Shown piece after piece: positions 1-40,122 of a stretch of 40,122 nucleotides of DNA. Within the stretch, counting starts at the first letter, position 1. Every line of letters begins with the position of its first letter. Source of the DNA: Nitrospirota bacterium. Lineage in GTDB: Bacteria; Nitrospirota; Thermodesulfovibrionia; UBA6902. The notes beneath the pieces are model-generated. The model saw nothing but the letters and a program-made list of their open reading frames with translations. It ran no database searches and was not told where the DNA came from. The DNA lies in the NCBI GenBank assembly GCA_016213945.1, contig JACQZF010000014.1, forward strand, positions 1 to 40,122, written 5' to 3'. The position numbers and the translations under genes are program-made.

Positions 1-2
1 CT

Positions 3-80
3 TCACTGGACGACAGGACCCCGTATGAGGCATACTGGAAACTGCCAAGACCCGGAGTTCCAGGAAAACTGGCGGCATGA
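3..80 (+). pseudogene. 3' end of an IS3-family transposase (OrfB), cut by window edge
   Basis: The frame starting at base 3 is open from the window edge and reads about 25 residues to a TGA at 78-80, including RTPYEAYWKLPRPG. A short tail of the type (x)RTPxEAY..LPxPG is typical of the C-terminus of IS3-family OrfB integrase-type transposases. Only the tail is visible, so whether the gene is intact upstream cannot be judged. The stop overlaps the first in-frame ATG of comEC (ATGA). A terminal-repeat-like sequence follows about 25 bases later, which supports the reading. Confidence 0.5.
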
Positions 81-2674
81 AAGCGGATGGTTTCCACCTT
101 AATTCAGCCCCAAAACTGTCCAACCATTGGGGTCCACCTCTCCCTACAAATAATAGCAATTGGTCAATGATCGCCTTCACCGTCTCTTTTATATCAGGGA
201 TTGCCGCATTTAATTTCTTTCCGTTCTTTCCGGCATCAATAATTATTCTGTGCATTGCAATAAGTGTCTTCTTATTTAAGAGGCACAAAGACCTGAAGAA
301 AATATCCTTTATCGTCCTTATCTTTGCATTTGGATTTCTCTACAGTTTTACCCGCCAGGAAAAGGTTCCAGAAATAAATTTGCCGGAGGGCGAGGCGGTT
401 GTTGAAGGCGATGTCATAGATGTTCCTGAGTGGTCCAACAACAAATTACGGTTTACTATTGATCAGGTCTTCATTGACGGGAAACCGTTTCAGGGGAAAG
501 TAAGACTCTATATAGCCCAAGACGAACCAGTCAATAAAGCCTTTGCATCTTACACATTGCCTGCCGGTGAAAAAGTACGCGCTGCCGCAAAATTGAGGGG
601 GCCGAATGTCCTTCATAACCCCGGCGTATATTCACATGATTTGAAGGAAGACGGAATAATTGCTGTCGGCTTCATCAGCCGGATACAGGGCGTTGGCAAA
701 AACACAGGGCTAACGGCATGGATAAACCGGAAACGTCAGTTGCTTGGAGACATCATTGACAACAGCCTTTCACATGAAAACTCTGCCCTGCATAAAGCGA
801 TAATCCCAGGTCTCACAGGCAACATTAATCAGGAGATCAGGGACGCCTTCAGCGTCACGGGGCTTGCGCACATCCTCAGCATATCGGGAACTCACTTCGG
901 ACTGCTGGCCTTTATAATCTTCAAACTCATCAAGACGCTGACAACGTATCTCCCTGAAAAGGCACTGACGAGAATGACCCTGTATATTACTCCTGCCCAG
1001 ATATCCATTCTGGTAACACTGCCTTTGTTAGTGTTGTACGTGCTGCTTTCTGGGATGAGCGCCCCGGCTGTCCGTTCTTTTATCATGATATTTATTTACA
1101 TGCTCGCGCTTTTTTTGGGCAGGAGGGACCAGTGGCTGAACTCCCTGGCAATCGCCGCTTTCATCATTCTCATGTACCAGCCGAAAACGCTTTTTGATCT
1201 TTCTTTTCAGCTTTCTTTCATTGCCGTGCTTTCGATCGGATATGCCGCGGAGAAGAAGTCAGAAGACGGAAGGCAGAACACAGAAAGCAGAACAATGGGA
1301 AGGGCAAGAGTGCATTTATCAACTGATGGCGGTATCTGCACTTTCTTGACTGACAAAGTAAAAACCGTAATACTTATGACCATTGCCGCGGTTGCCGGAA
1401 CGGCCCCTCTGGTCGCGCTTGTCTTCAAGCAATTCCCTTTGATCTCACCGTTATCGAATTTGGTAATAACGCCCCTTGTTTGTTTCGTGATACTCCCGCT
1501 CGGTTTTTTCTCGGCCTTCTTCGCCCTCATATTTCAGATGTCTTCAATGCCGCTTGGCGGTTTGACGGACGTTCTCTCGCGATTTGCGCTCACGCTTGTT
1601 AAAACTTTCTCTCAGGTCCCTCATTCAAACTTTCACATTCCCAACCCGTCAATTGTCATGATAGTTCTTTATTTCCTTTCATTGATATCTATCATTAACC
1701 CCTCTGTGTCTCCACTTGACAAGGGGGGAATTAAAAGGGGGTGGAGACTCTTGCCTCTCGCCCTCGTTATCTGCATCTATTTAATAACTCCGCATTTCAA
1801 GGGCAAGGAATTTAAAGTTACATTCCTTGACGTGGGGCAGGGGGATTCATCCGTGGTGCAATTGCCTGATGGAAAGACAATGCTCATTGACGGAGGCACA
1901 CAGGAGCCGGACACAGGGAGAAGCGTGATCGCCCCGTACCTCTGGTCTAAAGGGATAAGAAGCATTGATTACCTTGTTGCTACCCACCTTCATCCCGACC
2001 ACTATGGAGGGCTCATTTACATAATGGATAATTTTAAAGTAGGGGAGATCTGGCTGAACAGCATGAGGACAAATGAGGCGGAAAACTTTTTCAGAAAAAT
2101 GCTTGAAAAGAAAATCCCGTACCGTGTGCTGGCAAGGGGAGACGCGCTTGAAGCAAAAGGATACCGGATCTACGCGCTTCATCCTTACAAAGAATTCTTC
2201 GCGGATTCGGCAAGGGGACAGTTCTCAAATCAAAACAGCGGCTCTTTGGTCTTGAAGCTCGTATCGGACAACGCATCAATTCTGTTCACCGCTGATATCG
2301 AGACAGAAGCCGAAGAAAACCTTTTGCATCTTGGCAAATGGCTAAAAAGCGATATTATTAAAGCGCCTCACCACGGCGGCAACACGTCAAGTTCGGAAAA
2401 ATTTCTGAAGGCTGTCAATCCTCAAACGGCAGTTATGAGTGTGGGAAAACATAACCAGTATAACCACCCTCACAAAGAAACGCTTGAACGATATGGACAC
2501 GCAGGCGCAATGATTTACAGGACTGATGTTAACGGCGCCGTTACGATGACCTCTCGTGATAACGCCGGAGGATTGCCTTATAAAATTAGGACCTACTGGG
2601 ACAATGAATTCAGGAAAGTCTCAGCGTGGCGGGATGAGATAAGTAATTTAAGATTATTACTCTTCTGTCTTTAA
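77..2674 (+). CDS. comEC: ComEC/Rec2 family DNA uptake channel protein
   Basis: ComEC is the inner-membrane channel that carries single-stranded DNA into the cytoplasm during natural transformation. The 865 residues show an N-terminal membrane and OB-like region (DUF4131), a multi-helix Competence domain containing GLAHILSISGTHFGLLA near residue 265, and a C-terminal metallo-beta-lactamase-like domain with FLDVGQGDSS and ATHLHPDHYGG (about 575-640) plus APHHGG later. Start choice is uncertain. Residues 1-30 are encoded by IS-derived DNA, and the hydrophobic native-looking N-terminus begins at Met31 (base 167), which has no clear Shine-Dalgarno. A low-complexity stretch (about 1254-1356) and an SPLDKGG-type repeat (about 1699-1745) sit in frame. 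The 3' end overlaps the convergent TPR gene by 18 bp. Confidence 0.9.
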   Translation: MKADGFHLNSAPKLSNHWGPPLPTNNSNWSMIAFTVSFISGIAAFNFFPFFPASIIILCIAISVFLFKRHKDLKKISFIVLIFAFGFLYSFTRQEKVPEINLPEGEAVVEGDVIDVPEWSNNKLRFTIDQVFIDGKPFQGKVRLYIAQDEPVNKAFASYTLPAGEKVRAAAKLRGPNVLHNPGVYSHDLKEDGIIAVGFISRIQGVGKNTGLTAWINRKRQLLGDIIDNSLSHENSALHKAIIPGLTGNINQEIRDAFSVTGLAHILSISGTHFGLLAFIIFKLIKTLTTYLPEKALTRMTLYITPAQISILVTLPLLVLYVLLSGMSAPAVRSFIMIFIYMLALFLGRRDQWLNSLAIAAFIILMYQPKTLFDLSFQLSFIAVLSIGYAAEKKSEDGRQNTESRTMGRARVHLSTDGGICTFLTDKVKTVILMTIAAVAGTAPLVALVFKQFPLISPLSNLVITPLVCFVILPLGFFSAFFALIFQMSSMPLGGLTDVLSRFALTLVKTFSQVPHSNFHIPNPSIVMIVLYFLSLISIINPSVSPLDKGGIKRGWRLLPLALVICIYLITPHFKGKEFKVTFLDVGQGDSSVVQLPDGKTMLIDGGTQEPDTGRSVIAPYLWSKGIRSIDYLVATHLHPDHYGGLIYIMDNFKVGEIWLNSMRTNEAENFFRKMLEKKIPYRVLARGDALEAKGYRIYALHPYKEFFADSARGQFSNQNSGSLVLKLVSDNASILFTADIETEAEENLLHLGKWLKSDIIKAPHHGGNTSSSEKFLKAVNPQTAVMSVGKHNQYNHPHKETLERYGHAGAMIYRTDVNGAVTMTSRDNAGGLPYKIRTYWDNEFRKVSAWRDEISNLRLLLFCL
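103..148. mobile_element. Probable right inverted-repeat end of an IS3-like element
   Basis: On the minus strand the sequence starting at 148 reads TGTAGGGAGAGGTGGACCCC and continues AATGGTTGGACAGTTTTGG. This matches the general style of IS3-family termini (TG at the tip, then GTGGACCCC and later GGACAG). It lies just downstream of the transposase-like tail. The left end is outside the window, so the repeat pair and target duplication cannot be checked. Confidence 0.45.
1699..1745. repeat. SPLDKGG-type dispersed repeat inside comEC
   Basis: The stretch CCCCTCTGTGTCTCC...GACAAGGGGGGAATTAAAAGGGGGTGG closely resembles the reverse complement of 21175-21220, upstream of nuoG, and is related to 32026-32099. 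Here it is read in frame as SVSPLDKGGIKRGW between two parts of ComEC without breaking the frame. Confidence 0.65.
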
Positions 2675-3295
2675 TCTGTCTTCCAGATCCTTTGCGAGGT
2701 CCTCGTCAATTCTCCTGAGGGCCTCTTGTTCCTTTTTAGCTGAACTAAAATCGTGCGCTTTTATATAGAGCATTCCGAGGCGGTGGTGCGCCTCAGCGGA
2801 TTTCGGATTGATCTTCACGGCCATCTTATAAGCATCAATCGCGTCCTTGTTTCTACCGTTTTCGCTGTAAATATTGCCGATGGTGTAATACGCCTTTTCA
2901 TGCTTCGGATCGAGCTTGACGAGTTTCCTGAGCGCGTCTATCGCATTATCATCTTTGCCTAACATTGAGTATAAAACACCAAGCGAATAATGGGCTTCAG
3001 CATGTGAGGGATTGTATCTTACGGCATTTTTGTATTCTTCAAGCGCCTCTGTGTATCTGTGGAGCCCGAAATAGGATTGACCGAGACGGTAATGCGCCTC
3101 CGCAAAGTCAGGCCTGAGCCGTATGGCATGTTTAAACGCATCTATCGCCTCTGAATACTCTGCGCTTTCAAGGTCTCTGCTGCCTATTTCAAAGAATGTG
3201 TCCGCAGTAGGTTTTTGTGCATGAGCCTCCAGAGTTAAAAAAACAATCGATAAAAGGGTAAAAAAAACAAGCCGTAAGAACCTTTGCGTGCACAT
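2657..3295 (-). CDS. Exported tetratricopeptide repeat protein
   Basis: A 212-residue protein with an N-terminal signal peptide (hydrophobic RLVFFTLLSIVFLTL, likely cut after AHA-Q). About five TPR units follow, each with the AEAHYxLG...AIxAxKxAxxxNP pattern, filling residues 30-205. TPR arrays scaffold protein-protein contacts, and the partner here is unknown. It lies 126 bp downstream of the large secreted protein on the same strand. It has its own promoter-like hexamers (TTTACA-N18-TAGAAT) ending about 9 bases before the ATG, and no Shine-Dalgarno. The 3' end overlaps comEC. Confidence 0.85.
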   Translation of the reverse strand: MCTQRFLRLVFFTLLSIVFLTLEAHAQKPTADTFFEIGSRDLESAEYSEAIDAFKHAIRLRPDFAEAHYRLGQSYFGLHRYTEALEEYKNAVRYNPSHAEAHYSLGVLYSMLGKDDNAIDALRKLVKLDPKHEKAYYTIGNIYSENGRNKDAIDAYKMAVKINPKSAEAHHRLGMLYIKAHDFSSAKKEQEALRRIDEDLAKDLEDRLKTEE

Positions 3296-3304
3296 GGTGT
3301 ATAG

Positions 3305-3334
3305 ATTCTATCAAAAACTTATTTTTTTTGTAAA
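3305..3334 (-). promoter_or_regulatory. Candidate promoter of the TPR gene (near-leaderless)
   Basis: On the minus strand TTTACA (3334-3329), an 18-bp spacer and TAGAAT (3310-3305). The expected transcription start is near 3298 and the ATG begins at 3295, so almost no 5' leader would exist. Confidence 0.45.
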
Positions 3335-3377
3335 TAAAATAAATCAGCCGCCAGCACTCTTGAATTTTTTCAGAATA

Positions 3378-3404
3378 AAAGGAAAGAACCCGGTACAAAC
3401 CGGG
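3378..3404 (-). terminator. Candidate terminator after the FnIII/MopE-like gene
   Basis: Read on the minus strand, CCCGG-TTTGTA-CCGGG is followed by the T-rich run TTCTTTCCTTTT, starting 17 bases after the stop codon of the 742-residue protein. The stem is short (5 bp), so confidence is moderate. Confidence 0.5.
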
Positions 3405-3420
3405 GCTCTCTCCCTGCTCT

Positions 3421-5649
3421 TTACTTAACGGTTACATACACTGTTTTGTACTCTGCCTGGTTGACATCGTAAATGCCGTTCATGTTTGTGTCAACCTTGA
3501 AATGGAAACTGTACGTACCTCTTAATAGCCTTGATGTGTTTAAAACCGTGACAACTGCTGTTTCAACAAGCGCCCCCTGATAATAATATGAAGTGCCTCT
3601 TTTCCATCTCCTAATTGACGAATCATAGTAGTTCCATGAATTATTGAACCCCATAAGCACCCACCAGTCAGCATTTACCCCGGAATAGCTTCCCGGGAGA
3701 AGGTCAATTGTTACCTTAACATTTTGACCTTTTGTCACTGTGACTGTCCCCTCTAATCCGTTAACCCTGATTTTTGGGACCGGTTTAACAACTTCTATCC
3801 CCGTGCCTGCAAGAGGGATATTAAATACAGGAGTTTGAGGATCGTTGGAAGGTATGGAGAGATTAGCATTCATTAAACCTGCCGATGCAGGCAGAAATTT
3901 CACATCGATCGTACAGCTTTCAGATGGTGAGAGCGTACGGCTGGAACAATTATCTTTGCCGTCTGCCTTGATGAAATTAGATGCGTGTGCGCCGTCGACG
4001 GTGATTGTTTTTATCGAGAGGGATTTTGTGCCCGCATTTGCAATCAATATTGTATGCGGCAAGGATGACATCTGGATCGGGCTTGAAAATTCAAGCTGGG
4101 TCGGTTTGCATGTTACCCAAACATTATCAAACGCCCAGAATCCATCCGCCGTATTGTTCAGATATCTAAATCTTGCTTTCGCGTCCCTGGCACCAGCAGT
4201 ATCACTTATATCAATTTCTTTAAATTCCGGCGCCGGATATCCGTCATCCGTTTGCATAAGCGCTTTGTTCATCCAGTTGGTTCCGCCATCACTGCTTGTA
4301 TCCACTTCGACATTGCCTGTATTCCGATGATACTGGTTGTCAAATGCGAGCGCGACAGCGCTGCATGAGGCAGCATTAAACGGCGCGGTTACAAGTTCAT
4401 CGTTGCCAGTCGCGGAACACGCTGAATCAATTATTGAATACGGCGCTACAAACGGATAATCTATGGTCCTGCTGCATGTATTGCTTGAATTCCATGCTCC
4501 CAGAGCTGACCAAGTATCTGGTATTCCTTTTGAGAAATCTTCGGTTAACAAAACCTTGCTCACCTTTATAGCAGGTAAACATCCCTCATCTACCTGCCCA
4601 TCACAGTTGTTGTCCCTTCCATCACAAACTTCAGCGGTAGGAGCATAAAGTTCACAGGTATCTATAAGTTTGCCGTTTGTGCATTGCTGAACTCCCGTTG
4701 ACGCACAAGCCCCTATCCCGCATGTTGTAGTCGCTGGAGTGATACCGTCATCCACCAGTCCGTTACAGTCGTTGTCTATCCCATCACAGGCTTCAACTGC
4801 CCCGGGTTTAATAGCTGAGCTATTATCATTGCAGTCAGTGCTGGTTGTTACATAACCGGCAGGCTTTGTACAGCTCTGTACTGAAAGCGAGGCATTGCCG
4901 TAACTATCCCCGTCGGCGTCTCTATAATATGTGTTTATTAGACCTTCGTCTATCTGGCCGTCGCAGTCGTTGTCTATCCCATCGCAGACTTCAGCGGTTA
5001 GCGAGCCGGGAGTGCAGGTATCAACAAGTTTGCCGTTTGTGCATTGCTGAACTCCCGTTGAGGCGCAAACCCCTGTCCCGCACATTGTGGGTGTTGGCAC
5101 ATACCCATCATCTGCAATCCCGGAGCAGTTTTCGTCAATACCGTTACAAACAGAATCATCTGAGTTTGGATGAATGGCAGGATTGTTGTCGTTGCAATCA
5201 TTGCCAGCTATTGTTTTGCACCCTGCAGGCTCGCAACCGGTTCCTGTGCATGAGCCGTCTATTGATGCGTCTACGTAACCATCGCCGTCATTATCGCAAT
5301 AGTAATTAATGGCATTTAAGGACTGTATTGTTTTGTTTGTTTCATTAGAATAAGCGCTTTCGTTGCGGTTTGTATCGTAAGCAGTCACTGAGAAATAATA
5401 AGTGAATCCTTCTGACAGATTCGCTACTGTATAGGTTGTAACATTACCAACGTCAATGCTCTGTGAATAATTACCGGATTGAGTGCTGAAATAAATTTTG
5501 TATCCTGTAAGGCTGGCAACAGGTGTTCCAGGCGGATCCCATGAGAGTATTACGTCCGCAGCAAATAAAGGGGATAAAAGAAGAAGATTGATTATTACTG
5601 CAAAAGTTATCCTTATATAAATAGATTTACATTTGAAATTGTTCAGCAT
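3421..5649 (-). CDS. Secreted FnIII / MopE-like Cys-Asp repeat / anchor-D protein
   Basis: A 742-residue secreted, multi-domain, probably cell-surface or matrix protein. In order: signal peptide (1-31, cut near FAA-DV); fibronectin type III (about 33-108); a MopE-like block (about 117-358) with repeated CDGIDNDCDGQIDEG-type motifs typical of putative metal-binding repeats, with two near-identical CASTGVQQCTNGKL copies; a beta-sandwich-like region with paired cysteines (about 365-510); an ASPM/SPD-2/Hydin-type 'choice-of-anchor D' domain (about 520-617); and a C-terminal beta-rich domain ending in a Lys. The start has a strong AGGAGG 9 bases upstream. A c-di-GMP-I riboswitch and a hairpin precede it, so expression is probably tied to the sessile/motile switch. 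The exact function is unknown; adhesion or matrix use is inferred. Confidence 0.85.
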   Translation of the reverse strand: MLNNFKCKSIYIRITFAVIINLLLLSPLFAADVILSWDPPGTPVASLTGYKIYFSTQSGNYSQSIDVGNVTTYTVANLSEGFTYYFSVTAYDTNRNESAYSNETNKTIQSLNAINYYCDNDGDGYVDASIDGSCTGTGCEPAGCKTIAGNDCNDNNPAIHPNSDDSVCNGIDENCSGIADDGYVPTPTMCGTGVCASTGVQQCTNGKLVDTCTPGSLTAEVCDGIDNDCDGQIDEGLINTYYRDADGDSYGNASLSVQSCTKPAGYVTTSTDCNDNSSAIKPGAVEACDGIDNDCNGLVDDGITPATTTCGIGACASTGVQQCTNGKLIDTCELYAPTAEVCDGRDNNCDGQVDEGCLPAIKVSKVLLTEDFSKGIPDTWSALGAWNSSNTCSRTIDYPFVAPYSIIDSACSATGNDELVTAPFNAASCSAVALAFDNQYHRNTGNVEVDTSSDGGTNWMNKALMQTDDGYPAPEFKEIDISDTAGARDAKARFRYLNNTADGFWAFDNVWVTCKPTQLEFSSPIQMSSLPHTILIANAGTKSLSIKTITVDGAHASNFIKADGKDNCSSRTLSPSESCTIDVKFLPASAGLMNANLSIPSNDPQTPVFNIPLAGTGIEVVKPVPKIRVNGLEGTVTVTKGQNVKVTIDLLPGSYSGVNADWWVLMGFNNSWNYYDSSIRRWKRGTSYYYQGALVETAVVTVLNTSRLLRGTYSFHFKVDTNMNGIYDVNQAEYKTVYVTVK
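4672..5087. repeat. Internal direct repeat in the MopE-like coding region
   Basis: About 60 bases at 4672-4731 recur with few changes at 5028-5087 (both begin AAGTTTGCCGTTTGTGCATT). They encode the repeated CASTGVQQCTNGKL.DTC module. The high DNA identity suggests recent duplication or gene conversion between modules. Confidence 0.75.
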
Positions 5650-5674
5650 GCTTGCTACCTCCTATATTTAAGCT

Positions 5675-5710
5675 AAGAAGCCTGTTTCCGATAGGCGAAA
5701 CAGGCTTCTT
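5675..5710 (-). terminator. Strong hairpin between riboswitch and start codon (expression platform)
   Basis: A perfect 14-bp stem (5675-5688 with 5697-5710) and an 8-base loop lie between the GEMM aptamer and the Shine-Dalgarno of the secreted protein. Only a weak U-rich tail follows (TTAGCTTAAATA), so it may act as a terminator or as a stability or translation element. Confidence 0.6.
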
Positions 5711-5730
5711 CCGAAAATAAACGCAGTGGC

Positions 5731-5824
5731 AAGCACTGTTTCTTCGACGACCCGGCTATCCCTTCAAAGGACCCGTGGCTTTGTGCCCCCTGGTTACCCA
5801 GGGTTTACCTTTTCGGAAACACTT
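5731..5824 (-). ncRNA. Cyclic di-GMP-I (GEMM) riboswitch
   Basis: On the minus strand the sequence shows the GEMM-I core: AAGGTAAACC, a CCCTGG-GTAA-CCAGGG hairpin with a GNRA tetraloop, GGCACAAAGCCACGGG, then a second hairpin ending in ATAGCCGGGTCGTCG. Flanking AAGTGTTTC and GAAACA..CTT can form the closing P1 stem. The base equivalent to Vc2 G20 appears to be G by my alignment, which favours c-di-GMP over cGAMP. The aptamer sits about 80-175 bases upstream of the secreted FnIII/MopE-like gene, with a strong hairpin between them. Confidence 0.88.
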
Positions 5825-6110
5825 CTTTATGTAATCTTGAATTATGATATGCTAAACAGGAACAGGCTATCCGTGATTTAAATCACTATTGGATTTGCAT
5901 ATATTGAGCAATAAATATGACTCGCTGATTTAATTAGTTAACGGGAGTAATTCTATCATTTTTTCAGCCCAGCAAAGTGCCGGGCGCTTTGGGAAGCTGA
6001 AGCACGATCGATCCAGGAAATATTTCCCTGCGTATTTGGCGCAACGGTTCAAGCAGTTCAAACTAATGTATTGATATATATTGTTTGAGGCGGTTAAATT
6101 CGGAGGCCTG
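5825..6110. other. Intergenic region between riboswitch leader and MATE gene
   Basis: This AT-rich 286-bp stretch separates two divergent genes. It must carry the promoter of the riboswitch transcript and that of the MATE gene. I see ATCATAAT near 5841-5850 as a weak minus-strand -10 candidate but no convincing -35. No gene is supported; the minus-strand ORF at 5930-6232 has no family resemblance and overlaps the MATE start. Confidence 0.4.
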
Positions 6111-7475
6111 GTGACGGAACAAAACAACGCTGTTAATCTTACAACAGGAAGCATATGGAGGAACATATGGCATATGTCGTGGCCTATGTTGCTGGTAATG
6201 TTTTTCAATTTTCTTGTCGGCCTTACCGACATATATGTTGCCGGATTCCTCGGCCCCGATGTACAGGCCGTCGTTGGTTTTGTCGGTCAGCTTTTTTTCT
6301 TTAACATCATTGTGGCAAATGCCATCAGCATCGGGACAGTGGCGATAGTTTCGAGAGCGGTCGGCGCAGGCGACTTAGAAAACTCCCTCTCTACAGCAAG
6401 ACAGTCTCTTCTCTTTGCAGTTGGATGCGCACTGGCGCTTACGGCTGCTTGTCTTTTATTTCAGGAACAGATTATTTCGCTTGCGGGTTTTTCGGCAGAC
6501 TTACGGCAGACAGCAGTGGACTTCTTTGTGATCTTCACATTCTCACTCGCGCCGAATTATATAGTGATAATCGCCAACGCCATTTTCAGGGCTGGCGGCG
6601 AGGTGAAGCTGATGCTGATCACGATGTTCTTTGTAAGCCTGATTAATATAGCGCTGAATTTTTTTCTGGTCTTCGGGATATTTTCATTCCACGGCATCGG
6701 GTACAAAGGCATTGCCTTAGCTACCGCTGCTGCTATGTCAGCAGGCACGATCATTTGCGTTGTCCTCTTCAGGAAAAGCATGTGGAGGGATGTCTTTTCA
6801 GGCTATTGGAATGTGTCTGCTGCTTTGGTCAGGCGTATATTTATTTTAAGCTGGCCCGCAGCCCTTATACAGATATCGTGGACTGCTGGCAACATCTTTC
6901 TCTACAATATTTTGAGCCGTCTTCAGGAGGGAAGTGTCACGGCAATGGCCGCGCTTACAAACGGCCTGAGGATCGAGGCGTTCATTTATCTCCCGGTATT
7001 CGCGCTGAATATGGCGGCTGCAGTGCTTACAGGCCAGAACCTCGGTGCAGGAGAACCTGAAAGGGCGGAAAAGATAGGCTGGAAGATATCGCTTTCAGGA
7101 GTCGCCTTTGTCAGTCTTATAGCGTTGCCTGTTTTCATATGGGCAGGGGAGATTTCCTCGCCGGTGGCAAAGGAACAGCATGTGCTTGATGAGACAATCC
7201 GGTATCTTAGGATAACCATGCTGTCTGAGCCGTTTATGGCTATCAGTGTTGTTTTGGGCGGATGTCTTATGGGCGCAGGCGATACAAAAGGGGCCATGCT
7301 CGTCATTGTGAGCACTCTCTGGATCATCCGTCTGCCGCTTGCATATCTCCTCGCTGTCGTTGCGGGGTACGGCGCAGCCGGGGTCTGGTGGGCGATGGTC
7401 GCCTCTATGTTTTTCCAGGGCGGTGCCATGACAATGCGGTTCAGAAAAGGGCGGTGGAAAAATGTTGCCCCCTAA
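6111..7475 (+). CDS. MATE family multidrug/Na+ efflux transporter
   Basis: An inner-membrane exporter of the multidrug and toxic compound extrusion family, which exchanges organic cations or metabolites for Na+ or H+. The protein has about 454 residues, the usual MATE length, with roughly 12 hydrophobic helices and two related halves. Family-like stretches are SWPMLLVMFFNFLVGLTDIYVAG near the N-terminus, NAIFRAGGEVK near residue 155 and GAGDTKGAM near residue 390. I choose GTG 6111 as start because CGGAGG lies 4-9 bases upstream; an in-frame TTG at 6081 lacks a ribosome site. The substrate is not predictable from sequence. Neighbours give no operon partner. Confidence 0.88.
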   Translation: MTEQNNAVNLTTGSIWRNIWHMSWPMLLVMFFNFLVGLTDIYVAGFLGPDVQAVVGFVGQLFFFNIIVANAISIGTVAIVSRAVGAGDLENSLSTARQSLLFAVGCALALTAACLLFQEQIISLAGFSADLRQTAVDFFVIFTFSLAPNYIVIIANAIFRAGGEVKLMLITMFFVSLINIALNFFLVFGIFSFHGIGYKGIALATAAAMSAGTIICVVLFRKSMWRDVFSGYWNVSAALVRRIFILSWPAALIQISWTAGNIFLYNILSRLQEGSVTAMAALTNGLRIEAFIYLPVFALNMAAAVLTGQNLGAGEPERAEKIGWKISLSGVAFVSLIALPVFIWAGEISSPVAKEQHVLDETIRYLRITMLSEPFMAISVVLGGCLMGAGDTKGAMLVIVSTLWIIRLPLAYLLAVVAGYGAAGVWWAMVASMFFQGGAMTMRFRKGRWKNVAP

Positions 7476-7534
7476 CTATTCAGCCTTTTGAAACGTTCGA
7501 CGTTTGGAACTGTTTAAACTGCTTTCAACACTCA

Positions 7535-7563
7535 TTGACAACCGTGCGGGGACGTGTTAAGCT
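7535..7563 (+). promoter_or_regulatory. Candidate promoter for the cold-shock leader
   Basis: TTGACA at 7535-7540, a 17-bp spacer and TAAGCT at 7558-7563. The -35 is perfect but the -10 keeps only the T, A and final T. It would start a transcript near 7570 that meets a strong terminator about 30 bases later. Confidence 0.35.
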
Positions 7564-7597
7564 CAATTCAGAATTTTGGAAGTTTTTGTCGTTTATG

Positions 7598-7632
7598 AGG
7601 CCACAAAGATTTTGAACTTTGTGGCCTTTTTT
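7598..7632 (+). terminator. Intrinsic terminator upstream of csp (possible attenuator)
   Basis: An 11-bp perfect stem (7598-7608 with 7617-7627), 8-base loop and a run of Ts to 7632. It may end MATE transcription. A TTGACA lies between the MATE stop and this hairpin, so it may instead be a leader attenuator of the cold-shock gene. Confidence 0.8.
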
Positions 7633-7683
7633 AATTGTTGAGACCTTCTGAGATTTTAATTTATTGAAAAGGAGGTAAAAGAA

Positions 7684-7884
7684 ATGAATCAGGGAACTGT
7701 AAAATGGTTTAACGACCAAAAAGGTTTTGGCTTTATTGCATGTGAAGACGGAAGTGAAGCATTTGTTCATCATACGGCCATCCAGGGCAACGGATATAAA
7801 TCCCTTGCCGAAGGTGATTCCGTAAGCTTTGATACTGAGAGCGGTCCGAAAGGCCCCAAGGCTATCAATGTTGTCAAACTGTAA
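7684..7884 (+). CDS. Cold-shock domain protein (CspA family)
   Basis: A 66-residue single cold-shock domain protein of standard length. It begins [18 protein letters not shown] and contains the RNP1 motif KGFGFI and an RNP2-like AFVHH. Such proteins bind single-stranded RNA or DNA and melt RNA structure at low temperature or under stress. The start has a strong AAGGAGG 8-14 bases upstream. The 5' leader holds a strong terminator hairpin about 50 bases before the start, and a second hairpin follows the stop. The paralogue type cannot be set from sequence alone. Confidence 0.95.
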
Positions 7885-7891
7885 ATAGACA

Positions 7892-7925
7892 GAGAAGGCC
7901 CCTTCCAGGTGGATGGGGCCTTCTC
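7892..7925 (+). terminator. Terminator-like hairpin after csp
   Basis: A perfect 11-bp stem GAGAAGGCCCC/GGGGCCTTCTC with a 12-base loop lies 8 bases after the csp stop. The T-tract is weak (TTCTCATTCA), so read-through into the next gene is possible; that gene starts 14 bases later with its own AGGAGG. Confidence 0.6.
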
Positions 7926-7938
7926 ATTCAGGAGGAAC

Positions 7939-8292
7939 ATGTTCAACAGAAACAATCAGACAAAGGAGAGAAAGCAGGAGCGGCTGGACTCAGGCTCTGT
8001 GTCCAAACATTTTCCGGAGGTTGCAAACATCGTCATCAGCATGATGTACAAACAGAAGGGGGCAAGATCTTTACTCCGGACCTTGAATTTCTCCCCGGAC
8101 AGTTATGCCTTTTTCAAGGTAGCTTGTTTGAGCGAAGACTGTGTTGACGGCGGATTCGATCTCACTCGGGTTATAAACTCGATGGTAACAAGCCACAGCG
8201 AGACAGAAAAAGGAGATCTCATCTGTGATGACAATGGTCCACGCCCCGGTCACTCAAATATTGCCTATGAAGTTGCCATACAATACACATAG
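7939..8292 (+). CDS. Conserved small protein of unknown function
   Basis: A 117-residue soluble protein. The chosen ATG (7939) has AGGAGG 4-9 bases upstream; an in-frame ATG at 7909 lies inside the csp terminator and is rejected. Visible features are a basic N-terminus (NRNNQTKERKQERLDSG), a central LLRTLNFSPDSYAFFKVACLS, and a pair CLSEDCVDGGFDLT. I have a weak impression of similar proteins beside cold-shock genes in other environmental bacteria but cannot confirm it. Its position straight after csp suggests co-expression if the hairpin is leaky. No function is assigned. Confidence 0.7.
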   Translation: MFNRNNQTKERKQERLDSGSVSKHFPEVANIVISMMYKQKGARSLLRTLNFSPDSYAFFKVACLSEDCVDGGFDLTRVINSMVTSHSETEKGDLICDDNGPRPGHSNIAYEVAIQYT

Positions 8293-8344
8293 AAAAAGTG
8301 CCATAGCTCCAAAGTGCGAAAGCTCGGAAGATTAAGGAGATATC

Positions 8345-8815
8345 ATGGAAGAAATAAAAAATATAGCGTTAGTAGCGCATGACAACCGCAAAAAAGATTT
8401 GATCGAATGGGTTGAATGGAATTACACATCACTAATTGAACATAAATTAATTTGTACCGGAACAACCGGAATAATGGTTGAGCAGGCGCTGAAACAGAAA
8501 CTTGTGAATGAGAAGTATGATCTTCGCATTACAAAATTAAAATCCGGTCCGCTGGGCGGCGATCAGCAGTTGGGCGCCATGATTGCCGAAGGCAAAGTCG
8601 ATGTGATTATATTCCTCTGGGACCCGATGCAACCTCAACCTCACGATGTTGATGTGAAGGCCCTATTAAGAATTGCTGTTCTTTACAACATCCCCACAGC
8701 ATGTAATCGCGCCACGGCAGATTTCCTGGTTTCATCATCATTGATAGGTCAAAAATACACTCCCGTAACAAAAGATTATGAATCATATATTAAGAGGGAT
8801 GTAACCCTGGAATAA
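8345..8815 (+). CDS. mgsA: Methylglyoxal synthase
   Basis: Converts dihydroxyacetone phosphate to methylglyoxal and phosphate, a bypass of lower glycolysis that relieves phosphate-sugar stress. The 156-residue protein matches the family over its whole length: IALVAHD (His12), the phosphate-binding TGTTG near 38-42, GPLGGDQQ with the catalytic Asp73, FLWDP, and PHDVDVKALLR. AAGGAGAT provides a good ribosome site just before the ATG. It is monocistronic here: a hairpin follows at 8823-8855 and the next gene is convergent. Confidence 0.95.
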   Translation: MEEIKNIALVAHDNRKKDLIEWVEWNYTSLIEHKLICTGTTGIMVEQALKQKLVNEKYDLRITKLKSGPLGGDQQLGAMIAEGKVDVIIFLWDPMQPQPHDVDVKALLRIAVLYNIPTACNRATADFLVSSSLIGQKYTPVTKDYESYIKRDVTLE

Positions 8816-8822
8816 GCTGTAT

Positions 8823-8872
8823 CTGCCGACTGTCTTGCCCGGCTTGTTTCGGCAGCTCTTATGCAGTTTTTT
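8823..8872 (+). terminator. Candidate terminator after mgsA
   Basis: CTGCCGA (8823-8829) pairs with TCGGCAG (8849-8855), followed after a gap by a T6 run ending near 8872. The loop is long and the T-run displaced, so the call is tentative. Confidence 0.35.
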
Positions 8873-9079
8873 CATTGTCTTCCACAAATTATCATCCCTG
8901 GATTATTGCTTTCAAATAAGAATTCTTTTTATCCCCACGTGATCTGCGCTAATAAAAAGTTGACGTGTATCTTATTAATGCTTATGAACAGGTATTGCCG
9001 GAGACATGTTAGGGAAGGTTATCATATAAAATCTGAAGGGGTCTTTTAGAAAAAGTAAAATTCAATGGACTTAACCATT
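8873..9079. other. Intergenic region between mgsA and the MOSC gene
   Basis: About 200 bp between two convergent genes. A 62-codon plus-strand ORF (8861-9049) has no ribosome site or family resemblance and I do not call it. No repeat or RNA element is evident. Confidence 0.4.
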
Positions 9080-9730
9080 CTAACGCTTGCAGCCCTCCAG
9101 CATTTTCTGGAAGGACTGTCTCCACGATCCGGAAAGCGCCTGCGCCGCGAGAATTTCCTTGATTGCTTCACAATTACTCTTTTGATGATGATAAATATGA
9201 TTGGCAAAGGACACAGTAATATTCGAGGAATCTCTTGCTTTAAGGATAAGCTGCGCTCCCTTCCATACAACGCCCTCCTCCAGTACCCTGAGATAAAAAC
9301 CTGTTCGTCCGGAGTTGACAATCAACTTTACCATATCGTCTCTGCCATACCGTAATGCGACTGTTTTGCAGGGCTGACGCGGCTGGCTGACCTGCACCAA
9401 TGCCGTTCCTGCTAAAAAAATATCTCCTATGCAAACAGCATCTTCGAGCAGCTCCGATACGGATAGATTCTCGCCGAATGGGGCCGGGGGCAATTTAATC
9501 CCAAGTGCGTCCTCCCAGTAAGGATTATGATTTATGCTGTATACACATACTGCCTTGTCCGCGCCTCCGTGATGTTTTAAATCAGCAACCCCGTCCCCTT
9601 CAAAGCCGGTCTTTGTCAGATGCAGATGCAATGACACAGGTGTTTTGCAGATGCCTGTCATCACCTCTTTGCCATGAAATACTTCTTTCTTTGGAATGCC
9701 GATGTTAAGTGATTCTACAGTTGCAATCAT
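9080..9730 (-). CDS. MOSC domain protein, YiiM-like
   Basis: A 216-residue protein of the MOSC superfamily (MoCo sulfurase C-terminal-like), closest by eye to E. coli YiiM, which uses molybdenum cofactor to detoxify N-hydroxylated bases such as 6-hydroxylaminopurine. Motifs are HHGGADKAVCVY (about 53-64), FGENLS (85-90) and SQPRQPCKT with the conserved cofactor-ligand Cys121. The C-terminal 50 residues fit the three-helix extension of YiiM. It is a lone gene on the minus strand. The AT-rich region upstream (9731-9900) also serves the divergent small exported protein. Confidence 0.85.
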   Translation of the reverse strand: MIATVESLNIGIPKKEVFHGKEVMTGICKTPVSLHLHLTKTGFEGDGVADLKHHGGADKAVCVYSINHNPYWEDALGIKLPPAPFGENLSVSELLEDAVCIGDIFLAGTALVQVSQPRQPCKTVALRYGRDDMVKLIVNSGRTGFYLRVLEEGVVWKGAQLILKARDSSNITVSFANHIYHHQKSNCEAIKEILAAQALSGSWRQSFQKMLEGCKR

Positions 9731-9803
9731 TTTTTATTTTCAAAAGAACCCGACTACTAAGATGTGTTAATAGATTTATGTTAAATCAAAAAAGCCGGGA
9801 TAA

Positions 9804-9821
9804 CAGTAACATTAGTTACTG
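9804..9821. promoter_or_regulatory. Small palindrome in the MOSC / exported-protein divergent region
   Basis: CAGTAAC-ATTA-GTTACTG is a perfect 7-bp inverted repeat, followed at once by another ATTACTG. It lies between two divergent genes and could be an operator. No regulator is implied by the neighbours. Confidence 0.3.
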
Positions 9822-9875
9822 AAAAATTACTGAAAGGTAAACTAAAATTTATTTTAAAATAAAGATAACCGGTGG

Positions 9876-9904
9876 TTGCTTTTCAAAACAACCTCGAATA
9901 TAAT
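9876..9904 (+). promoter_or_regulatory. Candidate promoter of the 94-aa exported protein (near-leaderless)
   Basis: TTGCTT (9876-9881), a 17-bp spacer and a perfect TATAAT (9899-9904). The expected start is near 9911 and the ATG is at 9914, so the mRNA would have almost no leader. Confidence 0.55.
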
Positions 9905-9913
9905 GGACTCAAT

Positions 9914-10198
9914 ATGAAGATAACCGCTGCGACAATTCTAATAGCTCTGTTCCTTACCGCATTATCGCCGTTGACTACCGTTCGGATTACTTCAAACGCA
10001 CATACCGTATCTATTAAAATGCTTGATGTCTGCCATCAGACCGGCAGCATGGTTTTAAATAATCTGGAGATGCCGTTTGTTTCTGAATATCCTTGCACAC
10101 AGCATATATTAAGTTTAACAACTTCTCCTGAATCTTCAAATTCAACAACAAAGCTGCCTCTTATAACCATTCCGATAGAGCTTCCTCCAAAGGTCTAA
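9914..10198 (+). CDS. Small exported or membrane-anchored protein, unknown
   Basis: A 94-residue protein beginning MKITAATILIALFLTALSPL, a signal peptide or membrane anchor. The mature part has two cysteines (DVCHQTGS and EYPCTQH) and a Thr/Ser/Pro-rich C-terminus. I do not recognise a family. The ATG at 9914 is chosen because a perfect TATAAT sits 10 bases upstream; an in-frame ATG at 9872 would lie before the promoter. A strong terminator follows at 10305-10352. It may belong with the DUF2318 lipoprotein downstream, but the terminator argues for separate transcripts. Confidence 0.6.
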   Translation: MKITAATILIALFLTALSPLTTVRITSNAHTVSIKMLDVCHQTGSMVLNNLEMPFVSEYPCTQHILSLTTSPESSNSTTKLPLITIPIELPPKV

Positions 10199-10304
10199 CC
10201 TCACAGTTACGAAGCTGAGAGTTATTTTGTTTTCATGAATTATTGATGCAGGCGATGAGCGCCTGTGTGGTCTGTCATTTATTGACACACCTCCCCATTT
10301 GACT

Positions 10305-10352
10305 TGACTCCGCTTCGAAAATCACCGTTTCCGAAGCGGAGTCACTTTTTTT
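10305..10352 (+). terminator. Strong intrinsic terminator
   Basis: A 13-bp stem (10305-10317 with 10332-10344) closes a 14-base loop and is followed by CTTTTTTT. It lies about 105 bp after the 94-aa gene and 23 bp before a well-formed ribosome site. I find no promoter between hairpin and that ribosome site, so it could also regulate the genes downstream by attenuation. Confidence 0.85.
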
Positions 10353-10374
10353 AGAAATCTTTTCAGGAGGAGAA

Positions 10375-10488
10375 ATGCAATATTCCTTGTTTGACAGGAA
10401 ATACCCGGCAGAAGTGATAAAAGATCCGGCAGGCGACATAAAACACAGGCCTCCCTCTCCTGTAATATGCATGGCTCGCGTTAGTTGA
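10375..10488 (+). CDS. 37-codon ORF with strong ribosome site, upstream of DUF2318 gene
   Basis: ATG at 10375 is preceded by a textbook AGGAGG 6 bases upstream. The frame encodes 37 residues (MQYSLFDRKYPAEVIKD..., ending CMARVS) and stops at 10486-10488, four bases before the ATG of the DUF2318 lipoprotein, which itself lacks a clear ribosome site. This arrangement fits a small protein or leader peptide translationally coupled to the lipoprotein. It could also be the remnant N-terminus of a lost gene. No family recognised. Confidence 0.45.
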   Translation: MQYSLFDRKYPAEVIKDPAGDIKHRPPSPVICMARVS

Positions 10489-10492
10489 AAAG

Positions 10493-10921
10493 ATGAGAAA
10501 AATCTGCTGCATTTTGTTTCTTGCTTTACTGCTTCTATCCTCCTGTTCGGGGCAGCCTTCATATCAAAAGCCGATCATAAGAGATTCAAATGTTGTGGTG
10601 GATATAAGCACGCTCAAACCGGAGATACCAATGTTTTACACATATCATTATCTTGGCAGAAAGATAAATTTCTTCGTTATCAGGATTAATGACAAGGTCG
10701 TCTCATTCATTGACGCCTGTGAAAACTGCCATACTGCAAAACTCGGTTACAGATTCGACGAGGGCTATTTTATATGCAGGCATTGCAATGTGAGATACCC
10801 TGTGTCCGAAATCGAAAAGGGCATCGGCAGTTGCTTCCCTATCCCGGTAACAGGACGTATTCAGTACGGGCAATATCTGATACATGTCTCAATGCTTGAT
10901 AAAATGGCGGACAAGTTTTAA
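10493..10921 (+). CDS. DUF2318-type Cys-rich lipoprotein
   Basis: A 142-residue lipoprotein: a hydrophobic leader with lipobox LSSC (Cys18), then a compact domain with CENCH (76-80), ICRHC (95-98) and GSC (114). The spacing CxxC...FICRHCN.RYP matches the DUF2318 family, predicted to bind Fe-S or another metal at the membrane and often found with metal uptake or redox genes. CxxCH could also read as a heme c site, but the second CxxC favours a metal centre. Translation probably couples to the 37-codon ORF just upstream. It converges with the heme protein gene at 10945. Confidence 0.75.
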   Translation: MRKICCILFLALLLLSSCSGQPSYQKPIIRDSNVVVDISTLKPEIPMFYTYHYLGRKINFFVIRINDKVVSFIDACENCHTAKLGYRFDEGYFICRHCNVRYPVSEIEKGIGSCFPIPVTGRIQYGQYLIHVSMLDKMADKF

Positions 10922-10944
10922 AGCGTTCCGGTCCGGGGACTGGT

Positions 10945-11679
10945 TCAATTATTATTCACCACGCACTTTACCGGCACTATTACGCTTATTGCGCCCCGCA
11001 GTTCCCCCTCTTTGTATCCCTCCTTAAGCTTGCCGGTTATGTCCTTTTCCCCTGCCGGGTCGCCATGACAGACAAGACATGACTTTTCAATATAAAGAGG
11101 TACCATATAGCGAAGCACCGTGTTGTCTCCGAATTTCATTTCCATGGAATATGTGTTGCCTTTGGAAGAACTTTCAAAGTCCTTTAGAACAGACGCTTCG
11201 AAATCATCCGGTTTGTTATAGTCTCCCCTGTATCTCAGACTGGTCTGTTTGACGGTTATCCCGGATATTTTATAAATCTTGTCACCAACCCTCCGGCCGA
11301 ATACAGCAGGGATAAAGCCTTTGAATTCTTTGCCGGGCTCATTGATCTGAGGCTGCGCCTCAGCGACAACCTCTTTGGCGGATTCATGGATTGCAATAAT
11401 CGACCTGTCGATATCATTTGAGAAAACCAACGCCTTTATGTTAATGCCTGACCTCTTCATGAATTCCTGAGCGACCTGTTCTTCATACACTTGCGGAGTA
11501 AATCCCTTGTGTCCCTTTGCAGGGTCGTTAAAAAGAGGTTGATTATTGGCAATCACAACCCTGCCCGCCGTAAGATAATCGGCGATCAACACGGCGATGG
11601 ATTCAAGCTTTCCACCTGCCTCTGCCTGCGGGGAACACATCAAAGCCGATGCAATTATAAATGCGATGCGTTTTTTCAT
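10945..11679 (-). CDS. Tll0287-like (DUF3365) c-type heme sensor protein
   Basis: A 244-residue exported protein: signal peptide (1-21, SPQAEA-GG), then a PAS-like Tll0287/DUF3365 domain with two related segments (NQPLFNDPAKGHKGFTPQVY and PQINEPGKEFKGFIPAVF), and one heme c site CLVCH at 201-205. Such domains are periplasmic heme sensors, here free-standing without a kinase or cyclase. It may feed redox or gas status to another membrane sensor or act as an electron carrier. A good AGGAGGT-like ribosome site (TGGGAGGTAGAAATG) precedes the start. It is monocistronic. Confidence 0.85.
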   Translation of the reverse strand: MKKRIAFIIASALMCSPQAEAGGKLESIAVLIADYLTAGRVVIANNQPLFNDPAKGHKGFTPQVYEEQVAQEFMKRSGINIKALVFSNDIDRSIIAIHESAKEVVAEAQPQINEPGKEFKGFIPAVFGRRVGDKIYKISGITVKQTSLRYRGDYNKPDDFEASVLKDFESSSKGNTYSMEMKFGDNTVLRYMVPLYIEKSCLVCHGDPAGEKDITGKLKEGYKEGELRGAISVIVPVKCVVNNN

Positions 11680-11897
11680 TTCTACCTCCCAATGTTTGTT
11701 AAGAACGAAGCCTGTATCGGTTCATGAAAAACGAAATCTGCGCAGGCGGCTTCCTGTGAATAAGTTTAGCAGTTTTCACGGACGGATTCTACAAATATTT
11801 TATGATAGCAATTTTTACAGGAGTGATTTTCACGGGTGAGATTCCGGACAGAAATAGATTTAGAGGCTTATCAAGAAGTTTTTACTGTAACGCAAAA

Positions 11898-12212
11898 CTA
11901 CAGGAAGTAATCGCACTTGTCCCAGGGCGGGTTTATGATCTCCAGTCCCATTTTAACCGCCAAGTTATGCGGAGGGGCTTTCCTCAGCCATTTGACTTTG
12001 CATTGCAGATTCAGGGTCTCCCCTGAAACAGGCTGGAATTTCAATTCAAGTTCTGCACCGGGTGGAATAGCAATCTCCGCTTCCGAAGGGGAAATTATTA
12101 TCCCTACGCCGCTTTCGGAAAGATCGTCTATTACCCCGTCATAGCTTTTGCCTTCATATATTATTTCAGCTTTATACCCGGCAACTATCCTTTTGAAAAT
12201 TCTTTTTTCCAT
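11898..12212 (-). CDS. Single-domain PilZ protein (c-di-GMP receptor)
   Basis: A 104-residue PilZ domain protein. It carries the c-di-GMP signature RxxxR (Arg4-Arg8, RIFKR) and DxSxxG (30-35, DLSESG), then a beta-barrel with KMGLEIINPP near the C-terminus. Single PilZ domains act as adaptors that change partner activity when c-di-GMP binds. Target unknown. A second PilZ protein lies 0.8 kb away on the same strand. The region 11680-11897 upstream of the neighbouring heme gene shows no gene or RNA element. Confidence 0.85.
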   Translation of the reverse strand: MEKRIFKRIVAGYKAEIIYEGKSYDGVIDDLSESGVGIIISPSEAEIAIPPGAELELKFQPVSGETLNLQCKVKWLRKAPPHNLAVKMGLEIINPPWDKCDYFL

Positions 12213-12262
12213 TTCAGGTTGATTATAGCAAATAGCAATTAATTAAAGTTTGTTTAAAACTC

Positions 12263-12751
12263 CTACAATTCATAAATTGTCTCGTCCACTTTTGGGACCT
12301 GCCTCCTGCTTACCTTTTTTTCTCCATCAAAAAACGGTTCCTCTTTTTCCAGGATATCGCCCATCTCCTCCTCGATCTTTTCAGGGTCTTCCCCCTGTTC
12401 CATGCGGCGAATAGCTTCTTCCATTCCCTGTCCTAAATTAATGCCTGTGGCCTCAGAAAGTTTCTTCATCAGCCTGGCTGCCTGCCGGGGATCGTCTTCG
12501 TTGATCTTGCCTGCATCGCCAGCAAGCATGGACATCGCCTTTTCCATCTTTGCTTCATCTATTTGGGGCATGTCCCCGGCAGCCTCCCCCTCGCCCTTCC
12601 CGCCTGAAACCGGTGAGAATACGGACATCCTGCGTTTCAGCTTCACAACCATGCAATGCGGGCAGTCAGGGACTTTCTCCGTGTTGACGCCTCGGGAAAA
12701 GAAGTTGTAGACCGTGTTGCACCTTTCGCAGAAAAATTCATAAATGGGCAT
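12263..12751 (-). CDS. FmdB-type zinc ribbon protein
   Basis: A 162-residue protein starting MPIYEFFCERC, the hallmark of the FmdB regulatory family, with a zinc ribbon formed by Cys8, Cys11, Cys30 and Cys33. The remaining 110 residues are acidic and helical (repeated EEA, GEDPEKIEEEM), longer than minimal FmdB proteins and with no recognised domain. FmdB proteins are implicated in regulation, but their precise role is unsettled. It lies between the two PilZ genes and next to tRNA-Leu on the same strand. Confidence 0.85.
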   Translation of the reverse strand: MPIYEFFCERCNTVYNFFSRGVNTEKVPDCPHCMVVKLKRRMSVFSPVSGGKGEGEAAGDMPQIDEAKMEKAMSMLAGDAGKINEDDPRQAARLMKKLSEATGINLGQGMEEAIRRMEQGEDPEKIEEEMGDILEKEEPFFDGEKKVSRRQVPKVDETIYEL

Positions 12752-12864
12752 AGCGTCTCATCTCGCGTAATACTTAGAATGAAAATATTTTAACAATTTT
12801 CATAAAGACTGGAAAAGGGATTTATACGGGATATTCATTTTCGTCACGCATCTCCGGGGAAAGA

Positions 12865-12949
12865 TGGTGCCGAAGGCGGGACTCGAACCCGCATGGATTG
12901 CTCCACACGCCCCTCAAACGTGCGTGTCTACCAATTCCACCACTTCGGC
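12865..12949 (-). tRNA. tRNA-Leu (GAG)
   Basis: On the minus strand: acceptor GCCGAAG (12949-12943) pairing with CTTCGGC (12875-12869), D-arm GTGGAATTGGTAGAC, anticodon loop TTGAGGG with anticodon GAG (12915-12913), a long variable arm TGGAGCAATCCA typical of tRNA-Leu, T-arm CGGGTTCGAGTCCCG, discriminator A, and an encoded CCA (12867-12865). Confidence 0.97.
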
Positions 12950-13030
12950 ATATCTGAGATTATTGGCGACTGTAATTATAAAACAGAAGACGGTTTCAAT
13001 ACAACCCTTGCACTTTCACTTACAAGCCGC

Positions 13031-13366
13031 TTAAGAATGAAGGAGAGAATGAATATAGTTTATGAAATCCACGGGGGGATTGATCAGTTCGATTCCCATG
13101 CCGATCTGGGCCCCGTTGTTGACTCCCTGCATGGCCTTTAAGTTCCTGACAACCCGGCCTTTAATGAAAAGGGCCTCGGAATTTGGAAGATGCAGTTTTA
13201 TATCTATGGGGCTTCCGGCGTCAATCCCCTTGCTCGTTGTGATGAACAATCCGTTCTCGGACAGGTCATTTGTGATCGCTGTATTTTCAGCGGTCGAATG
13301 GAACTTTACTTCCAGGCGCTTTGGCACCCTTACTGCTTTTCTTTTATCGTTATTTACCATAGTCAA
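13031..13366 (-). CDS. Single-domain PilZ protein (c-di-GMP receptor)
   Basis: A 111-residue PilZ domain protein with both binding motifs: RxxxR (Arg9-Arg13, RKAVR) and DxSxxG (34-39, DLSENG), followed by the usual beta-strands and GIELINPP. It is the better-conserved of the two PilZ proteins here and shares the ELINPP/EIINPP ending with the one at 11898, so they may be paralogues. Start may be Met1 or Met3. It follows nuoN on the same strand with about 55 bp between, so it could receive read-through from the nuo operon. Confidence 0.88.
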   Translation of the reverse strand: MTMVNNDKRKAVRVPKRLEVKFHSTAENTAITNDLSENGLFITTSKGIDAGSPIDIKLHLPNSEALFIKGRVVRNLKAMQGVNNGAQIGMGIELINPPVDFINYIHSLLHS

Positions 13367-13421
13367 AGATACTGGAAACAGGACACATTAGTCAAGACAA
13401 TTCTTAGACCGGAGCAGGCTG

Positions 13422-14867
13422 TCAGCCTGCGATTGAAGACCTCACCAGGTTAAGCAGAAAAGACGGGAAAACACCGAGGATTATAACCATTGCGGTAGTG
13501 ACCGCAAGAGCGAAATTCAATGAAGAAGATGAGGTGAGGGTCACTTCCTCTTTCGGGTCTTTCATGTACATATACATGACGATCCTCAAATAGAAGAACG
13601 CGGAAACAACGCTGAACATGACCGCTATTATGGCAAGATACATATGCCCTGAATTGACCGCCTCCATGATGACGTAGAATTTCCCGATAAACCCGGCGGT
13701 CGGCGGTATTCCGGTGAGGGAAAACATAAATACGAGCATCAATGCGGATGTTACGGGATGCTTCTTCGCAAGCCCCATGTAGTCCTCAAGGTTTTCGCCC
13801 TGAAAGCCTTCACGCCTCAACGAGATCACTACGGCAAAGGCGCCTACATTCATGAACATATATATCATCAGATAATTAACAGTGCTTGTAAGCCCGTCGG
13901 CTGTGCCTGCGATTATGCCGAGGAGCATGTATCCGGCGTGCGCGATGGAGCTGTAGGCAAGCATCCTTTTTATGTTCGTCTGCGCAAGCGCGATGATGCT
14001 TCCGACAGCTATTGTAATAACGGCGATAGGTATCAGTATGCTGTTCCACTGGAGCTGCATTGCGCCGAAGGACTCAAACAACACCCTGCCCATTACCGCA
14101 AATCCCGCGGCCTTGGGCCCCACGGACATAAAAGCGGTTATGGAAGTCGGAGCGCCTTCATATACGTCGGGCGCCCACATGTGAAAAGGGGCCAGCGCGA
14201 TCTTGAACCCGAAGGCCACTATCATAAATATCATCCCAAGAAACACGATCGGGTTGTCGACAATGTTTAATGACTGAAGCGCAACCGCTATCTCTTTTAT
14301 ATTGGTGGTCCCGGTCATTCCGTAGGTGAGTGAAATGCCGTAAAGCAAAAACGCCGAGGAGAAAGCGCCGAGAAAGAAATATTTAAGGGCCGCCTCATTT
14401 GAGCGGGGCTGCTTCCTGATAAGGCCCGCAAGGATATAAGTGGATAGCGCCATCAGCTCGAGTCCGAGGTAGAGGATTATCAGATCAGCGGCTGAAGCCA
14501 TGAACATCATGCCGGTGGTGGCAAAAAGGATCAGGGCGTAATATTCCCCGAAGGACGACTTTTCTATCGTCATGTATTTGAGCGAGATACAGATCGTCAG
14601 GATGATGTTGATGTAGAAAATCAGCTTGAAGAAATTGGAGTATCCATCCAGCACGAACATGCCGGCAAATACGTTTTGGGGCTGGTTAAAAATATACAAC
14701 TTATATGTAGCATATAAAGCGACAAGCGTCCCGGCAATGCCGACAACCGCAATAACTTCCTTTTTCTTGACGGCAAGGTCCAGCAAAAGCAGTATCAGCC
14801 CCACGCATATGAGCGTGATCTCCGGCATGATCATAGTCATTTCAAACAAGTAGTTCGCCATGTCCAT
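13422..14867 (-). CDS. nuoN: NADH-quinone oxidoreductase subunit N
   Basis: A 481-residue antiporter-like membrane subunit of complex I, one of three proton-pumping modules in the membrane arm. About 14 hydrophobic helices, with KIALAPFHMWAPDVYEGAPT (about 220-240) and QTNIKRMLAYSSIAHAGYML (about 295-315) typical of the family. It is the last gene of the operon. Its ATG overlaps the nuoM TGA by one base. The stop codon lies inside a small GCAGGCT/AGCCTGC palindrome (about 13411-13427). Confidence 0.97.
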   Translation of the reverse strand: MDMANYLFEMTMIMPEITLICVGLILLLLDLAVKKKEVIAVVGIAGTLVALYATYKLYIFNQPQNVFAGMFVLDGYSNFFKLIFYINIILTICISLKYMTIEKSSFGEYYALILFATTGMMFMASAADLIILYLGLELMALSTYILAGLIRKQPRSNEAALKYFFLGAFSSAFLLYGISLTYGMTGTTNIKEIAVALQSLNIVDNPIVFLGMIFMIVAFGFKIALAPFHMWAPDVYEGAPTSITAFMSVGPKAAGFAVMGRVLFESFGAMQLQWNSILIPIAVITIAVGSIIALAQTNIKRMLAYSSIAHAGYMLLGIIAGTADGLTSTVNYLMIYMFMNVGAFAVVISLRREGFQGENLEDYMGLAKKHPVTSALMLVFMFSLTGIPPTAGFIGKFYVIMEAVNSGHMYLAIIAVMFSVVSAFFYLRIVMYMYMKDPKEEVTLTSSSSLNFALAVTTAMVIILGVFPSFLLNLVRSSIAG

Positions 14868-16411
14868 CAGAAAATCTCCATAAGATGTTTTGCTATCAGG
14901 CCCTCGCCTGCAAAAGCGTGCGTGTTTATATGTTTAAGTAAATTCTCCACCGTAGGGTGCATATAGCTCAGAAACACCTCCGGATAAAATCCGATCACGA
15001 AGATGAGCGCAAACAAAGGGGCCAGTGTAATTACTTCCCTCAGGTCTAAATCCCACAGAGGGTGATGGCCCGGTCCCCAGTTCGGGTTCGGCGTTTCAAA
15101 GAAGACCCTTTGATAAAGCCACAACATGTAGCCCGCGCCGAGGATAACGCCTGTTGCCGCGAGCACGCCGAATAATTTCTGCGCCTTGAACGCCCCGAAC
15201 AGAACCAGGAACTCACCGATGAACCCATTCGTGCCTGGCAGTCCTATTGAAGCAAAGGTCAGTATGATGAAGAGGCCTGCGTACCACGGGACGAGAGTGG
15301 CGAACCCGCCGTAATCGGCGATGACCCTCGTGTGGGTCCTCTCATAAATAATTCCTATCATTAAAAACAGCGCGCCTGTAATGATGCCGTGGTTGAGCAT
15401 CTGCAGTATCCCGCCTTCCATCCCCTGTGAATTCAGGGCGAATATACCGAGCGTGACATAACCCATATGGCTGACACTGGAATACGCGATAAGGCGTTTC
15501 AGGTCTTTCTGCGCGAGACAGACCAGCGCGCCGTACACAATTCCGATAACGGACAATACAAGCATCGGCGTCATAAAAAACCTTACCGCGTCAGGGAACA
15601 TCGGCATGGAGAACCTTAAGAACCCATAAGCCCCCATCTTGATCAAAACACCGGCAAGGATGACGCTGCCCGCAGTCGGCGCTTCCGTGTGAGCGTCAGG
15701 CAGCCACGTATGAACAGGGAACATCGGGACCTTTACGGCAAAAGCTGCAAAGAACGCGAGGAACAGCCAGAACTGAAGTTTCACGGGATAGTGGACTGTG
15801 CCCAGCGTTAAGATGTCTAACGTATTGCCGCCCGCGAAATACAGCACTATGATGCCGACCAGCATGAGCACGCTTCCCACGAGAGTATACAGGAAGAATT
15901 TTATTGCCGCATAGACCCTGTTCGGCCCTCCCCACACGCCTATTAAAAGGAACATGGGGATCAGCATCGCCTCCCAGAAGATGTAGAAGAGGAAGAAGTC
16001 CAGCGAGATAAACACGCCTGTCATCGCGGCTTCCACAGTGAGAATGGCTATGTGAAATTCTTTAACTTTATTCTCAATCGCCTTCCACGAGACAAGGACA
16101 CAGAGGATGCTCAGTAATGTCGTCAGAAAGACGAACAGGACGCTGATTCCGTCAACGCCGATAAAATAATTTATGCTCCACGAAGGTATCCACTGGTGCC
16201 TCTCCACAAACTGCATCTTGTAAGTTGTCTTGTCAAAGTTGGTCAAAAGGGGCAGTGAAATTACAAAAGTGGCCATTGTCACAAGGAGCGTGGTCCACCT
16301 TATCATGGCGGTGTTTCTCATAAAGAGCAGAAGCAGTGCGCCTAACACGGGCAGGAACACCGTGTAACTCAGTACCGGATAATTCAGTTGATTAAGAATC
16401 ACATTTTCCAT
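14867..16411 (-). CDS. nuoM: NADH-quinone oxidoreductase subunit M
   Basis: A 514-residue antiporter-like proton-pumping subunit of complex I with about 14 membrane helices. Family motifs: FYIFWEAMLIPMFLLIG (conserved helix Glu, about 142-158), VKVPMFPVHTWLPDAHTEAPT (about 223-243) and QKDLKRLIAYSSVSHMGYV (about 300-318). It is co-transcribed with nuoL upstream and nuoN downstream. A REP-like element fills the 126-bp gap to nuoL. Confidence 0.97.
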   Translation of the reverse strand: MENVILNQLNYPVLSYTVFLPVLGALLLLFMRNTAMIRWTTLLVTMATFVISLPLLTNFDKTTYKMQFVERHQWIPSWSINYFIGVDGISVLFVFLTTLLSILCVLVSWKAIENKVKEFHIAILTVEAAMTGVFISLDFFLFYIFWEAMLIPMFLLIGVWGGPNRVYAAIKFFLYTLVGSVLMLVGIIVLYFAGGNTLDILTLGTVHYPVKLQFWLFLAFFAAFAVKVPMFPVHTWLPDAHTEAPTAGSVILAGVLIKMGAYGFLRFSMPMFPDAVRFFMTPMLVLSVIGIVYGALVCLAQKDLKRLIAYSSVSHMGYVTLGIFALNSQGMEGGILQMLNHGIITGALFLMIGIIYERTHTRVIADYGGFATLVPWYAGLFIILTFASIGLPGTNGFIGEFLVLFGAFKAQKLFGVLAATGVILGAGYMLWLYQRVFFETPNPNWGPGHHPLWDLDLREVITLAPLFALIFVIGFYPEVFLSYMHPTVENLLKHINTHAFAGEGLIAKHLMEIF

Positions 16412-16434
16412 TTTAGCTGTACCTTGTTTTCTTC

Positions 16435-16507
16435 GTCATTCTCCGGCTTGACCGGAGAATCCAGTTGCTTTTTTCTGGATTCCCGCTCAACAAAATGCGG
16501 GAATGAC
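16435..16507. repeat. REP-like double hairpin between nuoL and nuoM
   Basis: Two palindromes (ATTCTCCGG/CCGGAGAAT and ATTCCCGC/GCGGGAAT) lie within outer GTCATTC...GAATGAC. It is closely related to 23812-23886 and more distantly to the elements at 18525, 20104 and 29025. Confidence 0.8.
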
Positions 16508-16537
16508 GCTTATGTATTATTTTAATAATCCTCATTA

Positions 16538-18460
16538 TCATTTCAAGAAAATCACATACCCGATTATGCACAGCGCGCCGAGCGCCATGACAAGCCCGTA
16601 ATTGGACAGCATGCCTGTCTGTATTTCCCGGAACTTTTTACTGAACGCGCCGACAAGGTTTGGCACACCGTTGACAATACCCTCTATTATCTTTACATCA
16701 AAGAAACCTAAAACAACCTTGTCCGACATTTTAAGAGTAGGCTTTACAAAAACCTTGTCATATATTTCATCTACGTAATATTTATTGAACAGCAGATTAT
16801 ATAAGGGCGTAAATTTTGAGACCGCTTCAAGCGGCATGTCCGGTTTCTTCACATACATTATGTAAGCGCCATACCATCCCCCAACCGCAACCAGGACAGA
16901 GGTCATCATGACCATTATCTCTTCAAGGTGCGAGCCTTCGCCGTGGGGATGCCCGAGCACCGGGCCAAGGAACTCGCCGATCTTGTCGCCGTGTTCCAAA
17001 ATAAGCGGAGGGATACCTGCATACCCGGCGAATATCGCCCCAAAGGCAAGGAACATCAAAGGAACAGTTATCACCTTTGGTGATTCATGCAGGTGGTGCT
17101 CCTGTTCATGCGTGCCCCGGAACTTTCCGTGAAATGTTAGAAATATCAGACGCCACGAATAGAAGGCTGTCATCAAAGCCACGATCGTTCCTAACAGCCA
17201 GAGGACCTTTCCAAGCTCTCCGCTTGAATAGGCCCGCCACAGGATCTCGTCCTTACTGAAAAATCCGGACAATCCAGGAATGCCGGTGATGCTCAGGGTG
17301 GCTATAACGAATACGGCATAAGTGACGGGCATATACTTTTTCAGCCCGCCCATCTTCTGCATATTCTGTTCATTACCAAGCGCGTGAATGACGCTTCCTG
17401 AACCAAGGAAGAGCAGCGCCTTGAAATACGCGTGTGTGTAGAGATGAAATATCCCGGCGGAATAAGCGCCCACTCCAAGGGCCAGGAACATATAGCCTAA
17501 CTGGCTGACCGTGGAATAAGCGATGACGCGTTTTATGTCATTTTGCACAAGACCGATAGAGGCCGCGAATATTGAAGTCACGCCGCCTACTATCGCCACA
17601 GTATTCATTGCCGTGTGTGAAAGGCTGAAGAGCGGGTTGCAGCGCGCCACTAAAAATACGCCAGCCGTGACCATTGTCGCAGCGTGTATCAAAGCGGAGA
17701 CAGGCGTGGGGCCTTCCATCGCGTCAGGCAGCCAGACATGAAGCGGCATCTGCGCGGATTTTCCGACAGCGCCGCAGAACAGCAGGAGGCATATTAATGT
17801 TATAAGATCAACGTCGCTGCCGAAGATATTTATTGTCTGCCCGGCTATGCTGCCCGCATCGCTGAAGACCTGCGTGTACTCAAGGCTCCCGTATGTAAGG
17901 AAGACGAGTATCACGCCAAGCCCGAACCCGAAGTCTCCGAACCTGTTGACGATGAACGCCTTTTTGCCAGCGTTGGCAGCCGACTTTTTTTCATACCAGA
18001 AACCTATCAGGAAATACGAACACAGACCGACCGCTTCCCATCCGAAATAAAGGAGCAGGAAATTGTTCGCCATAACGAGTATGAGCATGGAGAAGACGAA
18101 CAGGCTCAAATACGAGAAGAACCGGTAATAGCCTTTGTCGCCGTGCATGTAGCCGATGGAATAAATAAAGATCAAAGTGCTGATCGACGTGACGACAATA
18201 AGCATTATCGCGGTCAGTTGATCAATGAGAAAGCCGATTGTCACAGTAAAGGTGCCTGATACGATCCAGTTGTAAACGTTTATGTTGATAACGTTCCCGG
18301 AAGCAACATTCATAAAGGCGCTGAGCGCGAGGATAAAGGAACACGCAACAGCCGGCACCGCGATCCAGTGCGCCTTGTCTTTGATGAAGTTTCTGCCAAA
18401 CAGGATATTGATAATGAACGCAATCAACGGCAGTAACGGTATCAGTATATATTTCAGCAT
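16538..18460 (-). CDS. nuoL: NADH-quinone oxidoreductase subunit L
   Basis: A 640-residue subunit, the distal proton-pumping module of complex I, whose C-terminal lateral helix spans the membrane arm. Motifs: YFGWEAVGLCSYFLIGFWYEK (about 138-158), GKSAQMPLHVWLPDAMEGPTPVSALIHAATMVTAGVF split over about 232-270, and QNDIKRVIAYSTVSQLGYM near 305. The C-terminal section (about 510-640) supplies the lateral helix and final anchor. Length is normal. Flanked by REP-like repeats on both sides. Confidence 0.97.
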   Translation of the reverse strand: MLKYILIPLLPLIAFIINILFGRNFIKDKAHWIAVPAVACSFILALSAFMNVASGNVININVYNWIVSGTFTVTIGFLIDQLTAIMLIVVTSISTLIFIYSIGYMHGDKGYYRFFSYLSLFVFSMLILVMANNFLLLYFGWEAVGLCSYFLIGFWYEKKSAANAGKKAFIVNRFGDFGFGLGVILVFLTYGSLEYTQVFSDAGSIAGQTINIFGSDVDLITLICLLLFCGAVGKSAQMPLHVWLPDAMEGPTPVSALIHAATMVTAGVFLVARCNPLFSLSHTAMNTVAIVGGVTSIFAASIGLVQNDIKRVIAYSTVSQLGYMFLALGVGAYSAGIFHLYTHAYFKALLFLGSGSVIHALGNEQNMQKMGGLKKYMPVTYAVFVIATLSITGIPGLSGFFSKDEILWRAYSSGELGKVLWLLGTIVALMTAFYSWRLIFLTFHGKFRGTHEQEHHLHESPKVITVPLMFLAFGAIFAGYAGIPPLILEHGDKIGEFLGPVLGHPHGEGSHLEEIMVMMTSVLVAVGGWYGAYIMYVKKPDMPLEAVSKFTPLYNLLFNKYYVDEIYDKVFVKPTLKMSDKVVLGFFDVKIIEGIVNGVPNLVGAFSKKFREIQTGMLSNYGLVMALGALCIIGYVIFLK

Positions 18461-18524
18461 CTGTTTCTTTGCCTCATTGTAATGTTCATGCTGTTTAATT
18501 TATTCATCCTATTTTTCTTTTCCT

Positions 18525-18582
18525 TCATTCCGGCTTGTCCAAAATCCTGCTTCAGAAAGACTCCCGACAAGCGGGAGTGACA
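18525..18582. repeat. REP-like element between nuoK and nuoL
   Basis: TCATTCCGGCTTGTCC...CTCCCGACAAGCGGGAGTGACA forms an imperfect palindrome. It is a relative of the elements at 20104-20153 and 29025-29082. Confidence 0.75.
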
Positions 18583-18612
18583 TCTTCTCCCCTCTTAACT
18601 CTCAAACTCCTT

Positions 18613-18915
18613 CTACCCTTTCATCAAATTGATCTCATCCACCTTGATAGTGGGGTTGTTCCTGTAAAACGCGATCAGTATCGCCAGTCCGATCGCGGCC
18701 TCGGCAGCCGCTACGGTTATGATGAAGAATACGAGTATCTGCCCTCTCATGGACTGAAGATAATGACTGAACGCCACAAGGCTGATGTTCACAGAATTCA
18801 GCATCAGTTCCAGGGACAGAAAAATAAGTATCAGATTACGCCTTGAAAGAAAACCGAACACGCCGATGCTGAACATCACCGCGCTAAGTAATATGTACCA
18901 GCTTAACGGGACCAT
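18613..18915 (-). CDS. nuoK: NADH-quinone oxidoreductase subunit K
   Basis: A 100-residue, three-helix membrane subunit (MrpC-like) of complex I. Helix 2 holds [20 protein letters not shown] with the conserved Glu that takes part in proton transfer, and helix 3 contains [18 protein letters not shown]. Standard length. It lies between nuoJ and nuoL; the gaps on both sides carry repeats. Confidence 0.96.
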
Positions 18916-18927
18916 AGCTCTCTCCTG

Positions 18928-19000
18928 GAGAATTCAAAATTCAAAATTGAAAATTCAAAATGAATGAATTCTCCAATCTTGAATCTTGAATCTTGAATTT
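18928..19000. repeat. AATTC/TTGAAT inverted tandem repeat between nuoJ and nuoK
   Basis: Tandem ATTCAAAATTCAAAATTGAAAATTCAAAA units on one side and ATCTTGAATCTTGAATCTTGAATTT on the other meet at a GAATTC-containing centre, giving a long imperfect inverted repeat in the intergenic gap. Confidence 0.7.
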
Positions 19001-19515
19001 CATTCAATCTTCCTCTTTGCCAAAACTACCGCGCCAACTACGGCTACCAATAAGATCAATGACGCTATCTCAAAGGGCAGTAAGAACTCAGAGTATAAGA
19101 CCTTGCCGACGGTCATGATATGGCCGTCCGATCTTACCGCGTCTATACTGTATGGCCCTAACGGCGCGATCACGGCAATCTTGCCGACTATCATAATCAA
19201 GAACACCGCAAGGACCACGCCTATGCCTATTCCGAGAGGCCACTGCTTCTGGAACCTCTTTTCCGTCTCTTCCTTCCGCAAATTAAGCATCATGATGACA
19301 AACAGGAACAGGACAAGTATCGCTCCGGCGTATATTATTATCTGTATGGCGGCCAAAAACTCAGCGTTCAGGAAAAGGTAAAGCGCCGCGATGTGGGCAA
19401 AGAGGATAAGCATATACAAAACGCTGTGGACCGGGTTCTTCCTCGTCACTACCATGAGGGACAATCCTGTCATCATGACCGCAAAATAGGCAAAGAATAA
19501 CTGCGGTGTGCTCAT
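19000..19515 (-). CDS. nuoJ: NADH-quinone oxidoreductase subunit J
   Basis: A 171-residue membrane subunit of complex I with five hydrophobic helices. The third helix region reads FLAAIQIIIYAGAILVLFLFVIMML, the NuoJ hallmark that includes the pi-bulge segment coupling quinone reduction to proton movement. The start overlaps the nuoI stop by four bases (ATGA), so translation is coupled. Confidence 0.96.
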   Translation of the reverse strand: MSTPQLFFAYFAVMMTGLSLMVVTRKNPVHSVLYMLILFAHIAALYLFLNAEFLAAIQIIIYAGAILVLFLFVIMMLNLRKEETEKRFQKQWPLGIGIGVVLAVFLIMIVGKIAVIAPLGPYSIDAVRSDGHIMTVGKVLYSEFLLPFEIASLILLVAVVGAVVLAKRKIE

Positions 19516-20060
19516 TTCCGTGTCCTCTCTTCCTCTTTAGTTACCTGCTGAGTTCCGAAGTCCACAGCTTTCGGCCTCCAGAATTTCTCCAGGTACATTT
19601 TCCCCTTATCTCCTGCCATGTATTTGTCCCAGTTTTCCAGGAGGCGTTCCTTTGTATAATAAAATTCCTCCCTGGTGTAACCGGAATATTCGAAGTGGTC
19701 GGTAAGCACGACCGCCCCGAACGGGCAGGCCTCCACGCAATATGCACAGTAAACACATCTCAAAACTTCTATCTCATATCTGTCCACAACCTTTTTGTGG
19801 TTTTCGTCTTCGCTTGTATAAATATGTATGCACTGCGAAGGGCACATTGCAGCGCAGAGGCCGCAGCCCACGCATTTCTCCTTGCCTGTCTCAGCGTCCT
19901 TCACAAGCGCGTGAAGGCCCCTTGATCCGGGGAAAGGCTCCCTCTTCTCCTTTGGATACTGCCTCGTGACCGCGGGAGTGACCATATGCTTGAATGTTAG
20001 GGCAAGCCCCTGGAGGATTTCTACGAAGAATACTTTTTTAATGAGTTCGTTAACAGTCAT
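19512..20060 (-). CDS. nuoI: NADH-quinone oxidoreductase subunit I
   Basis: A 182-residue ferredoxin-like subunit of the complex I peripheral arm, carrying clusters N6a and N6b that pass electrons toward the quinone site. Two [4Fe-4S] motifs are intact: CVGCGLCAAMCP and CVYCAYCVEACPFGAV (about 60-115). An N-terminal amphipathic helix (FVEILQGLALTFKHMVTPAVT) sits at the membrane. It overlaps nuoJ by four bases; a REP-like repeat separates it from nuoH. Confidence 0.97.
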   Translation of the reverse strand: MTVNELIKKVFFVEILQGLALTFKHMVTPAVTRQYPKEKREPFPGSRGLHALVKDAETGKEKCVGCGLCAAMCPSQCIHIYTSEDENHKKVVDRYEIEVLRCVYCAYCVEACPFGAVVLTDHFEYSGYTREEFYYTKERLLENWDKYMAGDKGKMYLEKFWRPKAVDFGTQQVTKEEERTRK

Positions 20061-20103
20061 ATTTTTTTATCTAATTTAAAAATCCAGTCTGTTTGTATTC
20101 ACG

Positions 20104-20153
20104 CCCGGTCGGGAATCCTTCTCTAAGAAAGATTCCCGACAAGCCGGAATGAC
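20104..20153. repeat. REP-like element between nuoH and nuoI
   Basis: GTCGGGAATCCTT...AAGATTCCCGACAAGCCGGAATGAC forms a stem of about 10 bp (GTCGGGAATC/GATTCCCGAC) with a flanking GGAATGAC. Related to the elements at 18525 and 29025. Confidence 0.75.
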
Positions 20154-20183
20154 ATTTTCGTGCCAGTGACATTATATCTGTTA

Positions 20184-21161
20184 TTATTTCCATAAAATTT
20201 TTATCAATCCCGTCACCACTATATTCGCCAATGCCAGGGGTATGAATATCTTCCAACCGAGGCTCATGAGCTGGTCATATCTGTATCTGGGCAAAGTCGC
20301 CCTTATCCAGAAATAGAAAAATATACAGCCGTATATCTTCAGTAAAAGCCAGACAATCTTCGGGACCCCGGCGAATATTCCAAAATCAGGGCCGTTCCAT
20401 CCGCCTAAAAAGCAAATGGTTCCCAGTGCCGACATTATGAACATCCCCGCGTATTCAGCCATAAAGAACAGGCCGAAGCGCATCCCGCTGTATTCCGTGG
20501 CATAGCCTGCCACCAGTTCTGTCTCTGCCTCAGGCAGATCAAATGGCGCCCTGTTTGTCTCGGCGATGGCCGACATGACGAATATTAAACAGGCGACCGG
20601 CTGTGAGAAGATAAACCAGTGCCCGGACTGCGCCCTTACAATATCCGAAAGATTAGCGCTGCTCGACATCATCATGACGCCGACAAGGCTCAGCCCCATC
20701 GAGATCTCATAGCTGATGACCTGCGCTGATGAGCGCAATCCGCCAAGGAATGAATACTTTGAATTGGACGCCCATCCGGCAAGTATAACGCTGTAGGCGC
20801 CGACAGATGATAGCGCAAGCATATATAAAATCCCAATGTTAAGATTGGCAATTGAAAAATTCTTCCATAACGGTATGACGGCAAGCGAAGATACCGCGGA
20901 GATCACTCCGATGACAGGGGCTATATAGAATATCGGCTTGTCCGCGTTTGCAGGTATTATGTCTTCTTTAAAGAACAGCTTTAGAAAATCCGCAATCGGC
21001 TGAAGCAGGCCGTGCCAGCCTACTCTCATAGGGCCGAGCCGCGCCTGCATATGGCCGATGACCTTCCTCTCGAAATACACAACATACGCCACATGAAGTA
21101 AAAGCACGTTGACCGCTATAAATGTCTTAAGGAATATCCAGAACATGTCCGTAATTGTCAT
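20184..21161 (-). CDS. nuoH: NADH-quinone oxidoreductase subunit H
   Basis: A 325-residue membrane subunit that forms much of the quinone-binding chamber at the base of the complex I peripheral arm. Eight or so helices. Family motifs: VYFERKVIGHMQARLGPMRVG (about 28-48), FDLPEAETELVAGYATEYSGM (about 208-228, the acidic loop near quinone) and FWIRATLPRYRYDQLM near 287. Length is normal. Separated from nuoG by an SPLDKGG-type repeat and from nuoI by a REP-like element. Confidence 0.97.
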   Translation of the reverse strand: MTITDMFWIFLKTFIAVNVLLLHVAYVVYFERKVIGHMQARLGPMRVGWHGLLQPIADFLKLFFKEDIIPANADKPIFYIAPVIGVISAVSSLAVIPLWKNFSIANLNIGILYMLALSSVGAYSVILAGWASNSKYSFLGGLRSSAQVISYEISMGLSLVGVMMMSSSANLSDIVRAQSGHWFIFSQPVACLIFVMSAIAETNRAPFDLPEAETELVAGYATEYSGMRFGLFFMAEYAGMFIMSALGTICFLGGWNGPDFGIFAGVPKIVWLLLKIYGCIFFYFWIRATLPRYRYDQLMSLGWKIFIPLALANIVVTGLIKILWK

Positions 21162-21174
21162 AGTTTTAACCTCA

Positions 21175-21220
21175 CCCCCTTTTAATTCCCCCTTTACTAA
21201 GGGGGGACAGAGAGGGGTGT
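21175..21220. repeat. SPLDKGG-type dispersed repeat between nuoG and nuoH
   Basis: CTCACCCCCTTTTAATTCCCCC...TAAGGGGGGACAGAGAGGGGTGT is the reverse complement, with few changes, of the copy inside comEC at 1699-1745. Confidence 0.75.
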
Positions 21221-23784
21221 TACAATTTTTTAATCTTGACCTCGCAGCCCTCGATGCCGGGGGCCTTTGTTACTTTATCAATATTGCAAGTCATTAAACT
21301 GTAAACTCCGTCACCCTGAAAATTATTGCTGAAATAAACCCTGTTGTCCTTAATCGATTCATCAATGGAAACGGCCGCCTCCCTGCTTCCTGTCTGGGTG
21401 AAGAACTGCACCCTGTCTCCTTCATTCAACCCCAGCTTTTCCGCGCTCTTCGCGCCGACCTTCAGGGCCGGTTCAGGGTACATCTTCAGAAGCGCGGGCG
21501 ACCTCCTCGAAAGCGTGCCTGAATGATACAGCGGTTTTTCAACCGACAGGTAAAAATCTTCTTTATATTGATTTGCGACATAAGACGCTTCAGGCACTTC
21601 ACTTATCTCTCCCCTGAGAGGCTCCCCGAGATAAGGCCATAAACAATTTCCGTAGCTTATTTCACGGTATGTAAGATCGCGGTAAAGAGGAGAGACCTTT
21701 GCCATCTCATCCATGATGTCCTTTGACTCGGCGTAATCCATCCTGTATCCCATTTTATTAGATACCTCGGAAATGATCCTCCAGTCTTCCATGCCGTGTG
21801 ATACCTCCACCGCCTTCTTCTGCAATTGGATCCTGCGTTCGAGATTTGTATATGTGCCTGTCTTCTCCGTCCATCCCAGGGCTGGCAAAACCACGTCGGC
21901 AATCTCCGCGGTCTCGGTAAGGAAGATGTCCTGCACCACGAGGAAATCAAGAGCTTTAAGGGACTCTTTTATGTAAAATTTGCCCGGAAGATTAAACACG
22001 GGGTTCTCTCCCATGAGGTATAAGGCTTTTATTTTATTACCCCTCGCGCCTTCAATTATTTCAAAAAGAGTCATGCCGTCATCTTCAGGAATTGCGCCGT
22101 TCCACAAGTCTTCAAACTTCCTCTTGAAATCATGAATGCTCAGAGGTCTTCCGCCTGGGAGCATGTCGGGAACGCATCCCGCGTCAATGAGCCCCTGCTC
22201 GTTGGGTTTTTCAGAGAGAAGATACAGTCTCGCCTCAAGTAAATATGTAAGTCCGGCAATGGCGAAAAGCGCCCTGTGCCCGTCGGTGCGCTGCACAATA
22301 TCCATGCCCAGGACAATGGAGGTTGAAGGGCTGCTCATAAGTATATTTTTAAGTTCATCGAATCCCTGTACATTTTTATTTCCGGCTGACTTTTCAGAAA
22401 GCATCCTGATCCCTTTGTCTATGGCTGAAATCTCACCGCGCACCCCCTTTGCATGAGAGATCTCAACCAAGAGGGCGTCAAGCAAATCGGCTTCCTTAAA
22501 CACCTCGGGGACCAATTGAAGGGTCTTGAATCTCTCAAGTCCTTTTGCGTTGCCTAACACGATAATCTTTGCGCCTCTCCTTGCTGCCTCCCTGATGGAA
22601 AGGCCGAGTATCGGATTGATCGCGGTAGGATCGCCGCCGAGCACCAGGATAGTCTCTGAATTTTTCAGGCCCTCTATGATATTGGCTGTTATGCCCTGGC
22701 CGAGTACGTCTTCAAAATACTTCTGCGCTGCTGCGAATCCCGTCCTTGAGATCGAATCGATATTGTTTGTGCCGCACGCCATGCGCATGAACTTCTGGAA
22801 CACATAGTTATCTTCATTTGAGCATCTCGGTGAGGCGATGCCCGCGATGGCGGAGCCGCCGTCCGCTTTTTTTATCTTTGTCAATTTGTCTGCGATAATG
22901 GTCAACGCCTCGCTCCATGTGCTCTCCTCAAGCTTGCCGTTCTTTCTGACAAGAGGGGTTTTAAGCCTGTCGGGGCTGTTTATGTATTCGTAGCCGAACC
23001 TGCCCCTTGAGCAAAGGAGTCCTTTATTTAATCCAAAACCGATTTTGGGTATCACGCGCTTAATGGATTCATCTCTCACCTGCACGACAAGGGAACACCC
23101 GACGCCGCAGTATGAACAGACCGTCTCCACTTCCCTGTCCACCTGCCACGGTCTGAAACTGTGAATGTAGAGGCGGCTCAGTATCGCGCCCACGGGACAG
23201 ACTGTCAGACAGTTGCCGCAGTATTCGCAGTTAAATGAGGCCGAAGAAAAAGGCTCCATTCTTGAATATCCGGCCCTCCCCATGATCGAGATGGCGGAAG
23301 CGCCCTGAACGTCATTGCACATCCTGACGCACCTTGTGCAGACAACGCACCTCTCCATGTTTCTCGCAAGTATCTGGTCCTTGTGGCTCTCCGGGACCCT
23401 CCGTTTTTCTTCCTTGAACCTTCCGACCGTAGGCCCGTATTTTTTTACGAGGTCCTGCAGTTCACACTCTCCTGCCTTGTCGCAATAAGGGCAGTCCAGC
23501 GGATGATTAATGAGCAGAAATTCCAGTATCCCGCGCCGCACCCTGGAAATTGTCTCGGACTCCGTCCTTACGATCATGCCGTCAGCAGCGGTCAGGGTGC
23601 ACGCTGTCTGGAGCCTCGGCATCCTCTCAACCTCCACCACGCAAAGCCTGCATCCTCCGAAAGGTTTCACCGCCTCGTGATAGCAGAGAGTGGGGATCTT
23701 TATACCCGCCTGCTTTGCCGCTTCAAGCACGGTCACCGGCTTTTCCAGTGTGATCTCTTTGTCGTTTATGGTCAGTGTTATCAT
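21220..23784 (-). CDS. nuoG: NADH-quinone oxidoreductase subunit G
   Basis: An 854-residue Fe-S subunit of the NADH-dehydrogenase arm. Cys ligands in order: plant-type [2Fe-2S] (C34, C45, C48, C62); His/Cys cluster (H94, C98, C101, C107); then eight cysteines in two CxxCxxCxxxC motifs (C146-C156 and C186-C196), where classical NuoG has ligands for only one [4Fe-4S]; and an N7-like cluster (C223, C226, C230, C258). A molybdopterin-oxidoreductase-like domain follows, with a C-terminal dinucleotide-binding-like fold (about 735-850). The extra cysteines recall [FeFe]-hydrogenase and NAD-linked formate dehydrogenase subunits, but the operon context fixes it as NuoG. Confidence 0.95.
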   Translation of the reverse strand: MITLTINDKEITLEKPVTVLEAAKQAGIKIPTLCYHEAVKPFGGCRLCVVEVERMPRLQTACTLTAADGMIVRTESETISRVRRGILEFLLINHPLDCPYCDKAGECELQDLVKKYGPTVGRFKEEKRRVPESHKDQILARNMERCVVCTRCVRMCNDVQGASAISIMGRAGYSRMEPFSSASFNCEYCGNCLTVCPVGAILSRLYIHSFRPWQVDREVETVCSYCGVGCSLVVQVRDESIKRVIPKIGFGLNKGLLCSRGRFGYEYINSPDRLKTPLVRKNGKLEESTWSEALTIIADKLTKIKKADGGSAIAGIASPRCSNEDNYVFQKFMRMACGTNNIDSISRTGFAAAQKYFEDVLGQGITANIIEGLKNSETILVLGGDPTAINPILGLSIREAARRGAKIIVLGNAKGLERFKTLQLVPEVFKEADLLDALLVEISHAKGVRGEISAIDKGIRMLSEKSAGNKNVQGFDELKNILMSSPSTSIVLGMDIVQRTDGHRALFAIAGLTYLLEARLYLLSEKPNEQGLIDAGCVPDMLPGGRPLSIHDFKRKFEDLWNGAIPEDDGMTLFEIIEGARGNKIKALYLMGENPVFNLPGKFYIKESLKALDFLVVQDIFLTETAEIADVVLPALGWTEKTGTYTNLERRIQLQKKAVEVSHGMEDWRIISEVSNKMGYRMDYAESKDIMDEMAKVSPLYRDLTYREISYGNCLWPYLGEPLRGEISEVPEASYVANQYKEDFYLSVEKPLYHSGTLSRRSPALLKMYPEPALKVGAKSAEKLGLNEGDRVQFFTQTGSREAAVSIDESIKDNRVYFSNNFQGDGVYSLMTCNIDKVTKAPGIEGCEVKIKKL

Positions 23785-23811
23785 AATTAGTTTATAAATT
23801 CCATTTTGTCT

Positions 23812-23886
23812 GTCATTCCGGCAGTCCTTAAGCCGGAATCTATTTTTTATTCTCTGGATTCCCGCTCAACAGACTGCGGGAATGAC
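23812..23886. repeat. REP-like double hairpin between nuoF and nuoG
   Basis: GTCATTCCGGCAG...AAGCCGGAAT and GGATTCCCGC...GCGGGAATGAC form two hairpins. The second half is nearly identical to that of 16435-16507. Confidence 0.8.
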
Positions 23887-23900
23887 GCAAAGAATAAATT

Positions 23901-25163
23901 CTAACTGACAAATTTACAGCTCCCGTTTTTTATATGTTCCTCAAATTCATTCCTGAAATATTTCAGCATGCCTGTGACAACTCCCGCGGCCCCGTCTCCA
24001 AGGGGGCAAAAGGTCTTGCCTGACATTATCCATGTGACATCGGTCAGCAGTTCAATGTCCCCTTCCCTTCCCTGCCCGTTCTCTATGCGGTGAAGGACCT
24101 TTCTGAGCCATTCTGTTCCTTCTCTGCAGGGGACGCATTTGCCGCATGATTCATGTTCAAAGAATTTCAGCGCCCTGTATGTTACCTTGACCATGCACAC
24201 GGATTCATCCATGACTATTACCGCGCCTGAGCCAAGCATACTTCCGGCCTTTTGCATCGCGACAAAGTCCATCGCGCAATCTATGTTTTCGGCAGGCAGT
24301 ACCGGCGTGGAAATCCCGCCCGGTATCACGGCCTTCAATTTCTTTCCGTTCCTGGTCCCCCCGGCGTGTTTGTAAATAATGTCCTTCAGGCTTGTGCCCA
24401 TTGGAAGCTCGTATACTCCCGGTTTCTCAACGCAGCCGCTTACACTGAACAACTTGGGACCCGGGCAGTCTTTGCTTCCTATTTTGGAATAGGCTTCCCC
24501 GCCTATCTCAAGAACGTATGGAAGATTTGAAAGCGTCTCAACATTATTGACGATCGTCGGCATGCTCCACGCGCCGGCATTTACCGGAAACGGAGGCTTG
24601 TTCCTCGGCTGCCCTTTCCTGCCCTCGATTGATTCAATAAGCGCGGTCTCTTCACCGCAGATATACGCGCCAGCCCCCTGGTAAACGGCAAGGTGAAACC
24701 TCTTCCCTTTACCGAGGATATTGTCTCCTAAATAATTTTTTTCATATGCCTGCTGTATCGCCTTATTGAGGACGTCTTTTGCGTAAGGGTACTCGCCCCT
24801 GAGATATATATAGCCGTATTCAGAGCCAAGCGTGTATCCTGAGATCGCCATGCCCTCAATCAGGAGGTGCGGATTTTTTTCGAGTATCGGACGGTCCTTG
24901 AATGTGCCCGGTTCGCCCTCATCGGCATTGCATAAAAGATATTTCGGGAATTTCGGGTCTGCCACCGCGAAACTCCATTTCATGCCGGTCGGGAAACCCG
25001 CGCCGCCCCTTCCCCTGAGTCCCGCCTTCTTTACCTCTTCAAGTATGTCCTTTGGCTGCATGTCAAGGGCTTTGGATAAATTCTTGTATCCACCAGCCTT
25101 GACGTATTCGTTCACATCGGCTGAGTTGGGGTTTTCAATGTTCTTTAATAAAAATTTTTCCAT
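23901..25163 (-). CDS. nuoF: NADH-quinone oxidoreductase subunit F
   Basis: A 420-residue NADH-binding subunit with FMN and the N3 [4Fe-4S] cluster; it takes hydride from NADH and starts the electron chain. Motifs: GLRGRGGAGFPTGMKW (about 48-64, FMN/NADH site), NADEGEPGTFKDR (about 79-91), GAGAYICGEETALIESIEG (about 165-183) and ESCGKCVPCREGT with a later FCPLGDGA supplying the four cluster cysteines. Only 3 bp separate its start from the stop of the small coiled-coil gene upstream. Confidence 0.97.
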   Translation of the reverse strand: MEKFLLKNIENPNSADVNEYVKAGGYKNLSKALDMQPKDILEEVKKAGLRGRGGAGFPTGMKWSFAVADPKFPKYLLCNADEGEPGTFKDRPILEKNPHLLIEGMAISGYTLGSEYGYIYLRGEYPYAKDVLNKAIQQAYEKNYLGDNILGKGKRFHLAVYQGAGAYICGEETALIESIEGRKGQPRNKPPFPVNAGAWSMPTIVNNVETLSNLPYVLEIGGEAYSKIGSKDCPGPKLFSVSGCVEKPGVYELPMGTSLKDIIYKHAGGTRNGKKLKAVIPGGISTPVLPAENIDCAMDFVAMQKAGSMLGSGAVIVMDESVCMVKVTYRALKFFEHESCGKCVPCREGTEWLRKVLHRIENGQGREGDIELLTDVTWIMSGKTFCPLGDGAAGVVTGMLKYFRNEFEEHIKNGSCKFVS

Positions 25164-25166
25164 TGT

Positions 25167-25457
25167 TTAATGCTTTGCCCTTTCAAGCACCTTTACACGA
25201 TGTTCCATATCTTTATACAATGCTTTCATAGTAGCTCTTACTTCCTTGAGTTCAAAAGTTATTTCTTCCTTAAGCTCATCGATCTTCCTGTCGAGCACTT
25301 CGTGCCCCTCAACAACAAGCTCTATTCTTTTTTGAAACTCTTCATAAACAGCAGATGTATGTCGTTTTAATTCATCCGTCTTCTCATTGAAAGATTCCCT
25401 CAGCTTTTTTATTTCTTCTTTCAACCCGCCTAAATATTCTTTCATTTCCTTATCCAT
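25167..25457 (-). CDS. Coiled-coil protein of unknown function inside the nuo operon
   Basis: A 96-residue, highly charged, probably all-helical protein with heptad-like spacing throughout (EEIKKLRESFNEKTDELKRH, VLDRKIDELKEEITFELKEV). There is no signal peptide, no membrane segment and no cysteines. It lies between nuoE and nuoF: its ATG overlaps the nuoE TAA by one base and nuoF starts 3 bp after its stop, so it is surely co-translated. It is not one of the 14 standard subunits. It may be an assembly factor or accessory subunit of the NuoEFG module, or a generic coiled-coil gene inserted without polar effect. Confidence 0.8.
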   Translation of the reverse strand: MDKEMKEYLGGLKEEIKKLRESFNEKTDELKRHTSAVYEEFQKRIELVVEGHEVLDRKIDELKEEITFELKEVRATMKALYKDMEHRVKVLERAKH

Positions 25458-25921
25458 TACTTGTATCCTTCTAATATTTCTTCAATGCGTTTCTCTGTCA
25501 AACTATCGTAAAAATCAGTGTCCACAAGCATTGCAGGCGCGGTGCCGCAGGCGCCTATGCATTCCATTATCACAAGTGAGAACCTGCCGTCCTGGCTTAT
25601 GCCGCCCGGTTGAACACCGTATTTATTGCCGATGAAATCTACCAGCTTCTCCGCGCCCAGGATCATACATGACACGTTTGTGCAAAGCTGTATCACGTGG
25701 CGTCCCACCGGCTTGTTCTTAAACATCGCGTAAAAGGACGCTGTCCCTCTGACCTCAGCCTCAGGCAGGTTCAGGGTCTTTGAAACGCACAGCATGGCCT
25801 CATGGCTGAGCCATCCGAATTCCCTCTGCGCGATATAAAGCGACGGCAGGAGCGCGCTCCTCCTGTCAGGATATTTCACCCTTATATCGTTGATCTCTTT
25901 TAAAACAGTTTCGTTAAACAT
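25457..25921 (-). CDS. nuoE: NADH-quinone oxidoreductase subunit E
   Basis: A 154-residue thioredoxin-like [2Fe-2S] subunit (cluster N1a) that partners NuoF. The four ligands are in place: C80 and C85 (QLCTNVSC) and C121 and C125 (ECIGACG). RGTASFYAMF precedes them as usual. It is one base overlapping with the downstream coiled-coil gene, and preceded by a repeat-rich 115-bp gap after nuoD. Confidence 0.96.
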   Translation of the reverse strand: MFNETVLKEINDIRVKYPDRRSALLPSLYIAQREFGWLSHEAMLCVSKTLNLPEAEVRGTASFYAMFKNKPVGRHVIQLCTNVSCMILGAEKLVDFIGNKYGVQPGGISQDGRFSLVIMECIGACGTAPAMLVDTDFYDSLTEKRIEEILEGYK

Positions 25922-26036
25922 ATTTTAGCTTTCAGCAATCAGCCGTCAGCTTTCAGCTAAAAAACTGAAAGCTGATGATTATATATTTATATGTTAGTCT
26001 TTTGCTGACAGCCGACTGCTGATAGCTGACAGCTTT
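25922..26036. repeat. AGCTGAC/CAGCTTTC repeat cluster between nuoD and nuoE
   Basis: Multiple related units (GTCAGCTTTCAGCT, CTGAAAGCTGA, CTGACAGC, GATAGCTGACAGC) occur in both orientations in a 115-bp gap. A similar short stretch (AGCTATAAGCTGATAGCTGTAAGCT) lies between nuoB and nuoC near 27862-27890. Confidence 0.65.
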
Positions 26037-27254
26037 TTACCTGTCACACTCTCCTAACACAATATCTATGCTCCCGATATTCGCTATTATGTCCGCGATA
26101 AGCTCTCCTTCACAGAGCTTGGGCAATGCCGAAACATGCACAAAGGAAGGAGACCTTACCCTCATGCGGTATGGTTTACCCGTGCCGTCGCTTACAAAAT
26201 AAAATCCGAGTTCACCCTTCGGGACTTCTGTCGCGACGTAAATCTCTCCTTCAGGCGCTGTCTGCGGCCCTTTTGTTATAAGCACAAAATGGTGAATAAG
26301 GTGTTCCATGTCTGTAAGGACCTTGTCCTTTGCAGGCAAAATAAATTTCGGGGCGTCAGCCATGATAGGCCCTTCAGGCAGTATCTCTATGCACTGCCTT
26401 ATGATCGAATTTGACTGGCGGAACTCGTCCATCCTTACCCGGTAACGGTCGTAGATGTCGCCGTTCTTGCCCACGGGCACTTCCCATTTCACCTTGTCAT
26501 ACGCCCCGTAAGGCATTACTTTTCTAATATCGTAGGGGACGCCTGAGCCTCTTAAAGCAGGCCCGCTCAAACCCCAGTTAATTGCCTCCTCAGCGGAGAT
26601 AACCCCGATCCCCTTTGTGCGGCGCAGCCATATGCGGTTTTTGTTAATGAGGGTCTCGTACTGGTCCACACGCATTGGAAATTCGGCGGTAAATTTATAA
26701 AGGTCGTCAAGCCATTGGGGATCGACATCATTTTTCAATCCGCCGACTCGTGGATAGCTCACAGTGAGCCTCGCGCCGCAAAGCCTTTCAAACAGATCGA
26801 GGATCTTTTCTCTTTCTCTGAAACAGTAGAGGAATATCGTCATCGCGCCGATGTCAAGGGCGTGAGTGGCAAGCCACAGGAGATGGTTCGCAATACGGCT
26901 CATCTCGCCCACAATAGTCCTAATGAATTTTGTCCTCTCCGTCAGTTCAATGCCGAACAGCTTTTCCACCGCCTCGCAGTAACCGATGTTGTTTGACATT
27001 GAAGATATGTAATCAAGGCGGTCGGTGAGCGGCATTATCTGGAGGTAATTTCTGTGCTCCGCGAGTTTCTCAACGCCCCGGTGAAGATACCCGACATACG
27101 GGGTGCACTTGACGATGGTCTCTCCGTCAAGGTCCAGAACAATCCTCAAAACGCCGTGCGTGGCCGGGTGTTGGGGCCCTAATTGCAGGGTCAGCTCCTT
27201 CGTAGCCAGCCGGACACTTTCTGAGTTGTCTAAACCTTCGCTATTGTTTTTCAT
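26037..27254 (-). CDS. nuoD: NADH-quinone oxidoreductase subunit D
   Basis: A 405-residue 49-kDa-type subunit that forms the quinone-binding pocket with NuoB. Motifs: [13 protein letters not shown] (about 26-38, with the quinone-site His pair), [15 protein letters not shown] (about 57-71) and the C-terminal DIVLGECDR typical of the subunit after processing-independent folding. It is a stand-alone nuoD, not fused to nuoC. Length is normal. Confidence 0.97.
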
Positions 27255-27328
27255 GGCACAGATTGAGCATCAAATTATAATTTTACAAATAAGAAATCAG
27301 TTTAAATTCTGTTTAAGAAAATTAAGTA

Positions 27329-27859
27329 TTAAGAAATATTCCACTCTTTGTCATGAGTGTGCAACTCTTTCAGTTCTTCAAAGCCCCTGTACTCCGCGCC
27401 TTCTTTCCCCTTCAAAGGATAATCTTTCCGGAGAGGGAACCCTTCCCAGTCATCAGGCATAAGTATACGCCGCAAATCAGGATGCCCGTTAAAAATGATC
27501 CCGTACATGTCGCAGGCCTCTCTCTCATGCCAGTTGGCGCCGTTCCAGATCGGCACAACGCTGTCAACGGTCGGGTTATCTTCCGGTATCAAGGCCTTTA
27601 AGATAATCCTGTGATTATGTTTAATGGAGTAAAGGTTGTAAATCACCTCAAAACGAAATTTCCTGTCAGGATAATCAACTCCGCACAGATCAGCTAAAAA
27701 ATTCATGCTGACATCCGGGTCTTCATAAAGGTAGCGGCACATGTCGGTGATCCTTTCCGCCTTTACGCTTACAAAGACCTGGTCCCTGAAGCCCGTAATG
27801 TCCGCAACATCAAGCGGAAATTTTTCTCTGATCTTATTTGCTATATCTAACGGTTCCAT
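27329..27859 (-). CDS. nuoC: NADH-quinone oxidoreductase subunit C
   Basis: A 176-residue 30-kDa-type subunit of the peripheral arm. Family motifs: FEVIYNLYS (about 70), the signature WHEREACDMYGIIFNGHPDLRRILMPDDW split over about 112-140, and GFPLRKDYPL (about 141-150). It is separate from nuoD. The 74-bp gap to nuoD is AT-rich and shows no clear element. Confidence 0.97.
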   Translation of the reverse strand: MEPLDIANKIREKFPLDVADITGFRDQVFVSVKAERITDMCRYLYEDPDVSMNFLADLCGVDYPDRKFRFEVIYNLYSIKHNHRIILKALIPEDNPTVDSVVPIWNGANWHEREACDMYGIIFNGHPDLRRILMPDDWEGFPLRKDYPLKGKEGAEYRGFEELKELHTHDKEWNIS

Positions 27860-27899
27860 TTTATTAGCTATAAGCTGATAGCTGTAAGCTATGAGCTTT

Positions 27900-28418
27900 T
27901 CATCTCCACGGACTCCACCTGAAATATTCCTTTTCCATCTTGTCCTGAAGCTTTATCAACCCCTCCATCAGGGCTTCCGGCCTCGGTGGACAACCGGGGA
28001 CATAAACATCTACCGGTAAAAATGAGTCGCATCCCTGGACGACCGAGTAGGTATTGAATATACCGCCGGAACATGCGCAACTGCCCATTGCGATCACGTA
28101 GCGCGGCTCCGGCATCTGGTCATAAACCCTTCTCACAACAGGGGCCATTTTCTTTGTCACCGTGCCTGCGATAATAATAACGTCGGATTGTCTCGGAGAG
28201 GCGCGGAACACGATCCCGAAACGGTCCAGGTCATAATGGCTTGCGCCGGTTGCCATCATTTCAATGGCGCAGCAGGCAAGGCCGAAGGTCATGGGCCATA
28301 GAGAGTTTTTCCTTCCCCAGTTAATGACCTTGTCGAGGGAGGTAATGATGGTGTTGCCTCCCGGTATAATCTTTGTGCCTTCTTCAACTTCTATTAAATC
28401 CGTTCCCGGTATTATCAT
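27900..28418 (-). CDS. nuoB: NADH-quinone oxidoreductase subunit B
   Basis: A 172-residue subunit holding the terminal [4Fe-4S] cluster N2, which reduces quinone. The four cysteine ligands are visible: the tandem Cys pair in [10 protein letters not shown] (about 49-50), GSCACSGG (about 113) and [10 protein letters not shown] (about 143). Length and motif order are standard. Preceded by a short repeat-like gap (28419-28515) after nuoA. Confidence 0.97.
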
Positions 28419-28424
28419 CTAATG

Positions 28425-28512
28425 AACCTTCGTAATTCGTGATGCGTAATGAGTAATGTGTAATGGATATTTTGTTCAAACACTTTACGCATTACGCTTA
28501 ACGCTTCACGGT
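28425..28512. repeat. TAATGCGTAA-type inverted repeat between nuoA and nuoB
   Basis: The left half (CGTAATTCGTGATGCGTAATGAGTAATG) and right half (TTACGCATTACGCTTAACGCTTCACG) are imperfect inverted copies, so the gap can fold into a long hairpin. Confidence 0.6.
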
Positions 28513-28515
28513 TTT

Positions 28516-28887
28516 TCATTCCCACTCGAACGCGCCCTTCTTCCAGACATATATATAGCCGACTAAGAGTATGAACATAAACAGCATCATTTCTACAAAG
28601 CCGAATATTCCGAGTTTATCATAAGCTACGGCCCACGGATAGAGGAAAACCGCTTCAACGTCGAACACGACAAAGAGCATGGCAATGATATAAAACTTTA
28701 CGGAAAATTTGTATCGCGGTTCGCCGACAGGGGGGTTGCCTGATTCATAAGGGAATAGCTTTTGTGTATATGGTCTCTTAGGCCTGACAAGGATTCCAAT
28801 CACCAGGGAGCCCAGCCCGATGAATAACGCAATCAGCACAATGATTACAACCGGGAAATAATCTGATGGAATAAATGTTCCTGGCAT
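28516..28887 (-). CDS. nuoA: NADH-quinone oxidoreductase subunit A
   Basis: A 123-residue three-helix membrane subunit, first gene of the complex I operon. Motifs: RPKRPYTQKLFPYESGNPPVGEPR split over about 33-58 (the quinone-cavity loop) and FYIIAMLFVVFDVEAVFLYPWA (about 65-86). No Shine-Dalgarno is visible. A strong promoter (TTGACA-N18-TATAAA) ends 10 bases before the ATG, so the mRNA would have about four leader bases. Confidence 0.96.
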   Translation of the reverse strand: MPGTFIPSDYFPVVIIVLIALFIGLGSLVIGILVRPKRPYTQKLFPYESGNPPVGEPRYKFSVKFYIIAMLFVVFDVEAVFLYPWAVAYDKLGIFGFVEMMLFMFILLVGYIYVWKKGAFEWE

Positions 28888-28897
28888 AACGCTGTTT

Positions 28898-28927
28898 TTT
28901 ATACAAAAAAACAGGCACCCTTGTCAA
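28898..28927 (-). promoter_or_regulatory. Probable promoter of the nuo operon (near-leaderless)
   Basis: On the minus strand TTGACA (28927-28922), 18-bp spacer, TATAAA (28903-28898). A start near 28891 would give a leader of about four bases before the nuoA ATG at 28887. Confidence 0.6.
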
Positions 28928-29201
28928 ATTAATCTTGTTAATCGTTCTATAACGCCTGCAGAAAATGAGTAAATAAATGCCGCAGCAAGCTGCAATGTAT
29001 CAAAGCCAAGCAACTATAAACATTGTCATTCCGGCTTGTCCGGAATCTTTCTTAAGAAGGATTGCCGACAAGCGGCAATGACAACACGAAACAACGAAGT
29101 GTTTAAACCCCAAGGACAAAAGGCGCTTTATAAGAAAATGAAATCCTTTAATTTTGTCCTTTTAAAAATTTTAAAAGCATCCTATAATACTCCCATAAAT
29201 T
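28928..29201. other. Divergent intergenic region between nuoA and the heme kinase, with REP-like element
   Basis: No gene is seen. It contains the REP-like palindrome at 29025-29082 (GTCATTCCGGCTTGTCCGGAAT and ATTGCCGACAAGCGGCAATGAC). The flank CAAGCAACTATAAACATTGTCATTCCGG resembles 32515-32545. A TATAAT at 29183-29188 lies 13 bases before the kinase ATG. Confidence 0.7.
29025..29082. repeat. REP-like element upstream of the heme kinase
   Basis: Two hairpins: ATTCCGGCTTGTCCGGAAT and ATTGCCGACAAGCGGCAAT, with outer GTCATT and AATGAC. Same family as the elements in the nuo gaps. Confidence 0.8.
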
Positions 29202-30803
29202 ATGAAGACTATCTTCAACTTCAGGAACCCCGAAAAATCTATTGCGACAAAACTCGTCATTGCAATCGGCCTGCTGATGATCATCGTAAGCTTTATCTTC
29301 TGGTATGCCATACTGAAGAAACAGGAAAAGGACATCAGATCTATCGCCGTAAAATACGGCGGCTCCTTCGTGAATTTTACAAAAGACAGCATTCATCACA
29401 GCCTGCTGACTTTCCAGCGTGAAGAGACTCAGCGGGTGCTTGAAACTCTCGCCACGCCTGAGGGCGTCAGGAGAGTAAGAATATATAATCATGAAGGCAC
29501 CATACTTTTCTGCTCGCACAAACAAAGCGTCGGCCAGATTATCGATAAAAACTCTGTTGCATGCAAAGGGTGCCATGTTGAACCCGCGAAGTCTCCGGCA
29601 CTTCTGCAAACGCCTCAAATATGGTCTGTTTACAAGGACAAAGGCGCCACCCACCTTAAAATCGTTGGCGCCATCCCGAATGGACCAGACTGTTATACGG
29701 CGAGTTGTCACGCGCATCCGAAAGAGCAGAACACCCTCGGATTTGTCGAGGCAGACCTGTCACTTGCGTTTCTTGACGAAGCACTCTTTAAGCAGGGCCT
29801 CGCCCTTACAGCTTACGTTGTAATATTCGTCATTGCAGTGTCGGTGTTCCTCGGCATAATTATCTACAAGATCGTTTCCAGGCCTGTCAGAGACTTAGTC
29901 AGCGGCATGGAGGAAGTCGCGGGCGGCAACCTCGATTACTCCGTCTCAATAAAATCCGCAGATGAGATGGGGGTGCTGGCCCAGACATTTAACTCTATGA
30001 TCAAAGACCTGAAGGCGGCACGGGACCAGAGTGAAAAATTTACCCAGACACTTGAAGCGGAAGTAGCCAGGAAGACCGAAGAGATCCAGAAGACCCACAC
30101 TAATCTCATGCAGACTGAAAAACTCGCCTCCCTCGGCAGAATGGCCGCAGGCGTAGCGCATGAAATAAACAACCCTTTGACAGGAGTAGTAACCTTTGCG
30201 TATCTGTTGAAGAAGCGTTTCCCGCCGAACAGTCTTGAGTCAGAAGACCTCAATGTAATTATTGAACAGGCGGAGAGGTGTTCAAAGATAATAAAGAACC
30301 TTCTGACCTTTGCGCGCGCGACGCCTTCTGAAAAAGGAAAGGTCAGCATAAACGACATACTGAGCCGGACCATATTCATGGTGCAGAACCAGGAGAAATT
30401 CCACCACATCAAGTTCAATATAAACCTGGAGACTTTCCAGTTTATAATTGTCGGCGACCCGTCGCAATTCCAGCAGATATTCCTGAACATGTTCATCAAC
30501 GCGGCGGACGCCATGAACGGCAGGGGCAACATATTTGTTTCAACGCGCAGGATGACTGAAAACAATAAAGCCTATGTGGAGATAGAATTTACTGACGAGG
30601 GAAGCGGTATAAAAGAAGAGGACATGCCAAAGCTCTTTGAGCCGTTCTTTACAACGAAGCCTGTAGGGAAGGGCACGGGGCTTGGACTTTCCGTCAGCCA
30701 CGGTATCGTTAAACATTTGGGCGGCTATATCAAGGTGCAAAGCGCCGTTGGCAAAGGTACAAGCTTTTTTGTTAGACTACCTTTAGCGGAAGAGGGAAAA
30801 TGA
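29202..30803 (+). CDS. Heme c-binding sensor histidine kinase
   Basis: A 533-residue membrane kinase. TM1 about 16-37, a periplasmic sensor domain (38-200), TM2 about 201-222, HAMP (222-275), a coiled coil, HisKA with LASLGRMAAGVAHEINNPLTG (His320), and a HATPase_c domain with NAADAM, DEGSGI and GKGTGLGLS. The sensor has CKGCH (121-125) and CYTASCH (164-170, an unusual CX4CH spacing), so it probably binds one or two c-type hemes and senses redox state or a gas. It overlaps the receiver gene by four bases and is divergent from nuoA. TATAAT 13 bases before the ATG suggests a very short leader. Confidence 0.88.
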   Translation: MKTIFNFRNPEKSIATKLVIAIGLLMIIVSFIFWYAILKKQEKDIRSIAVKYGGSFVNFTKDSIHHSLLTFQREETQRVLETLATPEGVRRVRIYNHEGTILFCSHKQSVGQIIDKNSVACKGCHVEPAKSPALLQTPQIWSVYKDKGATHLKIVGAIPNGPDCYTASCHAHPKEQNTLGFVEADLSLAFLDEALFKQGLALTAYVVIFVIAVSVFLGIIIYKIVSRPVRDLVSGMEEVAGGNLDYSVSIKSADEMGVLAQTFNSMIKDLKAARDQSEKFTQTLEAEVARKTEEIQKTHTNLMQTEKLASLGRMAAGVAHEINNPLTGVVTFAYLLKKRFPPNSLESEDLNVIIEQAERCSKIIKNLLTFARATPSEKGKVSINDILSRTIFMVQNQEKFHHIKFNINLETFQFIIVGDPSQFQQIFLNMFINAADAMNGRGNIFVSTRRMTENNKAYVEIEFTDEGSGIKEEDMPKLFEPFFTTKPVGKGTGLGLSVSHGIVKHLGGYIKVQSAVGKGTSFFVRLPLAEEGK

Positions 30804-31180
30804 AAAAAATACTGGTAATTGACGACGAAGCGATTGTAAGGACAAGCTGCGAAAGGGCCCTTGGACCGGAAGGCTATGAAGTGAAAACAGTGGCCAGCGG
30901 CAGGGAGGGAGTTGATCTCCTCAGGAAAGAGTCTTTCGGACTGGTACTGCTTGACCTGAAGATGCCTGACATGGACGGTATCGAGGTTTTAAACCTGATC
31001 AACACAAACTGGCCGAATACCAAGGTCGTAATGGTCACTGGTTACAGCACCGTCGAGACCGCGGTGCAGGCCCTGAGACTTGGCGCGTATAATTTTATTG
31101 AAAAACCATTTACCCCCGATACGCTGGTTGCTGCTGTCAAAGAGGTTTTTGAAAATTCAGGGGACATTAAAAAGGATTAA
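30800..31180 (+). CDS. CheY-like response regulator receiver
   Basis: A 126-residue single receiver domain without an output domain. Conserved sites: acidic DD (8-9), phospho-acceptor Asp52 in LLDLKMPDMDG, Thr80 in VTGYS and Lys102 in EKPF. Its start overlaps the heme kinase stop (ATGA), so it is the likely partner. A receiver alone must act through protein contacts; the DRTGG and ATPase proteins just downstream are candidate partners by position. Confidence 0.92.
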   Translation: MKKILVIDDEAIVRTSCERALGPEGYEVKTVASGREGVDLLRKESFGLVLLDLKMPDMDGIEVLNLINTNWPNTKVVMVTGYSTVETAVQALRLGAYNFIEKPFTPDTLVAAVKEVFENSGDIKKD

Positions 31181-31231
31181 GGAGGAGGGCATCTTTTTCA
31201 TCCTTCGGCCTTCATCATTAATTAGAAAAAA

Positions 31232-31582
31232 ATGACTCTCAAAAAAATAGCAGAGATCCTTGACGCAACAATTATTTCAGATTCAGATGATTTGAACGTA
31301 CAAATCCTAAACGCGTGCAGCGCCGACATGATGAGCGCCGTGCTGTATTACCACACCCCGAATTCCCTGCTCATAACCGGACTGACCCAGCCGCATGTTA
31401 TCAGGACCGCTGAAATCGCAGGCATAAAGACCATAGTGTTCGTCCTGAACAAAAAGCCTGACGCTCTCACTATCGACCTGGCCAAACAAAAGAAGATCCC
31501 CCTCCTCAGCACTCCGTGCTGCATGTACACCGCGTCGGGAAGATTGTTCAGCGCAGGCCTGCCGGGCTGTCTGACCAAATAA
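31232..31582 (+). CDS. DRTGG domain protein (first copy)
   Basis: A 116-residue protein resembling the stand-alone DRTGG proteins (MTLKKIAEILDATIIS..., CSADMMSAVLYY, LLITGLTQPHVIRTAEIAGI, LLSTPCCMYTASGRLFSAGL) that occur in clostridial and related clusters with anti-sigma-like ATPases, PHP proteins and NuoE/NuoF-like or [FeFe]-hydrogenase subunits. The domain is named for a motif in CBS-DRTGG and BioD-like proteins and may bind nucleotides. Its precise role is unknown. Several Cys (two adjacent in PCCMY) could respond to redox. It starts 51 bp after the receiver and ends one base before the ATPase gene. Confidence 0.8.
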   Translation: MTLKKIAEILDATIISDSDDLNVQILNACSADMMSAVLYYHTPNSLLITGLTQPHVIRTAEIAGIKTIVFVLNKKPDALTIDLAKQKKIPLLSTPCCMYTASGRLFSAGLPGCLTK

Positions 31583-31583
31583 G

Positions 31584-32021
31584 ATGGCTTTAAATATAAC
31601 TGAAAATATAGACGGTATTTTTCAATTGATCGGAGGGAATTTTTCAACCGCCGGTGAGGCCTCCACCCAGTTGAAACATAAACTTGCGGAAATCGGGGTT
31701 GATGAAGAAATTATCAGGCGCGCAACCATAGCGACCTTTGAGGCTGAGATGAACGTAATAATATACGCGGCCGCGGGCTGGCTTCATTATTACATCACCC
31801 CTGGAAGCATAAAAATAAGAATAGAGGACATGGGTCCCGGCATAGAAAATATTGAACTGGCAATGCAGGAAGGCTATTCCACGGCGCCTGAATGGGTGAG
31901 GGAAATGGGCTGGGGCGCGGGCATGGGGCTGCCGAACATGAAAAAAAATTCCGATACATTTACAGTCGACTCGGTTGTCGGCGAAGGCACCACCGTGGAG
32001 ATGGTCATAAATTTTCCGTAG
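31584..32021 (+). CDS. Anti-sigma regulatory factor-type ATPase (HATPase_c, RsbW-like)
   Basis: A 145-residue GHKL-fold ATP-binding protein of the serine-kinase/anti-sigma type. Motifs: an N-box region EAEMNVIIYA, G1 box IEDMGPGI, ELAMQEGYSTAPEWVREMG in the ATP lid and GAGMGLPNMKKNSD (G2), ending VGEGTTV. This subfamily is the usual companion of DRTGG proteins. It may phosphorylate or sequester a partner in response to the heme kinase/receiver. No sigma factor or anti-anti-sigma gene is in the window. One base separates it from the first DRTGG gene. Confidence 0.88.
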   Translation: MALNITENIDGIFQLIGGNFSTAGEASTQLKHKLAEIGVDEEIIRRATIATFEAEMNVIIYAAAGWLHYYITPGSIKIRIEDMGPGIENIELAMQEGYSTAPEWVREMGWGAGMGLPNMKKNSDTFTVDSVVGEGTTVEMVINFP

Positions 32022-32025
32022 TTAA

Positions 32026-32099
32026 TAAATCCCCCTTTATCCCCCTTTTTTAAAGGGGGACTATCTTCCCCTCTTTGGCAAAGAGGGGAGAGGGGAGAT
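32026..32099. repeat. SPLDKGG-related dispersed repeat between ATPase and second DRTGG gene
   Basis: CCCCCTTTATCCCCC...AAAGGGGGACTATCTTCCCCTC...GAGGGGAGAGGGGAGA: G-rich and C-rich inverted blocks related to the repeats at 1699 and 21175. It forms two nested hairpins in the 99-bp gap. Confidence 0.65.
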
Positions 32100-32120
32100 T
32101 ATATAAAAGGGAGAACCGAT

Positions 32121-32453
32121 ATGAAAGTCAAAGACCTTGTTGATCAATTGTCTCTGGATGTCAGATCATTTAAAGACGGCCTTGGAAATGACATAACCGG
32201 GGCATATGTCAGCGACCTGCTTTCCGATGTAATGGGAAACAGCAAAAAGGGAAATGTCTGGTTAACCCTTCAGACCCATCTGAATATTGTTGCTGTCGCA
32301 AGCATGAAAGACCTGTCCGCTATCATAATCGTCGGCGGCAGGCAGGCCCAGGAAGAGACCATTAAAAAGGCGGAACAGGAAAAGGTCACGATACTGACGA
32401 CCGCGTTGCCTTCATTCGAGGCGTCAGGCAGGATTTATCAGCTTCTTAAATAA
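32121..32453 (+). CDS. DRTGG domain protein (second copy)
   Basis: A 110-residue protein of the same broad family as the gene at 31232 but a different subtype: MKVKDLVDQLSLDVRSFKDGL, ITGAYVSDLLSDVMGNSKKGNVWLTLQTH, and TTALPSFEASGRIYQLL. This subtype usually sits next to the first in the DRTGG / ATPase / PHP sets I know from hydrogenase or NuoE-containing clusters. Ribosome site AAAGGGAG upstream. It is the last gene of the plus-strand unit before a minus-strand block starts. Confidence 0.82.
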   Translation: MKVKDLVDQLSLDVRSFKDGLGNDITGAYVSDLLSDVMGNSKKGNVWLTLQTHLNIVAVASMKDLSAIIIVGGRQAQEETIKKAEQEKVTILTTALPSFEASGRIYQLLK

Positions 32454-32510
32454 AATCTAAAGGCACACTTGCCACGAATGAAATGAAGTCCTCAGGCAGG
32501 CTTTAAGGTA

Positions 32511-33947
32511 TCAGAACCAAACAACTATGAGTACTGTCATTCCGGCAAGAGTCAGCGGCAGGTTAATTAAAAACCGGCTGCCCTTTCCAAATTCGCTTTC
32601 CACTTTAATTTTCCCTCCGTGCGCTTCAACAATTATCTTTGATATGCTTAAGCCAAGGCCGGTGCCGCCTTCACTTCTTGAGGTGTCCGCCCTGTAAAAC
32701 CGTTCAAAGATCTTTTCCAGATCGTCCTGCCCGATGCCGGGGCCTGTGTCTGAGACTGAGATCACCGCGGTATTGTTATTTCTTGCCTCGGTAATTTCCA
32801 CTGTCCCGCTTTCCTGATTATAGTTCACGGCGTTTTCAATTATGTTCAGAAATACCTCTGTAAGCCTGTCGTTATCTCCCGTTATATTAATGTCATCCTT
32901 GAGGACTGTATTTATTGTTATGGATTTCTTTTCTGCCAGCGGCCCTGCCAACTGTGCCGCTTCCCGGATACATTCATTTAAAGCTATAAGCTTGAAGCCG
33001 TCCGGCGACAGCATCCCCGAATCAAGACGCGCCAGGGAAAGCAGGTCTTTTATAAGCCTGCCCATGTTCTCAGAGACGGTTTTAATCGTACTTAACGCTT
33101 CAACGTATTCATCCTTTGTCCTGTCCCTTTGAAGCAGGACGTCGCAGTGGGTCTTTATCACTGTTACCGGGGTCTTAAGCTCATGGGACGCGTCAGCAAC
33201 AAGACGCCGCTCCGTTTCAAACGCCTTCTGCAGCCGGTCCAGCATTGCATTGAAAGAATCCGCAAGCACAGACAGCTCATTGGTCACTGTCGCAACGTCT
33301 ATTCTCTTGTTGAGGGTTTTATGTGTGATATTTTCTATATCGGAAGAAAATATTTGTAAGGGTTTCAAGGAATGATTTGCCGCCCACAGCCCTGCAAAAC
33401 TGATTATAAGGATACCCACGGAAGCAGCAACCAGCAAAAAGCGTTTGAACATATCGATCATCTCAAGGCTGTCAGCGAGGCTTTCGGCGGCAAATACGCT
33501 GACAGGAATGTCGAGGAAGTCAAAATCATACTGCTTTATCCGCACCGGTTCTTTATCAGGCCCGACGGATGTATAAACCCTTTCCCTGAACGTTTCATCG
33601 TAATATTCAAATTTGGCAGATGTTAAATCAAGGTTCTCATCGGCAAGTGAAGGGGATGCCGCAAGCAGCCTTCCGTTCATCAGCACCTGGTAGTAATGTC
33701 CCGAACGGGGAATGGAATACGCCCCTGCGATAATCTCGGAGAGTTCAAGCTCGATCCTGCCGTCCTCTTCGTGCAATAATCCCGTAATAACCTGAATCTG
33801 CGAGTGGAGCGTCCGGTCAACAGAGGTAAAGATGATACCCTTTACCTCATGATAGAGGAACAGGCTGACGGTAATAAGCAGAACAGACGTCAAACTGAAA
33901 AACCAGAAGAACAACCTGCCTTTGATTGATTTGGGGAATATCTTCAC
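32511..33947 (-). CDS. Sensor histidine kinase, CusS/heavy-metal-like
   Basis: A 478-residue membrane kinase, GTG start directly after the regulator stop. TM1 about 11-32, a periplasmic domain (33-168), TM2 about 169-190, HAMP (190-245), HisKA with [16 protein letters not shown] (His255) and HATPase_c with [17 protein letters not shown] and [12 protein letters not shown]. Layout resembles metal and stress kinases of the CusS/PmrB class; the ligand is unknown. The last dozen residues ([12 protein letters not shown]) are read from a REP-like fragment, so the native end was probably near RFLINLPL. Confidence 0.9.
32512..32547. repeat. REP-like half element forming the 3' end of the kinase gene
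   Basis: AACCAAACAACTATGAGTAC followed by TGTCATTCCGGC resembles the flank and first arm of the element at 29006-29036 (GCCAAGCAACTATAAACATT, TGTCATTCCGGC). It contains the kinase stop codon. Confidence 0.6.
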
Positions 33948-34619
33948 TTACTCTTTTTCCAGGACATAGCCTGCGCCCCTTACCGTTCGTATAAGACGTT
34001 TGCCGCGTCCCTTGTCAATCTTGTTTCTCAGATAGTTGATATAGACGTCTATTACATTGCTGTCAAGATCAAACTCCGAATCATAAATGTGCTCGGTAAG
34101 TTCGGTCCTGCTTATCACCTTACCGCAATTGAGCGCAAGATATTCAAGTAATTTATATTCCGTTGAGGAAAGTTTGATCTCCCTGTCGCCCCTCATTACG
34201 GTCATGGAGTTCATATCTATCTCGAGGTCGTTTATCCCGATGGTTGACGAGGGTTTGCTCTTGCTTCTTCTTATAACGGCCTTCAGCCTTGCAAGCAGCT
34301 CTGAAAAATCAAACGGCTTTGCAATGTAGTCGTCCGCGCCTGTATTCAATCCCTTTATCCTGTCATCAACTTCCCCTCTCGCAGTGATCATAAGGACCGG
34401 CACGGATATCTGTTTTGTTCTGATCTTTTTCAGGATTGCAAGACCGTCCATTTTTGGAAGCATTATATCCAGGAGGATAGCATCGTAAGAATATGTCTCT
34501 GCCATGAAAAGCCCCTCTTCGCCGTCAAAACATAATTCCACAACAAAGCCGTTTTCTTCGAGGCCCTTCTTCAGTATCCCTGCTAATTTCTTCTCATCTT
34601 CTACTACAAGTAAACGCAT
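33948..34619 (-). CDS. OmpR-family response regulator
   Basis: Receiver plus winged-helix DNA-binding regulator, 223 residues from the chosen ATG (34619, MRLLVVEDEKK). Asp51 in LLDIMLPKMDG is the phospho-acceptor, with TARGEVDDR and KPFDFSELLARL at the usual places; the C-terminal Trans_reg_C domain has TEYKLLEYLALNCGKVISR and DVYINYLRNKID. A start at 34664 would add 15 residues encoded by a perfect hairpin and is rejected. The downstream kinase is its partner. A PmrA-box-like direct repeat upstream of the operon is a likely binding site. Confidence 0.9.
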   Translation of the reverse strand: MRLLVVEDEKKLAGILKKGLEENGFVVELCFDGEEGLFMAETYSYDAILLDIMLPKMDGLAILKKIRTKQISVPVLMITARGEVDDRIKGLNTGADDYIAKPFDFSELLARLKAVIRRSKSKPSSTIGINDLEIDMNSMTVMRGDREIKLSSTEYKLLEYLALNCGKVISRTELTEHIYDSEFDLDSNVIDVYINYLRNKIDKGRGKRLIRTVRGAGYVLEKE

Positions 34620-34645
34620 AGGATTTGGAACAAAGTCTGCAGCAA

Positions 34646-34677
34646 GGCTGTCAGGCAATAACAATTGCCTGACAGCC
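34646..34677. terminator. Perfect 13-bp hairpin between the DUF4382 gene and the regulator
   Basis: GGCTGTCAGGCAA (34646-34658) pairs with TTGCCTGACAGCC (34665-34677) around a 6-base loop. It lacks a T-run on either side, so it is more likely an RNA processing or stability element or a partial terminator inside the operon than a full stop. Confidence 0.5.
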
Positions 34678-34689
34678 TGTGCAGGGCCT

Positions 34690-35886
34690 TTACTGTTCGC
34701 GCTCTATCTTGATAGCTTCATTTGTACTATTGTTAATTTTGACCTCGACAGTCCATCCTGTCTGAAGATCGTTAAAACAGACTGCGCCCTGACTCATGTT
34801 CATCATGCCCATACCTTGACTTTGAGTGTATTTACACACTGTGTTATCAGTGACAGTAATCAGGGTGGCCGGGTCTGTGTCTAATGTGAAATCGGCTGCG
34901 CCTTTAGTAACCGTTCCCCTGAGTTCTCTATTCTGGTGCATTTCTCCGGTGCCTGAACCTTCACAATCCGATGATGTCTTTGCTTCTATCCTGGTTGCAG
35001 TGATTGTAGTTGTAGAAGACAAATCATCGGTTGTCTCTACCTCGATACAACTATTGAGGGTAAGGGCATTCACGCAGTTTGCAGCGCCGGAATAGTTTAT
35101 GTCATTCACTTCGCAGATCGTACTGCCTGTGAGATTAACCGTAAAATCCGTGCTCATGTGTTTAACGGTTATACTGCCAGTACCGATATTAGTCAGTGTC
35201 CCGTGCAGATCAAATTCCGAATCCTCTATCTCGCTTTCAAATGTGATCGGCTGCATCTTCACTTCAGTAATGCACCACGAAGAAGTATCTAATGCGTTGG
35301 TGCACGAATGGGTTTTAACTTCAAATTCCTTCAGGACAAAATCAACCACGAGCTTACCTGAGCTCAAAGGCTGGACCGCGCCGTTAAACCTTATGAAGCA
35401 TTTATTGCTGCCGTCCGCGGGGCATTGTACTGTATCCGGCTTGTTTGGCTTTTCGTCCATGTTTGAAAAGAAAGCGTCATGAGCAACGCCGCTGTTGTCC
35501 GTTATGCTCGCCCTGTTCCCGGGAATAATCTCAAGCCTGTTAAAGGTCCCCTCCGGGAAGGTGGCTGTTGTTATTAACTGGAGAACACCGTTAAGCTTTG
35601 CAAGGTCAACTGAAAGCCCCGTTGTATTTATGTACAGGTTCTCCTTGGTTGCGCAGTTGTTATCGGAGCACAGATTAATCTCATAAACAGTTACCGTTAT
35701 CGCAGGAAACTGGTCCGCTGGAGAATCCGTTAAATACACCCCAACGCTTTTTCCCGCTGAACTGGTTGAGTCTCCTCCGCCTGAGCTTGAGCCGCCGCCA
35801 CCACCGCCGCCGCTACAGTACGCAAGTATCAATGCGACACTTACTGCTCCTAACAATAAAAATATTTTTTTGCCTTTTGTAATCAT
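34690..35886 (-). CDS. DUF4382/DUF5666 lipoprotein
   Basis: A 398-residue lipoprotein: lipobox LAYC (Cys24), a Gly/Ser linker (25-45), a DUF4382 domain starting VGVYLTDSPADQFPAITVTVYEI (about 49-200), and a C-terminal region with two DUF5666-like segments (FDLHGTLTNIGTGSITV and ELRGTVTKGAADFTL). DUF4382 proteins are exported, of unknown function, and often in metal- or stress-linked loci. Good AGGAGG 9 bases before the ATG. It follows the small DUF5666 gene and precedes the OmpR-type regulator on the same strand, so it is a likely target of, or input to, this two-component system. Confidence 0.85.
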   Translation of the reverse strand: MITKGKKIFLLLGAVSVALILAYCSGGGGGGGSSSGGGDSTSSAGKSVGVYLTDSPADQFPAITVTVYEINLCSDNNCATKENLYINTTGLSVDLAKLNGVLQLITTATFPEGTFNRLEIIPGNRASITDNSGVAHDAFFSNMDEKPNKPDTVQCPADGSNKCFIRFNGAVQPLSSGKLVVDFVLKEFEVKTHSCTNALDTSSWCITEVKMQPITFESEIEDSEFDLHGTLTNIGTGSITVKHMSTDFTVNLTGSTICEVNDINYSGAANCVNALTLNSCIEVETTDDLSSTTTITATRIEAKTSSDCEGSGTGEMHQNRELRGTVTKGAADFTLDTDPATLITVTDNTVCKYTQSQGMGMMNMSQGAVCFNDLQTGWTVEVKINNSTNEAIKIEREQ

Positions 35887-35912
35887 GTCTTAAAACCTCC
35901 TGAATTTTTCCT

Positions 35913-35933
35913 GGCTCATTATTGAGCCTTTTT
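35913..35933. terminator. Small stem-loop between DUF5666 and DUF4382 genes
   Basis: GGCTCA-TTAT-TGAGCC with a following TTTTT on the plus strand. In the direction of the flanking genes (minus) it has no U-tract, so it is probably an intercistronic stem-loop that affects mRNA stability. Confidence 0.4.
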
Positions 35934-35968
35934 ATGTGATGTGCTGAACTGCAACACAATAGTTTGCT

Positions 35969-36289
35969 TTATTTTCTGGCTTTCTTCACTTCGATCTTAT
36001 ACGCGGAAAACCTTTTCCCTTCATGTCCGCCCTTCACCTCAACATATGCGCCTGTCTCAGCCTTACCGTGGTCCTCTTCAATTAAAGTATCAGATGTGAC
36101 CAGTATCTCTCTCCCGTTTACTATCCATGTTCCTACTAATCCCTGGGGGAGTTTCTCTATCGTACCGTAGATCTTGCTTTCATATCTCTCACGGTGTTTA
36201 TGCTCTTTGTCATCATCGCTGCCGGATACAGCACCTGCTGTTAACGCGATGATTAATCCCATAGCCAACATGGCTGACATGGCCTTCAA
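35969..36289 (-). CDS. Small exported DUF5666 protein
   Basis: A 106-residue exported protein. Signal peptide MSAMLAMGLIIALTAGAVSG, a charged His/Asp-rich start of the mature part (SDDDKEHKHRERYES), then a DUF5666-like beta-domain (IYGTIEKLPQGLVGTWIVNGREILVTSDT...GAYVEVKGG). TTG at 36289 is the likely start because AGGAGG lies 8 bases upstream; the first ATG (36280) would be 17 bases away. The His/Asp cluster could bind metal. First gene of the minus-strand operon with DUF4382, regulator and kinase. Confidence 0.75.
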   Translation of the reverse strand: MKAMSAMLAMGLIIALTAGAVSGSDDDKEHKHRERYESKIYGTIEKLPQGLVGTWIVNGREILVTSDTLIEEDHGKAETGAYVEVKGGHEGKRFSAYKIEVKKARK

Positions 36290-36362
36290 AACTTCACCTC
36301 CTTATTGTAAGGCTTTTTCTCTTGAGTCTCAGTCAAGATTAAGGCCTTATCTTAATAATGAT

Positions 36363-36398
36363 ATTATCATATCAAATCAACATTAAAGGAAGATTAAA
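36363..36398 (-). promoter_or_regulatory. PmrA-box-like operator and promoter of the DUF5666-regulator operon
   Basis: On the minus strand two TTTAAT hexamers (36398-36393 and 36387-36382) are spaced by exactly 5 bases, the 11-bp period used by OmpR/PmrA-class regulators. TATGAT or GATAAT (36371-36363) follows about 10 bases later as a -10, so the box covers the -35 position. The OmpR-type regulator encoded in the operon is the natural candidate to bind. Confidence 0.5.
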
Positions 36399-36477
36399 AC
36401 TGAAGAGACCTGTCCAACGCTGAAAAATGATAACATTTTAATTTCTATCATTGTAGTGTTTGGAATCACAAACGGGG

Positions 36478-36507
36478 TTTACAGAAAAGTCAAAAAAGAA
36501 ATATGAT
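36478..36507 (+). promoter_or_regulatory. Candidate leaderless promoter of the PHP gene
   Basis: TTTACA (36478-36483), 18-bp spacer, TATGAT (36502-36507). The transcription start would fall at about 36513-36514, on the start codon itself. Confidence 0.5.
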
Positions 36508-36512
36508 ACAAA

Positions 36513-37256
36513 ATGCTGAAACCGTTTAAGGCCGACCTCCATATCCACACATGCCTCTCCCCGTGCGCCGACCTTGAAATGAGCCCTTCCGCCATAATAA
36601 GAACGGCGCTTGAAAGGGGAATAGACATCATCGCGATCACCGACCATAATTCAGCGGAAAATATAGTCGCCGCCCGGAAGGCCGCTGAAAATTCAGGACT
36701 GACAGTGCTTGCCGGGATGGAGGTAACATCCTCGGAGGAAGCACACATCCTTGCGCTCTTTGATGATGCTGAAGGAATTATGAAATTGCAGGACATCGTT
36801 TATAACAATCTTCTTCCGGGAGAAAATGACGAGAAACTCTTCGGCGAGCAGATAGTTGTAAATGAAAAAGACGAGGTCATGGATTTTAATAAACGCCTCC
36901 TCATCGGAGCAACATCATTGCCCGCAAAGACTATCGTTAACACGATACACACCTTTGGCGGCATCGCCATTGCTTCGCATATTGACAGGGGAGCATTCAG
37001 CATCATATCGCAGTTAGGTTTCATCCCTGAGGATTTAAATTTTGACGCGCTTGAGATGTCGCCAAGGACTGACAGGGGGGAAGCTGCGCTTTCATATAAT
37101 GACTACACCTCATTTGCATGGACAACTTCCTCGGATGCGCACTGGCTGAAAGACATCGGAGAAAGAACAACCACCTTCCTCATAAACCAGCCGACACTGG
37201 AGGAGATGAGATTGGCTATGAAAAACATTGACGGAAGAAAGGCGGAGTGGGGGTAA
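36513..37256 (+). CDS. PHP domain metal-dependent phosphoesterase-like protein
   Basis: A 247-residue PHP-domain protein. Metal-ligand motifs: ADLHIHTCLSPC (His10, His12), ITDHNS (Asp44, His45), GMEVTS (Glu70), and later ASHIDRG and SSDAHW. It belongs by eye to the PHP subtype found in DRTGG/anti-sigma-ATPase clusters near NuoE- and hydrogenase-like genes; PHP proteins hydrolyse phosphate esters, and the substrate here is unknown. Met1 is needed to keep HIH; there is no Shine-Dalgarno, and the promoter-like hexamers abut the ATG. It is separated from the DRTGG genes by the minus-strand two-component block. A truncated higB follows after its stop. Confidence 0.85.
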   Translation: MLKPFKADLHIHTCLSPCADLEMSPSAIIRTALERGIDIIAITDHNSAENIVAARKAAENSGLTVLAGMEVTSSEEAHILALFDDAEGIMKLQDIVYNNLLPGENDEKLFGEQIVVNEKDEVMDFNKRLLIGATSLPAKTIVNTIHTFGGIAIASHIDRGAFSIISQLGFIPEDLNFDALEMSPRTDRGEAALSYNDYTSFAWTTSSDAHWLKDIGERTTTFLINQPTLEEMRLAMKNIDGRKAEWG

Positions 37257-37294
37257 AGGCCGGGCCCGTTGCTGCTGTGGGAGGCGGGGAGATT

Positions 37295-37473
37295 TCCCCC
37301 GTCTGGATGCATCTGTAAGACCTCAGGATATGGATTTGCCGGGATATAAATTGCACGAACTTAAAGGCAGAGAGAAAGGCACATGGTCCGTTTGGGTCAG
37401 CGGTAATTGGCTGGTCACTTTTAATTTTGACGGCGCCGATGTTAGAGACGTGGATTACCAGGATTATCACTAA
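37295..37473 (+). pseudogene. higB: higB toxin remnant, 5' truncated
   Basis: The frame ending at TAA 37471-37473 reads RLDASVRPQDMDLPGYKLHELKG, then GTWSVWVSGNWLVTFNFDG and DVRDVDYQDYH. This is the C-terminal two-thirds of a HigB/RelE-superfamily mRNA interferase of the plasmid-maintenance-killer type, normally about 92 residues. The N-terminal helices (about 30-35 residues) are missing, replaced by the GC-rich end of the PHP region. A longer reading from ATG 37228 adds unrelated residues. The toxin is probably dead. higA follows 19 bp later, as in functional higBA pairs. Confidence 0.8.
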
Positions 37474-37492
37474 TAAAGAAGGAGCATTAAAA

Positions 37493-37844
37493 ATGATTGG
37501 GAAAAGAAAACCGACTCATCCCGGCGAGGTTTTAAGAGAAGATGTGATAAAGCCTTTAGGACTGTCTGTAACAGAAGCGGCGAAGCTTTTGGGTATTACT
37601 CGTAAGACACTTTCAACTTTGCTGAATAACAGAAGCGGCGAAGCTTTTGGGTATTACTCGTAAGACACTTTCAACTTTGCTGAACTGCAGGGCGTCATTT
37701 AGCCCGGAGATGGCGGTCAGAATCGGGAAAGCAACAAGCACCTCTCCTGAAAGCTGGCTGTACATGCAGGCAAAATTAGACCTCTGGATTGCTTCACAAA
37801 AACTTCTGAAGGTTAAGGAATTAAAAAAGGCTGTCGGGTATTAA
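37493..37844 (+). pseudogene. higA: higA antitoxin broken by a 58-bp tandem duplication
   Basis: From ATG 37493 the reading gives MIGKRKPTHPGEVLREDVIK, the HigA start, then the helix-turn-helix SVTEAAKLLGITRKTLSTLLN. Bases 37569-37626 are then repeated exactly at 37627-37684. Because 58 is not a multiple of three, the frame shifts and stops at 37663. Removing one copy restores one frame to 37844: 97 residues ending LLKVKELKKAVGY, with FSPEMAVRIGKATSTSPESWLYMQ typical of HigA. The lesion looks recent, since the copies are identical. Confidence 0.88.
37569..37684 (+). repeat. Exact 58-bp tandem duplication inside higA
   Basis: Bases 37569-37626 equal 37627-37684. The unit encodes the helix-turn-helix of HigA. 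The period is 58, so the copy shifts the frame. Confidence 0.95.
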
Positions 37845-39058
37845 GAGAAGGTGTGATATTTATCAGACGTTAAGGAATAAATATCTTCCCCTGCATGAAA
37901 AGAACAATTCGGATTCTTAAAAAACAAAGCGGGAGAGCTGTAATCAGTAATATTGCCAGCAACAATAGTTTCTATTTCTGACGTATATGAAACAGTATGA
38001 ATGTGATTTGCATTTTCTTTATTGAGTAAATGCCTTGTCATCACAGTCAATCCAGTTTCTCCCTTTAATTCTTCCCACTGCTCAGGATATATCCCCTCAA
38101 TATTGCAGGCAATCAATCCGGGCCTCTTTGTTGAAAATTGATTCAATGAACTTTTCAGTTCATCATATATTGTCTTTAAAACCTTATCGTTCTCTTCACT
38201 TTCAACTTTAATAACAAATGTAACGTCATTATTACTGACAACGGCAAAATGTGATCCATGAGTCCTGTAGGGTTCTATTATTGATTTAAATTTTTCATCA
38301 GAATCTATTATGAGGTCTTCAGGTAAATATCTTACGCTTATTGAGAGCGTATTTTTAAAATTTATTTGATCTTTCTTGCTATCAATAGCAAATTTAATAT
38401 CATTAACTATCTCTCTGAATATGCTCTGATTTTGTCCAAGATTATTAGTACAGTTAAGTTCAATTAAACATTTTGTTTTATACTGCCGCAATTGCCTCAT
38501 TAGTTCATCGCAGAACATGTAAAAACCAGCCCGCCTAATTTTTCGCCCTGCATCATAGCTTTTCCACTTACATTCTATTTCACTTTCAATATCGTTTCTT
38601 GTCACTAAAAAATCAAAAATTCTTCCCTGATTAGTGGTTCTTTCGTATTCAACAAATTCAGCGTTAAAATCATTCCTCAAAAAATGGGTAATAATTTTTA
38701 TCTCAAACAGTATCGATCTAATATCGTCGCTTGTTAATCTTCCCTTTATTTGTCTTTTGGCTGAATCAGATACATTATTAATGATTCTATTTATTACAAA
38801 AGCTTTTTGAGCAAGATAGTATATTTCTGGTGAACGGGTCTTCCAAATGGATTTGCCGTTATAACAAAGATGAAAATATTGTTTGAGCGGATTAATAAAA
38901 GGATTCCTTTTCAAAAGGTAATTTTTATAAAAGATGCCATCAGTAGCGTCTATTTTTTCTATTAGTTTTTTCCAATATTTTCTACCTGTAAAATTGAGAA
39001 ATAGATCAATTTCCCTACCAAATTTTTTTGTATCTAAATCAACAGATATTAATCTCAC
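37841..39058 (-). CDS. Predicted PD-(D/E)XK nuclease-like protein, unknown family
   Basis: A 405-residue soluble protein with GTG start, three bases after the stop of the protease-TPR gene upstream. I do not recognise a named family. Residues 115-165 look like a PD-(D/E)XK core: Glu119 in a helix (LFEIKIITHFL), Asp149 in RIFDFLV, and Glu162-Cys-Lys164 in SEIECKWKS, in the right order and spacing. The N-terminal 110 and C-terminal 200 residues are AT-rich in codon use and unlike the nuo genes, suggesting transfer. Position beside a wrecked higBA and a protease-TPR gene suggests a defence or mobile-island role, which is inference. Confidence 0.7.
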   Translation of the reverse strand: MRLISVDLDTKKFGREIDLFLNFTGRKYWKKLIEKIDATDGIFYKNYLLKRNPFINPLKQYFHLCYNGKSIWKTRSPEIYYLAQKAFVINRIINNVSDSAKRQIKGRLTSDDIRSILFEIKIITHFLRNDFNAEFVEYERTTNQGRIFDFLVTRNDIESEIECKWKSYDAGRKIRRAGFYMFCDELMRQLRQYKTKCLIELNCTNNLGQNQSIFREIVNDIKFAIDSKKDQINFKNTLSISVRYLPEDLIIDSDEKFKSIIEPYRTHGSHFAVVSNNDVTFVIKVESEENDKVLKTIYDELKSSLNQFSTKRPGLIACNIEGIYPEQWEELKGETGLTVMTRHLLNKENANHIHTVSYTSEIETIVAGNITDYSSPALFFKNPNCSFHAGEDIYSLTSDKYHTFS

Positions 39059-39061
39059 AAT

Positions 39062-40122
39062 TTACTTGTAGATTCTATTGAATAATTTCTCTGATAGATA
39101 TGGATCAAGGCCTTGCAGTATCTTAATTTCCTCTAATGCTGATCCTCTGTCATTCATTATGAAATAAGTGAGACCAAGGCCATAATGAGCATTTGTATAA
39201 TAAGGTTTAATCCTTATAGCCTGCTTGTACTCCTCTATTGCTTCTTTATATAACCCTTCCATGCCATAGTTAGCGCCAAGATTAGTGTGAGTCTCTGCTA
39301 TATCAGGTTCAATTCTTATAGAATGTTTAAATGCCTCTATTGCCTCCTTGTGCATTCCTAATTTTCCATAGGCAGCACCAAGACCATTATGTGCCTCTGC
39401 TAAATCAGGCTTGATTCTTATTGCCTGCTTGTATGCATCTATTGCTTCTTTATACTGGCCTGATTTGTAATCGGCATTACCAAGATTGTAATAAGCCTCT
39501 TCATAGTCAGGATTGATTCTTATCGCCTGTTTGAATGCCTCTATCGCCTCTTTAGGCTGTCCTGATTCTCCATAGGCAAAACCAATATCAAACCAATACT
39601 CCGCTGTCTTTTCATAATCCTCTATTCCGTTCTCTCTTAAAGCAATAACTTTCTTACTCTCATTTTTATCCTTTACCAAATTCACCGGCATTGCAAAATT
39701 GAGATTCTGTGCTTCTTTAATAAGGAAAGTCGCAACGCCGATAACTTCGCCATTTTTATTAAACACGGGGCCTCCGCTACTGCCGGGTGAGATTGGGGCG
39801 GTAATCTGGAGGATTTTTTTGTCTGATGTAATCTCTCTTATCCCGCTCAATAAACCGTCAGAGATTGTATTCTCAAGCCCTTCCGGGCTGCTGATGACAT
39901 AAACCTTTTCTCCAACATTTGCATTTGCAATATCCCCAAGTTTTACCACCGGAAGCTTTTCCCCTTTTGCCTTGAGAATTCCAAGGTCGTTTTCTTTGTC
40001 AGTGTAAATCAAACCCTCAACATCTAAAACCTTATCCCCGACCTTTACTTTGATATCTTTCGCATTGCTTATGACATGGTAATTCGTCACCACTGCGCCG
40101 TCGGGACTTACGATAAACCCGC
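39062..40122 (-). CDS. Trypsin-like (HtrA-type) serine protease with TPR array, 5' end outside window
   Basis: The frame is open to the window edge, so the N-terminus is missing. The visible part starts GFIVSPDGAVVTNYHVIS (catalytic His), then ENDLGIL (Asp) and ISPGSSGGPVFN (nucleophile Ser), a chymotrypsin/DegP-type core. No PDZ domain follows. Instead five TPR units run to the C-terminus, each like AIEAFKQAIRINPDYEEAYYNLG. The reading passes through GTG 40093, which is internal. Three bases separate its stop from the nuclease-like gene. Whether it is periplasmic depends on the unseen start. Confidence 0.88.
   Translation of the reverse strand, partial: GFIVSPDGAVVTNYHVISNAKDIKVKVGDKVLDVEGLIYTDKENDLGILKAKGEKLPVVKLGDIANANVGEKVYVISSPEGLENTISDGLLSGIREITSDKKILQITAPISPGSSGGPVFNKNGEVIGVATFLIKEAQNLNFAMPVNLVKDKNESKKVIALRENGIEDYEKTAEYWFDIGFAYGESGQPKEAIEAFKQAIRINPDYEEAYYNLGNADYKSGQYKEAIDAYKQAIRIKPDLAEAHNGLGAAYGKLGMHKEAIEAFKHSIRIEPDIAETHTNLGANYGMEGLYKEAIEEYKQAIRIKPYYTNAHYGLGLTYFIMNDRGSALEEIKILQGLDPYLSEKLFNRIYK

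Follow-up and report, generated by a model that had tools for sequence, protein, structure and literature searches.

A GEMM-I riboswitch with uridine at pocket position 92 precedes genes for FnIII/MopE-repeat proteins in a Nitrospirota family and is predicted to switch them off

A GEMM-I aptamer in the leader of a secreted protein gene

The window, that is, the whole stretch of 40,122 nucleotides analysed here (Nitrospirota bacterium, GCA_016213945.1, contig JACQZF010000014.1), carries on its minus strand a gene for a 742-aa secreted protein (P0001), with the following features in and before it:

5742-5820, minus strand: GEMM-I aptamer with helices P1, P2 and P3, from the RF01051, RF03167 and RF03168 scores and alignment with 90 family aptamers
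5808-5820, minus strand: P strand, GUUUCCGA, 5′ side of P1, pairing with UCG/GAAAC of the A strand
5788-5803, minus strand: P2 hairpin with a GUAA (GNRA) tetraloop
within 5787-5777, minus strand: ACAAAGCC core
near 5755-5747, minus strand: GCCGGGUCG end
5809, 5782 and 5747, minus strand: pocket bases G20, A47 and U92, placed by the family alignment
5731-5742, minus strand: A strand, GAAACAG[U]GCUU, forming either the 3′ side of P1 or one arm of the antiterminator, conserved class-wide
5697-5710, minus strand: T strand, AAGAAGCCUGUUUC, 5′ arm of the terminator and also the partner of A
5675-5688, minus strand: H strand, GAAACAGGCUUCUU, 3′ arm of a perfect 14-bp hairpin (loop 5696-5689)
5658-5663, minus strand: Shine-Dalgarno sequence AGGAGG
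3421-5649, minus strand: P0001, ATG at 5649

The initial annotation had called a GEMM-I aptamer here and proposed RF01051 as a check. The covariance search of the window with this model gave 61.8 bits at 5820-5742 of the minus strand, far above the gathering score of 35, and the same aptamer was recovered with RF03167 (60.3 bits, E 6e-12) and RF03168 (61.8 bits). A chance match to GEMM-I is excluded, because the E-values lie between about 1e-11 and 1e-13 and 45 of 230 genomes of the class match a 33-base core pattern, compared to 0 for the reversed control. The covariance matches have the correct orientation, with the aptamer ending 93 nt before the start codon. The GNRA tetraloop, ACAAAGCC core, GCCGGGUCG end, 14-bp hairpin and ribosome site named in the annotation are all present on the minus strand, no more than about 5 bases from where they had been placed. 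The aptamer shares with Vc2 (GEMM-I, RF01051) its three helices, the GNRA tetraloop docking helix, G20 and A47, but has U in place of C92.

P0001 has a signal-peptide-like N-terminus, an FnIII domain (32-103), MopE repeats, a HYDIN/choice-of-anchor-D Ig-like domain (about 513-617) and a conserved beta-rich region at its C-terminus. The repeats, described earlier as MopE-like and metal-binding, were confirmed as PF11617 (97.4 bits, four stretches), but MopE is only the name of the Pfam repeat and does not imply copper binding. When the PDB was searched with the P0001 sequence, FnIII matches only and no MopE structure were returned; a structure prediction was set aside, as it rested on a two-sequence alignment and reached a mean pLDDT of 34.6. 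The protein is probably surface-active. The neighbouring genes encode a competence-type protein, a TPR protein and a MATE transporter, the latter upstream of the riboswitch on the opposite strand, and they offer no ground for assigning the riboswitch to another gene.

Conservation of the riboswitch and its gene

GEMM-I aptamers (RF01051) were found in 29 of the 37 genomes examined of the Nitrospirota family related to SURF_66, to which the genome of the window is assigned by its matches, and 91 aptamers of this family were extracted, each with the ORF that follows it on its strand. A P0001-like protein follows the aptamer in 17 of the 91 cases, from at least 7 genera (BLASTP to P0001, E <= 1e-3; L023, which matches through the Ig-like domain alone, was left out). 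All ten homologues tested with Pfam carry FnIII, and six of them MopE repeats. The closest full-length match found in named genomes is a 724-aa protein of SURF_66 (Nitrospiraceae bacterium, QZIL01000097.1) at 4001, which has its own GEMM-I aptamer at 3821-3908, 180 nt upstream. This homologue was found independently, by protein search. Beyond this family, five others of the class (f2, f9, f13, f17 and f20) have FnIII-type proteins behind aptamers of this subtype. The earlier assignment of the aptamer to the leader of the FnIII/MopE gene was borne out by this link in the relatives, and riboswitch and gene are a genuine, conserved unit of a known kind.

The initial annotation did not know of the pairing as described, but it is not new in kind. 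Gbem_1796, Gbem_1798 and Gbem_1799 of Geobacter bemidjiensis were reported in 2010 as GEMM-regulated FnIII genes whose products are possibly on the outer surface (PMC2996986), and KN400_1971 is a gene for an FnIII protein under a GEMM riboswitch (PMC13194489). They resemble the window in having GEMM before a probably surface-exposed FnIII protein; neither MopE repeats nor the pocket base are mentioned in the portions of these two reports that we draw on. In addition, GbpA (PMC4744006) and Cap, a collagen adhesin of Bacillus (PMC4933901), are under the control of c-di-GMP-I riboswitches. These are secreted or surface adhesins, both induced by c-di-GMP, and the sign predicted for the window is the opposite. 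The new elements are the predicted OFF-type module common to the class and the natural U92 pocket kept in the lineage.

Other products are found behind the family's aptamers as well. Secreted multihaem CxxCH proteins with 4-15 motifs follow many of them (e.g. L020, L024, L124, L125, L147, L150 and L159), as in Geobacter. In L006, L011, L288, L291 and L294 the same subtype precedes a subtilase (PF00082 in L006) or a similar secreted protein, and the apparent lack of a terminator in these leaders suggests a translational version of the switch.

The expression platform

The leaders of the relatives share one layout: P (GUUUC), the aptamer, A (GAAACAG[N]GCUU), T (AAGCCUGUUUC) and H (GAAACAGGCUU). 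A and H are near-identical in sequence and P mimics T, and the alternative pairings are P with A (P1), A with T (antiterminator) and T with H (terminator). The A-T duplex of the window was calculated at -13.3 kcal/mol, with none of 300 shuffles as good, and in 21 of 25 leaders A-T complementarity exceeded that obtained after shuffling of the A strand (z < -1.5). In L034 the pairing is altered yet still complementary (GAAACAU/AUGUUUC), and the bulged base that separates GAAACAG from GCUU is variable while its flanks are invariant. A comparison in which the A and T strands of each leader were set against swapped ones gave no information, since the strand sequences are so conserved. When the window leader was folded through T, the A-T pairing was the minimum (-41.2 vs -34.2 kcal/mol with P1 enforced), and the full-length leader folded into P1 and the terminator (-65.8 kcal/mol), these being secondary-structure energies with ligand and kinetics outside the model.

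Most relatives have a U run after H, whereas the U-tract of the window is interrupted and weak (CUUCUUAGCUU; UUCUUAGCUU), which is why a terminator scan of the window left the 14-bp hairpin unscored. A consensus scan for a promoter on the minus strand found none. The leaders of the relatives settle the predicted role of the hairpin as that of intrinsic terminator in a conserved P-A-T-H switch. The perfect 14-bp hairpin noted earlier is real and, as a terminator in this strand order, predicts repression rather than induction. Because the U-tract is interrupted in the window, control here may be partly translational.

An A strand common to P1 and the antiterminator, followed by a T-H terminator, was found in the window as in Cd1 of Clostridioides difficile, an OFF switch before flagellar genes with the same P-A-T-H order, in which the ligand-stabilised P1 permits the terminator (PMC9262584). 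The two differ in gene, phylum and pocket base. The strand order of the Geobacter pilM ON switch, on the other hand, differs from P-A-T-H (PMC9262584). Since the antiterminator joins the P1 strand of the aptamer to the terminator arm, ligand binding most likely switches the gene off; likewise, as the strand logic is that of Cd1 and not of pilM, repression by the ligand is predicted. Without ligand, the nascent RNA would form the A-T pairing, the terminator would be blocked and the FnIII/MopE gene would be transcribed. Binding of a guanine-containing cyclic dinucleotide would lock P1 and sequester A, upon which T and H would pair and transcription would stop. Production of the protein would thus be tied to low levels of the messenger.

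The binding pocket and its ligand

The contact residues of Vc2 are G20, A47 and C92 (PMC4744006). In the window, G20 and A47 are present and position 92 is U, a combination that matches no named type: not GAC (c-di-GMP), not AAC (cGAMP), and neither of the Rfam types GGC and UAU, whose names are, in our own reading, the bases at the three contact positions in the consensus lines. The best clan match, c-di-GMP-I-GGC (RF03167), was rejected because position 47 is A and not G, though 60.3 bits passes the gathering score of 59. c-di-GMP-I-UAU (RF03168) shares U92, but the window has G20 instead of U20 and its 61.8 bits are below the gathering score of 65.9. The cGAMP type GEMM-Ib has A20 where the window has G20. 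The aptamer thus belongs to the scaffold and clan only, and lies outside the c-di-GMP-selective pocket class.

Among the 91 aptamers of the family alignment, 78 are G/A/C, nine G/A/U, three A20 (one a truncated match) and one G/A/G. Besides the window, G/A/U occurs in L135 (genome G010) and in the g15 orthologues L026, L027, L138 and L143, each followed by an FnIII/MopE protein, so that five other genomes have retained U92 in their orthologous leaders. As the P3 loops and flanks of these orthologues have diverged, U92 is not merely recent and sequencing error does not explain it. It was seen in 6 of 17 FnIII/MopE-linked aptamers vs 3 of 74 others (Fisher P 0.001); this enrichment is not pressed, since P is only 0.05 once the four g15 orthologues are counted as one. 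Unrelated GEMM-I aptamers in the class also show G/A/U sporadically.

A uridine at position 92 can form a pair with adenine or a wobble pair with guanine, which leaves weaker sensing of c-di-GMP and sensing of cGAMP as the two live readings. Against c-di-GMP stands that U92 is unable to make the C92-Gbeta Watson-Crick pair. The name c-di-GMP-I, given initially, is correct for the scaffold, G20 and A47, but as a statement of ligand it is unproven because the C92 contact position is U. Vc2 variants with C92U have been prepared and crystallised (PDB 3MUR, 3UD3 and 3UD4; PMC10671752), and binding of c-di-GMP is weaker in the G20 and C92 mutants of Vc2 (PMC9049102). Our first guess for the ligand is c-di-GMP, with an affinity that is reduced by the replacement of C92 with U. 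Regulation by c-di-GMP is at home in this genome, as its other GEMM-I aptamer (G20/A47/C92; G000:C69:23627-23707, L005 7560-1905, minus strand) precedes TonB receptor, ABC substrate-binding and GGDEF-EAL genes, likely a c-di-GMP feedback operon. On balance, we lean towards a transcription-terminating GEMM-I OFF switch whose ligand is most likely c-di-GMP at reduced affinity, direction and ligand being predicted from the strand logic and the pocket bases.

cGAMP is a serious alternative ligand, because the genome encodes a GAF-GGDEF protein of Hypr type (NDRFGHLTGS...GGDEF; L190 1480-2481, G000:C85:13747-14742, minus strand), a candidate cGAMP synthase conserved in most family genomes. G20 would then read guanine and U92 would pair with adenine, so that 3′,3′-cGAMP would be sensed in the register opposite to the A20/C92 of Geobacter, still with an OFF outcome. 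The G20/A47/U92 pocket shared by the window with the MopE/FnIII-linked L026, L027, L135, L138 and L143 is in line with this, and in laboratory mutants position 92 sets the choice of base, G20A/C92U Vc2 binding c-di-AMP (PMC7288161, PMC9049102). The rarity of A20-type aptamers in the family points in the same direction. The Hypr protein has the signature serine, Ser348 being the reported hallmark of Hypr cGAMP synthases (PMC6456294), and 26 of its 30 best family matches carry GS. However, the serine signature is no proof of cGAMP synthesis, U92 is sporadic in unrelated aptamers of the class, and family genomes with C92 in their FnIII/MopE aptamers encode Hypr proteins as well. As the protein accompanies U92 and C92 alike, its presence does not discriminate, and cGAMP is possible but not decided. 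The Geobacter GEMM-Ib riboswitches have the same scaffold and a Hypr GGDEF in the genome, but A20/C92 instead of G20/U92, and they are ON switches (PMC6456294, PMC9262584). We regard the cGAMP variant as unlikely, if worth keeping in view, and it as somewhat less likely still that the natural 'GAU' pocket, conserved in a set of GEMM-I riboswitches of the lineage, is a further ligand subtype, reading cGAMP through a U92-adenine pair, with a widespread Nitrospirota Hypr GGDEF enzyme as its source, and repressing secreted FnIII/MopE proteins.

The weak U-tract of the window also bears on whether the switch terminates transcription in response to a ligand at all. Several leaders of the same subtype lack an obvious terminator and c-di-GMP induces the adhesins GbpA (PMC4744006) and Cap (PMC4933901), as would suit an ON or translational switch in which the ligand-stabilised P1 exposes the ribosome site without termination; the P-A-T-H strand order and the U runs of most relatives make this improbable. 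The leader could instead be a mostly fixed attenuator, its aptamer weakened or near ligand-blind, if U92 pairs with the A of the P strand (CGA/UCG) and P1 extends without ligand. This CGA/UCG complementarity exists in the window copy and in the g15 leaders, the minimum of the freely folded full-length leader has the extended P1, and the terminator U-tract is degraded compared to the relatives. Nevertheless, the core does not vary between distant genomes (33/33 identical, several families) while the P3 loops drift freely, which argues for ligand selection and renders a fixed attenuator very doubtful.

If U92 only lowers affinity, it shows the tuning of a picomolar aptamer; if it alters the ligand, the same scaffold would have a second natural means of reading cGAMP, and cGAMP signalling would extend to Nitrospirota. 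Either way, the FnIII/MopE secreted proteins are a direct, testable target of a cyclic dinucleotide in uncultured subsurface bacteria, with repression as the predicted sign.

Aptamers with A20, the cGAMP type, occur in the family and class in L151, L172, L300 and L314, the one in L300 preceding, as judged by eye, a PilZ-like protein. In genome G004, the aptamers of L118, L152 and L172 (G004:C123, G004:C228) lie right before very large ORFs starting MTKK..FIIEQLEQRLLFSADFEP; two of the three have G20 and one has A20.
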